DNA from: an uncultured bacterium
GTDB taxonomy: Bacteria > Bacteroidota > Bacteroidia > CAILMK01
Reading direction: 5' to 3'
NCBI GenBank assembly: GCA_903829945.1
Contig: CAIKRV010000044.1
Coordinates: 21,370-85,369, forward strand
DNA: 64,000 nt
The notes under the pieces were generated by a model, which was not told the origin of the DNA, searched no databases, and worked only from the letters and a program-made list of their open reading frames with translations. Within the stretch, counting starts at the first letter, position 1; the number at the start of each line of letters is the position of its first letter. The position numbers were made by a program, and so were the translations under genes. Below, piece after piece: positions 1 to 64,000 of the stretch.

Positions 1-1296
1 ATCTATAATTGTTTTTTATTGAGCAAAGATCATCCTAATAATAAATTTCTGGAGACGTGCATTTTAAAGGCATTGTATGGCTTAAATAAATACGCTTCAG
101 AATGCCCGTTTAAATTTAAACAAGTACTGGAAGATTATGAGGATATTCAAGGGAAACAACAAGGACTTTATTTCCTGATTCAAAATTTGGATGCTAAAGA
201 ATTAGCAATACTGGCGGCCAATTATTCTTGGAGAATTTTTAAAAAGTATCCAAACGATAGAGAAATTAAAGCTTTGGCTATTGAAAATATGCGTATCATG
301 GTGGATTATTCCGTAAGTACACGTAGTTATTTTAGTGCCATTCCTGATCATAATACCAACGCAGATACAATTCCTACAAGTATTTCTTTCAAGAAAACTA
401 ATAATTTAGCCTTAGCTTCACCAGGTATTAATTTATTAAAATTTAAGAAGCATAAAATAATTCCTAAAAGTATTGCACTTGATTTTGATGAAGCAACATT
501 AAAACCGCTGCCCCGATACTGCAAATTTGCCTTTGTAGATGATGTCAACGATAACTATTTTAAATATATTTTTGATAGCCTGGCCGATGGGAAAACAAAA
601 TACCTGAATGATCAAAAAACGGAGAAGCTGACTACAGATTTTTATGCAACTGACGATTGGACGGTGGGATATGAGAATACCCATAAAATACCAAAACCTT
701 TAGGCATGAATAAGGTAGTATTTGTCAATCCGTTTTATTATAAAGTAGATGTTAGAAAGGATATTTTTATTCGCTCACAAGCCTCGGAAGAAGCTGAAGC
801 TAATTTCAATACTACTATTCGTGCTATGGCCTTAGCCTGCGGTTTAACTTATGATATTATCGATAAAAAGCAATTTGAAGCGAATGAAGTGAGTTATTAT
901 AATGATATGGCCATTTTAAATGATTGGATGGAAGAATTTTATTTGCACGGCACTCAAATTAATTTTTTAAATTATAAAAACGAGGCTTTCGAAAAAATTA
1001 AAGAAAGATATCAAACCAAATATTTTTGTTGGACCGGCTTTATGACCGTTCGGACACAAAATATTGGCTTCTTAAAATTGGTGGCCTCTTGCTTTTTCCC
1101 TCCCTTAATTCCGTTAGCTGTTTATAAAACATTGGAACCAAATTATACTACGGTTCAGTACACCATGGTATTAAATATTGAAACAGGCACTTTAGAATAC
1201 TTAAGTACGAAAGAATATAGTATTAAGGATAGAAATGACGTCATAAAATCCAGTTTATTTGAAGTATTTACCCAAATTAAAACACCCGCTCATTGA
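1..1296 (+). CDS. C-terminal part of an M48-type metalloprotease homologue (5' end outside window)
   Basis: The ORF track starts this at a TTG (base 19), but the frame is open to base 1 and the upstream codons (IYNCFLL) continue the alignment with the complete paralogue at 2066-4366: SKDHPNNKFLE here matches KSHPDNLYLE there. The true gene therefore begins outside the window. Shared blocks with the paralogue include KVVFVNPFYYK, DIIDKK and TKYFCWTGF, plus a hydrophobic segment (about 20 residues around FFPPLIPLAVY) near the C-terminus. The HEXXH zinc-binding part is not in the window, so protease function is inferred only from the paralogue. It overlaps the next gene by 4 nt (ttga), so the two are probably translationally coupled. 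The role of the roughly 400-residue C-terminal region is unknown to me. Confidence 0.8.
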   Translation: MYNCFLLSKDHPNNKFLETCILKALYGLNKYASECPFKFKQVLEDYEDIQGKQQGLYFLIQNLDAKELAILAANYSWRIFKKYPNDREIKALAIENMRIMVDYSVSTRSYFSAIPDHNTNADTIPTSISFKKTNNLALASPGINLLKFKKHKIIPKSIALDFDEATLKPLPRYCKFAFVDDVNDNYFKYIFDSLADGKTKYLNDQKTEKLTTDFYATDDWTVGYENTHKIPKPLGMNKVVFVNPFYYKVDVRKDIFIRSQASEEAEANFNTTIRAMALACGLTYDIIDKKQFEANEVSYYNDMAILNDWMEEFYLHGTQINFLNYKNEAFEKIKERYQTKYFCWTGFMTVRTQNIGFLKLVASCFFPPLIPLAVYKTLEPNYTTVQYTMVLNIETGTLEYLSTKEYSIKDRNDVIKSSLFEVFTQIKTPAH

Positions 1297-2006
1297 AATT
1301 ATCTATACTCAAAATATTTAGTAAAAAATTATCCATTACCATGATGGTGATATTAGGCACAGTTTGGCACGCTTCTGCACAAACACTTTATACGGGATAT
1401 TTGGGCCATAAAACGATTATAGGATATCATTTTATTACAGGAATTAATTTTGACCAAATTACTTCAGGCAATACTAAGGGCCCTGCATTTTTGGCGAGAC
1501 ATGAATTTATTATGGATTTCGTGCTGGACCGCGATTTAACTTTCGGTTTTGAAAGTAGCCTTTCAAATTTAAATTTCTCCCAAGTAGTCCCTACCTATAT
1601 CCCTGAAACCAATAATAATTTAAGCGTACATATGATTATGTATGGTGTCAATTATAAATACTTTATTACCGGTACTCCGGCTCCGGTAGGTTCCTATTTT
1701 AAAATTAAAGGAGGATTATTAAACTATTATTATACTTGCTTAAAGGATAATATATATGAAAATAAAAAATCTCAACTTACTTACCTCGGATTGGGGTACG
1801 GGAAAAAGCGAGTATTTTATGATAAAATAATACTAGATTTAGGGGTAGAATGCAATTTTATTTTTGGTTACGGTGGCCCAATGTTCCCTATATTTGATGG
1901 TCAAAAAAATATTGCTATTAATACTTTAACGGAATCCGCCCATCGTATTTCTCAGGATTGCTTTATTAACTATAGCGTTGGTATTGAAGGCCTTTTCTGG
2001 AAATAA
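1293..2006 (+). CDS. small outer-membrane beta-barrel-like exported protein, first copy
   Basis: This is a 237-residue protein with a Sec signal peptide (hydrophobic core followed by WHASAQ) and a body rich in alternating hydrophobic/aromatic residues, ending GIEGLFWK; the pattern suits a small outer-membrane barrel. The start is a TTG that overlaps the preceding stop. It is supported because the paralogue at 4347 has its N-terminal MKL at the same point relative to its own protease partner. Both copies share GYH near the mature N-terminus, RHE(F/L), and the GIEGLF end. No family name can be given. Its fixed position behind an M48-type protease suggests a functional pair, perhaps protease and substrate or protease and membrane anchor; that is inference. 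Confidence 0.7.
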   Translation: MKLSILKIFSKKLSITMMVILGTVWHASAQTLYTGYLGHKTIIGYHFITGINFDQITSGNTKGPAFLARHEFIMDFVLDRDLTFGFESSLSNLNFSQVVPTYIPETNNNLSVHMIMYGVNYKYFITGTPAPVGSYFKIKGGLLNYYYTCLKDNIYENKKSQLTYLGLGYGKKRVFYDKIILDLGVECNFIFGYGGPMFPIFDGQKNIAINTLTESAHRISQDCFINYSVGIEGLFWK

Positions 2007-2039
2007 TCTTTTAAATTTCTGAAAATAAAAGGATTTTGT

Positions 2040-2047
2040 TATTTTTG
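2040..2047 (+). promoter_or_regulatory. Bacteroidota -7 box (TATTTTTG) for the second M48/barrel unit
   Basis: TATTTTTG matches the TAnnTTTG -7 consensus and lies 18 nt before the ATG at 2066, in the 59-nt gap between the two duplicated units. No clear -33 TTTG was found at the right distance. It suggests the second unit can be transcribed independently. Confidence 0.45.
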
Positions 2048-2065
2048 TAAAAACAAATTCCTAAA

Positions 2066-4366
2066 ATGAAAAAACCATCCAAGGGGCTATTTACATGGCT
2101 TCTCCTCTTTTTTTGCATCCAATGTTTTGCTCAAGATTTTGATAAATATCCCTTCCTGAAATCCTCAGGCAAAGTACCTGAAAGTTTCATGAAATCATCC
2201 AAAGCCAAGGCTGATGAACAAATTAATCAAACCCTTGGTCAGGAAAAAAAGACCAGGTATAAAAAGCAAAAAAAATCCTTTATTACTGAGAGTAACTACT
2301 ATATAGATGAACTACTTTTAAGCGGCGATGTATTGTTTAATGACCCGGTAGGTACTTATGTCAACAAAGTGATGGATTCCTTATTAAAGGATGAACCTGA
2401 ATTAAGAAAACAATTGGAAGTGTACGTGGTAAAATCTTCAATTGTAAATGCCATCACTACTTCCAGAGGTACTATTTTGGTGTACCTGGGCCTCATTGCA
2501 AAATTGCATTCTGAAGCAGAATTGGCCTATGTTTTAAGTCATGAAATTATTCACTACAAGAATAAACATTCCATGACTGAATTTGATGTTGCTGAAGACA
2601 TCAGGCGCGGAAAAGGTGCCTTTAGAAATACTGCCATTAATGATAAAATGTTGGCGCAATCTATGTTTTCTAAAGAACTGGAAAAAGAAGCGGATGTAGA
2701 AGGGTTTCAAATTTTCTTAAAAAGCAAATATAATTTACAAGCCACCAACGGTGTTTTTGATATCTTGCAATTTTCCCATACGCCCTTTACTGAATTAGCT
2801 TTTAACAAATCTTATCTGGAAACCGCTTCCTTAAAGTTTCCCGGCTCCTACCAATTAGAAAAAACAAGGCCCGTGGTAGCGGATGATAAAGACGATACTT
2901 TTGGTACGCACCCGGGGGTTGCCATTCGTCGAGACACGATTAATGCCTTACTTAAAGGGCAATCCAATATAGGAAGAAAAAATTATTTAATCGATTCTAC
3001 CGAATTTATAAATTTAAGAGAAATTGCCAGGTTTGAAATTGTAGAATACTATATTGAAAACATGAGGTACGAAGCAGCATTATATTGTGCGTATGCCTTG
3101 CTAAAATCACATCCCGATAATTTGTACTTGGAAAAAGCAATTATGCGTTCCTTATACGGATTATCAAAATATGCTAAAGAAGATAGATATGATGAAGTAC
3201 ACTATGACTACATGAAAGTAGAAGGCGGCAGACAAGAAGTGTATTATTTGTTTAGCAAAATGAAGGCTAGGGAAATAAGCGTAACTGCACTCAGCTATAT
3301 CTGGAATTTGAAGAAAAAATATCCGGCCGACCAAGAGATAGCTAGCTTAGCGAATGATCAATTTATGGATTTGGTGGATAATTATTTTGCCAAGAGAAAT
3401 TTCTTTTCTACCATAGCGGATACGGCGGTACACAAGGATACTGCGGCTACAATGATTAATTTCACTCAATCCGATGATGAAGAAGTGAAAGAACCGAAAA
3501 TTCACAAAATTGCCAGACGGGTGAAACATGAAGAAACCTCAAGGAAATCTAATACTATTCCCGGGTACCTAAAGTATGCTTTCGTAGATGAATTAAAAGA
3601 TCCTGAATTTGTAAAAACATTTGATAAATTAGCGAAGGGCCGTAAAGGTAGATTGAATGATAAAAAAGAAAGCGAGTCAGCCAGAGCCGTTTCCATCAGG
3701 AAAAAAAACCATGATAAATTAGTCAGACAAGGGCAAGCGATGGGAATTTCAAAAGTAGTATTTGTCAATCCATTTTATTATAAAACCACCTCAGGTTATG
3801 AGGTCAATGTAAAACAAGTGGCCTCGGAAGAAGCTCAAATTGCCTTTAATACTAAAATCCATGATATCGCCCAAATGTCAGGTTTGGATTTTGATATTAT
3901 TGATAAAAAACATTTGGAAGAAGGTGGTGCCGGTGCCTTTAATGATATTTCTACACTGACCAATTGGATTGAAGAATATTATCATCACGGGTCCGCCATG
4001 CATTTGATAAATCATCAGCGCGATGACGTCAAAGCACTCATTGAAAAGTACCATACTAAATATTTTTGTTGGACCGGTTTTATCAGCGAAAAGTCTCCGA
4101 ATTATTTTGTATTTACAAAAATTGTGGCGAGTTTTTTTATATTTCCGGTTTTACCTTATGTTATTTATAAAGCAGTGCAGCCACAATATAAAACCATGCA
4201 ATACACTATAATAATGGACTTAAGTACCGGCGCACCGGTTTATGTACAATTACATGAATATAAAATGAAAGACCATAATGATATGGTGGAAGCGAATTTC
4301 TATGACCTCTGTATGCAAATTAAATCACCAATAGCCAAACAAGAAAATGAAACTACTAAAAAATAA
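2066..4366 (+). CDS. exported M48-type zinc metalloprotease with large unknown C-terminal region
   Basis: A 766-residue protein. Residues 1-23 form a signal peptide ending CFAQ. The zinc-binding helix HEIIH is at residues 159-163, and EKEAD at 206-210 fits the M48 ExxAD motif that supplies the third zinc ligand (E206). M48 enzymes of this kind (BepA/LoiP type) act in the periplasm on misassembled outer-membrane proteins. The protease domain covers roughly residues 60-240. The remaining 500 residues hold a helical, TPR-like stretch (about 320-430), a charged low-complexity linker, a conserved block around KVVFVNPFYYK, and a hydrophobic segment (FFIFPVLPYVIY) that could be membrane-associated. 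It overlaps the barrel gene at 4347 by 20 nt. It is a paralogue of the partial gene at 1-1296. Protease assignment is strong; substrate unknown. Confidence 0.85.
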   Translation: MKKPSKGLFTWLLLFFCIQCFAQDFDKYPFLKSSGKVPESFMKSSKAKADEQINQTLGQEKKTRYKKQKKSFITESNYYIDELLLSGDVLFNDPVGTYVNKVMDSLLKDEPELRKQLEVYVVKSSIVNAITTSRGTILVYLGLIAKLHSEAELAYVLSHEIIHYKNKHSMTEFDVAEDIRRGKGAFRNTAINDKMLAQSMFSKELEKEADVEGFQIFLKSKYNLQATNGVFDILQFSHTPFTELAFNKSYLETASLKFPGSYQLEKTRPVVADDKDDTFGTHPGVAIRRDTINALLKGQSNIGRKNYLIDSTEFINLREIARFEIVEYYIENMRYEAALYCAYALLKSHPDNLYLEKAIMRSLYGLSKYAKEDRYDEVHYDYMKVEGGRQEVYYLFSKMKAREISVTALSYIWNLKKKYPADQEIASLANDQFMDLVDNYFAKRNFFSTIADTAVHKDTAATMINFTQSDDEEVKEPKIHKIARRVKHEETSRKSNTIPGYLKYAFVDELKDPEFVKTFDKLAKGRKGRLNDKKESESARAVSIRKKNHDKLVRQGQAMGISKVVFVNPFYYKTTSGYEVNVKQVASEEAQIAFNTKIHDIAQMSGLDFDIIDKKHLEEGGAGAFNDISTLTNWIEEYYHHGSAMHLINHQRDDVKALIEKYHTKYFCWTGFISEKSPNYFVFTKIVASFFIFPVLPYVIYKAVQPQYKTMQYTIIMDLSTGAPVYVQLHEYKMKDHNDMVEANFYDLCMQIKSPIAKQENETTKK

Positions 4367-5099
4367 AACGCTAAGAATACTATTGCTGTTTATAAGTGCA
4401 TACTTACCAAGCCAGGCACAAGTTCCGGGGTTTTTAGGCAATCGGTTTTCTGCCGGGTATCATTTACAATTAGGAACTAATTGGCTTGGATTTGGCTCCG
4501 TTGGATTTTTAAATTTTAGACATGAACTACAATTTAATTATGTCGTTCGCAGACGTACGGTAGTAGGACTGGAGTTAGGTTATGGTCGTCTTTCAATTCC
4601 TAATTTAAGCGGGCAGGAAATTTCTGATCCAAATTACGGAACAGGTAGTACCATTACAAACGATAACGGTACAATTTCTAATACTTATGTTGGCATTAAT
4701 GCAAAGTTTTATGGCGGCATAAGTACTATTGCACCACTGGGATTTTACTTTAAATTAAAAACCGGAATGATGTTTTCGAATATAAGTTTGCCCGCCTATG
4801 GAGGTCTTTATCAAAATGTACAACCAAATTATTTAATCAATTATCCTTCAATAAGCAATTCATTTTCTAATCCTTATTTTGGCATTGGCTTTGGACAAAC
4901 CCGTGTAATAGCAAGGAAAGTATTATTGGATATTGGTTTAGATCTGACGTGGACGGATTTCAGTGATTATATTTTGCCCTTGCGTCCTATTGATAATTCA
5001 TACATTTATAAATTAATTAAACCTAGTGGATTAGCTTACAATGCCCAATCTTACTTCATTGCATATCATATTGGGATAGAAGGATTATTTGGGAGATAA
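4347..5099 (+). CDS. small outer-membrane beta-barrel-like exported protein, second copy
   Basis: A 250-residue protein with a signal peptide (ILLLFISAYLPSQAQ) and a barrel-like body of alternating Gly/aromatic strands ending HIGIEGLFGR. It is a diverged paralogue of 1293-2006: same signal position, same spacing of the FRHEL/ARHEF block, and same end. Its ATG lies inside the 3' end of the upstream protease gene (20-nt overlap), a strong sign of coupled translation. It is followed after 8 nt by the convergent stop of the Crp-family gene, with no obvious terminator between them. Function unknown. Confidence 0.72.
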   Translation: MKLLKNKTLRILLLFISAYLPSQAQVPGFLGNRFSAGYHLQLGTNWLGFGSVGFLNFRHELQFNYVVRRRTVVGLELGYGRLSIPNLSGQEISDPNYGTGSTITNDNGTISNTYVGINAKFYGGISTIAPLGFYFKLKTGMMFSNISLPAYGGLYQNVQPNYLINYPSISNSFSNPYFGIGFGQTRVIARKVLLDIGLDLTWTDFSDYILPLRPIDNSYIYKLIKPSGLAYNAQSYFIAYHIGIEGLFGR

Positions 5100-5107
5100 T
5101 TAATCGT

Positions 5108-5800
5108 TTACTCGTGGAGGGTGGAGACTTTCAGCAAGGCATCGGTATTTAATATACATATACGGCGCCCTTTGGTTTCCACTAAACCTTCTTCTTTAAA
5201 TTTTGCCAACTGACGTATTAATACTTCAGTTGCGGTGCCGACCATACCGGATAAATCCTCTCGGGATATATTGATATTTAATGTTTTACCATCTTCTAAG
5301 GTACCGTAAGTTTTATTGAGCAATAATAAAACTTCTGCCAAACGCTCTCTCACAGTTTTAGTAGCAATATCTACACGCTTAGTTTCACTCTGATCCAAAT
5401 CTTGTGATAATAATTTCATCATTCCCATACTCATTTCCGGATTGGAATGTAAAATATCATAAAATGTTTTCTTAGGTACAAAACCCACCACGGTATCTTC
5501 CAAAGCTACTGCCGAGGCACGGTAAGTTTCTCCGGCCAATAAGGCACGATAACCAATCACATCACGGGAACCCGCCAAGCGTACAATTTGCTCCTTACCG
5601 CCATCCCCACTTCTGCTGATTTTAACTTTACCCGAAAGTACACAATACAAGCCATTAGCATGTTTGCCTTCCATAAAGATATGGTCGCCTTTTTTGAATT
5701 CTTTGCGACCCTCTCCATTTGGAATGACCTGCCTTATTAATTCGTGAAAAAGAAATGCTGACCTATTTCCGTATGCTCCGTATTCCGAATTTTGATCCAT
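5108..5800 (-). CDS. Crp/Fnr-family transcriptional regulator
   Basis: A 230-residue protein with the two expected domains. An N-terminal cyclic-nucleotide-binding fold (about residues 30-145) contains FKKGDHIFMEG, LYCVLSGKVKIS and GYRALLAGE. A C-terminal winged helix-turn-helix (about 160-222) contains ISREDLSGMVGTATEVLIRQL followed by a wing (KGRRICIL). There is no N-terminal cysteine cluster, so it is not an oxygen-sensing Fnr of the iron-sulfur type. The effector cannot be told from sequence. The gene stands alone and is divergent from der. Its leader has a -7 box and a perfect inverted repeat that could allow self-regulation (listed separately). Confidence 0.9.
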   Translation of the reverse strand: MDQNSEYGAYGNRSAFLFHELIRQVIPNGEGRKEFKKGDHIFMEGKHANGLYCVLSGKVKISRSGDGGKEQIVRLAGSRDVIGYRALLAGETYRASAVALEDTVVGFVPKKTFYDILHSNPEMSMGMMKLLSQDLDQSETKRVDIATKTVRERLAEVLLLLNKTYGTLEDGKTLNINISREDLSGMVGTATEVLIRQLAKFKEEGLVETKGRRICILNTDALLKVSTLHE

Positions 5801-5807
5801 GTAGTGC

Positions 5808-5832
5808 GTTCAAGCAAATATTATGCTTGAAC
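5808..5832 (-). promoter_or_regulatory. 9-bp perfect inverted repeat in the leader of the Crp-family gene
   Basis: GTTCAAGCA, 7 bases, TGCTTGAAC: two perfect 9-bp arms. The repeat ends 7 bases before the start codon and lies just downstream of the minus-strand -7 box at 5836-5843. It could be an operator for the regulator itself or an RNA hairpin over the ribosome-entry region. It differs from the E. coli CRP (TGTGA-N6-TCACA) and FNR (TTGAT-N4-ATCAA) sites. Confidence 0.5.
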
Positions 5833-5835
5833 CTG

Positions 5836-5843
5836 CAAAATTA
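5836..5843 (-). promoter_or_regulatory. -7 box TAATTTTG of the Crp-family gene
   Basis: On the minus strand TAATTTTG fits TAnnTTTG, 35 bases before the start codon at 5800. No -33 TTTG was seen at 19-21 bases. Confidence 0.45.
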
Positions 5844-5951
5844 CATTATTCTATAGGTTTTCCCTCCATTACTCGGCAAATAATAAATCCTTAACTTCAT
5901 TTTCCATGCTTCAAATAGCTCCATTTGCCCCGATTTTGGATATATTTTATG

Positions 5952-5959
5952 TACCTTTG
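5952..5959 (+). promoter_or_regulatory. -7 box TACCTTTG directly before der
   Basis: TACCTTTG ends 8 bases before the ATG at 5968. The GTG start in the ORF track (5959) begins at the last base of this box, which argues for the ATG. The expected transcription start falls at or within a few bases of the ATG, so the mRNA would be leaderless or nearly so. Confidence 0.5.
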
Positions 5960-5967
5960 TGGGTTCT

Positions 5968-7272
5968 ATGGGAAAAATTGTAGCCATTGTTGGTCGTCCG
6001 AATGTTGGTAAATCAACCTTATTCAATAGGCTTATTGAAGAACGCAAAGCTATTGTAGATGATACAAGTGGCGTTACGCGCGACCGCCATTACGGTGTAT
6101 CCGAATGGAATGGACGCGAATTTGTGGTGGTAGATACCGGAGGATATGTTGCCGACAGCAATGATTTTTTTGAAACAGCCATCAGGAAGCAAGTGGAAAT
6201 AGCCATGAGCGAAGCCGACCTGCTCCTATTTATGGTGGATGTAGCTATTGGCATAACTGATGAAGATCAAGCTTTTGCACGTGTACTGCGCAAATCCGGG
6301 AAGCCGGTGTTGGTGGTTGCTAATAAAGTAGATAATAATGAACGTATTGCTGATGCCAGCATTTTCTGGAAATTTGGCTTCGATGAACTTTTTACTTTAT
6401 CATCCTTAAGTGGCTTTGGTACAGGAGAGTTATTAGATAAAATCATAGAACTTCTTCAACCGGATGAAGAAAAGGAAGAGGAAAATTTACCTAAGATTGC
6501 CATCATTGGCAGACCGAATGTAGGTAAATCCACCCTAACCAATACATTGGTGGGCGAGGAAAGGAATATTGTTTCTGATATACCCGGAACTACAAGAGAT
6601 TCAATACATACTAAGTATAATAAGTTCGGTAAAGAGTTCTTATTAATCGATACGGCAGGGATTCGTAAAAAAGGTAAAGTAACCGAAGATATCGAATTTT
6701 ATTCCGTGATGCGTGCCGTTAGAGCATTAGAGGAATGCGATGTTTGTATGCTGGTTATTGATGCCAAGGATGGTATGGAATCCCAGGATGTAAATATTTT
6801 CAACTTGGCCGAAAAGCGTCACAAAGGCATTGTGATTCTTGTAAATAAGTGGGATTTGGTCGAAAAGGACGCCAAAACCGCTGAAGTCTTCAAAAAAGAG
6901 ATTGAAAATAAGATCGCACCCTTTACAGATATCCCGATTTTGTTCGTTTCGGCCTTGGAAAAAACCAGGATTCATAAAGCCCTGGAAATAGCCATGGAAG
7001 TGTATGACAACCGCAAAAAGCATGTCCCAACCTCCAAATTAAATGAGGTGATGTTGGGTGTGATTGAAGCCCATAACCCGCCTACGGTAAAGGGCAAATA
7101 CATTAAGATTAAGTACGTTACGCAATTACCGACCCATACTCCAACCTTTGCATTTTTTGCCAATCACCCACAATATATCAAGGAACCTTACCGCCGCTAT
7201 TTGGAAAACCAACTCAGGGAAAACTTCAACTTTACAGGCGTTCCTTTGGGCATCTTTTTCAGAAAAAAATAA
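5968..7272 (+). CDS. der: ribosome-assembly GTPase Der (EngA)
   Basis: A 434-residue protein with two consecutive GTPase domains, the hallmark of Der: G1 motifs GRPNVGKST near the N-terminus and again near residue 184, switch G3 motifs DTGGY and DTAGI, and G4 motifs NKVD and NKWD. They are followed by a C-terminal KH-like domain (about 350-434). Der acts in 50S ribosomal subunit maturation. I chose ATG 5968 ([17 protein letters not shown]) over the track's GTG 5959 because the -7 box overlaps the latter and because the family usually begins with this short N-terminus. Confidence 0.97.
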
Positions 7273-7276
7273 AAAA

Positions 7277-7307
7277 TTTGCTTGGTAAGAAAAAAATCTT
7301 AATTTTG
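7277..7307 (+). promoter_or_regulatory. strong Bacteroidota-type promoter (TTTG-N19-TAATTTTG)
   Basis: TTTG at 7277-7280, a 19-base spacer, then TAATTTTG at 7300-7307: an exact match to the Bacteroidota -33/-7 consensus. It lies between der and the small lipoprotein at 7336 and gives a leader of about 25 nt. Confidence 0.7.
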
Positions 7308-7335
7308 TGGCGGAATTCAATTCTTTGAGAATCGA

Positions 7336-7530
7336 ATGACAGTTCGTTACCTAATTTTTCTAAGTATCATTGTTACAGGCCTTAGCTCCTGTACAGGAAA
7401 CGGAAATCCGGGTAATGAGAAAGAAGAAAAACAAGCCGATAGCCTAAAAACTAAAGTGCTTGATAAAGCGACGGATAAGTTTAAGGATAGTATAGTACCG
7501 GATAAGAAAACGAAACAACCTGAAAACTAA
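7336..7530 (+). CDS. small lipoprotein of unknown function
   Basis: A 64-residue protein with a lipoprotein signal peptide: a hydrophobic segment, then lipobox GLSSC and a Gly/Asn-rich start to the mature chain. The rest is short, charged (Lys, Asp, Glu) and probably unstructured, with no domain I recognise. It has its own consensus promoter (7277-7307). The next small lipoprotein gene follows after 52 nt behind another -7 box, so the two are related in type but probably transcribed separately. Confidence 0.65.
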   Translation: MTVRYLIFLSIIVTGLSSCTGNGNPGNEKEEKQADSLKTKVLDKATDKFKDSIVPDKKTKQPEN

Positions 7531-7531
7531 T

Positions 7532-7539
7532 TAACTTTG
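7532..7539 (+). promoter_or_regulatory. -7 box TAACTTTG before the second small lipoprotein
   Basis: TAACTTTG starts 1 base after the stop of the preceding gene and 51 bases before the ATG at 7583. No good -33 element was found. Confidence 0.4.
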
Positions 7540-7582
7540 TTCACTAAATTTTTTAATATTTAATTTTTAAATCTTTTTTACG

Positions 7583-7828
7583 ATGAAAAAACTTCTGGCT
7601 TTAGTAATGGTTGCTGGTGCAGTTACTTTGTACTCTTGCAACAATGGAAAAACTGAAGGTGCTTCCGAGGGCTCTAAAGATTCAGCTAAAACTGAAACTC
7701 CTGCTGCTCCTACTGCTCCTGCTGACACTACAAAAGCGGCTGCTGCTGACACAACAAAGAAAGCTGACGCTGCTGGTGATATGAAAAAAGAGGAGAAGAA
7801 GGAAGACAAGAAAGCCGACAAGAAATAA
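7583..7828 (+). CDS. small Ala/Lys-rich lipoprotein
   Basis: An 81-residue protein with a lipobox (LYSC, Cys at residue 19) and a low-complexity mature part: Ala/Thr/Pro-rich first, then alternating Lys/Glu/Asp to the end (KKEEKKEDKKADKK). This looks like a disordered lipid-anchored tail. Short lipoproteins of this composition are common in Bacteroidota; the function is unknown. The long ORFs on the opposite strand (7567-7857, 7682-7870) are compositional shadows. A textbook terminator follows 29 nt after the stop. Confidence 0.72.
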   Translation: MKKLLALVMVAGAVTLYSCNNGKTEGASEGSKDSAKTETPAAPTAPADTTKAAAADTTKKADAAGDMKKEEKKEDKKADKK

Positions 7829-7857
7829 TTTTCTTTTCGACAAATCTTCAAACGCAT

Positions 7858-7890
7858 AAGGAGTGAGCAATCACTCCTTTTCGTGTTTTA
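7858..7890 (+). terminator. Rho-independent terminator after the small lipoproteins
   Basis: AAGGAGTGA - GCAA - TCACTCCTT is a perfect 9-bp stem with a tetraloop, followed by a T-rich stretch (TTTCGTGTTTT). Confidence 0.8.
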
Positions 7891-8160
7891 TCCTTATCCA
7901 AGTCTAAAGCACTAATTCTTAGGGCTTTGCGCGGGCTTTGCACCATGTTGATCTTCACGCTTCTTCTTGCCTTTCAATTTCTTAAATGAAGCGGAAATAC
8001 ATCCATTCCATGGGAACTTGATTCCTTAAATATTCCATTTTTTAAATATTTTGAAAACTGTGAACGCCTTTTCAGTTTCCTTATAAATCCCCCTCCTTTG
8101 ATGCATATCAATCAATTATGGATATTGAAGATTTTTGGTTTTTGCCCTAAGGTTTTTTTG
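7891..8160. other. intergenic stretch without recognisable genes
   Basis: About 270 bases between the terminator and the pckA promoter. I found no ORF with signal-peptide or domain features and no RNA structure I can name. Confidence 0.5.
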
Positions 8161-8168
8161 TAACTTTG
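8161..8168 (+). promoter_or_regulatory. -7 box TAACTTTG of pckA
   Basis: TAACTTTG lies 23 bases before the ATG at 8192, with TTTG copies 16 and 23 bases upstream. It sits inside the N-terminal extension proposed by the ORF track (start 8135), which is therefore very unlikely to be coding. Confidence 0.6.
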
Positions 8169-8191
8169 CGCCCTATCTTTTATCTACAGTT

Positions 8192-9799
8192 ATGACAATC
8201 GGAACATTGGAAGAAAAGAAGTCCGGTCTTTATGCTCTGGGCTTAAATGGATCTACAAAAGTACACTGGAATCTAAATCCAGCCGAATTGGTAGAACAGG
8301 CTATCCTTCGCGGAGAAGGCAGCTTATGCGATAACGGTGCCTTTGCGGCAGATACCGGAAAATTTACAGGTCGCTCTCCTAAAGACAAATTTGTGGTTTG
8401 TGACGCTCTCACTGAAAATTCAGTTTGGTGGGGTGAGGTCAACATTAAATTTGATCCTGAAAAATTCGACAAATTATACGATAAAGTAATTCATTACCTC
8501 AATGGCAAAGAATTATTCGTGAAAGATTCCTATGCTTGTGCCGCTCCGGAATATCGTTTAAATATTAGAGTAATTAGTGAGAGTGCTTTCCAAAGTCTCT
8601 TTGCCAATAATTTATTTTTACGTCCTACCCCGGAAGAATTGACCAATTTTGAGCCGGATTGGAAAATCATTGCCGCACCAAGTTTTGAAGCTGACCCGGC
8701 AATAGATGGTACCCGTCAGGGAAATTTTGCCATTGTTAATTTTACTAAGAAAATTATCCTCATCGGGGGTACTGCTTATACCGGTGAAATTAAAAAAGGT
8801 ATCTTTTCAGTATTAAATTTTGTCCTTCCGCACGAGCACAATGTATTATCTATGCATTGCTCCGCCAATGTGGGTAAAAATGGCGATACCGCTATTTTCT
8901 TCGGCTTATCCGGTACCGGAAAAACCACCCTATCCTCTGATCCGGAACGTAGACTCATCGGGGATGATGAACATGGTTGGGATGGCAAGCAAGTTTTTAA
9001 TTTTGAAGGCGGATGCTATGCTAAAGTCATCAATTTATCCAAGAAAAACGAACCTCAAATTTTTAATGCCATCAAGTTTGGTGCATTGGTGGAAAATATC
9101 AATTTTGTAAAAGGCACTCGTACCATTGATTATAAGGATGATTCCAAAACGGAAAACACCCGTACCGCCTACCCTATTGATTTTATTGATAATATTATGG
9201 AGCCATCCCTTGGAACGGCTCCTAAAAACATATTCTTTTTAGCAGCGGATGCCTTTGGGGTATTGCCTCCAATTGCAAAATTAAGTAAGGCACAAGCTAT
9301 GTTTTACTTTATTTCCGGCTATACCGCCAAGGTAGCCGGTACCGAAGCCGGCGTTAAAGAACCTTCACCTACCTTTTCAGCATGCTTTGGCCAAGTATTT
9401 TTGCCATTGCACCCTACCAAATATGCAGAAATGCTAGGGCATAAACTTCAAGAAAACCCTGACATCAATGTATGGTTGGTAAATACCGGCTGGATAGGTG
9501 GTGCCTATGGTGTAGGTGAGCGCATCAGCTTGCCGTATACGCGTAGCCTGATCACGGCAGCATTGGATGGCAAGCTTAATAATGTTGAGTTTGTTCAAGA
9601 TCCTATTTTCAACCTTTCTATGCCTAAATCTTGTCCAAATGTACCGGATGAAATTTTATATCCGCGCAATGCTTGGAAAGATAAAGACGCATATGATCAA
9701 AAAGCAAAAGAACTGGCCAATTCCTTCAATAAGAATTTTGAGAAATTCAGCGATTTTGCCGGTGCAGAAATAAAAAGCGCTGCGCCTAAAGCTCAGTAA
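8192..9799 (+). CDS. pckA: ATP-dependent phosphoenolpyruvate carboxykinase
   Basis: A 535-residue enzyme that converts oxaloacetate and ATP to phosphoenolpyruvate, CO2 and ADP, the entry step of gluconeogenesis. The P-loop GLSGTGKT is at residues 238-245, followed by the metal/nucleotide motif GDDEHGWD. The N-terminal FTGRSPKDKFVV and the later NTGWIGGAYGVGER motif are typical of the ATP-dependent family. Start moved from 8135 to ATG 8192 (MTIGTLEEKKSG) because the promoter box lies in between and the family has no such hydrophobic extension. Monocistronic, with its own promoter and terminator. Confidence 0.97.
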   Translation: MTIGTLEEKKSGLYALGLNGSTKVHWNLNPAELVEQAILRGEGSLCDNGAFAADTGKFTGRSPKDKFVVCDALTENSVWWGEVNIKFDPEKFDKLYDKVIHYLNGKELFVKDSYACAAPEYRLNIRVISESAFQSLFANNLFLRPTPEELTNFEPDWKIIAAPSFEADPAIDGTRQGNFAIVNFTKKIILIGGTAYTGEIKKGIFSVLNFVLPHEHNVLSMHCSANVGKNGDTAIFFGLSGTGKTTLSSDPERRLIGDDEHGWDGKQVFNFEGGCYAKVINLSKKNEPQIFNAIKFGALVENINFVKGTRTIDYKDDSKTENTRTAYPIDFIDNIMEPSLGTAPKNIFFLAADAFGVLPPIAKLSKAQAMFYFISGYTAKVAGTEAGVKEPSPTFSACFGQVFLPLHPTKYAEMLGHKLQENPDINVWLVNTGWIGGAYGVGERISLPYTRSLITAALDGKLNNVEFVQDPIFNLSMPKSCPNVPDEILYPRNAWKDKDAYDQKAKELANSFNKNFEKFSDFAGAEIKSAAPKAQ

Positions 9800-9824
9800 T
9801 ATTTATATATCTGTCTAGCATAAA

Positions 9825-9856
9825 AATAAAGCCCCGAATTGGGGCTTTATTTTTTG
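9825..9856 (+). terminator. Rho-independent terminator of pckA
   Basis: AATAAAGCCCC - GAATT - GGGGCTTTATT is an 11-bp stem followed by TTTTT. Confidence 0.85.
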
Positions 9857-10088
9857 ATATGCTATTGCATAATTTAATGGTGCCGAATTAGTTGTTTATA
9901 TACCAGGATAAGGTGAAACTGGGAAATTAAAGTATTAATGGCCTCGGCTCCACCTGCTCTGTCCATTTCCGAAGGAATACTTTGAAAGGAAAAAAATTCG
10001 ATAAACACTTATTTATTAAACACTTAGCCATTGGGATATTTAGGCCAATTAAATATTTTTCAATAAATTGCGAAAAACAACTTTCTGA

Positions 10089-10253
10089 ATGAGGTTGAAA
10101 AGCGTCTACAAATATGAATTCCGAAAATCCTTGGAATGCCCTAACCTAGATATGAAACTTTTGGAAAAAGTTGAAGAACTGACCCGGTATATGATTGAAT
10201 TGAAACAAGAAAATGAGCAATTAAAATCAGCATTGATAAAACTTAAAAATTAA
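10089..10253 (+). CDS. 54-residue coiled-coil ORF, possible tail of a lost larger gene
   Basis: Too short for the ORF track. It runs from ATG 10089 to TAA 10251-10253, 4 bases before the next gene's ATG. The second half (LEKVEELTRYMIELKQENE onward) is a heptad-patterned amphipathic helix. From general knowledge, similar tails close many large Bacteroidota surface proteins (VEELTLY...IELK...ENE style). So this may be either a small helical protein or the remnant 3' end of a decayed surface-protein gene. The upstream 290 bases show no continuing frame. Confidence 0.35.
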   Translation: MRLKSVYKYEFRKSLECPNLDMKLLEKVEELTRYMIELKQENEQLKSALIKLKN

Positions 10254-10257
10254 AAGA

Positions 10258-11484
10258 ATGTTGAAGTATTTTGTTAGTATTCTAGTGTTATCATTATTTG
10301 CAAATTCTGCATATGCGCAGTACATTCGTTACAATGAAACATTATTTGGCAATTATGTGCCTTCGCCTCCTTACAGAGTAGGTCATATATACGATGTGGA
10401 CAGTTTTGGCAATAGAATTAAACATGATGATTCTCTTGAGATTTTTGAATGGGATTCTAATGGCAGTAATATTCAATGGGAAAATGCTGCTGGATATAAT
10501 CCTAAAATTTATGATTATTCATACTTTCAAATAAGGTACGAAACGAATAACCTTATAGTATTATCTAAATTTATTAGGGTTGCAAAATATGTTGCTGGCC
10601 TTTTTAATCCTGCAAATTTGTGGGATAGTGTGCATATTTACTATACCTACGATTCAAGCACGGGTAATTATTTACTTAAAAATAAATACACTCAATTACT
10701 CAATAAAAAAGGAAAGGTTTTTAATTCTGAGAATATAAATTATTATTTTGATGGGAATGGAAGTGATACGCTTATTATTTATCAAAGGTGGGATGCTGTC
10801 AATAGCGCTTGGAAGGACTCTGCTAAATCCATCGCTAAATTTATACCATCTATGGGAATTCCGCAATGGTATTACCATTGGATTTATGCTAATAATAAGT
10901 GGATGCTCCATACCGTAGATAGCATGTTATATGATAGCGCCTCCAATCCTAAGGCTATATTCACCCAAGTAAATCATAATGGTAATTTAGTAGATTCGAG
11001 CAGAAGATTTATGCATAGACTAGATGCACATACACTTGAAAATGTACACTGGATTTGGATTGATTCAGCGTGGATCAAGGATACGATTGCGATTTTTTAT
11101 ACTAATTATAATGGTATTGCAACTAAATTATTCAAATTTTATGATCCTAAAACACAAATTGCAGTTAAAGCAATCAAGTGTAATTATGCTAATCCGGATC
11201 TTACAGGCCTAAAGCAAGATATAAATAATTCTGCAAACTTTCAAATTTATCCCAATCCTACTCTGGGAACTATGAATATAGACTATACCCTTGATGCTGC
11301 TCAAGAAGTATTAATTAATATTTATAATTTGATGGGAAAAGAAGTTCGGCATATAGAATACAGTATACAAGATGGCGGAAAGCATCATGCGCAAATTGAT
11401 TTGACCGAGTTACCGGAAGGAATATATTTTATAAAATTTCAATGCAAAGAAACACAGAATATTCAAACCTTAATTAAGCAATGA
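10258..11484 (+). CDS. T9SS-secreted surface protein of unknown function
   Basis: A 408-residue protein with a signal peptide (LSLFANSAYAQY) and a type A T9SS sorting domain over the last 80 residues: FQIYPNPTLG, then INIYNLMGKEV, ELPEGIYFIKF and a basic tail. The middle has many WDS, YD and W-rich short repeats and no domain I recognise. It should cross the outer membrane through the T9SS and be anchored or released after removal of the sorting domain. The next gene (lipoprotein) overlaps by 4 nt (ATGA), so the two form an operon. Confidence 0.82.
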   Translation: MLKYFVSILVLSLFANSAYAQYIRYNETLFGNYVPSPPYRVGHIYDVDSFGNRIKHDDSLEIFEWDSNGSNIQWENAAGYNPKIYDYSYFQIRYETNNLIVLSKFIRVAKYVAGLFNPANLWDSVHIYYTYDSSTGNYLLKNKYTQLLNKKGKVFNSENINYYFDGNGSDTLIIYQRWDAVNSAWKDSAKSIAKFIPSMGIPQWYYHWIYANNKWMLHTVDSMLYDSASNPKAIFTQVNHNGNLVDSSRRFMHRLDAHTLENVHWIWIDSAWIKDTIAIFYTNYNGIATKLFKFYDPKTQIAVKAIKCNYANPDLTGLKQDINNSANFQIYPNPTLGTMNIDYTLDAAQEVLINIYNLMGKEVRHIEYSIQDGGKHHAQIDLTELPEGIYFIKFQCKETQNIQTLIKQ

Positions 11485-11933
11485 AAATCATTTGTAAATT
11501 TATAATCTTCTTATTTGCGTTCAGTTATCTTATTTCTTGTAGTCCTAAAGAAAAACCACCCGTATACGGTTGTACCGATCCAAATAGTTATTATTATAAT
11601 CCTTATGCAAATGTAAATGACGGTAGTTGTAGATACGTAGGCGAAATATCCTTATATAGAAAATCTACGGGGGCTAATAATGATTCAATTGAATTTTGGT
11701 TAGATACCATCAATGGTAAAGGATTAAAATTACAAGGCGCCTTTCAATATAATGAACTCCCGACCAAGCCACAATCATGTACCGACATAAACACTTTGAA
11801 TATTGAAATACCTATTGGCACATGGATCTATCAACTTAGAAAAAAAAGTGTAGGAAGTCCAACTACAAATTTGACACCTGTAACCACCGTAAAAAGTTAT
11901 AACAAACTTTGTGATACCTTAGGCCTAAATTAA
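11481..11933 (+). CDS. lipoprotein with a GCTDP...DGSC surface motif
   Basis: A 150-residue protein with lipobox YLISC and then, just after the anchor, the sequence GCTDPNSYYYNPYANVNDGSC-like block (GCTDP, YNPYA, DGSC). Such motifs occur in exported Bacteroidota proteins, often repeated near T9SS sorting domains, and carry acidic residues that may bind calcium. Here a single copy sits at the lipid-anchored end. The remaining 90 residues look like a small beta-sandwich and are not assigned. Translationally coupled to the T9SS cargo gene upstream, so it may be its partner at the cell surface. Confidence 0.7.
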   Translation: MKIICKFIIFLFAFSYLISCSPKEKPPVYGCTDPNSYYYNPYANVNDGSCRYVGEISLYRKSTGANNDSIEFWLDTINGKGLKLQGAFQYNELPTKPQSCTDINTLNIEIPIGTWIYQLRKKSVGSPTTNLTPVTTVKSYNKLCDTLGLN

Positions 11934-12291
11934 ATATCTAATATTAACTCGCTCGCGAGTATAAAATCAGAAGTCCATGACCACCCTCAGTTGCAAAGCA
12001 GCAAGAAATCATGGGGGCGATCCATTTCACAAATTATTATCAAGCGAATTTAGACCACCGCGCAGTGGATAATTTCTAACCTTCAAGGTAAGCATTATTT
12101 TTTTATTCACTTTATTCAAATTCGGTGCCGACCATTCAGCAGGAAGAATTTTTATATTATGTAATTTTGTCGACTGATTTTAAACATAATTGATTTCATC
12201 TAAAATTTAAAAATGGTCATCAGGGCAATAATAATCTCTAATTGAATTATTTTGAATTGATTCTCGTTATAATGCTGCAACATAAAAAATC
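11934..12291. other. intergenic stretch without recognisable genes
   Basis: 358 bases before mnmA. A TAATTTTG box (12162-12169) fits the -7 consensus but has no -33 partner and is 122 bases from the mnmA ATG. Nothing else is supportable. Confidence 0.4.
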
Positions 12292-13395
12292 ATGTCTAAG
12301 AAAGGAAGAGTTTTAGTAGCAATGAGTGGCGGCATTGATAGTACCGTGGCCGCAATAATGCTCAAGGATCAAGGTTATGAGGTAATTGGCATAACCATGA
12401 AAACCTGGGACTACCAAACTTCAGGGGGTAATTCCAAGGAAACCGGTTGCTGCTCCTTGGATTCCATCAACGATGCCCGTGCCATTGCCTTAGAGCATGG
12501 CATTCATCATTTTATTCTAGACATCCGCGATGAATTCGGAGATCTGGTGATTGACAATTTTGTGGATGAATACATCGCAGGTCGCACCCCTAATCCTTGT
12601 GTATTATGTAATACCCACATAAAATGGAAGGCTTTGCTCAAGCGCGCCGATAAATTGGATTGCGAATTTATCGCTACCGGCCATTATGCCCAATCTCGCT
12701 TCGAAGATGGACGACATATTATTTCTAAAGGCCTCGATAATACCAAAGATCAAAGCTATGTTTTATGGGGCTTGGATAAAGCCAGCCTGGCCCGAACGCT
12801 ATTGCCTTTAGGCGCCTTCCATAAAAAGGACATTAAACAAATGGCAATTTCCTGGGGATATAATGATTTGGCCGCTAAGAGCGAATCCTACGAGATTTGT
12901 TTTATTCCCGACAATGATTATCGCTCCTTCCTTAAACGCAAAGTAGCGGGCCTGGAAGAGCGCGTAGCGGGCGGTAATTTTGTAATGAGTGATGGCAGCG
13001 TGGTCGGAAAGCATAGAGGCTACCCTTTTTATACCGTTGGCCAACGCAAGGGTTTAGAAATAGCCTTAGGCCGTCCCGTTTTTGTAGTAGATATTGACCC
13101 GATAACGAATACGGTCTATTTAGGTGAAGAAGAAGAACTACAAAGACGCAGCATGTTGGTAAAGGCTTTAAACCTACAGAAATACGATATTATCCCGGAA
13201 GGTCTGGAAGTATTGACCAAGGTTAGATACAAGGACCCCGGTGCCATGAGTACCTTGCATAACCCGGAGGAAGGCACCATTAAAACTACTTTTTATCATG
13301 GGGTGAGCGCCATCGCTCCCGGACAGTCTGCCGTATTTTACGAAGGCGAAGATGTCGTTGGCGGTGGTCATATTTATAAAAGTTTTGTGGAGTAA
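12292..13395 (+). CDS. mnmA: tRNA-specific 2-thiouridylase MnmA
   Basis: A 367-residue enzyme that thiolates U34 of tRNA-Lys, -Glu and -Gln using ATP and a persulfide sulfur donor. Visible features: the PP-loop MSGGIDSTVAA near the N-terminus, which activates uridine by adenylation; catalytic Cys103 in TPNPCVLCN; and the second catalytic Cys203 in SYEICFIPDNDYRSF. The C-terminal tRNA-binding beta domain is present (GQRKGLEIALG and beyond). Length is normal. It is followed by msrC (19-nt gap) and miaE, forming a probable operon with a second tRNA-modification gene. Confidence 0.97.
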   Translation: MSKKGRVLVAMSGGIDSTVAAIMLKDQGYEVIGITMKTWDYQTSGGNSKETGCCSLDSINDARAIALEHGIHHFILDIRDEFGDLVIDNFVDEYIAGRTPNPCVLCNTHIKWKALLKRADKLDCEFIATGHYAQSRFEDGRHIISKGLDNTKDQSYVLWGLDKASLARTLLPLGAFHKKDIKQMAISWGYNDLAAKSESYEICFIPDNDYRSFLKRKVAGLEERVAGGNFVMSDGSVVGKHRGYPFYTVGQRKGLEIALGRPVFVVDIDPITNTVYLGEEEELQRRSMLVKALNLQKYDIIPEGLEVLTKVRYKDPGAMSTLHNPEEGTIKTTFYHGVSAIAPGQSAVFYEGEDVVGGGHIYKSFVE

Positions 13396-13414
13396 TACTA
13401 AAAACCTGCTGCTT

Positions 13415-13882
13415 ATGAATGATAAAATCGCAAAATATGAATTGCTGCTGAAGCAAATGGCGGAGTTTAATGATTTGGAAATTCCCAACAGCGGAAAAAT
13501 ATGCTCCATTTTATCCCTACTCAAAGATAGCTTGGATTTGTTTTGGATAGGTTTATACATGAAAACCAATGAAAACACCCTCGGCCTGGGCATTTATCAA
13601 GGACTCCCAGCCTGCACCCTCATCCCTTATGGGAAAGGCGTTTGCGGTACCGCTGCCGCCACTGCTCAGGTGCAAATCGTTGACGACGTAACTACCTTCC
13701 CCGGCTATATTGCCTGCCATGCCGAGGCTGCATCCGAAATTGTACTCCCCGGCTTTAAACAGGGTAATGTGTCTTTTGTATTGGACGTAGATAGCAAAGA
13801 AATTGCTGCATTTAATAATACGGATGCCCTTTATTTGGGCAAAGTGGTCAATATACTTGAAACCTTACTCCTAGAACCTTGA
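13415..13882 (+). CDS. msrC: free methionine-(R)-sulfoxide reductase (GAF-domain fRMsr)
   Basis: A 155-residue single GAF-domain protein. The three cysteines of the fRMsr active site are present at residues 67, 77 and 101 with the family spacing (10 and 24), in ACTLIPYGKGVCGTA and FPGYIACHAEAASEIV. The enzyme reduces free Met-R-sulfoxide with electrons from thioredoxin. The ORF-track start (13352) lies inside mnmA; ATG 13415 (MNDKIAKYELL) gives the normal family length and leaves a 19-nt gap to mnmA. Confidence 0.9.
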   Translation: MNDKIAKYELLLKQMAEFNDLEIPNSGKICSILSLLKDSLDLFWIGLYMKTNENTLGLGIYQGLPACTLIPYGKGVCGTAAATAQVQIVDDVTTFPGYIACHAEAASEIVLPGFKQGNVSFVLDVDSKEIAAFNNTDALYLGKVVNILETLLLEP

Positions 13883-13897
13883 TTATTAAAAAGTAGT

Positions 13898-14497
13898 ATG
13901 AGTAAGGAAAAAAATATTCTCGGTCTGCAATTGCCCACCGATCCTCGCTGGGCAGACTTGGCACAAATCAGCATTGAAGCCATTCTAACTGATCATGCTT
14001 ATTGCGAACAAAAAGCAGCATCTAACTGTATATCAATCATTACACAATTTCCCAATTTTCCAAACATTGTTGAAAAGTTAAGTCCTTTAGTTACAGAGGA
14101 ATGGGGGCATTTTAGAATGGTTGTCCGCGAATTAAAACGCCGAAAACTTAGTTTGGGATTACAGCGCAAGGATGCTTATGTCAATGAAATACGAAAGATT
14201 ATAAAATCAGGCATCGGTCGTAAAGAATTATTAGTAGAAAAATTATTATTCTCTGCCTTAATTGAAGCCAGAAGTTGCGAACGATTTAAATTGCTCTCTG
14301 AAAAGATTGCAGACAAAGATTTAAAACGATTTTACCATGATTTAATGGTTGCAGAAGCAGCTCATTATCGATTATTTATAGACTTAGCTAATGCTGTAAT
14401 GGACGAGGCAATCGTTCATCAGCGTTGGAAAGAATTTCTTGCCGCTGAAGCGGAAATCATGAAAACCTTGGAAATCCGCGGAGATCGGATCCATTAA
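13898..14497 (+). CDS. miaE: tRNA-(ms2io6A37) hydroxylase MiaE
   Basis: A 199-residue ferritin-like diiron enzyme that hydroxylates the isopentenyl side chain of ms2i6A at position 37 of tRNAs. Probable iron ligands lie in the expected paired-helix pattern: E37, E68/H71 (EEWGHF), E123 (EARSCERF) and E153/H156 (EAAHYRLF). It follows msrC by 15 nt and completes a likely mnmA-msrC-miaE operon. Its stop overlaps the stop of the convergent HIT gene, with no room for a separate terminator. Confidence 0.92.
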   Translation: MSKEKNILGLQLPTDPRWADLAQISIEAILTDHAYCEQKAASNCISIITQFPNFPNIVEKLSPLVTEEWGHFRMVVRELKRRKLSLGLQRKDAYVNEIRKIIKSGIGRKELLVEKLLFSALIEARSCERFKLLSEKIADKDLKRFYHDLMVAEAAHYRLFIDLANAVMDEAIVHQRWKEFLAAEAEIMKTLEIRGDRIH

Positions 14498-14889
14498 TTA
14501 AAACAGGCGATGATTTTGGCAGCGGTAGCTGCCAAACCTTGCTGCGTAGCAGCAAGCTTGGGACGCTCAAAGTTAATATCACCTACGTGTTGTAAAGGAA
14601 TCAGGTGAATATGTGCATGAGGCACTTCCAAACCAATAACCGCCATTCCAACCTTTTTGCACGGAATCGCTTTTTCTAGTGCTTTGGATACATTTTTTGC
14701 AAATAAAAATAGTCCTGAATACAGGTCATCCTCAAGATTAAAAATATAGTCAATTTCTTGCTTAGGAATCACTAAGACATGGCCCTCTGCCAATGGGGTA
14801 ATATCTAAAAAAGCTAAAAAATGATCGTTTTCAGCAATTTTATGACAAGGAATTTCACCGTTTACAATTTTACTAAATATGGATGCCAT
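14494..14889 (-). CDS. HIT-family nucleotide hydrolase
   Basis: A 131-residue histidine-triad protein: N-terminal IFSKIVNGEIPCHKI, central GHVLVIPK, and the catalytic triad HAHIHLIPL (H91, H93, H95). Members cleave AMP from amino or acyl adenylates and dinucleoside polyphosphates (HinT-like); the physiological substrate is uncertain. It lies 16 nt downstream of greA and is probably co-transcribed with it. Confidence 0.93.
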   Translation of the reverse strand: MASIFSKIVNGEIPCHKIAENDHFLAFLDITPLAEGHVLVIPKQEIDYIFNLEDDLYSGLFLFAKNVSKALEKAIPCKKVGMAVIGLEVPHAHIHLIPLQHVGDINFERPKLAATQQGLAATAAKIIACFN

Positions 14890-14905
14890 AAAACTTAACT
14901 ATTAA

Positions 14906-15382
14906 TTACTCTCTGGTGATTTTTAAAACTTCAAGTTTCAAAACCCCGGCAGGAACATTAACTTCAATAGTATCACCAATTTTTTTCCCTAATAAGCCTT
15001 GGCCAATCGGACTCTTTACAGATATTTTGCCTTCCTTCAAACTGGCCTCAGTTTCAGATACGATTTTGTATTTCACGTCCTTTTTGGTATTGTGATTTTT
15101 TACATAAACCGTTGATAGTATCATTACTTTACTGGTATCTACATTGCTTTCATCAATAATACGAGAATTAGCAATGGTATTTTCTAATTTAGCAATTTTA
15201 GCTTCCAAATGACCTTGAGCATCTTTGGCTGCATCGTATTCAGCATTTTCACTCAAGTCACCCTTATCTCTGGCTTCTTGGATGGCTTTGGCAATATCAG
15301 CCCTTCCCTTAGTTTTTAGGTTTCTTAACTCATCATTAAGCTTATCTAATCCTTCTTTTGTAAAGTAAAATACTTCTGCCAT
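14906..15382 (-). CDS. greA: transcription elongation factor GreA
   Basis: A 158-residue protein with an N-terminal antiparallel coiled coil whose tip carries the acidic pair D42 and E45 in GDLSENAEYDAAK, and a C-terminal FKBP-like domain (SPIGQGLLGKKIGD). GreA enters the RNA polymerase secondary channel and stimulates cleavage of backtracked transcripts. The upstream region is unusual: a -7 box at 15442-15449 and a terminator hairpin at 15395-15430 lie between the porV-like gene and greA, so the hairpin may sit in the greA leader. Confidence 0.96.
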   Translation of the reverse strand: MAEVFYFTKEGLDKLNDELRNLKTKGRADIAKAIQEARDKGDLSENAEYDAAKDAQGHLEAKIAKLENTIANSRIIDESNVDTSKVMILSTVYVKNHNTKKDVKYKIVSETEASLKEGKISVKSPIGQGLLGKKIGDTIEVNVPAGVLKLEVLKITRE

Positions 15383-15394
15383 AGTTTATCAATT

Positions 15395-15430
15395 AAAAAA
15401 CTCAACGTCCCCACTAGGGAGACGTTGAGT
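15395..15430 (-). terminator. Rho-independent terminator or attenuator upstream of greA
   Basis: Perfect 10-bp stem ACTCAACGTC / GACGTTGAGT with an 11-base CCCACTAGGGA-type loop; on the minus strand it ends in TTTTTT. It would end the TonB-receptor/PorV operon, but because a -7 box lies just upstream of it the greA transcript may also start before it. Confidence 0.75.
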
Positions 15431-15441
15431 AAATTTATATA

Positions 15442-15449
15442 CAAATATA
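15442..15449 (-). promoter_or_regulatory. -7 box TATATTTG, candidate greA promoter
   Basis: On the minus strand TATATTTG matches TAnnTTTG, 11 bases upstream of the terminator hairpin and 59 bases before the greA ATG. No clean -33 TTTG. Confidence 0.4.
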
Positions 15450-15463
15450 GGAATTGTTTTGGA

Positions 15464-16519
15464 TTATAGCGTCAGCTTTAATCCAAAACAATGCGTTCCT
15501 GTAAAGATTGTAGAACGGTATGAATAATCAATTCCGAAACGTTTTGCTTTATTTTTACCAAAAGGTAAATCTACACTGGCACCAGCCGATGGACCAAGAC
15601 CGGTTTTTGTACGCAAATCAGAACTAAATATATCCTGCTCGTAATTAAATCCGCCTCTTAGCATCAGGTATCCTTTATAACTGTATTGCAAGCCGATAAT
15701 TTCTTGGTCCTTATCAAATGCATTTGACATAAATGAACCCGCAATGGTTAATTTATGCGTAGAACCGGAATCAAAATATAAATCATAAGATACACCAATA
15801 TTTAACATGGAAGGCAATTCAAATTCATTACTTCTACTTTCTAAGGTCATAGAATAAGGAGAACCATCAATTACCCCACGCGTGGATAAGCCCCCACCGG
15901 AATAAGACATCGCAGGACCGATATTTCTAAGGGAAACACCAATTTTAATTTTATCTTTATCCCCGGCAAAATACTGAATACCGGCATCCATAGATACTCC
16001 TGTAGCGCTTACAGAAACTATTCCTTCGCTAACGGCACGGAACAATACCCCAGCACGTATAGCATTGGAAAATTTATGCGCATAGCCTACCCCAATATTT
16101 ACCATAGAAATATTATAGGTTCCTTGTACAGGTTCAGGACTATTAACGGTAGTAATTGGTATATCACCAAAATCCCAGGAGATAATGCTTACGCCAATGG
16201 CATCATCCTTATCTTCACCCAGGGTTTGTGCAAAACCAAAGGCATTAATATTAACACCAACCGTAGAATTACCCAACCAATTGGTACGTGCCGCCAGAAA
16301 TTCTGTTTGATGAATATCTGCTAAACCTGCCACATTGAATTGCATACACTCTACACCATTGATGCCGGCAATATCTACTCCACCCCATCCGGAGCTTCTG
16401 GCCCATGGATTAACTACTAGTTGTTCAGCACCGGCCTGACCTACACGATCAGGATTGCCCGCCATTACTGACTGTGAAAGTGCTAAACCTAATATTACGC
16501 CTACTATTTTTTTGATCAT
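15464..16519 (-). CDS. PorV/PorQ-family outer-membrane protein
   Basis: A 351-residue protein with a signal peptide (LGLALSQSVMAG) and a body typical of PorV/PorQ-like 14-stranded barrels of the FadL class: N-terminal RVGQAGAEQLVVNPWARSSG block, the internal strand pattern ISMVNIGVGYAHKFSNAIRAG, and a C-terminal aromatic end (FGLKLTL). PorV shuttles T9SS cargo to the attachment machinery. This one is the last gene of an operon with a giant secreted protein and a TonB receptor, so it may be a dedicated paralogue for that cargo rather than the housekeeping PorV. Confidence 0.82.
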   Translation of the reverse strand: MIKKIVGVILGLALSQSVMAGNPDRVGQAGAEQLVVNPWARSSGWGGVDIAGINGVECMQFNVAGLADIHQTEFLAARTNWLGNSTVGVNINAFGFAQTLGEDKDDAIGVSIISWDFGDIPITTVNSPEPVQGTYNISMVNIGVGYAHKFSNAIRAGVLFRAVSEGIVSVSATGVSMDAGIQYFAGDKDKIKIGVSLRNIGPAMSYSGGGLSTRGVIDGSPYSMTLESRSNEFELPSMLNIGVSYDLYFDSGSTHKLTIAGSFMSNAFDKDQEIIGLQYSYKGYLMLRGGFNYEQDIFSSDLRTKTGLGPSAGASVDLPFGKNKAKRFGIDYSYRSTIFTGTHCFGLKLTL

Positions 16520-16554
16520 CTTACTTGTTTTTCTAAGTTGATAATTAGTTTTTT

Positions 16555-19500
16555 TTAGAATGTGTCAAGGTCAATTGGTCTCATTACACCAAACCATTTG
16601 ATGACTCTTTCTCCCAAATTGCCTGCTTTAATATGAATTAAATATACCCCACTGGCAATTGGTACACCTGCATTATTTTTCAAATCCCAATCCAAGAATG
16701 TGGAATGAATCTCACTAATCGGTTGGTCAACATTATATCTGCGAACCAAAGCGCCATTGACTGTATAAATATCAATGGTGCATTTGCTTGGCAAGTTGGT
16801 AATTCGAACCCTATTGTCCAACTGTGATGTTTCATACCCTGAGTATGCATAGTATGGATTAGGAACAATATTCACTTCTTTCAATGCCTTTTGTCCAAGC
16901 GCTACCGTCTCGGTAGGGGTCAAAGAACTTGTATTAAAGCTATATAGAGGTAAATTATTATTTTGTGGTGTTCCGCTGGCATTCGGATAAGTGGCATAAG
17001 GAGTAGTTACTCTTAAGCGTAATCTTGCATCAGATGGTATTATACCATCTTGAACACTATTTAACTTACCTGCCGCAGTTAATGCCGGTGGCATTACCCA
17101 CATTACATCGCCGAATACATGAGCCAACATGGTATTACGTGCAAATGAATTATCAGTTAGCATCGCTAAATAAGTTTTACAACTATCATAGGCAATGCCT
17201 CTTTCCTTGGCAAAACGTGGATATTTATCACGGAAAGCTTTGGTCATGGCTACTTTAGACCATGGGTTTCTGGAACTCATTACATAAATCCAATGCTTAC
17301 CGGCCCAAGTATAACCATTGACATAATCAAAATAACCTGCCGCCGGATTCAAATAGCCATACTGCCAATTGTTATTGGTAGGATTCCAAAGCATATCATT
17401 ACCGTTATCCTTTTGATTGTGAGAATCCTCACCAAACATAATATTTAAACGTTCGCCGGTTTCAATATTTACCGCATAGCCTGGGAACCAACTGGTACCC
17501 ACTTCAGGGTTAGCCCCCGGATTATAAATTGGACCATTGGCACCATCCACAAACGGATTAGTATGCTTACGAACATCAAATTTCTTAGCACCACCCTCAT
17601 TCTTATTGGTAAGGTTCGGATCTGTGCTGGTTTCTCCTTCTTCAATAACCACACATTTGGTCCATTTGCTCTTATCGGCAGTAAATACCAAATCAATGCT
17701 ATTGGTGATATTGATTCGCTGATTTTCAAAATCTACTTGATCCGGAATTGGACCCAAAGTATATTCATAAACCCCTGAAGGATCTTTAAAGTACTCTGAA
17801 CGTGCCGCCAAGGCACCAGGCGCTACTACACCGGCCAAAGATGCTTCAAATGCTTGGCGTGGATCTACCCAGTTATCATAAGCATATTTATGAACAATGG
17901 ATTGAGTATAAGTTTGATTATAGGTAGAGTCAATAAATAAAGTATCACCTGCACTTACCAAAATGGTTTGTACACCAGAAACATTATTATAAACTGTATC
18001 CCATTTATTAGCAAAGAGTCTAACTAAAAACTTAGGGGTATGATTGGTATCTGTCACTAAATCTAAAGTTCTTCCGGTGGATTTTCCATAATACATGGTA
18101 AGTTCTCCGTTAGCGGTATGCAATACATAAACATTAGTTTTAGCAACGAAAGTAAATAAATTCTTAGTTACTGTTTTAGTCGAAGTTACTTTTTCAGTAT
18201 AGGCGCCGGCATCCTGTGGAGAAGAATGTGAATTGGTCGGATCCGGTGAAATTTCTACATCATCATATTTAGGATCCATAACGCCGCCCCCTTGAGCATC
18301 TTTATGGGTACCGGAACGAATCCAGTTATACGGATTGATTGGAGCTGCAGTTCCGGATTGTTCGCCATCGTAAATACCGGTCAACCAATAATTTGACGGA
18401 TCATTGAAAGTAATTGTTGCTGAAATAAAACCATTGGTCAATCGAGTTGAACTATCCAACACCGCACCCGGTGCTTCTGTATAAAATTTACTTGGATCCA
18501 CATAATATGGTTTCTTAGGATTAACATCAAACTTACCACTTAATGGCTGTGCAATAGAAACAACTAATCCTAATTTCGATACCACTTGGTCATGGAAAAT
18601 ACTGATGCTATCCTGAGAATAGGCAATAGTATCATTTTTTGTGGTATTGGCATTGTATTGTGTAATGACCCAACGGGTACGCGCCGGATTAGGCTCGTAA
18701 AAGTTTTTAGTAATATAAGGTGTATCATTGGTGGTAGTACCAATTGAATCATATATTCTCAATTGGAAATCTCCTCCTTTTACCAAAAGCGGATCATATA
18801 CGCGAATATTTACCGGACCGGCACCTATGGCATATAATGGCTGATCAATAGAGTTCTTATTTTTAGAGAATAATTCAGCTTCAGAACTTGGATCCAAATC
18901 CAAGAAATTACCGCCATTACCTACTCCTTCTATTCTTCTGATCGGAACTTGGGTACCAAAATCAGCATTCAGAGAATTACCTCCGAATAATGGATCGGAG
19001 CTATGCGGCATCGCAATAATGGAAGGAGAGCCGTTTACTTGTGCCGGACGTCCTGCCAAGAAATAAGTATTCTTATCGTTTGGATTGGCATTATAACCAT
19101 AGGCCATCACCATGTAATAGTAATAATTATTATTTATTAACTTATCATCACCGGTGGCAAAAAGGTCTTTCACTATTTCATAAGTATGAGTTACCCCTTG
19201 ATTGGATCTGGTAACCATAATTTTTGGTACCGTTGATTTCAAGGTTGGGTCAAATACATTATTGATAATATTAATAGGAACATTATTTCCTTTAATATCA
19301 GATTGCGCAATTAATCTTGCTTTACTGATATCTCCTAAGTCACCTGCAGAAACAGATGAATTTGCTAATTGATAAATTAAATAACCTTCAAACCTGAAAG
19401 TATCCTTTTTACCAAAGGTTAAAATATTCTTTTCTGTAGTATTGATAGAACCGTTTTGGTCTATAAATGAAAGGACTACTTTATTTTTAAGTTCAGTAAC

Positions 19501-21057
19501 TTGAACTACAGGAGGTTCAGGACCGATACGTAATTGGAAACAATCATCATATAATGTTTGCGCCAAATCATCCGCAAATAAAAGCTCTGTAATGGCATCC
19601 GTATTATCACTTTGACGAGTGGACATGGCCCAAACTGCACCTACAGTAACATAGTTAACAGCACCCGGTTTCAAGGTAAAAGGACCTGCAGATTGTAAGA
19701 ACCTTCTATCTCCTGGAGGGTTACCCGCATTTTTTTCTGTCCATTGATTTGGATCACTTACACGAGGGTCACCAGGGAACATGAAGTGTGCTTTAGGACC
19801 GGCGCCTGTTCCGTTTTTACCATCATTATGAATATAAGTGCCTTGTTTCCAACGAGCGGTCATAAAATAATAATAATTATTGGCCTGTTCCGGGTTACCA
19901 TTTACAGGATTAAAGTCATTATTATAATATACAAATGCTGACATTGGCAAGTAATCATCATTGACGTCAAGAATGCCATCATGATTTCTATCAATTCTAG
20001 GGGTGCCTGCATCTACATGAGGACCTAAGAAGAAGTCGGTACCAACAGCAGGTAAAGTTGTTCCATATCCTAATGCACCCGGATCTATATTTTCACCATT
20101 ATAGCAAATACCTAAACTTCTATTGGTATCTACGGCTACATAGTCATCAAATGCATAACCAAGGTCCGGATCCACCCATTGACCGAAGAAGGTACTATCT
20201 AAAGTATAGGTACCGCGGTTTATAATTTTATAGGCATAAAAAGTTGCACTATTTAATTGGTCATTCGTCACAAATGCAAATGCATGCACTTGAACTTCTA
20301 AACCAATTGCTAAGGCATGGGTTTCATTGTGCGTATTACCATTATCGTTATATACCCACCATAAATTTTGGTCAGGCGTAAATTCGCATTGAGGTTTGGA
20401 AGGAGTATGTGCATAAAAGACTGGATAATCACTATTTTTAGGATCAAACTGATTTAATAAATAGTGCCCATCTCCATCTACGTCTTTAAAAGGAGCCAAT
20501 TTAGAAAACTTCCATCCACCGGTATTGCTTTGTGGAAAAGCAGGCCAATTAATCATATCAGCCGTAGCAGGAGCCGAACCATTTTTAAAATTGGTAATAT
20601 CGTCCTTATTGATTTTCCAAATTTTGTCATATTGAAGACAAGCAGCAGCATCGGTACCGGCATTGACGGTATCCAACGGACCAGGGAAAAAGTCACTACC
20701 ATTTTGACGATAAGTCATGGCTGCCTCTTTTAGGTTGCCATGGTCATAACCACCAATCCATAAAGAACCGGCAAATAATGAAGTTCTTCTTGGTTGACCC
20801 TCCTGAGTAACTTTAGGAACTTCGTACTTAGCCAGACCTACAAGGTCCCACCACATGTCCCCACCATTTAGAATGTGCGCTCTGACATTATTGATGTCAA
20901 GGTCAGCAGAGCCGGTGGCCGGGGAACAGCCATCCGCTAAACGTTTGTGCTTGCCCGGAGGATTGATCGGCTGTCCTACATTTGGAGCAGCATAAACCAA
21001 TGTGCCAATGCACATAAAGCCTACCAGAGAAAGAAGTGAAAGTTTAATTTTATTCAT
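16555..21057 (-). CDS. 1500-residue secreted protein with a variant C-terminal sorting-like domain
   Basis: Start moved from TTG 21063 to the ATG 6 nt downstream (MNKIKLSLLSLVGF), which gives a clean signal peptide ending LVYAAP. The mature protein is rich in Asn, Asp, Gly, Tyr and Trp with beta-sandwich character and has no catalytic motif I recognise. The last 90 residues begin VNIVPNPYYAYSGYE and contain IDIYTVNGALVRRYN and GVYLIHIKAG, resembling a FlgD-like/T9SS sorting domain but extended by FGVMRPIDLDTF. It lies between a TonB receptor (32-nt gap) and a PorV/PorQ protein (35-nt gap), so it is probably a T9SS-exported surface protein. Function unknown. Confidence 0.8.
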   Translation of the reverse strand: MNKIKLSLLSLVGFMCIGTLVYAAPNVGQPINPPGKHKRLADGCSPATGSADLDINNVRAHILNGGDMWWDLVGLAKYEVPKVTQEGQPRRTSLFAGSLWIGGYDHGNLKEAAMTYRQNGSDFFPGPLDTVNAGTDAAACLQYDKIWKINKDDITNFKNGSAPATADMINWPAFPQSNTGGWKFSKLAPFKDVDGDGHYLLNQFDPKNSDYPVFYAHTPSKPQCEFTPDQNLWWVYNDNGNTHNETHALAIGLEVQVHAFAFVTNDQLNSATFYAYKIINRGTYTLDSTFFGQWVDPDLGYAFDDYVAVDTNRSLGICYNGENIDPGALGYGTTLPAVGTDFFLGPHVDAGTPRIDRNHDGILDVNDDYLPMSAFVYYNNDFNPVNGNPEQANNYYYFMTARWKQGTYIHNDGKNGTGAGPKAHFMFPGDPRVSDPNQWTEKNAGNPPGDRRFLQSAGPFTLKPGAVNYVTVGAVWAMSTRQSDNTDAITELLFADDLAQTLYDDCFQLRIGPEPPVVQVTELKNKVVLSFIDQNGSINTTEKNILTFGKKDTFRFEGYLIYQLANSSVSAGDLGDISKARLIAQSDIKGNNVPINIINNVFDPTLKSTVPKIMVTRSNQGVTHTYEIVKDLFATGDDKLINNNYYYYMVMAYGYNANPNDKNTYFLAGRPAQVNGSPSIIAMPHSSDPLFGGNSLNADFGTQVPIRRIEGVGNGGNFLDLDPSSEAELFSKNKNSIDQPLYAIGAGPVNIRVYDPLLVKGGDFQLRIYDSIGTTTNDTPYITKNFYEPNPARTRWVITQYNANTTKNDTIAYSQDSISIFHDQVVSKLGLVVSIAQPLSGKFDVNPKKPYYVDPSKFYTEAPGAVLDSSTRLTNGFISATITFNDPSNYWLTGIYDGEQSGTAAPINPYNWIRSGTHKDAQGGGVMDPKYDDVEISPDPTNSHSSPQDAGAYTEKVTSTKTVTKNLFTFVAKTNVYVLHTANGELTMYYGKSTGRTLDLVTDTNHTPKFLVRLFANKWDTVYNNVSGVQTILVSAGDTLFIDSTYNQTYTQSIVHKYAYDNWVDPRQAFEASLAGVVAPGALAARSEYFKDPSGVYEYTLGPIPDQVDFENQRINITNSIDLVFTADKSKWTKCVVIEEGETSTDPNLTNKNEGGAKKFDVRKHTNPFVDGANGPIYNPGANPEVGTSWFPGYAVNIETGERLNIMFGEDSHNQKDNGNDMLWNPTNNNWQYGYLNPAAGYFDYVNGYTWAGKHWIYVMSSRNPWSKVAMTKAFRDKYPRFAKERGIAYDSCKTYLAMLTDNSFARNTMLAHVFGDVMWVMPPALTAAGKLNSVQDGIIPSDARLRLRVTTPYATYPNASGTPQNNNLPLYSFNTSSLTPTETVALGQKALKEVNIVPNPYYAYSGYETSQLDNRVRITNLPSKCTIDIYTVNGALVRRYNVDQPISEIHSTFLDWDLKNNAGVPIASGVYLIHIKAGNLGERVIKWFGVMRPIDLDTF

Positions 21058-21089
21058 AACCAAATCAGTTCTAAATTTTCAATACTTAA

Positions 21090-24000
21090 TTAAAATGCAT
21101 AACTTAATCCAAGACGAATAACACGCGGTGAACCATAGTTGCCCGGGCTCAATAAACGTGCATTGTATTGATCAACAAATGCTTGACGTGCTGCTAAATC
21201 AGCAATATTACTTAATGTTTTTTGACCTTCCGCAGATGCCAAATATCCATCATCATCCGGGCGACCTGTATAACGATATACGCCAAAGATGTTCTGTATG
21301 TTAAACAAATTTTGAATGGTAACACGCAAGTTGATGTAATGGTCGCTACCTTTTGAGCCGCTATTTTCTTGGTTTTTCTTTGATTTTACCAATATGTTTT
21401 TATCATAGGATAAATCCACGCGATAATTCCAAGGTAAACGGGCATCATTCGGTTGACCTAATAATGTAGTACGTTGAGCTACGCCAATTTCAACATCAGT
21501 TGTAACGTTGGATTGACGAGAATAAGGCATACCGGAACTTGCAGTAAATAAAGCAAAGAAACCGGCATTTTCAAATACTGCACGATATACTTTATCTACC
21601 ACAGTATTTATACCATTGCTTTTATCAGTAGATGGACCGGTATAATCCAAACCATCGCCAAAACGATAATCAACGGTAGCATTCAATTTATGACGAACAT
21701 CGTAATCCAATGGTAGTGGAGTACGTAAGTTAGGTTGACCGGCAGCAATTAAACCGCCTTGAGAACCTGAGGATGAACCGGTACCATTTGCAAATTGCAA
21801 TCCATAATTGGCTTTAAAGGCAATACCGGAAGCCGCAGCACGACGATATTCATAAATAACGTTTAGTCCTTTTACGGTACCAAAGTCAATATTATCATAA
21901 GTAGTATAAGTACTTACTGGGTAAGCGAAATTAATTTTTCTTATTTGAATCATATTACGCAATTCACCATAGTTAGCTTCCAAGGTGATAACACTAACTT
22001 TTCCGATAATTTGCTTGAAACCTACTTGATAATTAATACGCGTTTGTGGTTTCAAATTTGGATTATCTATAACACCGGTAGCTCTTTCTTTTAAGAAATA
22101 ATAATTATCAATGGAGAAAAAGTTATTACTGGTAGGACGTTGGCTTAAGATATCATAATTCGCATAGAAGTTAGCCACGTCTGATATTGGGAAAGAGAAA
22201 GACACACGAGGTGAATAACTAGTTTGAGGAGTATATTGTTGGAAAGAAGCAGCAATCGGCTTATTTAAATTATCTCTGGAAATACCTGCACCTTTAATAT
22301 AAGGAGTCAAGGTACCGCCATTTAAATTCGCCAAATAGGTTACGTCCGTTACTTCTTTACCGGTTGCATCATACCATTTATTGGTAGCAGGGTCACGATA
22401 TCCTATTGGTGCAACTGTTGGATTTAAAGGATCATTTACGTAAGGCACATAACTTGAACCGATATTTCCGGGTTTGGTATATTTGGTAGTTCCAAAATAT
22501 TTACCGTCAATATCTCCCGCAGTATAGGTAGGAAGCATGGAATATTGGTCAATTAATACCGGCTGATTTGCATCATAACGATCAATACGTAAACCTAAAC
22601 GGAAATTAATGCCGTAAAAATCAAACTGGTCTTGAACATATCCTGCAATATAAATAGGCTGGAAAGCAGCAATGTATCTGTGCAAACTATCATTCAAGAA
22701 ATCATTAACTGTCAATTTCTTAGAAGGTGAATTGCCTAAATAATCATAACCATAGTAACTCACTAAAGAGCTACCTTGGTTGAGCAATTCATCGGCGGAG
22801 AACATATTTAATTTTCCGGCCAAGCGACCGTGAGACGCTAAGTATTTAGATAAATTATTATAATCACCGGGATTGTAGCCATCTGTATTAATAAATGACT
22901 CACTGGAAATTGGTTTTCCATGAATATCAGTAGCCCCTTGGCTGATTAAATATTCTCTGAAGTTTTTATCAAAAGTTCTTTGGTTGGCAGATTGGAAACG
23001 GTAATTAATAGTATCCAAGAAGTTACCATATTTATCAAATACTGAATCCTTTCTTGTAGTATCAACAGATAGATGTGAGTTAGCTAACTGACGTGCTAAA
23101 GTCCATAAACCGGTAGTAGCTACAGTATAACCACTTGAAACACGTTGTTCATAATTGAAACCAAATTTGATAGCATGTTGCTTCAACTGGAAGGAACCGG
23201 AGAAATATAAATTAAATTGGTCCGTTTGAGATTTAGAAACTGAACCATATACGGTACCTACACCACTCCACAAAGAGTTAACATTAGTAGGCGATTGTCC
23301 GTTAACTAAGCCACCTTCATTTTGGATTTGTTGTAAGTTATATACTTTTGATTTATTAGCAAAATACTCACGGGTATAATTTTGTTCTGTGGTTAAAACA
23401 TTACCAGGTTTAAATTTCACAGAGTCAATTAAATAATTACCTTCACTATATACATGGGTGGTCGGATCCACAGTATAAGATCTACGGGTATATTGATCAA
23501 AAGTACCGATATAACCATATTTAAAGTAATCATCTTTCAGGTTCTTATCCCAAGTAGTATTTCGAACCGTTTGATAATCCCCTTGAATGGAATAAGAAGC
23601 GCCCTGGATAATAGATTTAGGATCAGTGGCAATATTTTGTTTAAAACGTATAAATCCTCTATAAGTCTCATTAATAACTTGAGGATTATTAGCGGTATTA
23701 AACATGCTGAAAGAAGGAATATAAGCCAAATATGAATTATAGTTTCCTGAAGCATAGGCAGTAATAGTGATATTATTCACCGGTTGGTATTCCAACTTTC
23801 CTGTAAAGGAATAGCTTTGAGAAGGAATATTAGGGTGATAAGCCACCGTAGTAATACCGGAATTGCCTACATAAGAAGCGGCCGGTAAGAATATATCTGT
23901 ATTAATGGTATTAATATCTGTTTTTGGAGCTCTAATTAATGGATTTGCATTTAAAGCATTCATTACATTAGAATTGGCAGTATAAATCGGAATTCCGGAT

Positions 24001-24872
24001 GGACTTGGGTCTTTAATTAAAGTAGCAGAACCGGAAATAAAGAAGTCAATTAAAGGGCGGGATGGAATGGAATCTCCATGTGCTTTGGTTTTCCAAATTG
24101 GACCGCTTAAATATCCGTCAAAATAATTATACCCATAAGCATCAAGCAATTGTGATGACAAAGCGCTAATACCTCCTGAAAATACACCTGTAGGACCACG
24201 ACTGGTTACGGTTACAATACCGCCTGTAGCATCACCATATTCTGCACCGATACCTGAGGTTAGAATGGTAGATTGTTCCAAGGCCGTTTGAGGAATAGAC
24301 ATGGACCCCAAAACTTTAATACCATCTAAGTAATAAACAGTTCCATCACCTCTACCCCCTGCAAGATTTAAACCTTGGCTACTGCTGATGACACCGGGTT
24401 GTACTACTAATAAGTAACCTGAACCTTGACCGGCAGCATGTTGGAAATCCTCACGGGTAATAACACTTACCCCGGGGTTTTTCTTATTAATTAATGGATC
24501 TTTAAAAACTACTACTTCAACATTTTTAAGTGTTTTACCCTTCACAGACATTTTGATATAAAGGTCCTGGGTTTTATCAGCGTATAAGTTTACACGAACA
24601 ATTTTAAATTTTTCGTAACCAATCTTAATCGCGATAACGCTATCCACAAGACCCGGTTGTAAACCGGTAATATTATACTTTCCTTCATCATCGGACATTT
24701 TAGCCGCCCTGAGAATACCGGAGGAATAAACCCTAATAATGGCACCATCAATAGGTTCCTTGGTCGTTTCATCTGTAACATTTCCACTTAATCCAGCGTC
24801 CTGTGTTTGTGAAAAAGCTACTAAAGATAGGGAGCTAAAGAGAAAAGATAGTAAAAAATGCCTGAGCCTCAT
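21090..24872 (-). CDS. TonB-dependent outer-membrane receptor with N-terminal carboxypeptidase-regulatory-like domain
   Basis: A 1260-residue protein: signal peptide (LSFLFSSLSLVAFSQ), a CarboxypepD_reg-like beta-sandwich (GLSGNVTDETTKEPIDGA), a plug domain (VEVVVFKDPLIN, VSVITREDFQ, YYLDGIKVLG, GAEYGDATGGIV) and a large barrel ending VIRLGLSYAF with terminal Phe. Start moved from 24953 to ATG 24872 because the promoter -7 box overlaps the track's GTG and the extension is charged and unlike a signal peptide. It is the first gene of a three-gene operon. The substrate is unknown; there is no SusD partner, so glycan import of the SusCD type is not supported. Confidence 0.93.
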   Translation of the reverse strand: MRLRHFLLSFLFSSLSLVAFSQTQDAGLSGNVTDETTKEPIDGAIIRVYSSGILRAAKMSDDEGKYNITGLQPGLVDSVIAIKIGYEKFKIVRVNLYADKTQDLYIKMSVKGKTLKNVEVVVFKDPLINKKNPGVSVITREDFQHAAGQGSGYLLVVQPGVISSSQGLNLAGGRGDGTVYYLDGIKVLGSMSIPQTALEQSTILTSGIGAEYGDATGGIVTVTSRGPTGVFSGGISALSSQLLDAYGYNYFDGYLSGPIWKTKAHGDSIPSRPLIDFFISGSATLIKDPSPSGIPIYTANSNVMNALNANPLIRAPKTDINTINTDIFLPAASYVGNSGITTVAYHPNIPSQSYSFTGKLEYQPVNNITITAYASGNYNSYLAYIPSFSMFNTANNPQVINETYRGFIRFKQNIATDPKSIIQGASYSIQGDYQTVRNTTWDKNLKDDYFKYGYIGTFDQYTRRSYTVDPTTHVYSEGNYLIDSVKFKPGNVLTTEQNYTREYFANKSKVYNLQQIQNEGGLVNGQSPTNVNSLWSGVGTVYGSVSKSQTDQFNLYFSGSFQLKQHAIKFGFNYEQRVSSGYTVATTGLWTLARQLANSHLSVDTTRKDSVFDKYGNFLDTINYRFQSANQRTFDKNFREYLISQGATDIHGKPISSESFINTDGYNPGDYNNLSKYLASHGRLAGKLNMFSADELLNQGSSLVSYYGYDYLGNSPSKKLTVNDFLNDSLHRYIAAFQPIYIAGYVQDQFDFYGINFRLGLRIDRYDANQPVLIDQYSMLPTYTAGDIDGKYFGTTKYTKPGNIGSSYVPYVNDPLNPTVAPIGYRDPATNKWYDATGKEVTDVTYLANLNGGTLTPYIKGAGISRDNLNKPIAASFQQYTPQTSYSPRVSFSFPISDVANFYANYDILSQRPTSNNFFSIDNYYFLKERATGVIDNPNLKPQTRINYQVGFKQIIGKVSVITLEANYGELRNMIQIRKINFAYPVSTYTTYDNIDFGTVKGLNVIYEYRRAAASGIAFKANYGLQFANGTGSSSGSQGGLIAAGQPNLRTPLPLDYDVRHKLNATVDYRFGDGLDYTGPSTDKSNGINTVVDKVYRAVFENAGFFALFTASSGMPYSRQSNVTTDVEIGVAQRTTLLGQPNDARLPWNYRVDLSYDKNILVKSKKNQENSGSKGSDHYINLRVTIQNLFNIQNIFGVYRYTGRPDDDGYLASAEGQKTLSNIADLAARQAFVDQYNARLLSPGNYGSPRVIRLGLSYAF

Positions 24873-24952
24873 CTTATTTAGTTTAGTTTTAGATCTACGT
24901 TTTGCTTGTGTTTCGTTTGCCTGTTCGTTTCGTTGAAGCGATTTTACAAACA

Positions 24953-24983
24953 CAAATTTAATTAGTCAGGTCAGTCCTTCAAA
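24953..24983 (-). promoter_or_regulatory. consensus promoter of the TonB-receptor operon (TTTG-N19-TAAATTTG)
   Basis: Minus strand: TTTG (24983-24980), 19-base spacer, TAAATTTG (24960-24953). Exact fit to the Bacteroidota consensus; leader of about 75 nt before ATG 24872. Confidence 0.72.
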
Positions 24984-25486
24984 AAACATATTTGGTCATT
25001 TATCAGGCAATTTTCAACCTTAGAGAAGTTTTATCTTTCTCAAATTATTGATTTACAAACCTTTAATTAATGAATTACCTATGTCCTTATCGCTCCTTAG
25101 CCCAAAAACTTGTGTTTTTACGCCCTCTTCACAATGCAGGAAAATGGCTTCAAAGCTATTAATCATTATTGACTTGACAAAAAAATTTTATCAACGTCTT
25201 TGAAACTAGGCTTCTAAGCATAAAATCGAATTTGGCCTTTTTTATGCTGTTAATAATTGATTCACTTATAGATAACGATTATTTAATATACTTTTTATTG
25301 AATACTAAACCTTGAAAATTGGGCCAAATAAAAAATTCTTCCATAAAAAGTATGCCCCCACTTTACATCACTACAATTAATTTAATGCCTTAAATATCAA
25401 TATATAAAGAAGTTACAATGCCCTTAATCCAATAATATTCCGATAAATGCTAAAAATTGTATTTTCCCAATGATTCAAATTTTTTC
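24984..25486. other. AT-rich intergenic stretch between divergent genes
   Basis: About 500 bases separating the TonB-receptor operon from the M43 protease gene. I see no ORF, repeat or RNA gene that I can support. Confidence 0.5.
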
Positions 25487-25494
25487 TAAATTTG
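25487..25494 (+). promoter_or_regulatory. -7 box TAAATTTG of the M43 protease gene
   Basis: TAAATTTG fits TAnnTTTG, 58 bases before ATG 25553; the nearest TTG is too far (27 bases) to be a good -33. Confidence 0.45.
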
Positions 25495-25552
25495 TAGTCC
25501 GTTTAATTCCAAATTTCAAAACAACAAGAATTAAACTTAAAAACAGAGGGCT

Positions 25553-26830
25553 ATGAAAAAATTTACATTCATGAATAAATACGTTTGGCTTATTATACTA
25601 GGCCTTGCAAGTGCTTCCCTAGCAAAAGCACAATTTACTGTTTGCGGTACCGATCATTATTGGGACCAACAAGTAGCAAAAAATCCTCAATTGGAACAAG
25701 AGCGCATTAAAGCTGATGCGGGTGCGCGTGCGGCTATCTATAGTGCGGCTTACAAAACCATGCCTACTACTTCAGAACTTTTAATCCCTATTGTATTTCA
25801 CGTTATTTCCAATAGAAATTATCCGGTTCAAACGACCTTACAAGATTGTAAAGATCAAATTCAACGTTTAAACGAAGATTATAGCGAAAGAAATTCCGAT
25901 ACCGTAAATGTCCGTCCTTTGTTTCAAGGCAGAATTGGCAATGCTCATATCCGATTTATCTTAGCTACGAAAGATCCGAACGGTAACCCAACTACAGGGA
26001 TGACCAGAGATACTTCTATATTAACCTACAATGCGGGGGATACCGTTAAATCCGTAGTGGATTGGGACCATAATTTTTACCTAAATGTATGGGTCGTTTA
26101 TAATATCGACTCTCGTTCCTTGCCAAAAGGCAGTACTATTGCAGGCTATTCCGTATTTCCATGGGATGGCGTAGCCAGAGGCAAAGCTGATGGTATCGTG
26201 ATGGACCATACTTGGATAGGCTATGGAACTGATCGTACCCTTACCCATGAAATTGGTCACTTCCTTGGTTTATACCATACTTTCCAAGGTGGTTGCACCG
26301 GTGGTGATGAAATTGAAGATACTCCTCCTGTTACTGCTGCAAGCTTAGGCAAATGCGGTACCTGGCCACAAGATAGCTCTTCCAATACTTGTCATAATGA
26401 TGTTCCGGATCTTCCTGATATGTTGGAAAACATTATGGATTATTCCAGCTGTAAAGTAATGTTTACTAAGCAACAAGTTCAAAGAATGCGTTATTACCTT
26501 ACTTTGAACCGCGTATCATTATATTACTATAATACGGTAGCCGGCATAGAAACCCCTACTGAAAATTCAAGTGCTGCGCTAAGCCTTTTCCCTAATCCTA
26601 CCAATGAAAGCTTTACTTTAGATGCAGCAGGATTAGCTATTGGCAAATCTGTTCATATTCAATGTTTTGATATGATGGGCCGTATGCAATTCGAAGAACT
26701 TGTTCCGGTAGGAAACGATGGCATCATCAGCAAACAAATGAATGTGGCCAGCTTAAAATCAGGCGTCTACAAAGTGGTGCTTTATCAAGACAACGAAATG
26801 AAAGCGGTTAAAGCTTTAATCAAACAATAA
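25553..26830 (+). CDS. secreted M43-family (cytophagalysin/pappalysin) metalloprotease with T9SS sorting domain
   Basis: A 425-residue protein with a signal peptide (LGLASASLAKAQ) and a metzincin-type catalytic domain: HEIGHFLGLYH at residues 232-242 (three zinc-ligand histidines and catalytic Glu) and the Met-turn NIMDYSSC downstream, preceded by the M43 feature GIVMDHTW. The C-terminal 80 residues are a T9SS type A domain (LSLFPNPTNESF, CFDMMGRMQ, SLKSGVYKVVLY, basic end). It should be exported through the T9SS. The N-terminal residues 25-75 may serve as a propeptide. Monocistronic with its own strong terminator. Confidence 0.93.
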   Translation: MKKFTFMNKYVWLIILGLASASLAKAQFTVCGTDHYWDQQVAKNPQLEQERIKADAGARAAIYSAAYKTMPTTSELLIPIVFHVISNRNYPVQTTLQDCKDQIQRLNEDYSERNSDTVNVRPLFQGRIGNAHIRFILATKDPNGNPTTGMTRDTSILTYNAGDTVKSVVDWDHNFYLNVWVVYNIDSRSLPKGSTIAGYSVFPWDGVARGKADGIVMDHTWIGYGTDRTLTHEIGHFLGLYHTFQGGCTGGDEIEDTPPVTAASLGKCGTWPQDSSSNTCHNDVPDLPDMLENIMDYSSCKVMFTKQQVQRMRYYLTLNRVSLYYYNTVAGIETPTENSSAALSLFPNPTNESFTLDAAGLAIGKSVHIQCFDMMGRMQFEELVPVGNDGIISKQMNVASLKSGVYKVVLYQDNEMKAVKALIKQ

Positions 26831-26853
26831 GATCGTTCAAGCGAATAATTTAC

Positions 26854-26885
26854 AAAGCCTCTGCAAATTTGCAGAGGCTTTTTTA
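26854..26885 (+). terminator. Rho-independent terminator of the M43 protease gene
   Basis: AAAGCCTCTGCAAA / TTTGCAGAGGCTTT is a long perfect palindrome followed by TTT. Confidence 0.85.
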
Positions 26886-27286
26886 TGGTCCCAACTTTTA
26901 AAATTGGTTTATAATCTTGGGAATAAATACTTAAATACTTCTCCCCTTCTGCATTAAGGCTTTGTTATCCATATTAAGGCTGAAGGTACTACAAAGGGTC
27001 TGAATATTATTCTAATTTATACGCTAAGTTTAAAGCTAAGGAGTTCTTGGCTGATGGGTACTAAGCTACATACTAAAGTCCAAAAACAATTGAGATATTA
27101 AAAAAATGCAAAACTCAATTATTTGTATTTCAATAATTTAAACTTTGCGAAGCTAATGATTGACCTGCTTAAAAAATTATGGATTCTAATTTTTGCGGGA
27201 ATTGCTCCAAAGAACGGAGCAAAAATAATATTAAGATATGCTTTGCGAGATTTATATTATTATAAATCAATTATATAAATGCTGCA
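26886..27286. other. intergenic stretch with one hairpin
   Basis: About 400 AT-rich bases between the M43 terminator and the convergent dehydrogenase gene. The only clear structure is TTGCTCC-AAAGAAC-GGAGCAA at 27202-27222, which has no T-run on the minus strand and so is a weak terminator candidate for the dehydrogenase/rsmA unit. Confidence 0.4.
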
Positions 27287-28273
27287 TTACTTGGATTGTC
27301 CATGAATATCCACCCAGGATTTGAACTTATCAAAGACCGTAAAAAATATCTTTTCACGGGCTTCCTTGGTCCATCCTGCTATATGCGGGGTAATTAATAC
27401 CTTACCGGTATCTAATAACTCAGTAATGAGGGCCTTTTCTTCCACGCTATAAGTGCTAAGTTTTTCATTTTCAAGAACATCTAGTGCAGCACCCAAAATT
27501 TTACCACTTTTTACTCCCTTTAATAAGGCGGCAGTATTAACAATTTTGCCGCGGGACGTATTTAATAAGTAAAAAGGCTTCTTGCATTTATTTATAAATG
27601 AATCATTTATAAAATAATTCGTTTCCTCATTCAGGGGCAGGTGAACCGTTATAATATCTGCACGTCGCTGAATCTCCTCCATGCTTGATTCACGAACAAA
27701 GCTGGTACTAAAGCCGCTTTTGTACTTATCATATGCATACATATCTGCCTCAAAGCCTTGCATTTTAAGAGCAAAGGCCTGTCCGGTATTCCCATATCCA
27801 ATAATTCCGATGACCTTACCTTTAATTTCGGTTCCTTTGTTTTCTTCGCGCACCCATTGAAAATTACGGACTTGCTCCCAAGCACGAGGAATGAAGTTTA
27901 ACATATTAATTAACAGACCAATAGCATGTTCAGCCACAGCATCCTTATTGGCTTCCGGTGAATTGAGTACTAGGATATCCTTGGATTCTGCATAAGCTAC
28001 ATTTACATTATCCAATCCTGAACCCGGACGCAGAATGTATTTCAGACGGTCCGCCTTATCAATTAATTCCCGGGTCATAAAAATATTACTATTAATAACA
28101 ATACCATGGAATTGCTCAATAATTTCCAACAGGGATTCATTACTGATTTCAGGATAGTACACCACTTCAAAGTTCATGAGTTCGAAGGCCTCTAAAAACT
28201 TCTCCGGCACATTATCCGTCACCAGGAATTTATCCTTTCCGGGTTGCATGCTATGTTCAAATGCTTTTGCCAT
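27287..28273 (-). CDS. NAD-dependent D-2-hydroxyacid dehydrogenase (phosphoglycerate dehydrogenase-like)
   Basis: A 328-residue enzyme of the D-isomer-specific 2-hydroxyacid dehydrogenase family. Rossmann motif GIIGYGNTGQAF is near residue 160. Catalytic-region signatures are LLNTSRGKIVNTAALLKG, LDVLENE and TPHIAGWT (the catalytic His). There is no C-terminal ACT domain, so serine-feedback control as in long SerA forms is not expected. 3-Phosphoglycerate is the likeliest substrate but not proven. It lies 35 nt downstream of rsmA on the same strand. Confidence 0.85.
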   Translation of the reverse strand: MAKAFEHSMQPGKDKFLVTDNVPEKFLEAFELMNFEVVYYPEISNESLLEIIEQFHGIVINSNIFMTRELIDKADRLKYILRPGSGLDNVNVAYAESKDILVLNSPEANKDAVAEHAIGLLINMLNFIPRAWEQVRNFQWVREENKGTEIKGKVIGIIGYGNTGQAFALKMQGFEADMYAYDKYKSGFSTSFVRESSMEEIQRRADIITVHLPLNEETNYFINDSFINKCKKPFYLLNTSRGKIVNTAALLKGVKSGKILGAALDVLENEKLSTYSVEEKALITELLDTGKVLITPHIAGWTKEAREKIFFTVFDKFKSWVDIHGQSK

Positions 28274-28308
28274 ATGCTTATCAATATTATAAGATTGTTG
28301 CTAAGGGT

Positions 28309-29085
28309 CTAATTGCTTTTCAGCATTTTCGCCAAATAAATAAACTGCTCAAAACCTAATTGCTCCGGTCTTTTATCCAAAATTCCGGAATCCAAGGCCG
28401 GAAAATTAACACTGAATATTTTTAAAGAATTCCTTAAGGTTTTCCTTCTTTGATTAAATGCTGTTTTTATAACGGTTAATAAAAAGCTTTCGTCACAATC
28501 CGGATGAAAACTTTCTTTTCTGCTTAATCGTATCACCCCTGATTTTACTTTGGGTGGGGGAAAAAAGGAGCCTTCATTGACGGTAAATAAATATTTAACT
28601 TCGTAAAAAGTCTGTACCCAAACACTAATTAAACCGTAAACTTTAGAACCCGGTGGAGAACAAACCCTTTGGGCAACCTCCTTTTGAAACATACCCACCA
28701 TTTCCGGTATTTGCTCGCGATGCTCCACAATTTTAAAAATAATCTGCGAGGAAATATTGTAGGGGAAATTTCCTATCACCCCAAAAGGCGCAGTACAATA
28801 CTTTTTAAAATCAATTTCCAATATATCATCTTGGATAATTTGATTTTTGATGAGCGGATAATTTCTTTGAAGCGCCGGAATCAAATCCTTGTCAATTTCT
28901 ACCAGATGCAGCTTTTCCTTATAACGTTCGTACAGAAATTGTGTTAATACCCCCTGCCCGGGTCCCACTTCAAATAATTCGAAGTAGGACTGATTTATTT
29001 TCTGCAAGGCATTACAAATATTTTCAGCGATGTGCGTATCCCGCAGAAAATGCTGACCGAAATGTTTCTTGGGCGCTATTGACAT
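28309..29085 (-). CDS. rsmA: 16S rRNA dimethyladenosine transferase RsmA (KsgA)
   Basis: A 258-residue SAM-dependent methyltransferase that dimethylates two adjacent adenines in helix 45 of 16S rRNA. Motifs: PKKHFGQHFLRD at the N-terminus, SAM-binding motif I EVGPGQGVLT, acidic EIDKD, and the catalytic IGNFPYNISS (motif IV, N-F/L-P-Y). Normal family length. The ATG is only 7 bases after a TACCTTTG -7 box, so the transcript should start close to the start codon. Confidence 0.96.
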   Translation of the reverse strand: MSIAPKKHFGQHFLRDTHIAENICNALQKINQSYFELFEVGPGQGVLTQFLYERYKEKLHLVEIDKDLIPALQRNYPLIKNQIIQDDILEIDFKKYCTAPFGVIGNFPYNISSQIIFKIVEHREQIPEMVGMFQKEVAQRVCSPPGSKVYGLISVWVQTFYEVKYLFTVNEGSFFPPPKVKSGVIRLSRKESFHPDCDESFLLTVIKTAFNQRRKTLRNSLKIFSVNFPALDSGILDKRPEQLGFEQFIYLAKMLKSN

Positions 29086-29092
29086 TTACGTA

Positions 29093-29100
29093 CAAAGGTA
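29093..29100 (-). promoter_or_regulatory. -7 box TACCTTTG directly before rsmA
   Basis: Minus-strand TACCTTTG ends 7 bases before the rsmA ATG, the same geometry as at der; it predicts an almost leaderless mRNA. Confidence 0.5.
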
Positions 29101-29395
29101 GCGTGTGGGCCGACTAATCCCGAAAATTGTAGGCTATAAATTAGATTATGCAGCTTTGCTGAATAATTATGCATAGAACAATTTACCTTTGTGCATCAAT
29201 TATGCTTTCAGTGCCTTGCATTTAGGTACCATCAATACCCAAACTTGTGCTCCTGAAGCTTTTGAAACCATGCCAATGAAATATAAATTTCATACGATAG
29301 GATTCCGTTGCTTTCCCTGCGAATCTGTGCGACAACCCAAGCATAATTTAATTTTATTTACAGAATAATAAGATCCCAATAGTATTTAAATAAAG
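29101..29395. other. intergenic stretch between rsmA and kup
   Basis: Non-coding as far as I can see. It contains a plus-strand TACCTTTG at 29184-29191, over 200 bases before kup and without a -33 at normal distance; it might drive a long kup leader. Confidence 0.35.
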
Positions 29396-31378
29396 ATGTC
29401 ACACGAACTACATATGAAACGACTTTCCTCAGCGGGAGTCCTCATTACCCTCGGTATTATTTTCGGAGATATTGGCACCTCGCCGCTTTATACCTTCCAA
29501 ACCATTTTAAAGGAAGGCGGGACCATCAATGCAGATTTAGTTTACGGAGCCATCTCCTGCATTTTTTGGACCTTGACCCTGCAAACTACCTTTAAATACA
29601 TTTTCATCACCCTGCAAGCAGATAACCATGGGGAAGGTGGGATTTTCTCATTATATGCCCTCATAAAACGCTACGGAAAAAAATTATATCTTCCGGCCAT
29701 TATTGGTGCCGGCACCTTACTGGCCGATGGCATTATTACTCCGCCTATTTCGGTTTCTTCCGCCATAGAAGGATTGAATGGGGTGCAAAGTTTAAGTACT
29801 GTTATCGTTCCCGGAAATGCTTTGGTGGTTGAAATAGTTATTTCTATTTTATTAGGTTTATTTATATTTCAAAGATTTGGAACTAAGGTAGTAGGTGGCG
29901 CCTTTGGACCCATCATGACCGTTTGGTTTATTATGTTGGCGGTATTGGGCATCTTCCAGGTGATCCATTACCCGGCTATTTTCAAAGCACTGAATCCATA
30001 TTATGGCTTTAGCTTATTGGTACAGCACCCCAAAGGCTTTTGGTTATTGGGTGCCGTATTTCTCTGTACCACGGGGGCCGAAGCACTATATTCCGATTTA
30101 GGCCATTGCGGAAGAAAAAATATACAGGTCAGCTGGATATTTGTAAAAACATCTTTAGTACTCAATTACCTGGGGCAAGGGGCTTGGGTATTGATGCAAA
30201 ACCAAAAAACCTTAGGAGATATTAATCCGTTTTTTAAAATTGTTCCGGAATGGTTCCTGATTCCGGGCATCATTATCGCTACGGCGGCCACCATTATCGC
30301 CAGCCAGGCTTTAATTAGCGGCTCCTTTACCCTTATCAGTGAAGCCATCAGTTTAAATTTTTGGCCCAGAGTAACCGTTAAATACCCTACCAATATTAGA
30401 GGACAAGTTTATATTCCCAGCATCAATTGGATCCTCTGCCTGGGATGTATATTGGTAGTGCTTTATTTCCGTACTTCCGAAAGCATGACGGCAGCCTATG
30501 GCTTTTCCATTACTATTGCCATGCTCATGACCACCATTTTGATGTATTATTTTTTAAGATACAGAAAACATTTCCCAATATGGTTGGTGATTATCATCAT
30601 GTCCATTTTTGTTTGCGTGGAATTTTCCTTCTTTGTTGCCAATGCAGTAAAAATATTAAAACGATTGATGTTTTTGGTATTTGAATTCGGATTAATATTC
30701 ACCATGTATATTTGGTACAATGCCAGAAAAGTTAATAATCGCTTTTTGAATTTTATCAGTCTGAAAGAGAATATACCCTTGCTAAAGGATCTTAGTGCTG
30801 ATGAAACCGTACCAAAATTTGCCTCCAATTTAATATACCTAACCAAGGCAAATTTATCCAGTGATGTAGAACAAAAAATAATTTATTCTATTTTCAGTCG
30901 CCAGCCCAAGCGCGCCGATATTTATTGGTTTGTACACTTGGAACGTACCGATGAGCCGTACACTTTGGAATACAGTGTAGAGGAATTGGAAGATGATAAA
31001 GTAATCCGCGTGGAATTCAGGTTAGGATTCCGTGTACAACCGCGCATAAATATTATGTTCAGGAAAGTAGTGGAAGAGATGGTATCCAGCAAGGAATTAA
31101 ATATTATCAGCCGTTATCCTTCCCTCGCAAAATACAATTTAGCATCAGATTTTAAATTTGTAGTTTTAGAAAAATTCCTGAGCTACGAAAATGAATTAAT
31201 TTTCCGTGATAATTTTATTATGCAAAGTTATTTTACAATCAGAGGATTGGCGCAATCTGATGCCAAAGCATTTGGTTTAGATACCAGTGAAACACGCATA
31301 GAAAAAATCCCAATGATTGTATCACCTCCATCCAATTTAAATTTAATAAGAGTAAAACCGCATACCCATAAAAACTGA
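29396..31378 (+). CDS. kup: Kup-family potassium uptake transporter
   Basis: A 660-residue membrane protein of the KUP/HAK/KT family, a proton-coupled K+ importer. The signature GIIFGDIGTSPLYTFQTIL lies in the first membrane helix, and about twelve hydrophobic helices follow up to residue 440. The C-terminal 200 residues form the soluble cytoplasmic domain of Kup proteins (IYWFVHLERTDEPYT, RVEFRLGFRVQPRIN). Length is normal. It stands alone; start ATG 29396 gives a short N-terminus. Confidence 0.94.
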   Translation: MSHELHMKRLSSAGVLITLGIIFGDIGTSPLYTFQTILKEGGTINADLVYGAISCIFWTLTLQTTFKYIFITLQADNHGEGGIFSLYALIKRYGKKLYLPAIIGAGTLLADGIITPPISVSSAIEGLNGVQSLSTVIVPGNALVVEIVISILLGLFIFQRFGTKVVGGAFGPIMTVWFIMLAVLGIFQVIHYPAIFKALNPYYGFSLLVQHPKGFWLLGAVFLCTTGAEALYSDLGHCGRKNIQVSWIFVKTSLVLNYLGQGAWVLMQNQKTLGDINPFFKIVPEWFLIPGIIIATAATIIASQALISGSFTLISEAISLNFWPRVTVKYPTNIRGQVYIPSINWILCLGCILVVLYFRTSESMTAAYGFSITIAMLMTTILMYYFLRYRKHFPIWLVIIIMSIFVCVEFSFFVANAVKILKRLMFLVFEFGLIFTMYIWYNARKVNNRFLNFISLKENIPLLKDLSADETVPKFASNLIYLTKANLSSDVEQKIIYSIFSRQPKRADIYWFVHLERTDEPYTLEYSVEELEDDKVIRVEFRLGFRVQPRINIMFRKVVEEMVSSKELNIISRYPSLAKYNLASDFKFVVLEKFLSYENELIFRDNFIMQSYFTIRGLAQSDAKAFGLDTSETRIEKIPMIVSPPSNLNLIRVKPHTHKN

Positions 31379-31499
31379 TGAGCTAAAGGTTGGATTTTGG
31401 AGGAAGGGAGGAGGAATGTAATTAATTGTAGCAATTATTTTTACTGAAATTATCATTGATAGTTCTAAAAATTAGCTAGAAATATGATAAAGTAGCCCA

Positions 31500-32846
31500 A
31501 TGAAAAAATTATTAATATTAATAATTTTAATTTGCATTTTTAATGAGGTGAATGCCCAATGGAAAGGTATTGCCAGAAATGATTCAATAGAATGGTACAG
31601 TGATGTTCAATTTTTGAACAAGGATACAGGGTATCTAATTTCACCAATTGGTTATTTACCAACCAATAGTGCGCATTCTAGGTTATATCGTACAAAGGAT
31701 GGTGGAAATAACTGGGAATTCATAGATTCATTTTATGACGAAACATATTTTCATTTCTTTGATTATAATAATGTGATTATTCAAGGCCGATACAATTTCA
31801 ATGTTGGCACTCCAAAAGTATATGGACGTTGGGGTATGTGGCACTCTAAAGATGCAGGAAGAACATTAGACAGCATCCCAGGAACTATGTTTCTTGGCCC
31901 ACCACAGTTTATATCTCCCAATATTGGATTTGCCAACAATGGCGGATATACCACGTTTCCTTTGAAAATTTCCTCAAGTAGTAATTTGTACAAAACAAAA
32001 GACGGCGGATTTCATTGGTATAAAGTTTATGACGGAGCAATTCAAGCACGAACTATGCACTTCCCGAGCGATACTTTAACCGGATATATTCAGTATTTCA
32101 ATAATGATAATTTTGATAGCATCATTGTAATTAAAACAACTGATGGAGGAGAACATTGGAATAAAATTTATACAAGAGCTTACAATTGGTATCCATCAGG
32201 TACAGATGTTTCCGAGAAATTCATTTTTATTACTAAGGACATAATACTTCATTCCTGGGATTCTGCTTCATTTATGAGTCACGATGGAGGAAAATCTTGG
32301 AAACCAACATATTTCCCTCGTCCTTATGGTCTAAACAATTTTGTATTTACAGATACTTCAACTGTTTATGGAAGTACAAATGGGTATTTAGCGAAAGATT
32401 CAACAGGAACGGGATTTTATTGGGGCTTGAGTGCATTTTCAGATTCCATCATTACACCTGAAATACAATTTGTAGGGAAAAACTTTGCGTACGCCTTCAC
32501 ACCTGATAAAAATGCAAGTTTAATTTATACCCTTCAAAATCCACAAAAATGGAATGGTGTAATCACTGCCGTTAAAGAATCTATATTCCACAATGAGGCA
32601 TTAGAACTATTTCCTAATCCTGCACAAAATAGTATTACTTTCAAAGGTTATGGATTTAAACCCGGAAAGGTCATGCTGTACGGTCATGATATGCTGGGTA
32701 GAACGGTATTAAATTCCGTCATGCAAGCTGCCACTGATGGCACGATACAAAGCGAAATGAATATATCCAATTGGCATCAAGGTATTTATCAAATTGAAGT
32801 ATGGCAAGGAAATTTGAAACAGGAAATAAAGTTAATAAAAAGATAG
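31500..32846 (+). CDS. T9SS-secreted BNR/Ycf48-like beta-propeller protein
   Basis: A 448-residue protein with a signal peptide (ILICIFNEVNAQ) and at least four BNR/Asp-box repeats: KDGGNNWEF, KDGGFHWYK, TDGGEHWNK and HDGGKSWKP, which mark blades of a beta-propeller like those of Ycf48/sialidase-fold proteins. The C-terminal T9SS domain (LELFPNPAQNSITF, HDMLGRTV, NWHQGIYQIEVW, basic end) sends it to the surface. No catalytic residues of a sialidase were recognised, so binding rather than enzymatic function is more likely. Confidence 0.85.
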   Translation: MKKLLILIILICIFNEVNAQWKGIARNDSIEWYSDVQFLNKDTGYLISPIGYLPTNSAHSRLYRTKDGGNNWEFIDSFYDETYFHFFDYNNVIIQGRYNFNVGTPKVYGRWGMWHSKDAGRTLDSIPGTMFLGPPQFISPNIGFANNGGYTTFPLKISSSSNLYKTKDGGFHWYKVYDGAIQARTMHFPSDTLTGYIQYFNNDNFDSIIVIKTTDGGEHWNKIYTRAYNWYPSGTDVSEKFIFITKDIILHSWDSASFMSHDGGKSWKPTYFPRPYGLNNFVFTDTSTVYGSTNGYLAKDSTGTGFYWGLSAFSDSIITPEIQFVGKNFAYAFTPDKNASLIYTLQNPQKWNGVITAVKESIFHNEALELFPNPAQNSITFKGYGFKPGKVMLYGHDMLGRTVLNSVMQAATDGTIQSEMNISNWHQGIYQIEVWQGNLKQEIKLIKR

Positions 32847-33227
32847 GATGCTAGGTGCACCTATTATTACATCAGTTCACAATATAGAAACTTGATATTA
32901 TACCATATTGCATACCCTATGCAATGTTGTGTGCTACAGAGCGTAGTTTTAAAGACTAGTATAACTTTAAAATTGTGCTAATTACATTGACAAGGCATTC
33001 AGATCAAAGCAACAAAAAATTAAAACCTCTTAATACTATCCTGATAGTTAGTGATTTATTTTCTTTTTATTTATAAATGAATTAATTACAAAATTTAAAC
33101 TTGTTAAGATTTCAACAAATTTGCTCAATTTGAAAGTTTTAACTTTAATTTGTTTGCGGCATAAAATAATTATTTATAATTTGCCTTCGAAAATTAATAC
33201 CATTTAAACTTTATAAGTTCCCATCTC
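32847..33227. other. AT-rich intergenic stretch
   Basis: 381 bases before the four-gene exported cluster. A short palindrome ACTATC-CT-GATAGT (33035-33048) is present. A TATAATTTG motif near 33174 is close to a -7 box but has one extra base. No gene is supported. Confidence 0.4.
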
Positions 33228-33878
33228 ATGAAAAAAGCATTAACATGTTTTATGTTAGTACTATGGGCTAATTTTATACATGCCCAAGTTTCAAAAAATG
33301 AAATTATTAATGTAGATAATATTAATATTAAAAATCCTCCTGTTTTTGGAATTGACGGAAAGCCTCCACTTTTTGGACCAACCAATTTTATTACTTTCTT
33401 TAGTATTGTGGATAATGAAACAAATTACCAAAGTAATTCTTTTCTAAATAATGGTCAAAATTATAGTATATCATCCTTACGTTTTGAATTTGGTGAATAT
33501 TTTCGAAGACTGCACTTATTAAATGGTTTATTGGGCGTAGGGCTTTGTCATACTTTGGATTACAATATTTCTGATATTAATTCCGAAATTACTTATACCT
33601 TGTCTGCCATGGCAGGATTTAAAATTTCAAATGCATTTACACTTGATGGTAGATGTGGGGTTACTTTGTTTAAGATTTTATTTAGTGATCAGGAATACTT
33701 AAATACTTTTAGACAAAGTATAGGTTTAGACTTAAGGTGGATGCCGGGCAAAAAAAGGCATTTTACACTTGTTGCTTACCTCGGCAAATTATATGGAGTT
33801 CAAAATGATCAAATCCTCCAGACCTCCAATCCTATTACTTTTACCAGCTATGGCTTTGGCTATTTACATTCATTTTAA
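33228..33878 (+). CDS. exported protein of unknown function, beta-barrel-like (cluster gene 1)
   Basis: A 216-residue protein with a 20-residue signal peptide ending IHAQ. The mature part has alternating hydrophobic/aromatic segments and ends in an aromatic residue (GFGYLHSF), which suits a small outer-membrane barrel. No family is recognised. It is the first of four genes separated by only 12, 4 and 9 nt, all exported, so it may be the membrane component of an envelope complex. Confidence 0.65.
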   Translation: MKKALTCFMLVLWANFIHAQVSKNEIINVDNINIKNPPVFGIDGKPPLFGPTNFITFFSIVDNETNYQSNSFLNNGQNYSISSLRFEFGEYFRRLHLLNGLLGVGLCHTLDYNISDINSEITYTLSAMAGFKISNAFTLDGRCGVTLFKILFSDQEYLNTFRQSIGLDLRWMPGKKRHFTLVAYLGKLYGVQNDQILQTSNPITFTSYGFGYLHSF

Positions 33879-33890
33879 TCACCACTAATT

Positions 33891-35429
33891 ATGATACAAA
33901 AATTTAAGTCAATAACATTATTATATATTTGTTTCTTAGCTGTTTTGAATGCAAAATCCCAAACAAATGTGAATAATAATCCTCATGTATTTATAGGGAC
34001 TATTTTTGATTCAACCACACTTATAAGCGAACAATATGGGTTAATGGAATATTTAAAATCAAATCCGGTTACGCCCAATACCACCTTTGAATATGCAATT
34101 ACTCCAAAAAATAAAGATTATTATTTAAAAGGGATCATCGCAGATTTGCGTACCAGAATATACTTTTATAAATACAACAAGCCAATAGACACCTTAACCT
34201 TAGTATATAAACAAAAAAATATACCTAAAATCTATCTCCTTATTCGAAGCAAATTAGCATCCGTCCTGAAACAAGAAAACACCCTGAATAATTTAAATTT
34301 TTCTCAAAAATACAGTTCTAAAATAATAAATAACAGAGCACTCAAGTATAGTAACAAGTATGCCTATAATTACCTGCCTGTTAATTATTATAACACTATA
34401 CCGGAAGTAGAAGGTGTAAAAAATTTGGCATGGCAAATGGGAATTAATACTTTCCCGGATCACGAAATAAAATACTTAAAAAATGATCTCGACTTAATTG
34501 CACAAATGGCCAAAGCCTATTATAATAAACCAAATGAGGATCTTTACTTTTTTAAAGGTTCTGATGTGCCATATCAAGCACAAGAAGCATCTAAAAACAA
34601 TATTTTTCCGGTATATCGACGTCCGGGCTTAGCATTGTGCTATATCGCTGCTGCAGATACTTTAAGACATACGAATAAAATACTTTCACTGATGTGTTAT
34701 AAAAGTGCCATTGCCTGCATAGATAAAGCACTTTGTAGCAACTATCAAAAATATAAAATGAAATATTATGTTTATAATCATTTACAAGGACTCATGTTAG
34801 AGATGAATTATAAACTAACCTCGGCTTTATGTGAACTTACAAAACTTGCCATCAAAGACTATCTTGAAGACATAAAAACAAAGGAGAATCAGGATGCTTA
34901 TGTAAAACTCATGGTGGCATCTTCAGATAATATGCAAAAAATAGAGTCGAGCGCGCGTGAGATGCGTACCAATCGTGCATTTATTTTTGTGGGTTCGGGT
35001 TTAGAAATGGCAGGAGGAATTGCAGGTGCAGCCACTGGAACTCCCGGCGCTGGAGCAAATAATATTAATGATGCTGGAAATGCCTTAAATATTTATTTCA
35101 ATAATGAAAACACCATGTCCGATGCCTTAAATGAATTTGCAAAAAGAAATGACATTGTAGATTTAAAAGATATTAATAAAATTGAATTTGAGGCAGTTCT
35201 TGAAAATTGTCCATATGGCAAGGAATTGTTTAGATTAATACAATTAAATTATCTAAGTGCTAAAGTAACTTCGCGATTACAGGAATTTTTAGCTGCTCAC
35301 CCTGATGTAAAATTTAGCAAATCATTATCGGAATATAATATGGACCCCGCTAATACAAATAAATTCGAAACCATGATGATACGGTTTACGCAATCTTTTT
35401 TGACAGATGCATTTAGAGAATTAAAATAG
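33891..35429 (+). CDS. exported helical protein with a Gly/Ala-rich segment (cluster gene 2)
   Basis: A 512-residue protein with a signal peptide (CFLAVLNAKSQ). The mature chain is Lys/Asn/Tyr-rich and mostly helical. Around residues 363-390 there is a Gly-rich hydrophobic stretch (FVGSGLEMAGGIAGAATG) with glycine-zipper spacing, flanked by polar helices; such segments can insert into membranes. No enzymatic motif and no known family recognised. It overlaps neither neighbour (12 nt before, 4 nt after) and is part of the four-gene unit. Confidence 0.65.
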   Translation: MIQKFKSITLLYICFLAVLNAKSQTNVNNNPHVFIGTIFDSTTLISEQYGLMEYLKSNPVTPNTTFEYAITPKNKDYYLKGIIADLRTRIYFYKYNKPIDTLTLVYKQKNIPKIYLLIRSKLASVLKQENTLNNLNFSQKYSSKIINNRALKYSNKYAYNYLPVNYYNTIPEVEGVKNLAWQMGINTFPDHEIKYLKNDLDLIAQMAKAYYNKPNEDLYFFKGSDVPYQAQEASKNNIFPVYRRPGLALCYIAAADTLRHTNKILSLMCYKSAIACIDKALCSNYQKYKMKYYVYNHLQGLMLEMNYKLTSALCELTKLAIKDYLEDIKTKENQDAYVKLMVASSDNMQKIESSAREMRTNRAFIFVGSGLEMAGGIAGAATGTPGAGANNINDAGNALNIYFNNENTMSDALNEFAKRNDIVDLKDINKIEFEAVLENCPYGKELFRLIQLNYLSAKVTSRLQEFLAAHPDVKFSKSLSEYNMDPANTNKFETMMIRFTQSFLTDAFRELK

Positions 35430-35433
35430 AAGT

Positions 35434-36894
35434 ATGAAATTTAGCATGAAATTATTTATAATTATAATTATTTCGATCATTATATATACGCACTCAGCCC
35501 TGGCACAAGTGCAGGATTGCTATCCGAATTGCAGTGTGTCCATTAGTGATATATATGACGATAGAATACCGACATTTTCCGGAACTTGTAAAGGTGCGGA
35601 TATTTTATTACAATCGTTTAAAGATGAAGATGCAAAACAATTCCAGCTATTAAAAAATCAATTGTGCTCAGCAAGAAGTGGTTGGATACAAGTAAGTGAT
35701 TGTGAGCATGGTGGACCACCTCCATGCTGTACCTACAAAGGGCCTAATCCCCCTTGGGAAAAAGCTTCGCCGGAAGCTGCCTTAGGGAAATTAATAAATG
35801 ACTGGACAAAGGTTCGCAACGACAGAGCCAAACAAATCAATTCAGAAATTAAAGATTGTAGAGATGCCATAGATGAAAAAAATAAGGAAAAGGCAGAAGA
35901 ATATGCTGAAAAACAAAAAGAAGCAAATGAAAAAAGATTAGAAGAAGAGAAAGAAAGAAATGAAAAATTAGCAGATGAGAATCGTAAGCGTATGGCTGAC
36001 GCTGCTCGAAGAAGACAAGAAGAGGACGCACAAAGAAAAGATAGAGAAAAAGTAATAAAAGATATGCAGGAGCAGAATCAGAAGAATTATGACGATGCCG
36101 TTAAAAAAGCAGCAGATGCATTAGCTGATTTACAATCAAAATTTAAAAATAACCCTGAAAATGCCACGGATCAATTTGTGAAAGACTTAGAAGATAAAAA
36201 TGGATCGGCAACTGTACTTAATGATGATCAAAAACAGAATCTAAATGAAAACAACTTCTCAGGAAGTACTGACCAAAGAATTGGCAATGCCACAGAAGTG
36301 GATGAAAACTCAATAATTCAGGCAGAAAGTGCTCAAAGTTCCGAACTTTTCAATTATAGTTATCAAGATGAGGAAAAGCAATATGCACTTACGGAAAACC
36401 AAGCTGAAATTTTAACAGAGGCCATGCCGGAGGATTTTAAAACATCCGTAAGTGTTGCATCCTATGGGTATAATAAATATAATGAAGTAAAAGAAAAGCT
36501 AAGCCTTGTAAACGAAACCATCAAGGGTAATATTACGGAACGACTTTACAATCAAATTTTCCAATCCTCTTCAAATGAAACTGTTGCATTTATAAACAAA
36601 AATGCAAATGCCGCCAACTTTGCTTCACAAGAAGGTGTCAATGGAGTCTTGGAGCAAATAAATTCAAGTGATGGCATAAATGAAGAAGAAATGTCTAAAA
36701 AATTTAAAGAATCCCAACCGGTAAATTATTATATAGCGAAAGCAAAAGCCTGGGTGGCCGATATGAACCACCATCGAGATTGGACAGCAAAAGAAGTTGT
36801 AGTGGCTGCAGGAGCCGGATTTGCATTATCTACCTACGGGGCTCCACTTTGGTTAGCAATGACCATCGCTGCAAGATATGGTTGGACACACTAG
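35434..36894 (+). CDS. exported coiled-coil protein with Cys-rich N-terminus and Gly-rich C-terminus (cluster gene 3)
   Basis: A 486-residue protein. The signal peptide ends SALAQ. A Cys-rich N-terminal region follows (about 25-110, with DCYPNC, GTCKG and PPPCCTYKG), probably disulfide-bonded. Then comes a highly charged coiled coil (about 130-235, KEANEKRLEEEKERNEK-like) and a mixed helical part. The last 35 residues are a hydrophobic Gly/Ala segment (VVVAAGAGFALSTYG, APLWLAMTIAARYGW) that could insert into a membrane. The architecture resembles secreted effector or scaffold proteins but matches no family I know. Start ATG 35434; a second ATG 12 nt later is also possible. Confidence 0.65.
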   Translation: MKFSMKLFIIIIISIIIYTHSALAQVQDCYPNCSVSISDIYDDRIPTFSGTCKGADILLQSFKDEDAKQFQLLKNQLCSARSGWIQVSDCEHGGPPPCCTYKGPNPPWEKASPEAALGKLINDWTKVRNDRAKQINSEIKDCRDAIDEKNKEKAEEYAEKQKEANEKRLEEEKERNEKLADENRKRMADAARRRQEEDAQRKDREKVIKDMQEQNQKNYDDAVKKAADALADLQSKFKNNPENATDQFVKDLEDKNGSATVLNDDQKQNLNENNFSGSTDQRIGNATEVDENSIIQAESAQSSELFNYSYQDEEKQYALTENQAEILTEAMPEDFKTSVSVASYGYNKYNEVKEKLSLVNETIKGNITERLYNQIFQSSSNETVAFINKNANAANFASQEGVNGVLEQINSSDGINEEEMSKKFKESQPVNYYIAKAKAWVADMNHHRDWTAKEVVVAAGAGFALSTYGAPLWLAMTIAARYGWTH

Positions 36895-36903
36895 TATAAT
36901 ATT

Positions 36904-37659
36904 ATGAAATGGATTTTATCGATATTTCTTTGCTTGCCATTCCTCAATTATGGTCAAAAGAATAATTTTAAAGTTATTCATCTGCCCTCTTTTGATAGCA
37001 GTGCAATAAGTAGCATGCAAGTCAATGATGCCGGGAAAATTTTTATTCCCCTATCCGGTGGTATTTATATGCCTGAGGATACAATGTGGTTTATTGAGCC
37101 CAATAATAAATTTTATTTTACTTCTTTCATTTTTTCTCCAAAAGATACCGGAGTATTTTTAATGGGTAATACCAAGGATTCCAGCCAGCTTATTTTTTCG
37201 CATGCTAATGCAGGAAAACATATTAGTAGAATTTATTATAAGAAAATTGAAAAAGGAATTTACCACGTTGAATATGAAAATGGCGTATGCTATGTATGGG
37301 GCTATTGTAAAGGAAGCAGTAAAATTGGCATCGTAACCGGAAGAAGTATTGAATGGTTAATAAACATAAAGGGAGTGATACAAGATGTAAAATTTTTAAA
37401 TCATCAATTGTACTTCGCACTTGAAAATGCAATTTTTTGCATAGAACAAAAGAAAACTTTTTTATCATTAAATGAAAGAATTTATGGTTTTGATTTTAAT
37501 GAAAAAGGCGTACTCATTCTTTCTACAGAATCAGGTTTAAGTTATTATTCAAATAAAAGTTTTGAAAAAATAGCAACAGGCGCTAAAGGAATGATCGCCT
37601 ATAAAAACAAAAAAATTTATGTGTTATCTCGTAAAATGAATTCGATTTTCATTTTATAA
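36904..37659 (+). CDS. exported beta-rich protein, possible partial propeller (cluster gene 4)
   Basis: A 251-residue protein with a signal peptide (FLCLPFLNYGQ). The mature chain consists of short beta-strand repeats (GKIFIPLSGGIYM, GVLILSTESGLSYYSN, KKIYVLSRKMNSIFIL) that look like blades of a propeller such as those in Reg_prop/ligand-binding sensors, but fewer than a full ring. Function unknown. Last gene of the exported cluster, 9 nt after gene 3. Confidence 0.6.
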   Translation: MKWILSIFLCLPFLNYGQKNNFKVIHLPSFDSSAISSMQVNDAGKIFIPLSGGIYMPEDTMWFIEPNNKFYFTSFIFSPKDTGVFLMGNTKDSSQLIFSHANAGKHISRIYYKKIEKGIYHVEYENGVCYVWGYCKGSSKIGIVTGRSIEWLINIKGVIQDVKFLNHQLYFALENAIFCIEQKKTFLSLNERIYGFDFNEKGVLILSTESGLSYYSNKSFEKIATGAKGMIAYKNKKIYVLSRKMNSIFIL

Positions 37660-37701
37660 ATCAGACCACATAAATCTTTGCCCCTTATTCCTTTACTAAT
37701 G

Positions 37702-37751
37702 AAATCTCTAAATTAAACTTCATGGTAGGACGATTTAATATTTAGAGATTT
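37702..37751. repeat. 12-bp inverted repeat after the exported cluster
   Basis: AAATCTCTAAAT (37702-37713) and ATTTAGAGATTT (37740-37751) are perfect complements with a 26-base loop. It lies 43 nt after the last cluster gene; it may be a weak terminator or a protein-binding site. No T-run follows. Confidence 0.45.
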
Positions 37752-37780
37752 TAATGATGTAATGTAACTTTCACCAGTCC

Positions 37781-37807
37781 CCCATTCCACTTAATTATTG
37801 GAATGGG
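37781..37807. repeat. 9-bp stem-loop in the convergent gap before bamA's 3' end
   Basis: CCCATTCCA - 9 bases - TGGAATGGG, perfect stem, 39 nt past the bamA stop on the minus strand. It is probably a transcript-end hairpin for bamA, although a clear T-run is missing. Confidence 0.4.
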
Positions 37808-37846
37808 AAATACTACGCCTTGATTAAAACTTCTTCCCGCTTCCGA

Positions 37847-40348
37847 TTAGAATCCATTGCCCTGACCAATGTATAAGTGGAAGTTTCCACCCGCATGGCC
37901 GCCCGGCAAGGCATTATCAAATCCATAGCCCCAGTCAAAGCCTAATAATCCGAACATCGGCAGGAATAATCTGATACCTACCCCTGCGGAACGTTTAATA
38001 TTAAACGGATCGTACTCTTTAAATCTTAAAAAGGCATTACCGCCTTCCACGAAGGTCAATCCATAGATTGTGGCCGCCTGAGAGCTCGTAAACGGATAAC
38101 GAAGCTCGAAAGTATACTTATCATAGATGGTGGCACCAGGAGGATCTACAACCCCGTCTGCTACCGTAGGAGTAACTGCTTGGTAATTGCTGTATCCACG
38201 TAAACGGATAAGCTCACGACCATCAATACTATATCCTTGCAATCCATCACCGCCCACAAAGAAGCGTTCAAATGGACTCAATCCCAATTGTTGATTATAC
38301 AATCCAATAAAACCAAAATTTGCTGCAGCCATCACTACAAATTTGCTGGCGCCTAAGCCTAAGTAATAGGCTCCGTCAAATTTCCACTTGTGATATTCAA
38401 TAAGTTTATATTTCTGCTGTGGTGTTTCAGTACTTAAATTATTACCCGAGAACAAAGAATATGGAGGAGTCCATTGCAACGTAAAGCTTAGGGTCGTTCC
38501 ACCTGTTGGGAAGATCGGTGAACCTAAAGTAGCCGGTCTGGACAGTACATGCTTAAAGTAAAAGTTATTGGCATATCCATCACGGAAATTGGTTAATAAT
38601 TGGTAGTTCTGGAAGGTGAAATATTGATACGAAACACTATTGTGTAATACGAACCAATCATCCGGCCATTTTAACTTTTTACCTAATCCTACGGACATCC
38701 CGCGAATCATCAGTTTATAATAAGTAGAACCGGTAGCCCCATTGGATAAAACGGAAATAAAAGGACTTACACTAAATGCAATCGGTTTTTTACCGCCAAA
38801 CCAAGGGTCAGAGAAGGAAACATTATATGATTGATAATAGGCTCCGGTGGTTTGAAAACGAATACTGAATTTTTGTCCGTCACCACTAGGGTAGCCTTGC
38901 CATTCCTTAGGTTTGAATACATTTTTAGCACTAAAATTATTTAAGGATAAACCCAGTACCCCTACTATACTATTATTACCGTATCCACCGGAAAGCTCAA
39001 TTTGATCCGAAGGTTTTTCCTCCACAATATATTCCAATGCTACCGTACCATCTTTAGGATTCGGCGTTGGAATTACATTCATTTTTTCAGGATTAAAATA
39101 GCCCAATTGTGATAACTCACGTTGGGAGCGTATAACATCCGAGCGACTAAATTTTTGTCCGGGTTTGGTTCGCAATTCGCGCAGTACTACATGGTCATGT
39201 GTCTTGGTATTTCCCGTTACTTTTACGGTGCTGATGGTCGCTTGCGGACCTTCCGTAATACGGATTTCCATATCTATACTATCATTTTCTACACTTGTTT
39301 CTACCGGCGTAACCGAGAAAAACAAATATCCGTCATCCATATACAAAGAAGTAATATCCAAGCCGGCCTGATTGATGTATAATTTATTTTCCAAAATTTC
39401 AGGATTATAAATATCTCCTTTTTTAATATTTAAAATTGCATTCAGGATTTTATTATCATACTTGGTATTTCCTGTAAAATTGATGGCGCGATAATAATAT
39501 TTATGCCCTTCGCTTAAATTTATTTTAATGGAAATATAATTCTCGGAAACTTTATAAACTGAATCTGATAATACTTTGGCATCTTTAAATCCATGTACTT
39601 GATACCATGCCACTAATTTTTGCTTATCCTCCTCAAATTCGGAAGGCACAAATTTGGATTTTCTAAAAATATTCCACCATTTTCTTTCCTTGGTTTTTTT
39701 GAGAATATGACGCAATTTAGCATCATCAAATTCCTTGTTTCCCGTAAAAGTAATGGACTGAATTTTAACACGACTGCCTTGGTCCACATCAATTTTTAGT
39801 TTCACGCTATTATGTCCGAAAGAAGTATCGGGATATTGCGTAATAACCACCTTGGAATTGGGATATCCCTTATCAGTGAGGTATTGTTGAACATTATATT
39901 TAGCATTGGCCAATAATTGTTCCGTAACGATGGCACGAGAATTTAATCGCACTTCATCTTTTAATTTTTTGGCCATACCGGAGCTGATACCGGTAAAGGT
40001 ATAACTGGATAATTTAGGGCGACTTTTTATATAAATGCTCAAAAAGATTTTGGTTCCTTGTACCTCATCCTGAAATATTTTAACGTCAGAAAACAAATTC
40101 TGTTTCCATAAAGCCTGAATGGCTTGAGTAATATCATCCCCCGGAATAGTAATTTTTTGTCCTAAAGACAAACCGGAAAGTGAAGTAATAATATTTTTAT
40201 CGTAATGGTCCCCAATAACGCGGAGGCCGCCAATTTCATATTTTACGGGAATAGTATAGCTTATTTCTGAAGTATCACCGGAACTGCTTTGCGCAAAGGC
40301 ACCCAAGGCGCAGCATAGGCATATACTTAATATTATGATTCTTTGCAT
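37847..40348 (-). CDS. bamA: outer-membrane protein assembly factor BamA
   Basis: An 833-residue Omp85 protein: signal peptide (CLCCALGAFAQ), about five POTRA domains up to residue 430 (repeats such as ITFTGNKEFDDAKLRHIL and INFTGNTKYDNKILNAIL), then the 16-stranded barrel (about 450-833). The barrel begins ELSGGYGNNSIVGVLGLSL and contains the conserved FFVGGDGLQGY region, close to the VRGF/Y-type lid motif. The last residue is Phe. BamA inserts beta-barrel proteins into the outer membrane. It is 1 nt downstream of uppS. The ompH/skp genes that often follow bamA in Bacteroidota are not here. Confidence 0.96.
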   Translation of the reverse strand: MQRIIILSICLCCALGAFAQSSSGDTSEISYTIPVKYEIGGLRVIGDHYDKNIITSLSGLSLGQKITIPGDDITQAIQALWKQNLFSDVKIFQDEVQGTKIFLSIYIKSRPKLSSYTFTGISSGMAKKLKDEVRLNSRAIVTEQLLANAKYNVQQYLTDKGYPNSKVVITQYPDTSFGHNSVKLKIDVDQGSRVKIQSITFTGNKEFDDAKLRHILKKTKERKWWNIFRKSKFVPSEFEEDKQKLVAWYQVHGFKDAKVLSDSVYKVSENYISIKINLSEGHKYYYRAINFTGNTKYDNKILNAILNIKKGDIYNPEILENKLYINQAGLDITSLYMDDGYLFFSVTPVETSVENDSIDMEIRITEGPQATISTVKVTGNTKTHDHVVLRELRTKPGQKFSRSDVIRSQRELSQLGYFNPEKMNVIPTPNPKDGTVALEYIVEEKPSDQIELSGGYGNNSIVGVLGLSLNNFSAKNVFKPKEWQGYPSGDGQKFSIRFQTTGAYYQSYNVSFSDPWFGGKKPIAFSVSPFISVLSNGATGSTYYKLMIRGMSVGLGKKLKWPDDWFVLHNSVSYQYFTFQNYQLLTNFRDGYANNFYFKHVLSRPATLGSPIFPTGGTTLSFTLQWTPPYSLFSGNNLSTETPQQKYKLIEYHKWKFDGAYYLGLGASKFVVMAAANFGFIGLYNQQLGLSPFERFFVGGDGLQGYSIDGRELIRLRGYSNYQAVTPTVADGVVDPPGATIYDKYTFELRYPFTSSQAATIYGLTFVEGGNAFLRFKEYDPFNIKRSAGVGIRLFLPMFGLLGFDWGYGFDNALPGGHAGGNFHLYIGQGNGF

Positions 40349-40349
40349 T

Positions 40350-41093
40350 TTATCGTAGTTGTTCGCTAGTGAGTCCGAATCTTCTTTCTCGTTTTTGATA
40401 GTCTAATATAGCAGTGTATAAATCGTCTTTTTCAAAATCCGGCCATAGCTTATCACAGAAATATAATTCGGTATAGGCGAGTTCCCATAGCAAAAAGTTA
40501 CTAATGCGATGTTCTCCACTGGTTCTAATCAGCAATTCCGGATCCGGAAATGCAGCCGTGGAAAGATAGGATTTAAAAATATTTTCGTTGATTTCCAATG
40601 GATTAATTATGCCTTGCAGCACATCATTGGACATTTTTTTCCCTGCGTTTAAAATGTCCCAACGAGCACTATAACTTAAGGCTAAAATTAAATTTAGCCC
40701 ATCATGCTTGGAGGTCTTTGACATTGCCAGGTTTAATTCCTCCCGGCAAGCCTCCGGAAGTTGGTCCAGGTTCCCAATGGCACGCAAACGGATATTATTA
40801 TCAATAAAAGTTTGCATTTCCCCGCTGATGGTACGAACCAAAAGCTCCATGAGTGCATCCACTTCATACTTGGGACGGTTCCAGTTTTCAGTAGAAAAAG
40901 CGTAGAGGGTAAGATTTTGAACACCTATTTCAGAACAAGCCTCAGCGACCCTGCGGACCGATTCCACACCGGTTTGATGCCCTGAAATACGTTCCATGCC
41001 CTTGCCCATCGCCCAACGACCATTGCCATCCATGATAATGGCAATATGCTGAGGGAGTTTATCTTTGATGAGCTTATCCTTAATAGCTGACAC
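40350..41093 (-). CDS. uppS: isoprenyl (undecaprenyl) diphosphate synthase
   Basis: A 247-residue cis-prenyltransferase that makes the C55 lipid carrier for peptidoglycan and O-antigen precursors. Signature HIAIIMDGNGRWAMGKG carries the catalytic Asp; further motifs are LTLYAFSTENWNRP, DPELLIRTSGEHRISNFLLWE and the C-terminal RERRFG. The start is a GTG (41093), about 28 nt after a TACCTTTG box; no ATG gives the full family N-terminus. Operon with bamA. Confidence 0.95.
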   Translation of the reverse strand: MSAIKDKLIKDKLPQHIAIIMDGNGRWAMGKGMERISGHQTGVESVRRVAEACSEIGVQNLTLYAFSTENWNRPKYEVDALMELLVRTISGEMQTFIDNNIRLRAIGNLDQLPEACREELNLAMSKTSKHDGLNLILALSYSARWDILNAGKKMSNDVLQGIINPLEINENIFKSYLSTAAFPDPELLIRTSGEHRISNFLLWELAYTELYFCDKLWPDFEKDDLYTAILDYQKRERRFGLTSEQLR

Positions 41094-41121
41094 GTTTTTC
41101 TATGATTTCCTTAGGAACGTG

Positions 41122-41129
41122 CAAAGGTA
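41122..41129 (-). promoter_or_regulatory. -7 box TACCTTTG of uppS-bamA
   Basis: Minus-strand TACCTTTG, 28 bases before the GTG start. The TTTG copies upstream are at 12 and 26 bases, outside the usual spacing. Confidence 0.45.
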
Positions 41130-41189
41130 ATCATTTATCAGCAAAGGGCAATTCTCAAATTTGAATTCCTGTAACGCTAATAAAGGGAA

Positions 41190-42425
41190 TTAGGCCACCT
41201 TGAGATGGCTTAATGCGAAATTATGTAACTTGGAGATGACCAAATCTTTATCCACCCTATATTCCTTGCTTTCTTCTTCGGAAGAGGGCAATTCATACAT
41301 GGCATCCAGCATAATGGATTCGATAATGGAACGCAAACCACGAGCGCCAAGTTTCAGTTCTATGGCCTGCTGTGCCAAATAATCTATCACATCATCATCA
41401 AAAATCAGGTTCACTCCTTCTAATTTCATCAACTTTTGATATTGTTTGATCAAGGCATTTTTCGGCTCCGTAAGGATAGAACGCAACATGTCTTGCTTTA
41501 ATGGATCCAAATGGGCCAATACCGGTAAACGACCAATAAGTTCAGGAATTAAACCGTATTTTTTTAAATCATGCGGAGTAATATATTGGAGAAAATTCTC
41601 TTTATCGTGTTTTATTTCATCATCAGCGGCCTTTTTAAAGCCTATCGGATGGGTATCCAAACGTTTTTCAATAATCCGGCTGATGCCTTCAAAAGCACCA
41701 CCGCAAATAAATAAAATATTGGAAGTATTTACACTCACCATATTTTGCTCCGGATGTTTTCTTCCCCCTTGTGGCGGCACCAATACATTGGAGCCTTCCA
41801 AGAGTTTCAACATGGCTTGCTGTACACCTTCACCACTTACATCACGGGTAATGGAAGGATTATCGCCCCCTTTGCGGGCAATTTTATCAATTTCATCAAT
41901 ATAAACAATACCGCGTTCGGCTGCTTCTACATCATAATTTGCAGCTTGTAATAGTCGGGTAAGAACCGTTTCTACATCCTCACCCACATAGCCGGCTTCG
42001 GTAATGACCGTAGCATCAGCTATACAAAAAGGCACATCCAAAATTCTGGCAATGGTTCTTGCCAATAAGGTTTTCCCGGTACCGGTTTCTCCTACCAATA
42101 AAATATTGGATTTCTCTATCTCTACATCATTAATATCGGTATCCTTGGAAAAAATTCTTTTGTAGTGATTATATACTGCTACGGATAAGACTTTTTTCGC
42201 CTTGTCCTGCCCAATCACATACTGATCCATATGTTTTTTTATATCCATCGGCTTCAGCAAATTTTTCCTGGGACGATTTTTAGTGCGTCTGGAAATTTCT
42301 GCTTGCAAAATTTTATCTGCCTCCTGAATACATTTATCACAAATGTATCCATCCTTGCCTTCTACTAATAAAAGAGCGTCTTTCTTGCTTCTCCAGCAAA
42401 AGGAACAATATTCATCTTTACGCAT
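41190..42425 (-). CDS. clpX: ATP-dependent Clp protease ATP-binding subunit ClpX
   Basis: A 411-residue AAA+ unfoldase that feeds substrates to ClpP. The N-terminal zinc-binding domain has Cys at 7, 10, 29 and 32 (YCSFCW, YICDKC). Walker A GETGTGKT, Walker [11 protein letters not shown] and sensor/arginine motifs ([18 protein letters not shown]) are all present, as is the ClpP-contacting loop GAFEGIS region. The ORF-track start (42566) would run through the clpP terminator and the -7 box; ATG 42425 gives the usual N-terminus ([10 protein letters not shown]). Confidence 0.97.
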
Positions 42426-42459
42426 AATTTTTTTCTCCCCTTCGTGAGTTAATAGTTTA

Positions 42460-42467
42460 CAAAAATA
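42460..42467 (-). promoter_or_regulatory. -7 box TATTTTTG of clpX
   Basis: Minus-strand TATTTTTG, 34 bases before the clpX ATG and downstream of the clpP terminator, so clpX probably has its own promoter. Confidence 0.45.
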
Positions 42468-42544
42468 AGTCCACTTCCACGAATTGATACTTAATAAAGT
42501 CAATATTCTAGGAAAATGTAAGGAATAATGACAAATAAGCAAAT

Positions 42545-42575
42545 TAAAAAACCCTCGCTGAAGCAAGGGTTTTAA
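42545..42575 (-). terminator. terminator between clpP and clpX
   Basis: AAAACCCT...AGGGTTTT with an inner GC/GC pair around TGAA, followed on the minus strand by TTTAATTT. It separates clpP from clpX transcription. Confidence 0.75.
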
Positions 42576-42604
42576 TTTGTTTTAAACATTGATGACGGAA
42601 GGTA

Positions 42605-43276
42605 TTATGATCTTCTTAAAACTTCATCTACCATTCCATAAGCTTTTGCTTCGTCCGAACGCATCCAATAATCACGATCACCATCATGCGTAATCTTTTC
42701 AATAGGTTGCCCGGTACAATCAGAAAGTATTTGATATAATTCCTCTTTCAATTTCAAAATTTCGCGTGCAGTAATTTCAATATCAGTAGCCTGCCCTTGT
42801 ACTCCCCCCAATGGTTGGTGAATCATTACACGAGAATGCGGTAAGCAGGAACGTTTGCCTTTGTGGCCCGCCGCCAATAATACCGCTGCCATAGAGGCGG
42901 CCATACCGGTACAGATCGTGGCTACATCCGGTAATACATATTGCATGGTATCAAAAATACCTAAGCCGGCATATACCGACCCCCCCGGGCTATTTACATA
43001 TATCTGGATATCTCTTTTAGCATCAGAGCTTTCCAAAAATAATAATTGTGCTTGAATAATATTCGCCACATCATCATAAATTGGAACACCCATAAAAATG
43101 ATTCTATCCATCATTAAACGGGAAAATACATCTATCGCAGTAGCATTCATCGGCCTTTCTTCAATGACATTTGGCGTAATGTAATCCATTGAAATATTAT
43201 AGTGCCTGTTTAAAGTTAATGAGCTAATCCCTTTGTGTTGGATTGCATATTTGTCAAATTCGTTTTGGTATCTCAT
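42605..43276 (-). CDS. clpP: ATP-dependent Clp protease proteolytic subunit ClpP
   Basis: A 223-residue serine peptidase (S14). Catalytic triad visible with the family spacing: Ser128 ([12 protein letters not shown]), His153 ([10 protein letters not shown]) and Asp202 (GDRDYWM). The oligomer handle region [12 protein letters not shown] is present. The N-terminus is about 25-30 residues longer than in E. coli and is likely a processed propeptide. It lies between tig and clpX, the common bacterial order tig-clpP-clpX. Confidence 0.97.
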
Positions 43277-43385
43277 GTATTGTAGAAATTTATTTCGTGT
43301 CTTAAACTTAATGACGAAAGTACAACACTTTTATTGTTTCACAACTATTTCTTTAAAATCTTAAACCAATTAGCTTCTCTGAGTA

Positions 43386-44759
43386 TTAGTCAACTACCAC
43401 TTCTTCTTCCACTTTTCGAATCTCAGATAGCTTTTGTGTATTGATAGGTTCATCCTTGGTTTTTACCACCGTTAAGATATAATCAAATACTGCATTATCT
43501 TTCAAAACCATCACCGTACGACTATAATTACTATCCTTACTCAAGTATTCGTAAGCATATTGTTGAAGCATTTTTTCATCAGGCTCCGCCATGCCTGATT
43601 GCATAAATTGATAACGAATATTTCCCAAGGTATAACTGATAATATCCTCTTCAGTTACCTTAATATTATTATTTTCTGCAATGACATCGGAAATTAATAT
43701 CCAACGCAATTCTTCTTCAAATTTTGAAAATTGATCAGCAAAATTTTCAATATCACTTTCATTTTTAGCATCATAAGATACTAAATAATATTTCTTTAAA
43801 AATTCTTCAGGCAATTCCATCGGGGTATTTTTTGGAAGTACTTTACGGACTTCCGTAAAAAACAATGAATCCGCCTCACGTTGATAATATTTTTCAACCC
43901 TCTTTTTCCATTCTACACGGAATTCCTCTTCCGTGCTTACCGTGCCCGGCTCCATATAGCGATCAAAAAGTTCTTGATTTAATTCGGCAGGCTTTACGCT
44001 GAACGCTGCTTGCACTTCTATTTCAAATTGATGGTTAAAATCACGAACAGTCATTTTATCCACTTCAAATAATGCTACTAATTCATCTTCATTTAAAGCA
44101 CTAAATAAATCTGCCGAAAATTTTTCTCCGGGTTTTTTACCGATAATTAAATCCTTAATGCCTTTGGGTAAATCCGCTGCCTGATAAAATTTCTGTTTAC
44201 TTTGCCCGCCTTCAAATACATTATTTTCGGCATCCAATTCGGTAAACTTAATGCTTACACTCATGTTGGGGTCATCTGTAATTTCCTCCAGCATATCCAT
44301 TTTTCCGGCACTTTTTTGCATACCGTCCAAATCTTTGGCCATATCATCTTCGGAATGCACCACCACATATCTTTGCATGCCGTTCAAGGATTCTAAATTG
44401 GGTTTTATTTCCGGACGGAATCCGATATCATAAGTGAAAGTTAAATCTGCGGCCTTCCAATCAATATCAGCGGATACATAATTTGAAAGCGGACTCAAAA
44501 CCAAATTGATTTTATTTTCCTTAATATAATTCTGAATGCCGTCTTGCAGTAATTTATCTACTTGCTCGCGCTTAGCATCGGTGCCAATCATTTTTTGTAC
44601 CACACTGGCAGGCACTTGGCCCTTTCTGAACCCGGGGATATTTAATGTTTTTTGATACTTGGCCAATGCCTTTCTTAAGGTTTCATTGTAATCTGCAGCT
44701 TCAACTTTTACAAGTAGTTGTGCATTTAATCCTTTTTTATTCTCAATGGATATTTGCAT
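43386..44759 (-). CDS. tig: trigger factor (ribosome-associated chaperone)
   Basis: A 457-residue protein. The ribosome-binding signature (NIPGFRKGQVPASVV) is in the N-terminal domain, a middle region corresponding to the peptidyl-prolyl isomerase position is diverged (about 160-245), and the long helical C-terminal chaperone arms follow. It binds nascent chains at the ribosome exit. First gene of the tig-clpP-clpX series; it has a TACCTTTG -7 box about 57 nt upstream and a small AGCCTT/AAGGCT hairpin in the leader. Confidence 0.93.
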   Translation of the reverse strand: MQISIENKKGLNAQLLVKVEAADYNETLRKALAKYQKTLNIPGFRKGQVPASVVQKMIGTDAKREQVDKLLQDGIQNYIKENKINLVLSPLSNYVSADIDWKAADLTFTYDIGFRPEIKPNLESLNGMQRYVVVHSEDDMAKDLDGMQKSAGKMDMLEEITDDPNMSVSIKFTELDAENNVFEGGQSKQKFYQAADLPKGIKDLIIGKKPGEKFSADLFSALNEDELVALFEVDKMTVRDFNHQFEIEVQAAFSVKPAELNQELFDRYMEPGTVSTEEEFRVEWKKRVEKYYQREADSLFFTEVRKVLPKNTPMELPEEFLKKYYLVSYDAKNESDIENFADQFSKFEEELRWILISDVIAENNNIKVTEEDIISYTLGNIRYQFMQSGMAEPDEKMLQQYAYEYLSKDSNYSRTVMVLKDNAVFDYILTVVKTKDEPINTQKLSEIRKVEEEVVVD

Positions 44760-44815
44760 AATAATTAAAATTCAATTTAAAAGCCTTGCATTGCTTAAGG
44801 CTCATTTTAGGGGTG

Positions 44816-44823
44816 CAAAGGTA
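44816..44823 (-). promoter_or_regulatory. -7 box TACCTTTG of tig
   Basis: Minus-strand TACCTTTG, 56 bases before the tig ATG. Confidence 0.45.
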
Positions 44824-44900
44824 CGAAGAGTTTAGGAAAAGAACCGAATATCCGCCAGAAACGGTAGTATATAAATGTCAAATCACTTATTAATCAACAC

Positions 44901-45869
44901 TTAATGCTTATAGCGACGTTTTTTTACCATACCGCCTTTGGTATCTTTTACAGAATTCATTACTACAAAAGCGTTGGGGTCTATTTTTTCTATTTCAGCA
45001 TTTAATTTACTGATTTCCAAACGTGTAATAACGGTATAGACAATATCAATATCGCTTCTGTGCCCATGGGTGCCAAAGCCTCTTTTCCCTTTATAAACCG
45101 TTACACCCCTGCCCAATTCATGGATAATCATATTGCGCATTTCTTCGCTCCGTGCAGATACAATAGTTACTCCGGTATATTCTTCTATACCTTCAATAAT
45201 AAAATCCAAAGTTTTGGAAGCCGCCAAATAAGTAATCATGGAATATAAAGCGGCCTCAATGGATAATAAATAAGCAGCAGCAGAAAATATAAGGACATTG
45301 ACCGACAAAATAATATCGCCTATCGTTAGTCCCAACTTTTTACTGATGGCTATGGCCATTAATTCCGTGCCATCCAATACCGCACCTGCACGCACAGATA
45401 AACCGATACCTGCCCCGATAAAAAATCCGCCAAATAAGGCCACGAGTAATTTATCATGCGTTATTTCCGGAAAATGAACCGTGGCCACGACCAAGGCCAA
45501 ACCTGCGATGGCTAAAGTAGCCTTCAGGGCAAAGTTTTTATTAATTAAATGATATCCTAAAACAATAAATGGCAGATTGAGCAGTACAATGCAAATGCCT
45601 AGTGGGAAATTAGTAATTTCACTTACTAAAAGTGAAATACCGGTCACACCCCCGTCTATAAAATTAGAGGGCAATAAAAATCCTTCCAGTCCGAAAGCAG
45701 CTGCAAAAATGCCCAATACCAAAAGCAACATATCTTTCAGTAGGGCAAAAGCGCCCAATTTATATAACCTAAATCCTTTAGCACGCTTATAGGGAGAAAG
45801 TGGGAGTGCATCCTTACCGTTAGCAGCATATTTAGGAAACAAAACTTTAAGTCCGGGCAATGGCATCAA
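44901..45869 (-). CDS. YitT-family membrane protein (YitT + DUF2179)
   Basis: A 322-residue membrane protein: about six transmembrane helices over residues 45-225 with the family motif FLLPSNFIDGGVTGISLL and the later GTELMAIAISKK, followed by a soluble C-terminal DUF2179-type domain (GVTIVSARSEEM, GRGVTVYKGKRGFG). The molecular function of this family is not settled; transport has been suggested. An extended polar N-terminus of about 40 residues precedes the first helix, so the true start could be a little further in. No obvious partner gene. Confidence 0.85.
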   Translation of the reverse strand: MMPLPGLKVLFPKYAANGKDALPLSPYKRAKGFRLYKLGAFALLKDMLLLVLGIFAAAFGLEGFLLPSNFIDGGVTGISLLVSEITNFPLGICIVLLNLPFIVLGYHLINKNFALKATLAIAGLALVVATVHFPEITHDKLLVALFGGFFIGAGIGLSVRAGAVLDGTELMAIAISKKLGLTIGDIILSVNVLIFSAAAYLLSIEAALYSMITYLAASKTLDFIIEGIEEYTGVTIVSARSEEMRNMIIHELGRGVTVYKGKRGFGTHGHRSDIDIVYTVITRLEISKLNAEIEKIDPNAFVVMNSVKDTKGGMVKKRRYKH

Positions 45870-45916
45870 TTTACTTTGAAAGGAACGAATTTAGGGAAAA
45901 AAGTTCATGGAGCAGG

Positions 45917-45946
45917 CAAAAAAAGAGGCAATAATGAACTGCCTCT
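45917..45946 (-). terminator. minus-strand terminator with no minus-strand gene directly upstream
   Basis: On the minus strand AGAGGCA - 9 bases - TGCCTCT is followed by a run of seven T, a textbook Rho-independent signal. The nearest upstream minus-strand gene is 46943-47938, about 1 kb away beyond a plus-strand gene that has its own terminator. Confidence 0.75.
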
Positions 45947-45953
45947 ATAAGTG

Positions 45954-45977
45954 TTTAATATTGAGTATTGCTTTTTT
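45954..45977. repeat. left copy of a 24-bp direct repeat
   Basis: The 24 bases TTTAATATTGAG...TTTTTT recur exactly at 46921-46944. This copy contains the right arm and T-run of that terminator but has no matching left arm beside it. Confidence 0.7.
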
Positions 45978-46138
45978 TGGCAACACAAATGAATATTTTT
46001 ATTTTTCAAATTTTTATGGGATACACTCTCCCATGCTCAATATGTCATTCTTAACAAATGAAAAACATGAAACAAATGAAATTTATGTATTATGTCTATT
46101 ATCTAGATATTTGCAAAAATTTAAATAAAATAAACTAA

Positions 46139-46885
46139 ATGAGAAAAAACATTCTAGTACTTTACGTACTATCATTTTGCTTTTTGACCCAAGCGGCTCA
46201 AGTTTTCGGTCAAGCACCTGAAAGTGACTATCCTAAGAAAGGATATATAGGAGTTTCTTTTGGTTCGTCAAGTGCCGTCGGTGCTTGGGCAACTAATAAT
46301 ACCGGAAATATTTATGCTACCGGAGGTTATAATTTTGACATTCTATATGGTACAAAATTTAGTAAATATTTTGGTTTTACCGCCGATTTACGCGTAGCTG
46401 GGAACGGCTCTGAACTAATTTATGACCCTAGTGGAGGATTAACCATAAGTAATTTAGGTACCTTTAGTTATGTTGGCATAATGGTTGGTGCTTATGGAGA
46501 ATATCCTTTAACTAAAAGGCTTTATTTAGATGGGAAAATAATGATTGGAGATTTAACTTTTACACAACCGGGTTTTAACATAAACTATACAGATCCAAGT
46601 ACTAATACGACATATAACAATGTTGCAACAGTTAACTCTGCTAGTTCAAATGCTTTTTCTTACCTCCTATCTATAGGCCTAAATTATGATTTAAGTAGAA
46701 GATTTAATATATTTTGGAATATAAATTATTTAGGATCAACTTCCATTAATTTTACTTCTGATGTAACAATTACAAATCCTTCCAACAACAGTACAATTGA
46801 TCAAAAAATCAACAACAACTATTCTGTTCAAACAATCAATACTAGCATTGGTTTAGCTTGGAGATTTCTTGCTAAACAATCGTAA
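46139..46885 (+). CDS. outer-membrane beta-barrel protein
   Basis: A 248-residue protein with a signal peptide (QAAQVFGQ) and barrel strands of the OmpA/OprF-like PF13505-type pattern: GYIGVSFGSSSAVG, FSKYFGFTADLRVAG, VGIMVGAYGEYPL, FSYLLSIGLNYDL, and the end ISIGLAWRF-like. No function known. It stands alone on the plus strand between genes of the opposite strand and is bracketed by the 24-bp direct repeats, suggesting past duplication or insertion of this segment. Confidence 0.75.
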   Translation: MRKNILVLYVLSFCFLTQAAQVFGQAPESDYPKKGYIGVSFGSSSAVGAWATNNTGNIYATGGYNFDILYGTKFSKYFGFTADLRVAGNGSELIYDPSGGLTISNLGTFSYVGIMVGAYGEYPLTKRLYLDGKIMIGDLTFTQPGFNINYTDPSTNTTYNNVATVNSASSNAFSYLLSIGLNYDLSRRFNIFWNINYLGSTSINFTSDVTITNPSNNSTIDQKINNNYSVQTINTSIGLAWRFLAKQS

Positions 46886-46904
46886 AACATAGTTTTAGTT
46901 AGTC

Positions 46905-46944
46905 AAAAGCAATACTTGATTTTAATATTGAGTATTGCTTTTTT
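46905..46944 (+). terminator. terminator of the barrel gene, also at the stop of the convergent propeller gene
   Basis: AAAAGCAATACT (46905-46916) and AGTATTGCTTTT (46931-46942) form a perfect 12-bp stem followed by TT and A/T. The right end overlaps the stop codon of the minus-strand gene at 46943. It includes the right copy of the 24-bp repeat. Confidence 0.82.
46921..46944. repeat. right copy of the 24-bp direct repeat
   Basis: Exact copy of 45954-45977, offset 967 bases; here it is the loop, right arm and T-run of a complete terminator. Confidence 0.7.
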
Positions 46945-47938
46945 ATTTCCCTTCCACTACTAAAATCTTAAAGCTACCTGCTTTTATTTTCGCTTTCTTT
47001 TCTCCGGGATTTTTCTTTTCATATTCTGCTACCGGCAAATAAATTCGATGTGTTTGCAAATCCAAGGCCATCGTTTTGGCACCTGCTTGCGTAGGAACAT
47101 TTTCCAAAACCTTATACTTTTTGCCCTGCATAACAGATACCACCGTAAGGCTTCCCTCGCCATTGGAACTGAATACCAAATGTCGCTCCTGATCATAGGC
47201 GCAGGCATCAACATCATCGCCGATGGGTAGCGTACTGATAATTTTACCGCTATTGGCATCCAATACCATCATCACTTTGCCATCGCAAACTGAAAATAAC
47301 ACCTGATTTAAGGTATCCATCGCCAAACCTGAAGGCGCTTCCCCCGGTGCTACCGGCCATGAGGCCAGGATTTTTCTATGAACCGCATCAATTTTCAAAA
47401 CCTTATTTTGATCTTCTAAATTGAGAAATATATGACCATGTCCGTCCGCCACGGCAAATTCAGGTCGCGCATTTAAATCCAGGGTCCCCACCAATTTGTT
47501 TTCCTTGGCATCAATAATACTTGCATTTTTTCCTTTGCCGTTAAAGGTCCATATTTGATGCATCAACGGCTCATATAAAATTGCATCGGGATTGGCCCCG
47601 CTGACTTTAATTTTTGTTATTACCTGCAAGGTTTGCAAATCAAAAACCGTAACGGAGGTATCCTTCCCATTGCTGATATAGCCTTTCCCCTCCGCCGGAG
47701 CAAAGGCAATACCATGGACCCCCATGGCCGGAATACTGCCCAGCAAAGTTTCCTTATCCAAATCCAATACTTGTACTTGCGTTCCATGAGAGATAAATAA
47801 TTTGCGCTGATAAATGCCGGTATAATCATAGCCCCCATCGCCGGATAAAGGAATACTACGCACTACGGCATATTTCGTTTGTCCGTAAAAGGGCAGGGCA
47901 AGCAGGCAGCAATAAAGAATGGAACTCAGAATTTTCAT
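46943..47938 (-). CDS. exported YVTN/YncE-like beta-propeller protein
   Basis: A 331-residue protein with a signal peptide (LLALPFYGQ) and seven-bladed-propeller repeats of the YncE/YVTN type: VQVLDLDKETLLGSIP, VTVFDLQTLQVITKIKV, ASIIDAKENKLVGTLDL, KVLKIDAVHRKILAS and MMVLDANSGKIISTLPI. Proteins of this class bind ligands or other proteins in the periplasm; no catalytic role can be assigned. Its stop codon lies inside the terminator of the convergent barrel gene. Confidence 0.85.
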   Translation of the reverse strand: MKILSSILYCCLLALPFYGQTKYAVVRSIPLSGDGGYDYTGIYQRKLFISHGTQVQVLDLDKETLLGSIPAMGVHGIAFAPAEGKGYISNGKDTSVTVFDLQTLQVITKIKVSGANPDAILYEPLMHQIWTFNGKGKNASIIDAKENKLVGTLDLNARPEFAVADGHGHIFLNLEDQNKVLKIDAVHRKILASWPVAPGEAPSGLAMDTLNQVLFSVCDGKVMMVLDANSGKIISTLPIGDDVDACAYDQERHLVFSSNGEGSLTVVSVMQGKKYKVLENVPTQAGAKTMALDLQTHRIYLPVAEYEKKNPGEKKAKIKAGSFKILVVEGK

Positions 47939-48081
47939 ATAAATATTTTATGCAAAGCTAATGCGCCATGCTATTAGTTGACCTTTAATAAGCAAAAACT
48001 TAATATTACCATAAACTTAGTCCTGTCCAAAAAATTAATTAAAGAAAAGCAATAAGAAGATGGAAATAAAGAAAAGTCTGC

Positions 48082-48089
48082 TAAATTTG
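48082..48089 (+). promoter_or_regulatory. -7 box TAAATTTG of the VOC gene
   Basis: TAAATTTG, 20 bases before the ATG at 48110; no -33 seen. Confidence 0.4.
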
Positions 48090-48109
48090 TTTTAGATAAT
48101 AATAAACAA

Positions 48110-48490
48110 ATGAAAAAAGTAACCGGCATAGGGGGCGTATTTTTTAAATGCAATGACCCGCAAAAAATGAAAGAATGGTATAAAACCCACCTAGGACTAA
48201 ACACCAATGATTATGGTGCCAGTTTTGAATGGATTGATGCCCATGACCCCAATACCAAGGCCAGTACCCAATGGACGCCCTTCGATGCCAAGACTAAATA
48301 TTTTGAGCCATCTTCCAGGGAATTTATGATTAATTATACCGTAGATAATTTGGAAAGCTTACTGGAAGAATTAAAAAATCAAGGCGTAAGTATTCTCGGA
48401 CCGATGCAAACCTATGATTTCGGAAAATTTGCCCACATCATCGACTTAGAAGGCAATAAAGTCGAACTCTGGGAACCGGCTAAGGAATAA
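48110..48490 (+). CDS. VOC-family (glyoxalase/bleomycin-resistance fold) protein
   Basis: A 126-residue protein with the paired beta-alpha-beta-beta-beta modules of the vicinal-oxygen-chelate fold: VFFKCNDPQKMKEWYKTHLGL in the first half, NYTVDNLESLLEELKNQGV and IIDLEGNKVELWEP in the second. The C-terminal Glu of VELWEP is the usual metal ligand. Members include glyoxalases, dioxygenases and antibiotic-binding proteins; the substrate cannot be inferred. Monocistronic. Confidence 0.9.
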   Translation: MKKVTGIGGVFFKCNDPQKMKEWYKTHLGLNTNDYGASFEWIDAHDPNTKASTQWTPFDAKTKYFEPSSREFMINYTVDNLESLLEELKNQGVSILGPMQTYDFGKFAHIIDLEGNKVELWEPAKE

Positions 48491-48689
48491 GTGGAAGGGT
48501 AAGTAACTGAAAGTATTTTTTGTGATGTGATTAAGAGTTTGAAATAAATGTAACTCTTACATAGGATTTTATTTTTATATTTTCTCCCGAATTTTGGCTA
48601 TTTAAAATTTTAATAATAAATTGCGACTCTTCTCAGTCTATATAAGTAAACATATTAAAACCATCTAATATTAAGGCTGGAAAAATAAA

Positions 48690-49751
48690 ATGAAAAGTAT
48701 TAAATCATCAGGCAAGAAGTCCTTATTGATGGCAATCACGGCCATATTATTTTGCAATGTTATCCTTGCCCAACGAAGTTTTGACCCCGGGAAGAAAGAA
48801 GCTACCAAGGCATTTAATCGGAAAATGATTTTTGTCATCAAGGACATCAATTCTAAAAAAAGTAAAAACAACAAAAACATTGCACTATGGGAATTGTATA
48901 ACAATACCCTGAAAAATGCAGTTAAAACATATTGGAAATTTAATAAAGAATATGAATTTAAAACTGTTGCTGAAGTAAATGAATTAAAAAAAACCAATAA
49001 GAAAGATTACGCCGTATTATTTTTTAAAGATTATGGCGGGGAAGATATCACAGTATCACAAAAATTTCAGTCGCCGGTTTCAGGCACTCGTTATACAGGT
49101 GGATTGGGAGCCAGAGCAGTGCTTTATTTTAGTTTACTTGAAGACTTTAAAGCCCTTAACTCGAGCGAAAATGAACACGGCACTACAAGTTTACCGATGA
49201 TCATTTTACCTCATTCTAGAATAACGGAGGAAGATGTTTATTCCACTTTGCTTTTAGCCCAAGGAATTCTATTTTTCCAAATGCAGGACTTATCAAAAAA
49301 TGAATTGGCGCAAAATAAAAAAAGTAATCTTGAAATTTTAAAAAACAAAACCTTATTAATCCCGAATGATTTATTAACCTCCTCAGCAAAGCCTGAAAAG
49401 AATTATCCCTATAAATCTATGGTAATTCCGGAAAAAGATATTTATTCATATTTTGAGAATCCTGACTCTCAAAATGTGATTTTGGAGATTTTCCCATTAT
49501 CTCTTTATGTTTCCCCACATAACAATAATAATCAAACGCAATCGAATATTCAGACAGCTTATTCAACTCCGGAGGGTGAAAATGATTGTTTTTTTTACTT
49601 TGTATTTGATTTAGCTAGCGGTAAAATCCTTGTTAATTCCAATAACCTTGAAGGAACGTATTATGGTTATTCTATAATTAAAGGTTCATACAAATTTGCT
49701 ACTTCTAAAAGCAAACTCGATGCTTATTTGATGGAGGATTTGACTAAATAA
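48690..49751 (+). CDS. exported protein of unknown function
   Basis: A 353-residue protein with a signal peptide (ITAILFCNVILAQ). The mature part is Lys/Asn-rich, mixed alpha/beta, with no motif that I recognise; it contains a long Asn/Gln stretch (SPHNNNNQTQSN) near residue 285. A 199-nt AT-rich gap precedes it. It does not appear to be in an operon. Confidence 0.6.
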   Translation: MKSIKSSGKKSLLMAITAILFCNVILAQRSFDPGKKEATKAFNRKMIFVIKDINSKKSKNNKNIALWELYNNTLKNAVKTYWKFNKEYEFKTVAEVNELKKTNKKDYAVLFFKDYGGEDITVSQKFQSPVSGTRYTGGLGARAVLYFSLLEDFKALNSSENEHGTTSLPMIILPHSRITEEDVYSTLLLAQGILFFQMQDLSKNELAQNKKSNLEILKNKTLLIPNDLLTSSAKPEKNYPYKSMVIPEKDIYSYFENPDSQNVILEIFPLSLYVSPHNNNNQTQSNIQTAYSTPEGENDCFFYFVFDLASGKILVNSNNLEGTYYGYSIIKGSYKFATSKSKLDAYLMEDLTK

Positions 49752-49883
49752 AGGGATTGGGTTTAAAAATAAGTTTAGATTACTAATAATTGACTGATTT
49801 AAAAGAATAAATTACATATTATAATATGATCTCATTTTATCAAAAAGCTTGTAGCACTTATTTAAAAACAAACTGTTAAAATT

Positions 49884-50471
49884 ATGGACTTTATAGCAAT
49901 AGATTTTGAAACTGCAAATAATTATAGAAGCAGTATATGTTCTATGGGAGTTGCAATTGTTGAAAAAGGCAAATTAGTAGGGACAGAACATTTTTACATT
50001 AAACCTGCCCCAAATTATTATGAAAGTTTCAATACAGAATTGCATGGCATTTGTGATGTAGACACAAAGAACAAGAAAACATTTAAACAACAATGGAAGG
50101 AATTTAAACAATATTTTGACAAACAAATTTTAATTGCGCATAATGCCTCTTTTGACTTTAGTGCGTTACGATATGCTCTTGACGAAGGAAAATTACCTTA
50201 CCCGGATTTGGATTATCACTGTACCTATCGCTTGTCTCAGGTTTCATTAGACTTACCAAGTTATCGATTAAATGATGTTTCATCATATTTCAAAATTAAA
50301 TTAAAACATCATAATGCTGAAAGTGATGCTAAAGCTTCTGCATTAATTGCTTTAAAATTATGCGAAAAATTTAAAGCAGATTCATTAGAAGAATTATCAA
50401 GCAGTTTCGGCTTCAGAACTGGAAAGATTTTTGGCAGGTTTAAAACTTATAATCCATATTCAAAAATATAA
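49884..50471 (+). CDS. DEDDh-type 3'-5' exonuclease
   Basis: A 195-residue DnaQ-fold exonuclease. The three Exo motifs are visible: ExoI AIDFETAN (D, E), ExoII LIAHNASFDFSAL (D) and ExoIII HHNAESDAKA (H and D). So the protein is of the DEDDh class, similar to the proofreading subunit of PolIII/PolC. A small C-terminal extension (RTGKIFGRFKTYNPY) is extra. It is 3 nt upstream of the XseA-XseB fusion and surely co-transcribed with it, suggesting a two-nuclease module rather than a polymerase subunit. Confidence 0.92.
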   Translation: MDFIAIDFETANNYRSSICSMGVAIVEKGKLVGTEHFYIKPAPNYYESFNTELHGICDVDTKNKKTFKQQWKEFKQYFDKQILIAHNASFDFSALRYALDEGKLPYPDLDYHCTYRLSQVSLDLPSYRLNDVSSYFKIKLKHHNAESDAKASALIALKLCEKFKADSLEELSSSFGFRTGKIFGRFKTYNPYSKI

Positions 50472-50474
50472 TTT

Positions 50475-51833
50475 ATGGAACTTCACCCAACTGATCATAT
50501 AAAACTATCTGACCTTCTAGAAGAAATTGATTATACAATTAAGAAGCATTTTGATAAGGAGTATTATTGGGTTTCTGCACGAACAATAAACGTAAAAAAA
50601 TATGAAACTGTTAGACGCTGTTACTTGACACTTGAAGAAATAGAGAATCAAAATAAAAAAGCAGAAATTAGAGCGGTTTTTTGGGCGAACTATTATCATG
50701 AAATAGAAAGTTTTGAGAAACTAACAAAGCAAGAATTTAAAGATGGAACAGAAATCATTTGTAAAGTCAAAGTAAGATATCATAAGATTTATGGACTTAA
50801 CCTCGATATAATTAAACTTGATTTTGCACATACACTTGGGCTAATTGAAATTGAAAGGATCAATACACTTGAACGTCTAGTAAAGGAGAATCCTAAAATA
50901 ATTAATCTTTTTGAGGGTAATTATAAGACTTTGAATAATTGTTTACGTATTCCACGAATTTTTACAAAAATAGCATTAATTACTGCCCCAAATTCAGATG
51001 GGCAAAGAGATTTTCTACAAGAATTGAAAAAAAACAAACATGGTTATACGTTTTCTGTAACTGAATATTTAACAACAATGCAAGGTGAAACAGCAAGTAA
51101 ACTAATTCTAGAACAACTTGAAAATATAAAAAAAAATAAAGATAAATTTGATGCTGTTGCTATAGTTCGAGGTGGAGGTTCGCTTGGAGACTTAAAGCCT
51201 TTTGACAATTACGACCTTGCGAAATATGTCGCAAGTTTTCCAATTCCAATTTATACAGGCATTGGGCATGATCGAAATCAAAGCATAGTTGATTTAATGG
51301 TAAGAGAACAAAAAACACCAACTAAAGTTGCCTCAACTTTTGTTGAACAAAATTTTACATTTGAAAACAACCTAATTGAAGTTAAAAATAAATTTTTCGT
51401 ATTGGTTGATGAGATAATTAAACAGGCAATTGAGGATATAAAAGATGCGAAAAGTATTATTAAACTTTCAAGTCCTCAAGCAATTCTTAACAGAGGTTTT
51501 GCAATTATAATGTGCGGAAATAAAATTATTATTGACCCAAAATCAATAAATATAAATACAGAATTAAAGACTCTATTAAAGGGCGATTATATACATAGTA
51601 TTGTAACTAAAAAAACTAAAAATGGAAAAAAATTAAATTATAATACCGCATATCTCAAGCTTGAGGAAATTATTGATCAATTGGAGAATGGAGAAATTCC
51701 GATTGACAAACTTGGAGAAAAAGTAAGGCAGGCAAATGAACTAATTGAAATTTGCGAAAATAGTCTGCGTAATATTCAAGAAGAAATCAAAGCAACTACT
51801 AAAAATAAAACGACAAGACAGCGAAAAAAATAA
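50475..51833 (+). CDS. exonuclease VII large subunit fused to a small-subunit domain (XseA-XseB)
   Basis: A 452-residue protein. Residues about 20-130 are the OB-fold region. About 155-300 is the XseA catalytic domain (ALITAPNSDGQRDFLQEL, TTMQGETAS, VRGGGSLGDLKPFDNYDLA, TGIGHDRNQSIVD, KTPTKVAS). A shortened coiled coil (about 300-340) and SSPQAILNRGFAII follow. The last 65 residues (NYNTAYLKLEEIIDQLENGE, then IPIDKLGEKV, CENSL) match the exonuclease VII small subunit, normally a separate protein. The usual GHE in GHExD is GHD here and the following D is N. Lys/Asn-rich and AT-rich like the rest of this stretch. Confidence 0.88.
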   Translation: MELHPTDHIKLSDLLEEIDYTIKKHFDKEYYWVSARTINVKKYETVRRCYLTLEEIENQNKKAEIRAVFWANYYHEIESFEKLTKQEFKDGTEIICKVKVRYHKIYGLNLDIIKLDFAHTLGLIEIERINTLERLVKENPKIINLFEGNYKTLNNCLRIPRIFTKIALITAPNSDGQRDFLQELKKNKHGYTFSVTEYLTTMQGETASKLILEQLENIKKNKDKFDAVAIVRGGGSLGDLKPFDNYDLAKYVASFPIPIYTGIGHDRNQSIVDLMVREQKTPTKVASTFVEQNFTFENNLIEVKNKFFVLVDEIIKQAIEDIKDAKSIIKLSSPQAILNRGFAIIMCGNKIIIDPKSININTELKTLLKGDYIHSIVTKKTKNGKKLNYNTAYLKLEEIIDQLENGEIPIDKLGEKVRQANELIEICENSLRNIQEEIKATTKNKTTRQRKK

Positions 51834-52006
51834 TAACCACAATCGTGATTGGACATTGACATTAAAGTAATAAATATAACGCGCTCAACCTACTTCTCTA
51901 AAAATAAGAGTACATTTCGAGTCTATACAATCAGGTACCGCTTCCACAGATAACCCTAAGCTAAAAAGATCAAAATACTACAATAATAAAGGGGTCATAA
52001 ATATCT

Positions 52007-52474
52007 ATGTATTACAACAATAAATTCTTCTGTAGCATTAAAACCTATTTTCTACTTTTCATGGTTTTAACTTTATTGTCATGCACAAGTACTAAGCAAA
52101 TAGCCAATTATCAGACGATAAAAGACTGTCGATCTAAATGGATTTTCAAGGACCTTGAAATGAAAGATAGTATTAAAATATTATTAATTGAATACCAAAT
52201 GAGGAGAGACCTTGTCTATTTTCCAAATTTTATAATAGGAGTAACGAATGATGGTGATACAATAGGAGTACTTGACAGAATAAATCATGACATTCATGAT
52301 TTTGGTCAAAAAGGAAAACGGATAAATATAATTCCGTCCAGATGGTCTGAAGAAGAAAAGAACAATAAAAAACCAGTCTTTAGAATATATAAAGATCCCA
52401 ATGATTTTAATTTAATTTGTAGAGCATTGACAATATATTATGGTGCCATAGAAATTAAACCATTAAATAATTGA
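52007..52474 (+). CDS. lipoprotein of unknown function
   Basis: A 155-residue protein with a lipobox (VLTLLSCTSTK). The mature part is charged and mixed alpha/beta with no recognised domain. AT-rich, with an unusually long polar N-region before the hydrophobic core, so an internal start is possible. It follows the nuclease pair by 173 nt, with no terminator visible between. Confidence 0.55.
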   Translation: MYYNNKFFCSIKTYFLLFMVLTLLSCTSTKQIANYQTIKDCRSKWIFKDLEMKDSIKILLIEYQMRRDLVYFPNFIIGVTNDGDTIGVLDRINHDIHDFGQKGKRINIIPSRWSEEEKNNKKPVFRIYKDPNDFNLICRALTIYYGAIEIKPLNN

Positions 52475-52645
52475 TTAGCTTTCAAACCAACCTATCTAAG
52501 CTCGAGAGTTAAGCAAAGTACTATCTTGCGTATATAATCTGACGTCACCAATGGGTGTCAATCTTTGAAAATTTTTCGTACGCGTCTATATTGCAAATCC
52601 ACTTGATGCCTATGATACAAAGGTCATCAAATTAATTAATGCAAA

Positions 52646-53344
52646 TTACTGTGTATAATAAAATGCATTAGTTTGCATATATGGAGAAACCCATTTATTA
52701 TTTTGGTCCATATACTGAAATTCCTTTTGTGGCATTAAAAGGACCTTAAATATAAAAAATGATTGATCAATCCGTAATTCCTTTTCCATTTTTTCAGTTA
52801 ATGAATAAGTGATAAAATTTCGAAGCACTAAAGGAGTATTTGAATTAGTATAGGTCCAAGTAGTAATATTTTTCTTTTGATCTTTTATACCATTTTTCTC
52901 ATTGAATCCCCAATAGGTAAAATTACTCAAATCAAAACCATTCACATCAAAGTTTGATAATGGAGCAATAAATGTAATTCTATCCAAATGAATTATTACT
53001 CCATTAGATTGAGTATTGCTCATACTTAATTTTCGCTCTTTATTAATGTTTATACCGGAAGAATTTGAATTAATTTTATCCTCATCCTGCCAATACGGAA
53101 TACTGGTATTTCCAACAATCAATGAACTTTTTTTCCAATCTATATATATTGGAACATTAAGCTTATTGGTAATAGTGAATGAAAATTTCCCTCCATTGGC
53201 CCACATATTATAATTTATTTTGAGGGTATCATTTTCGTAGGTCAGTTTTGTAGTGTCACTTGTTATGGAATTAGAGCGCACGTAACATACATATTGAGAA
53301 GAACAGCTACTTAATAAAATTAAAAAACCAAACAAATATTTCAT
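52646..53344 (-). CDS. lipoprotein of unknown function
   Basis: A 232-residue protein from the second ATG (MKYLFGFLILLSSC), which gives a compact lipoprotein signal; the track start 53368 would add MFLKINLL before it and is also possible. The mature chain is beta-rich and Asn/Ser-rich, without a recognised domain, and has an immunoglobulin-like look (FSFTITNKLNVPIYIDWKK). Divergent from its plus-strand neighbour at 52007, with a small gap between their ends. Confidence 0.6.
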   Translation of the reverse strand: MKYLFGFLILLSSCSSQYVCYVRSNSITSDTTKLTYENDTLKINYNMWANGGKFSFTITNKLNVPIYIDWKKSSLIVGNTSIPYWQDEDKINSNSSGININKERKLSMSNTQSNGVIIHLDRITFIAPLSNFDVNGFDLSNFTYWGFNEKNGIKDQKKNITTWTYTNSNTPLVLRNFITYSLTEKMEKELRIDQSFFIFKVLLMPQKEFQYMDQNNKWVSPYMQTNAFYYTQ

Positions 53345-53410
53345 CAGTAGATTTATTTTTAAAAACATTTTTCATTTCAGCAAAGAGACATATTTCAAAT
53401 AAATAATATT

Positions 53411-54289
53411 TTACTCTAAATATTTCATGTCCTCTTCGCTCAGTTTTATCTCGGTAGATTTTAGATTTTCTTCAAAATGTTTTAATGATGATGTTCCCGG
53501 AATGGGCAATAACCAAGGAGAGCGATGCAGTAACCAAGCAAGGTTTATTTGCGCAACAGAGGCATTATATTTTTTGGCAATGATCGAAATTCTTTCATCC
53601 TTTTTCGGCATGGATTGAAACAAGGAAAAATATGGCACCAAAGGGATTTGATTTTTCTCACAGATCGCAAGCACTTCCTCTCCCCCTCGTGTTTTTTGTC
53701 CCCATTGCTCCATGGATACACGCTGCGCATGACCATACATATTTTCCACCGTGGCAATATTTCCCATTTTCATGGCAATATTCAATTCCTCCGGACTTAC
53801 ATTACTGACTCCTACATGTAATATTTTCCCTTCTTTTTGCATGTCAAACATGGTGGCCATGGATTCCTCAAAAGGTACACCACTGCCATGAATAACCCTG
53901 AAATGCACCAATGAAATCTGCTCTAATTTTAGAGTGCGCAGGTTATTATCAATGCTGCTGCGCAAATTCTCCGGTCGATTGAAAGGTATCCAGCTTTTAT
54001 CCGGTTTGCGAGCACCACCAACCTTAGTACAAATAACCAAGTCATCCTGATAAGGATAAATGGCTTCTGCAATCAAACGATTGGTCACGTCTTCACCGTA
54101 ATAATCGGCGGTATCAATAAAGTTAATACCGCTTTCAATACATTTCTTTAATATTTGAATAGCTTCCGGTCTATTGGGCGGCTCACCATAAATTCCCTCC
54201 CCGGTTAGACGCATGGTACCGTATCCGAATCGATTCACTTTAAGAGGATTTTTACTGCCTCCGGCAATGATAATTTCTTGTCTGTTCAT
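53411..54289 (-). CDS. aldo/keto reductase
   Basis: A 292-residue TIM-barrel NAD(P)H-dependent oxidoreductase. Catalytic tetrad visible: Asp and Tyr in FIDTADYYGE, Lys in VICTKVGG, His in SLVHFRVIHG. NADPH-binding end IPGTSSLKHFEENL is present. It resembles YajO/YghZ-type or general stress AKRs; the substrate is unknown. It lies 12 nt after the HEPN gene on the same strand and may be co-transcribed by chance of rearrangement. Confidence 0.93.
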   Translation of the reverse strand: MNRQEIIIAGGSKNPLKVNRFGYGTMRLTGEGIYGEPPNRPEAIQILKKCIESGINFIDTADYYGEDVTNRLIAEAIYPYQDDLVICTKVGGARKPDKSWIPFNRPENLRSSIDNNLRTLKLEQISLVHFRVIHGSGVPFEESMATMFDMQKEGKILHVGVSNVSPEELNIAMKMGNIATVENMYGHAQRVSMEQWGQKTRGGEEVLAICEKNQIPLVPYFSLFQSMPKKDERISIIAKKYNASVAQINLAWLLHRSPWLLPIPGTSSLKHFEENLKSTEIKLSEEDMKYLE

Positions 54290-54301
54290 ATTTATTTAAA
54301 A

Positions 54302-54829
54302 TTAAAATAATGCGCTATTGCTCGCTCTATTGTCAACAATGTTCGTCCGTAAGAAAGTAGAGCCGCTAAGGAATGACCTCATCGAATGATTAAAATCATT
54401 AAATAAGGGATAGTATTCTTTTATAATTTTTATATAAATTTTTTCAGCAATTTCTTCATTATAAGTATGCAAGGTATCGTTTCGGCTTTTTATCATATCC
54501 ATCCAAATATCCGCATTAGAAATTAGTCCCACGGCAAAAGCTTCACGAATAGCATCTCTAGTACCCTTAATGGTATTATTTCCTTGATATTCGGCATAAT
54601 CCTTCATTACATTCCAAGCAAGTTCATGGGTATATTCAAATCTATGAATCAAACCTACCTTATTAAGACGCAAAATAGCGTTTGTTATTTCCTCATTATC
54701 GCCGGCAATTTCTTTGTCCTCTTCGTCAAATTCATCCAGAATGTCAATTGCGGTTTTCAATTGATTTAATGCTTTACGAAAATTTGAAAACCGCTGTTCC
54801 CAGCGAATATCTTTATTCTTGTCTTCCAT
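54302..54829 (-). CDS. HEPN-type nucleotidyltransferase substrate-binding protein (HI0074 family), orphan
   Basis: A 175-residue protein of the HI0074/HEPN family: FEYTHELAWNVMKDYAEYQG, IKGTRDAIREAFAVGLIS, and the RX4H HEPN motif R116-NDTL-H121 in SRNDTLHTYN. These proteins normally pair with a small MNT nucleotidyltransferase in a toxin-antitoxin module; HEPN is the RNase toxin and MNT modifies it. No MNT gene is adjacent here; the next gene downstream is an aldo/keto reductase. The C-terminal 25 residues (SGSTFLRTNIVDNRASNSALF) are longer than usual and look like read-through into unrelated sequence. Confidence 0.88.
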   Translation of the reverse strand: MEDKNKDIRWEQRFSNFRKALNQLKTAIDILDEFDEEDKEIAGDNEEITNAILRLNKVGLIHRFEYTHELAWNVMKDYAEYQGNNTIKGTRDAIREAFAVGLISNADIWMDMIKSRNDTLHTYNEEIAEKIYIKIIKEYYPLFNDFNHSMRSFLSGSTFLRTNIVDNRASNSALF

Positions 54830-54905
54830 TTATTTATACCTTCAGTTTTAATTTAGTGGTGCCGTGTTTTCCGGTCAATTGCGTTCATTTATATTGTTGC
54901 CTCAA

Positions 54906-54955
54906 ACCTGCCACGTCTTCTGTGGGAGACTCCCGAATCATCGGGACAGGTGGGA
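54906..54955. repeat. small REP-like hairpin (TCCCGA-ATCA-TCGGGA)
   Basis: Perfect 6-bp stem with 4-base loop, enclosed by CCTG/CAGG and a CCAC/GTGG pair. It resembles short GC-rich hairpins found repeatedly between genes of Bacteroidota; it lies just upstream of the HEPN gene on the minus strand. Confidence 0.5.
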
Positions 54956-55065
54956 TGTATTAAATCATGCTCCGCCGCTATGATCTCCGACCGCAAGCTA
55001 AGAAAAATACTTGAAAAGATAAAAAATTCAACCATAATTCATCAACAAACCTCAGCGAACATCAT

Positions 55066-55240
55066 ATGTTTTGACGAAGTCAAAACTCCTCACCTTAGCA
55101 AGGGGAGGTGGACGCGAAGCGGACGGAGGGGATGATATCAGACCGCGAAACTCAGTGGAGAGCGGATAGAGAACACAATCCCCTCCGCCCTCCGGGCACC
55201 TCCCCTTGCTAAGTGGAGGAGTTCCGCTGAAGCGGAACAT
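55066..55240. repeat. two REP-like elements in inverted orientation
   Basis: The left arm ATGTTTTGACGAAGTCAAAA, CTCCTCACCTTAGCAAGGGG and the right arm (reverse complement ATGTTCCGCTTCAGCGGAAC, CTCCTCCACTTAGCAAGGGG) are imperfect copies. Each holds a small terminal hairpin and an inner hairpin; the stem letters differ but pairing is kept. About 50 unique bases lie between. Non-coding, in a 659-base gap. Confidence 0.75.
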
Positions 55241-55488
55241 TATTCCCAGTGATTAATAATTTTATTCAGACTTTGGAACTAATTGCCTTTGTCTTTGGTT
55301 TATGCCCCTGTACGCTAATAGAATTTCTTAAGGCTATAGCAGGTAAACTTCTCCTTACCCCCTGCCCCACGCAATTCGGTAGCCTCATAACATAGGATAG
55401 TATTTTTACACTTTTTGTGCCTGCTATAGGTGCATTTGCTTATTGGATTTTACTGTCCTGTATTTTTTGAACTTTACAATTTATTTTA
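55241..55488. other. intergenic remainder before the helicase gene
   Basis: About 250 bases. I saw no gene and no full TAnnTTTG box (TATTTTTTG near 55461 has an extra base). Confidence 0.35.
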
Positions 55489-57009
55489 ATGACATTTGAC
55501 CAATTACAATTGGCGGAACCAATTTTGCGCTCTTTAAGCACAGAAGGTTATACCCGTCCTACACCCATTCAAGCACAATCAATTACACCAATTATGGAAG
55601 AACGCGACTTATTAGGTTGCGCTCAAACGGGCACCGGCAAAACGGCCGCTTTTGCCCTTCCGGTCTTACATCTTTTATATCATAGAAAAACGGAAGAAAA
55701 AACTCCACGTATTAAAGTTTTGGTACTTACGCCAACCCGCGAACTGGCCATCCAAGTGGATGAAAGTTTCCGTACGTATGGCAGGCATACCGGCATTAAA
55801 ACTGCCGTTATCTTCGGTGGCGTATCCCAATCCAGTCAGGAACAGGCCGTACGCCGTGGCGCTGATATAGTAGTCGCTACACCGGGCCGTTTATTAGACC
55901 TGATTAAACAAAATATTGTCAGCCTAAAACAGATAGAAATCTTTATCCTCGATGAGGCAGACCGTATGTTGGATATGGGCTTTATTCATGATATTAAGCG
56001 TATTATCCCAATGTTGCCGGAAAAGAAGCAAACACTTTTCTTTTCGGCCACCATGCCTGCGGAAATTCGCCAATTGGCGGATAAATTATTACATGATCCC
56101 GTAAAAGTAGAAGTTGCTCCGGTAGCTTCCACCGCGGATACCATTCAGCAAGAAGTTCTATTTGTAGAAAAGAACGATAAAAAGGCTTTATTAAATTATA
56201 TTTTGGAAGATCCTGAAATTCGCAGGGCCTTGGTATTTACCCGTACCAAACATGGCGCTGATAAAGTAGTGAAGGAGCTTAATAAAATAGGTATTAAAGC
56301 CGAGGCCATCCATGGCAATAAAGCCCAAAATGCGCGTCAAAGGGCATTGGATGGTTTTAAAAGCGGACGCCTGCGTATATTAGTAGCTACGGATATAGCA
56401 GCACGCGGTATTGATGTGGATGAAATTACCCACGTTATTAATTATGAAATTCCGAATGAACCGGAAACCTATGTGCATCGTATCGGCAGAACGGGGCGTG
56501 CCGGGGCCAGTGGCAAATCTATTTCATTTTGCGATGAAGAAGAACGCGCATACTTAAAGGACATTCAAAAATTAATTCGCAAACCGGTTCCGATGAATGA
56601 TGCTCATCCCTATGTATCACGTATTCCGGTGCCGGCATCTTTACTCTTAAATGAAACACCGATGCGCAGAGGCAGGGAACCTCGTCCGGTAGTAGTGGGC
56701 AATCCGCAAAAACATACGAATAATAATGCCGGTAAGGAGCCGCGCACCCAAGAGCCATTGAGGGCCCAAGCACCAAAAAGCACGATTCCTTGGGGCAATA
56801 GCACCATCCATCAAAAAAATAACGGAGGTAATAGAGGAGCAGGCAGTTCAAATAATAATCAAGGGAATGCGCATCGCCCGGCAGGAACTAATGCTTCGGC
56901 AAAACCGGAAGCCACCGGCAGGAGCGGATTTTGGAGAAATAAAAAGTTTCAAGATAAAAAAAATTCGAATTCCTCAGGCCAATCGGCCTCTTGGAAGGAA
57001 ATGGAATAA
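55489..57009 (+). CDS. DEAD-box RNA helicase (RhlE-like)
   Basis: A 506-residue ATP-dependent RNA helicase. Motifs in order: Q motif TPIQAQSI, Walker A AQTGTGKTAAF, PTRELAIQ, DEADRMLDMGF, SATMP, VFTRTKHGAD, TDIAARGIDVDE and HRIGRTGRAG. The C-terminal 120 residues are Asn/Gly/Ser-rich and low-complexity (NNGGNRGAGSSNNNQG), the kind of disordered RNA-binding tail seen in RhlE/CsdA relatives and often cold-inducible. Acts in ribosome assembly or RNA decay, by family. A GC-rich stem-loop follows the stop. Confidence 0.95.
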   Translation: MTFDQLQLAEPILRSLSTEGYTRPTPIQAQSITPIMEERDLLGCAQTGTGKTAAFALPVLHLLYHRKTEEKTPRIKVLVLTPTRELAIQVDESFRTYGRHTGIKTAVIFGGVSQSSQEQAVRRGADIVVATPGRLLDLIKQNIVSLKQIEIFILDEADRMLDMGFIHDIKRIIPMLPEKKQTLFFSATMPAEIRQLADKLLHDPVKVEVAPVASTADTIQQEVLFVEKNDKKALLNYILEDPEIRRALVFTRTKHGADKVVKELNKIGIKAEAIHGNKAQNARQRALDGFKSGRLRILVATDIAARGIDVDEITHVINYEIPNEPETYVHRIGRTGRAGASGKSISFCDEEERAYLKDIQKLIRKPVPMNDAHPYVSRIPVPASLLLNETPMRRGREPRPVVVGNPQKHTNNNAGKEPRTQEPLRAQAPKSTIPWGNSTIHQKNNGGNRGAGSSNNNQGNAHRPAGTNASAKPEATGRSGFWRNKKFQDKKNSNSSGQSASWKEME

Positions 57010-57045
57010 AGTAATTGCAACGGGCAATTATAGATAAATACTTGT

Positions 57046-57084
57046 ATGCCGGACGGATGTATTAAAAAATACGAAGTCCGGCAT
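57046..57084 (+). other. stem-loop after the helicase gene
   Basis: ATGCCGGAC (57046-57054) pairs perfectly with GTCCGGCAT (57076-57084), with an inner GTATT/AATAC helix. No T-run follows, so it is more a stabilising 3' hairpin than a classical terminator. Confidence 0.45.
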
Positions 57085-57172
57085 TCCTGTAAAAAAAATT
57101 GTGAAGGGTCGGCGCCTCGGAACAATATTTGCAGCTCAGATTAACTTTATAGCAAAAAAAACATCTAAAACT

Positions 57173-57198
57173 GTAACTTTTAAAATTCACCCACGTTA
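57173..57198 (+). promoter_or_regulatory. candidate ECF-type promoter (GTAAC-N16-CGTTA)
   Basis: GTAAC at 57173-57177 and CGTTA at 57194-57198, 16 bases apart, resemble the AAC ... CGT architecture of ECF sigma promoters and lie just before the sigma gene (ATG 57209). Probable self-activation; unproven. Confidence 0.3.
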
Positions 57199-57208
57199 AA
57201 CCACTATT

Positions 57209-57703
57209 ATGAATGCTAAGGAATATAATGCCATTGTAGACCGACACGCAGACGGGCTGTACCGCTTTATCCTGAAAAATTGCAGAGATGCAGCTGTAGC
57301 CCAGGATGTTGTACAAGATGCATTTGAAAAAATGTGGCTGGTACATGGCAAAGTAGACTTTGAAAAAGCAAAGTCCTACTTATTCACTACCGCCTATCAT
57401 ACTTTAATTGACCATATTAGGAAAAATAAGCGCATCACGATGTTGGAAGAACATCATGAAGCTGCTTTCTTTTATACTACAGAATACAATGGTACACAGG
57501 AATTAATTGATTCCGCCATCCAGCATTTGCCTGAATCTCAGAAATCAGTATTGTTATTACGTGATTATGAGGGGTATTCCTATCATGAAATTGCAGAAAT
57601 CACGGGATTAAATGAATCCCAGGTGAAAGTTTATATTCATCGTGCACGTATGTTTATGCGCGCATTTATTCAAAAAATGGAGGGCTTTTATCATGAGTCA
57701 TGA
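57209..57703 (+). CDS. ECF-family RNA polymerase sigma factor
   Basis: A 164-residue protein with sigma region 2 (YRFILKNCRDAAVAQDVVQDAFEKMW, LFTTAYHTLIDHIRKN) and region 4 (HLPESQKSVLLLRDYEGYSYHEIAEITGLNESQVKVYIHRAR). There is no region 1 or 3, so it belongs to the ECF group. The anti-sigma-like gene overlaps by 11 nt. It probably controls an envelope response; its own promoter candidate is listed. Confidence 0.95.
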   Translation: MNAKEYNAIVDRHADGLYRFILKNCRDAAVAQDVVQDAFEKMWLVHGKVDFEKAKSYLFTTAYHTLIDHIRKNKRITMLEEHHEAAFFYTTEYNGTQELIDSAIQHLPESQKSVLLLRDYEGYSYHEIAEITGLNESQVKVYIHRARMFMRAFIQKMEGFYHES

Positions 57704-58454
57704 GCTGAATGATAAATACAAAGCTTTTTTATCTTCCCTTTATGATACCTTAAAGGAAGAAGAACTTTTGGAAGCCGAACAAGCGGAAGAAGTAGAAAAC
57801 CGAGTATTTACCAAAGCTTTTGCAAAACCTGATTTAAGCATTCAATTTCCGGATAAAAATAAGCTCAAAAAAATAGAGCAACACAAAATATACGCGCTTA
57901 GAAAGTATGCCCCTCAAGCCATGAGCTTGGCCGCTACCTTAGTATTGGGTCTAATTATGCATACCCAAGCACCTCAGGGTGGAACGGCTTCCAAGTACAA
58001 TAATACAGACGATAAACTTTTACCTAGTTTCCCGGTAATGCAGCAGCCACTTAGCCCGATCGTCAGTTCCGGCTTTGAGGCCTCCCCTGCATTTACCCAT
58101 ATTAAAAACCTCACCTTATCCGATAAAACGCAAAGCAATCAATCCAGTTTGACGGCGGGAGAAATAGCTGCCGGCAGAAAAGAATTGGATAATGTAATGA
58201 AGCTATTGCGTAATCGTACCCAGGAATATTCCACGGCATCCATTGCGGCTCCTGCTACGGATGAATATATCAGTGCATTGGTATTCAGAAACCGACAAGG
58301 TTTCGGTCAAGCAGAAACTAAAATATTTTTAGACAATCCCTTGGCTAAACCACTGGCACAAATTGGAGATAGGGAAATTCCTTCCCGTCATACTTTAACG
58401 AATTTAAATAAAGATAACATGTATAGCCTGCGTGTTTCTCTAGCTCGATGGTGA
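57693..58454 (+). CDS. anti-sigma-factor-like single-pass membrane protein
   Basis: A 253-residue protein: a cytoplasmic N-terminal helical part (residues 1-75, rich in Glu), one membrane helix (about 81-97, MSLAATLVLGLIM) and an extracytoplasmic domain of about 150 residues that I do not recognise. This is the usual layout of a membrane-bound anti-sigma factor paired with an ECF sigma. The ORF-track start (57642) lies inside the sigma gene in another frame; ATG 57693 has a good GGAGGG ribosome-binding site 9 nt upstream, rare in this genome. Confidence 0.82.
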   Translation: MSHELNDKYKAFLSSLYDTLKEEELLEAEQAEEVENRVFTKAFAKPDLSIQFPDKNKLKKIEQHKIYALRKYAPQAMSLAATLVLGLIMHTQAPQGGTASKYNNTDDKLLPSFPVMQQPLSPIVSSGFEASPAFTHIKNLTLSDKTQSNQSSLTAGEIAAGRKELDNVMKLLRNRTQEYSTASIAAPATDEYISALVFRNRQGFGQAETKIFLDNPLAKPLAQIGDREIPSRHTLTNLNKDNMYSLRVSLARW

Positions 58455-58475
58455 TTTGATGAATTTATTATTTTG

Positions 58476-58513
58476 AAAAACCTTGTTGCCGTGTAGGCAA
58501 CAAGGTTTTTTTT
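58476..58513 (+). terminator. terminator of the sigma/anti-sigma operon
   Basis: AAAAACCTTGTTGCC - GTGTA - GGCAACAAGGTTTTT, a 15-bp perfect stem followed by more T. Confidence 0.9.
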
Positions 58514-58530
58514 ACAAAATAGTACCTCAC

Positions 58531-58563
58531 AAAAAAAAGAGCAGGCCAAAGCCCGCTCTTTTT
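58531..58563 (-). terminator. minus-strand terminator of the M6 protease unit
   Basis: AAAAAGAGC...GCTCTTTTT with inner GGC/GCC and CAAA loop; on the minus strand it ends in eight T. Confidence 0.85.
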
Positions 58564-58580
58564 ATATTACTAATTGATTA

Positions 58581-60974
58581 TTAGTTCTTTATAATTTTCA
58601 TCATGGATGGCATTTGACCTTCGGCAGATACGCCGATAAAATAAACACCGGCTGCTAAAGAGCTAATCGACTCTAATTTAAAGGCATTTAATCCACTACT
58701 GAAGGAGCCGTTTTTAAGGGTCATTAATTTTTGACCGCTTAAATTATAAATCGCTACTTCCAAGATGGCAGGTTTATCCAATGTCAAGCTAAAGTTCAAT
58801 ACATTAGCAAAAGGATTAGGATAGGCCTCCAACATATATTTGTTTTGATACATTCCGGCAATTCCGGTCAGTGAAGCCACATGAATAGCAGATTTAAAAG
58901 TATCACTACATTGCGTAATATTATTGATGGTATTAAGCTCCACTACATATAGACCGGTATCCTTAAAGGTATGGGTAACGGTTCTGGTAGATTTAAAATT
59001 AGTATTACCGTCACCCCAATTCCAGGTGTAAAAATTACCGCCTGAACTGCTTGGTGTAGTATTTTGCACAGTAGCGGTTGGGCCATTAACACCGGTGAGT
59101 GTAAATGCAGAACCGGGCAAAGCATATACCGTAAGCGGCATAGTAGTAGAGTCTGTTCCGGTACTGCTTTTAGCCAATAATTTAATGGTATAATTTCCTG
59201 CCTTTTTGAAGGTATGGGTAGGAGAAAAATTAGTATCAATAGCCGTACTATCTCCAAAGTTCCAAGCATAGGAAGTGGTATATACAGAGGTATTCGTTAA
59301 GGTAAGAGAAGTATTGGAGCATATTGCGGAATACATAGCACTAAAGGAAGCACTAGGATAAGGACCAAAATTAAAACTGATCGTACTATCGGTATTTTGA
59401 GTGATTTTCTGAATGCTCACCCCGGATTTTTTGCCGGACCAAGTTAAGGCATTGGGAGTGGTTTTATCATTGAACGTGGTATTGGAAGTATTCCCGGGGA
59501 ATAAATCACCGCCGTCCCCACGATTACCGCCACTGCTGGCAGCTTTGTCTAAATCATAACGACCATCTGCTTGCTCCAGATAAACCCCTACATCCGTCAA
59601 GTCGGATTCTACAGCGTTATAGTAGTACCAAACCATATTGGTAATGTCCATAATTTTGCTATCAATATGCCATATAGCTAAACCATGACAAGGAAGGGAG
59701 GAATCAAAACCATTGGCGTATCTATTTTCCAATAAATAATACTCATTGGCTACAGAGGTTTTAATTTTATAAATGTTTTTATGATTGGCGGAAGGCGCTA
59801 TAGTATAAGCCCCAGCAGTATTGATCGTAACAGGAGTTACCCACTTAAACCAAGATTTACTCCACGCACTGAAAGAGGAAGGTGTAGCGGTATTATTTAA
59901 CCAAGAACCACCGCCCATTACATCATAATCACCTACGCCGGCAGAGGCATAATCACCATTAACGTAATTGGTATTATATAAATCAGGCATCCCCATTAAA
60001 TGACCAAATTCATGACATAATACACCAATACCGATTAAGGAACTATACAGCAATTCCGGTTGTATGGTATAGTGACTAATGGTAACATTATTGTAATATC
60101 TGGATAAGCCTACATTGGCCAAATCATAATAATGAGACCAGATATATTTACCATTTAAATTTTGTTCGGCACCGGGACCGGCATGCATAACCACTACGCC
60201 ATCCACATTGCCATCTCCGTCATTATCATATTTTGAAAAATCGACGCCGGCGGCATGTGCAGCATCTACGGCCTCCGCCACTAATTTAGTAGCTGCCGTA
60301 TTGCCATTGGCATAGCCATAAGTTGCAATGCTATCCTTGGAGGTGTACCAGCCAAATACATCTACCTTTAGGTTCAAAGTGCCAAATGAATTTTTATTCA
60401 TGTAATCAACAAAAGAACCTGTGCCATTGTAATTCTTTTGGGAAAGCATATTTATAAAACTACCCTTGGAATAAGTGGAATCATAGTCCTTAAACTTGAT
60501 TAAAATGACCAATACACGTTTGGTACCTGAACTAGGGAAACGCTTAGCAATATCATAGGTAGGACCGCTGCTTGTACCGGGCTTATTCGGCATTTGTTTA
60601 TTCATGCTATTAGCGGATTGAATCTTAGAATCACCATAGGTAAGGTGCTTAGTAATTCCGCTAAGGAAACTTAGTTCTTTAATATTTCTAGTGGCATCAT
60701 TATGCGCCAATACCCCTGAAGGGATTAAATTATCGCCCTGCTGAACGGCATATTCAATACCGCCTTTTGCATTGTAAAGCAAGGTATATCCATCTTCGCT
60801 CAGCATATAGTGGAGGTTCATATTTCCGACCAAATGTACATTGAGGTTGGTACCATCTTCCTGAGCAAAAATGAGCGGATTAGGATTCGCCATACAATTG
60901 GACATTCCAATTTGTGCATGGCTATTGAAGCTTAGGCAAAGTGCAAAAGCAATTAGGCAGATAAATTGTTTCAT
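58581..60974 (-). CDS. secreted M6-family metalloprotease with PKD domains and T9SS sorting domain
   Basis: A 797-residue protein: signal peptide (LCLSFNSHAQ), an N-terminal prodomain (about 25-125, SEDGYTLLYNAKGGIEYAV), then the catalytic domain with HEFGHLMGMPD at 321-331 (zinc ligands His, His, Asp or Glu and the M6 signature GMPD). Two PKD-type beta-sandwich domains follow (YAWNFGDSTAID, TWNWGDGNTNFKS), then a T9SS type A domain (LEAYPNPFANVLNF, IYNLSGQKLMTL, AAGVYFIGVSAEG, ending MMKIIKN). M6 enzymes include immune inhibitor A. It starts 4 nt inside the stop of the prodomain-like gene (ATGA), so translation is coupled. Confidence 0.95.
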   Translation of the reverse strand: MKQFICLIAFALCLSFNSHAQIGMSNCMANPNPLIFAQEDGTNLNVHLVGNMNLHYMLSEDGYTLLYNAKGGIEYAVQQGDNLIPSGVLAHNDATRNIKELSFLSGITKHLTYGDSKIQSANSMNKQMPNKPGTSSGPTYDIAKRFPSSGTKRVLVILIKFKDYDSTYSKGSFINMLSQKNYNGTGSFVDYMNKNSFGTLNLKVDVFGWYTSKDSIATYGYANGNTAATKLVAEAVDAAHAAGVDFSKYDNDGDGNVDGVVVMHAGPGAEQNLNGKYIWSHYYDLANVGLSRYYNNVTISHYTIQPELLYSSLIGIGVLCHEFGHLMGMPDLYNTNYVNGDYASAGVGDYDVMGGGSWLNNTATPSSFSAWSKSWFKWVTPVTINTAGAYTIAPSANHKNIYKIKTSVANEYYLLENRYANGFDSSLPCHGLAIWHIDSKIMDITNMVWYYYNAVESDLTDVGVYLEQADGRYDLDKAASSGGNRGDGGDLFPGNTSNTTFNDKTTPNALTWSGKKSGVSIQKITQNTDSTISFNFGPYPSASFSAMYSAICSNTSLTLTNTSVYTTSYAWNFGDSTAIDTNFSPTHTFKKAGNYTIKLLAKSSTGTDSTTMPLTVYALPGSAFTLTGVNGPTATVQNTTPSSSGGNFYTWNWGDGNTNFKSTRTVTHTFKDTGLYVVELNTINNITQCSDTFKSAIHVASLTGIAGMYQNKYMLEAYPNPFANVLNFSLTLDKPAILEVAIYNLSGQKLMTLKNGSFSSGLNAFKLESISSLAAGVYFIGVSAEGQMPSMMKIIKN

Positions 60975-61402
60975 TTCTTTTCTTTCTTGGGAGTTGTGTT
61001 TAATTTATTGTGTTTGGCCTGAATTTCTTCAAGCTTGGCGCCTTGATATCTTAGATGTTTCGTTAGCTTATTGATGTATTTAAGTTCTTTGGCATCGCGT
61101 TTAGCAGGATTATTAGCTTTAATGCCTGAGGGTTCCAAATCACCCTTTTTGCTAAGTTCAGCATATTCGTATATCCCGATTTTATTGAGGACTAAAGTAT
61201 AACCGTCTATACTTTCGGTATAAGCCAAGGGAACCGAACCGATACCCAGGATGGTAATCGTACTACCATCCAACTGCGGCAAAGAAATGGTATCCACATT
61301 GCTATTTTCGGTGGTCGGTTTTACTCCTCCCGCAGCGTTTTGAGCGGCTAAGGACAAGGAACTAAAAATAAATAAACAGAAAATAAACGAAATATGCCTC
61401 AT
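60971..61402 (-). CDS. exported stand-alone homologue of the M6 protease prodomain
   Basis: A 143-residue protein from ATG 61402 (MRHISFIFCLFIFSSLSLAA): signal peptide, then a body that aligns with residues 35-130 of the downstream M6 protease. Examples: IDGYTLVLNKIGIYEYAE vs EDGYTLLYNAKGGIEYAV, LEPSGIKANN vs LIPSGVLAHN, and DAKELKYINKLTKHLRY vs NIKELSFLSGITKHLTY. Nothing else is present. It overlaps the protease start by 4 nt. A detached prodomain could inhibit or help fold the protease; this is inference. The track start 61537 overlaps the divergent trmD region and is rejected. Confidence 0.85.
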   Translation of the reverse strand: MRHISFIFCLFIFSSLSLAAQNAAGGVKPTTENSNVDTISLPQLDGSTITILGIGSVPLAYTESIDGYTLVLNKIGIYEYAELSKKGDLEPSGIKANNPAKRDAKELKYINKLTKHLRYQGAKLEEIQAKHNKLNTTPKKEKK

Positions 61403-61408
61403 CTTCCG

Positions 61409-61416
61409 CAAAGTTA
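61409..61416 (-). promoter_or_regulatory. -7 box TAACTTTG of the prodomain/M6 operon
   Basis: Minus-strand TAACTTTG, 6 bases before ATG 61402, with TTTG 24 bases upstream. It predicts a nearly leaderless transcript. Confidence 0.5.
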
Positions 61417-61501
61417 AGAAATTTAATGTTTTCTTGATGGCAAAAGAACGTATTATTACAAAATGATAGCTATTGTGATACTTGTGGTAAACACCGGGGC
61501 C

Positions 61502-61531
61502 TTGCAGAGCGCTCATCAAATTGTATCTTTG
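61502..61531 (+). promoter_or_regulatory. trmD promoter (TTG-N19-TATCTTTG) ending 4 bases before ATG
   Basis: TTG at 61502-61504, a 19-base spacer, TATCTTTG at 61524-61531, then CTGC and the ATG at 61536. Spacing and -7 match the consensus; transcription should begin at or next to the A of ATG. Confidence 0.62.
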
Positions 61532-61535
61532 CTGC

Positions 61536-62207
61536 ATGAGAGTTGATATTCTTACTTTATTCCCGGGTATGTTTGAGGGATTTCTGAATCAAAGCATCCT
61601 GAAGCGTGCGCAAACCAAGGGTATTGTTGAATTACATATTCATGACCTAAGAAATTATTCTCAGGATAAGCACAAGAATGTGGACGATTATGCTTTTGGC
61701 GGTGGTGCCGGAATGGTCATGATGGCTGAGCCGATTGTGCTTTGTATTGAAGAATTATGCGCGGAACGCAGTTATGATGAAATTATTTTTATGAGTCCGG
61801 ACGGGGAGCTTTTAAACCAAGCCATGGCCAATCAACTGTCCTTAAAAAATAATCTCATCATGATTTGTGGCAGATACAAAGGCATCGATCAGCGGGTACG
61901 GGACCATTGGGTAAGCATGGAAATTTCCATTGGAGAATATGTTCTTACCGGTGGCGAATTGGCCGCAGCAGTAGTCAGTGATGCCATAATTCGCTTAATC
62001 CCGGGGGTATTATCGGATGAAAGTTCCGCCTTATCGGATTCCTTTCAAGGGGAACTTTTGGATGCCCCGGTATATACCAGACCTGAAAATTTCAGAGGTC
62101 ATATAGTGCCGGAAGTACTACTTTCCGGCGACCATAAAAAAATAGATGAGTGGCGCTATGAACAATCTTTAAAAAAGTCGGAACGACATAAGCAAGCTGA
62201 GGAATAA
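61536..62207 (+). CDS. trmD: tRNA (guanine37-N1)-methyltransferase TrmD
   Basis: A 223-residue SPOUT-family methyltransferase that makes m1G37. It starts [19 protein letters not shown]-binding knot motifs are [29 protein letters not shown] and [16 protein letters not shown]. The ORF-track TTG start (61521) is upstream of the promoter's end and is rejected; ATG 61536 is the usual family start. Not followed by rplS here; rnpB comes next. Confidence 0.97.
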
Positions 62208-62288
62208 TTTTGTTATCCTTCTATAATAAGTTTTTAATAAGCCTCTAAAATGGTATCGCTTAAATGTCATAATCATACAATAAAATTG

Positions 62289-62296
62289 TACTTTTG
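62289..62296 (+). promoter_or_regulatory. -7 box TACTTTTG of rnpB
   Basis: TACTTTTG lies 4 bases before the first paired base of the RNase P RNA, as expected for a gene whose transcript start is the mature 5' end. Confidence 0.6.
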
Positions 62297-62299
62297 TAA

Positions 62300-62692
62300 G
62301 GCAAACGAATCTATCGCCGTTTTAAATATAACGGAGGAAAGTCCGGGCAACAAAGGGTACCGCACTTCCTAACAGGAAGGTGTTTTATTTGAAAAGATAA
62401 AACAACGGAAAGTGCCACAGAAAAGGAAACCGCCATGCATTGCATTGCAGTATATGGTAAGGGTGAAAAAGTGAGGTAAGAGCTCACTGGTAGGCAAGGT
62501 AACTTACTACTTGGTAAACCCTGCGGGTTGTAAGGCCAAATAAACCGACGCTTCTGTTGCAAAACAGAATAAAACCGACCCGGTTGAGTTCGGAGGGTAG
62601 GCTGCTCGAGGCATCAGGCAACTGCTGTCCCAGATAAATGATAGATATTCCGCATTGATGCGGAACACAGAACCCGGCTTACAGGTTTGCAA
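62300..62692 (+). ncRNA. rnpB: RNase P RNA component (bacterial class A)
   Basis: The sequence has the diagnostic conserved blocks GGAGGAAAGTCCGGGC (about 62334), GTAAGGCCAAATA (about 62529) and, near the 3' end, CAGAACCCGGCTTACAGG. The P1 helix closes the molecule: GCAAAC at 62301-62306 pairs with GTTTGC at 62685-62690. Length about 390 nt. RNase P RNA is the catalytic part of the enzyme that matures the 5' end of tRNAs. The ORF-track entries on the minus strand here (62311-62562, 62507-62692) are shadows. Confidence 0.95.
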
Positions 62693-62696
62693 AATA

Positions 62697-62735
62697 TCAC
62701 CTTCTCCCCTCTCCTTTGAGAGGGGAAGCGGGTGA
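62697..62735 (+). terminator. GC-rich stem-loop after rnpB
   Basis: CCCCTCTC - CTTT - GAGAGGGG, perfect 8-bp stem, enclosed by TCACC/GGTGA. No T-run, so it could be either a transcript-end hairpin or another REP-like element. Confidence 0.5.
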
Positions 62736-62759
62736 CCAAAAACTTAAACAATTTTAACG

Positions 62760-64000
62760 TTGAAAAAATCACTGCTGCTTCTTTTTTTCTTATCGGCCAC
62801 CGGCCTATTTGGAAATATTAATGCCATTCATTTAGAAAAATGGTCAAAAAATAAAATTTATAAGTCTAAAATTGATTTTATTATCTTTAATAAACAATAT
62901 TATGAAAACTGGACTTCGGAATGGAATTTTGACATCAGCAGGGATTCACTCGTTAAGAATTTAAAGGATTGTGAAAAAACCTTTAAAAACATTAAAGATA
63001 ATAGCGTAGAACTTCGATTGCTTTTGGGAGATATTTCCCATTACTTGTATAATTTAAATGAACAGGAATATTTTGCCATTGCTGAAAATTATTACAAGGA
63101 TGCCATTAAATCGGCACCTAAAGATTACCGCGGGTATTGGTTTATTGGTACCCATTACGGACTTTCGGCAAAACCTGAATTATCCATGCAGAATTTCTTT
63201 GCCGCTGAAAAAATATTACCTAGTAATTGCCCCGCTGATTTTTGGGAAGAATATGCCTATGCAGCCATGATTGCTAATATGAATGCTCATGCCATTTATG
63301 CCATGGATCATTCCAGGGCAATCAAAGGTAGTCCGGGTAGCTTTGAACAACAAGTTGGCCTGATAATGAAAAGTAAAATGCTTCCTGTTTATAAGGACAG
63401 TGCTTATACTTTTTTGCAATTATGGGATGGGGAGAAAAAAGATTTTGCAACCCTTATTAGTAAGCCGCTTGGTATAAAAATGCTTTTGGATACTGTTTGG
63501 GATGTTAACTTAAATGATTTTAACAATGGGATAACGGCAGTTACCTTATCCCCACAAAAAATTAAAGGTAAAAACAATCAAGAGATATCATACAGTATAG
63601 CTATGATTATCAAGGTAGCAGAACCGGGACAATCCGTGGAAGATTTTGTATCACAAGTTTCCTCAGCGTACAAGCAGAAGAAGAAAATTGACTTTAAAAT
63701 AAATCGCACCCCTACTTCTGCCTATGAAATAATGATTGATACGCTTTACAAAGAAAATGGCGGAGCGCACCTGCATGTAGTAGGTATTGAAAAAAATAAA
63801 CCAAGTTACCCCGGTTTAATTTTAGAAAATCCTGTTAATTTTACCAGTATAAACTTAAATCCTGAAGAAGTGAGTTATTTTACGCCTGTAAATACACATA
63901 CACGCTTTAATGAAAAATTGATGTATATTTTTATTTTAGATACCAGCGAAGATATTCACGATAAGTCATTTGCAGTATTTAAATATTTTATTTTAAATAA
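62760..64000 (+). CDS. exported protein of unknown function, truncated by the window end (absent from ORF track)
   Basis: Not in the ORF track because it has no stop in the window. From TTG 62760 the frame stays open for 413 codons to base 64000. The N-terminus is a signal peptide (KKSLLLLFFLSATGLFGNINA), which supports the TTG start; no ATG gives one. Residues 50-200 have TPR-like helical pairs (AENYYKDAIKSAPKDYRGYW, EYAYAAMIANMNAHAIYAMD). The later part is beta-rich and unassigned. The true stop and function lie outside what I can see. Confidence 0.72.
   Translation, partial: MKKSLLLLFFLSATGLFGNINAIHLEKWSKNKIYKSKIDFIIFNKQYYENWTSEWNFDISRDSLVKNLKDCEKTFKNIKDNSVELRLLLGDISHYLYNLNEQEYFAIAENYYKDAIKSAPKDYRGYWFIGTHYGLSAKPELSMQNFFAAEKILPSNCPADFWEEYAYAAMIANMNAHAIYAMDHSRAIKGSPGSFEQQVGLIMKSKMLPVYKDSAYTFLQLWDGEKKDFATLISKPLGIKMLLDTVWDVNLNDFNNGITAVTLSPQKIKGKNNQEISYSIAMIIKVAEPGQSVEDFVSQVSSAYKQKKKIDFKINRTPTSAYEIMIDTLYKENGGAHLHVVGIEKNKPSYPGLILENPVNFTSINLNPEEVSYFTPVNTHTRFNEKLMYIFILDTSEDIHDKSFAVFKYFILN

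Follow-up and report, generated by a model that had tools for sequence, protein, structure and literature searches.

Gene content of the locus

The window, by which we mean the whole 64,000-nucleotide stretch of Bacteroidota DNA that was analysed, carries on its reverse strand a unit of three genes encoding a TonB-dependent receptor, a giant surface protein and a PorV-like barrel, which we call PorX4. An earlier sequence-only reading had proposed this unit as a distinct subsystem of the type IX secretion system (T9SS), and all three genes are present as described.

24872-15464, reverse strand: three-gene unit (triad) of TonB receptor, giant and PorX4, tightly spaced
24953-25180, reverse strand: candidate promoter region from a pattern scan, TTG-N-TAnnTTTG at 25180-25151 and 24982-24953
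21090-24872, reverse strand: TonB-dependent receptor, 1260 amino acids from ATG 24872
16555-21057, reverse strand: giant T9SS-type cargo, 1500 amino acids from ATG 21057, with TTG 21063 as an alternative start
16558-16872, reverse strand: CTDx, the giant's variant T9SS C-terminal domain (CTD), spanning roughly residues 1398-1502; PNPYY motif and invariant Lys1489
16558-16596, reverse strand: conserved post-CTD tail of the giant, WFGVMRPIDLDTF, kept across operon giants
15464-16519, reverse strand: PorX4, PorV-family barrel of 351 amino acids, fourth clade, proposed dedicated shuttle or anchor
15400-15430, reverse strand: intrinsic-terminator-like hairpin, 13 pairs and a T run

The intergenic gaps are 26 nt (receptor to the giant's TTG) and 35 nt (giant to PorX4), and the receptor reading frame stays open upstream of ATG 24872 as far as GTG 24953. 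The genes had been placed behind a single consensus promoter. A match to the Bacteroidota-type pattern TTG-N17-23-TAnnTTTG does precede the receptor, but there are two perfect matches rather than one, and as consensus matches only they are putative; the 10.5 kb of that strand scanned contain one other match. The terminator proposed after the third gene is borne out by a 13-bp stem followed by TTTTT at 15430-15400, ahead of greA.

The receptor has a signal peptide ending ...VAFSQ, a CarboxypepD_reg domain, a plug and a barrel; domain searches recover CarboxypepD_reg and, weakly, Plug. The NCBIfam models gave no match at all in the receptor, the SusC signature included, and the large open reading frames tested nearby showed no SusD-like domain. 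The description of a TonB receptor without SusD is therefore upheld, and the triad lies outside SusCD as defined by a SusC model and an adjacent SusD.

The giant is mostly beta and combines the features of a T9SS cargo: a signal peptide, a CTD with a PNP motif, a near-terminal lysine, and a genome that encodes SprA (G000:C90). In the alignment of giants, P1401, N1402, P1403 and K1489 are invariant. The extension previously noted past the usual domain, ...IKWFGVMRPIDLDTF, is real, and an equivalent tail of about 10 residues is conserved, with F or Y as the last residue in 149 of 162 operon giants. AlphaFold2 modelled the giant body (residues 40-930) at a pLDDT of 73.5. Its Foldseek matches, to GH94/GH116-type beta-sandwich domains, are partial and of low TM score, too weak to name a ligand from the fold. 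Elsewhere in the window, T9SS cargo with type A CTDs is encoded at 10258-11484 (forward; unknown function), 25553-26830 (forward; M43 protease), 31500-32846 (forward; YCF48-like) and 58581-60974 (reverse; M6/PKD protease).

PorX4 is a fourth clade of the PorV family

PorX4 passes the PorV family model NF033709 (121.6 bits, cut-off 90), which all 30 relatives also match, and falls far below the cut-offs of the PorV, PorQ and PorV2 equivalogs (53.7, 49.3 and 30.5 bits versus 250, 220 and 325). Four genes of the PorV family are present in the window's genome (G000; 2.9 Mb, 97 contigs, 99.99% complete): a true PorV behind porU, PorQ, PorV2 and PorX4. A housekeeping PorV thus exists apart from the window gene, and the worry that the latter might be the only PorV in the genome can be set aside. 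In a tree of a cleaned set of 102 PorV-family proteins, PorV, PorQ, PorV2 and PorX4 each occupy one side of a branch (support for PorX4, 100/99). This separation from housekeeping PorV favours a distinct pair of cargo and shuttle.

The giant carries a distinct type of CTD

A CTDx model was trained with one half of the operon giants, and 79 others were held out. All 79 were recognized as CTDx (95-173 bits), and none scored above 21.5 bits on the type A model. Where no PorX4 adjoins, the giants divided into 16 with CTDx (99-168 bits) versus 17 with type A CTDs (45-86 bits; at most 11.5 bits on CTDx), with no intermediates. Judged by alignment and these class models, CTDx is a CTD class separate from type A, in line with the variant sorting-like end recognized earlier, and this too favours a distinct cargo-shuttle pair.

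Median CTDx scores were 34.6 on a PorZ CTD model, 27.1 on PorU and 15.7 on type A, and 26 of 29 giants matched the NCBIfam PorZ model, in the C-terminal part of the model. By score, then, CTDx lies nearer to the CTDs of PorZ and PorU, which are not cleaved, than to the cleaved type A CTDs. At the type A thresholds (TIGR04183, 23 bits; PF18962, 27 bits), the window giant falls short, with 15.6 bits on TIGR04183 and no match to PF18962. Of the giants of 29 relatives, 17 reach E<=0.01 on TIGR04183, and at least one exceeds the 23-bit threshold. CTDx keeps the Ig-like fold common to CTDs, and some of its members pass TIGR04183; ordinary PorV could therefore act as the carrier. Nor are these type B cargos: none of 29 giants matched TIGR04131, and only 4 of 30 PorX4 proteins matched TIGR03519, weakly. 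Among the non-giant genes of the surveyed loci, no other cargo body bears CTDx.

Several loci depart from this arrangement. In the window's genome, a second protein (G000:C50, 370-2844, reverse strand; 824 amino acids) resembles the giant in its N-terminal domain (36% identity) but ends in a canonical type A CTD in place of CTDx. Five loci (L095, L103, L105, L110 and L114) hold arrays of 2-4 proteins that combine the giant body with type A CTDs, and PorX4 does not adjoin them. In three named relatives (L226, L244 and L256) the locus has a CTDx giant with no PorX4 directly downstream.

The triad recurs across the phylum

A single-protein search with the giant across a phylum sample of 396 genomes found matches in 97, of which 96 among the matches listed were compared. 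The PorX4 profile gave 135 matches of at least 308 bits in 108 genomes, clearly separated from the next group at 261 bits. Among the matches listed, PorX4 is present in 95 of the 96 giant-bearing genomes (Fisher p ~7e-76); in the sole exception (G254) the TonB receptor and giant lie at the edge of a contig. Of the 396 genomes, 304 encode SprA; within these the co-occurrence holds (Fisher p 4e-63), and none of the SprA-less genomes examined has PorX4. There were 35 PorX4 matches without a listed giant alongside, and nearly all those fetched proved to lie beside a giant that had diverged or at the end of a contig. An apparent set of 13 genomes with PorX4 but no giant mostly dissolved in the same way, with diverged giants or contig edges at the fetched non-adjacent loci. 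Two genomes (L195 and L215) do have PorX4 without an adjoining giant, in a cluster with two open reading frames of about 200 amino acids, an 855-amino-acid TonB receptor and a protein of about 764 amino acids, next to tandem type A cargo.

The first 80 regions fetched contain 49 copies with exactly this order and strand of TonB receptor, giant and PorX4. Among 80 named relatives found with the giant alignment, which are mostly metagenome-assembled genomes (MAGs) of uncultured Bacteroidota (the nearest is the freshwater MAG Umea_bin-10179), 72 have the exact order. The three genes therefore do co-occur elsewhere, as the proposal of a subsystem demands. The flanks vary by lineage: greA and a HIT gene lie downstream in about 80 loci, and GWxTD genes in 28 others. 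Because the flanking genes differ between lineages, we regard the triad as the conserved unit. Upstream, a 2-hydroxyacid/phosphoglycerate dehydrogenase-type gene is found in distant lineages (L074, 14648-15601; L098, 14136-15734; window, 27287-28273, the window copy identified by eye), hinting at an ancestral gene order.

CTDx and PorX4 distances are correlated (r 0.87), and genomes with two triads keep matched cassettes. Both agree with the mechanism proposed below, but shared vertical inheritance would by itself produce part of this pattern and most of the tree correlation.

A model of CTDx with PorX4

The giant and PorX4 of the window are in different reading frames, so we modelled the locus of a relative, L255, in which the two are in frame across one TAA. 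AlphaFold2 of this natural CTDx-PorX4 read-through gave a pLDDT of 84.7 and a pTM of 0.83, the latter above the ~0.7 that we estimate ourselves for an unplaced CTDx (judged without PAE), which suggests that CTDx docks on PorX4. The top Foldseek match of the model is CTD-bound PorV (8gl6_F). The giant's tail (window 16558-16596, reverse strand; ending LDxF) is without confident placement in the model.

Alternative explanations

The giant might instead be type A cargo of the usual kind, which housekeeping PorV carries and PorU attaches; PorX4 would then be a co-expressed paralogue in another role. CTDx does have CTD hallmarks, namely the PNP motif, the invariant near-terminal lysine and weak TIGR04183 matches, and PorV accepts a wide range of CTDs with little regard to their sequence (PMC10994853). 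On the other hand, the clean split between CTDx and type A follows adjacency to PorX4, giant and PorX4 are found together in all but one of the giant-bearing genomes among the matches listed, and in the surveyed loci CTDx is confined to the giant body. We consider this explanation unlikely.

There are two further possibilities. The giant and PorX4 could build a surface layer with a structural or adhesive role, with the receptor adjoining only through shared regulation: the body is large and beta-rich, PorP/SprF barrels likewise hold type B adhesins (PMC9143113), and extra giants were found without TonB. Yet the TonB gene lies directly upstream in 72 of the 80 named loci despite the turnover of the outer flanks, which makes a mere surface layer quite improbable. 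Alternatively, PorX4, whose fold is that of the FadL superfamily and whose gene shares an operon with the TonB receptor, could be a FadL-type channel for uptake of a hydrophobic substrate with that receptor, the giant being an independently exported surface binding protein. We find this very improbable: the best PDB match of the PorX4 profile is PorV from the SprA complex (6h3i, E 4.5e-23), far ahead of TodX/FadL (8e-5), the PorV family model is matched by 30 of 30 members, and the tie to PorX4 is through the CTD class of the cargo.

Proposed mechanism

We think it somewhat probable, with real reserve, that PorX4 collects CTDx from SprA and keeps it uncleaved, and that the giant is the outer subunit of a TonB transporter. 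Sec would carry all three proteins, each with a signal peptide seen in the sequence, over the inner membrane. The receptor and PorX4, both members of barrel families, would insert into the outer membrane, and the giant would enter the SprA translocon via CTDx. There PorX4 is predicted to act as a shuttle, replacing PorV at the lateral gate of SprA, binding CTDx and collecting the giant. PorU would leave CTDx in place, so that after export the retained, barrel-bound domain would anchor the giant, by similarity to PorU on PorV and PorZ on PorQ. The giant body may then sit over the receptor as a ligand-binding or lid subunit in the place of SusD, a step suggested by conservation of the operon only; such a giant-receptor complex would serve substrate uptake. 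Against the model stand the CTDx giants with no PorX4 directly downstream (L226, L244 and L256), the two genomes with PorX4 but no adjoining giant (L195 and L215), and the tail without a confident place in the structural model.

For the sequence-only reading, co-occurrence, the separate clade and the CTD class favour a cargo-shuttle pair, and the 'distinct T9SS subsystem' is supported to that extent, with the shuttle role a predicted one. The word 'export' is not apt for the receptor, which is more likely an uptake module served by the exported giant than a part of the export process; the label 'export operon' fits only the giant and PorX4.

Relation to known systems

PorV is regarded as the general shuttle of type A cargo. 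SusCD, in which SusD is a lipoprotein, is the most familiar case of a TonB receptor that works with a surface partner. As in SusCD, the CarboxypepD_reg TonB receptor of the triad shares an operon with a large surface protein; unlike SusCD, the triad is without SusC and SusD signatures, and its surface partner has a T9SS-type CTD and no lipoprotein anchor.

The CTD of PorU remains on PorV and that of PorZ on PorQ; in each pair one PorV-family barrel holds one T9SS-exported protein by an uncleaved CTD (PMC10202324). These are the CTDs to which CTDx scores closest. The triad differs from both pairs in its separate clade, its other cargo body, the TonB receptor in the operon and the aromatic-ended tail, and its CTDx retention is putative. 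Within the T9SS, cognate pairing has been tested best for type B CTDs and PorP/SprF, and in SprB-SprF and PG1035-PorP, as in the triad, the cargo gene is followed directly by that of its own FadL-type shuttle or anchor (PMC12618676, PMC9143113). The triad shuttle is of the PorV family, however, the CTD is not type B and the additional partner is a TonB receptor instead of PorE. PorV2 (NF052325) resembles PorX4 in being a PorV paralogue with no assigned role that occurs in the same genomes, but forms a separate clade and lies outside the triad. The triad would act like a blend of type B pairs and SusCD while belonging, by the signatures searched, to neither. A literature search, with preprints and most subscription papers outside its scope, returned no description of the TonB-giant-PorX4 cassette.

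More tentatively, we suggest that CTDx and PorX4 may constitute a third PorV-type class of CTD and shuttle, for one cargo family, in which the T9SS supplies a barrel-anchored TonB subunit; the arrangement would be ancestral to the phylum and would join export and import in one complex. Natural CTD swaps, and a PorV paralogue that goes with a single cargo family, open a direct way to test what determines shuttle specificity and the retention of a CTD. If the proposal is true, a TonB transporter would have an outer subunit that reaches the surface through a secretion system and not as an anchored lipoprotein.
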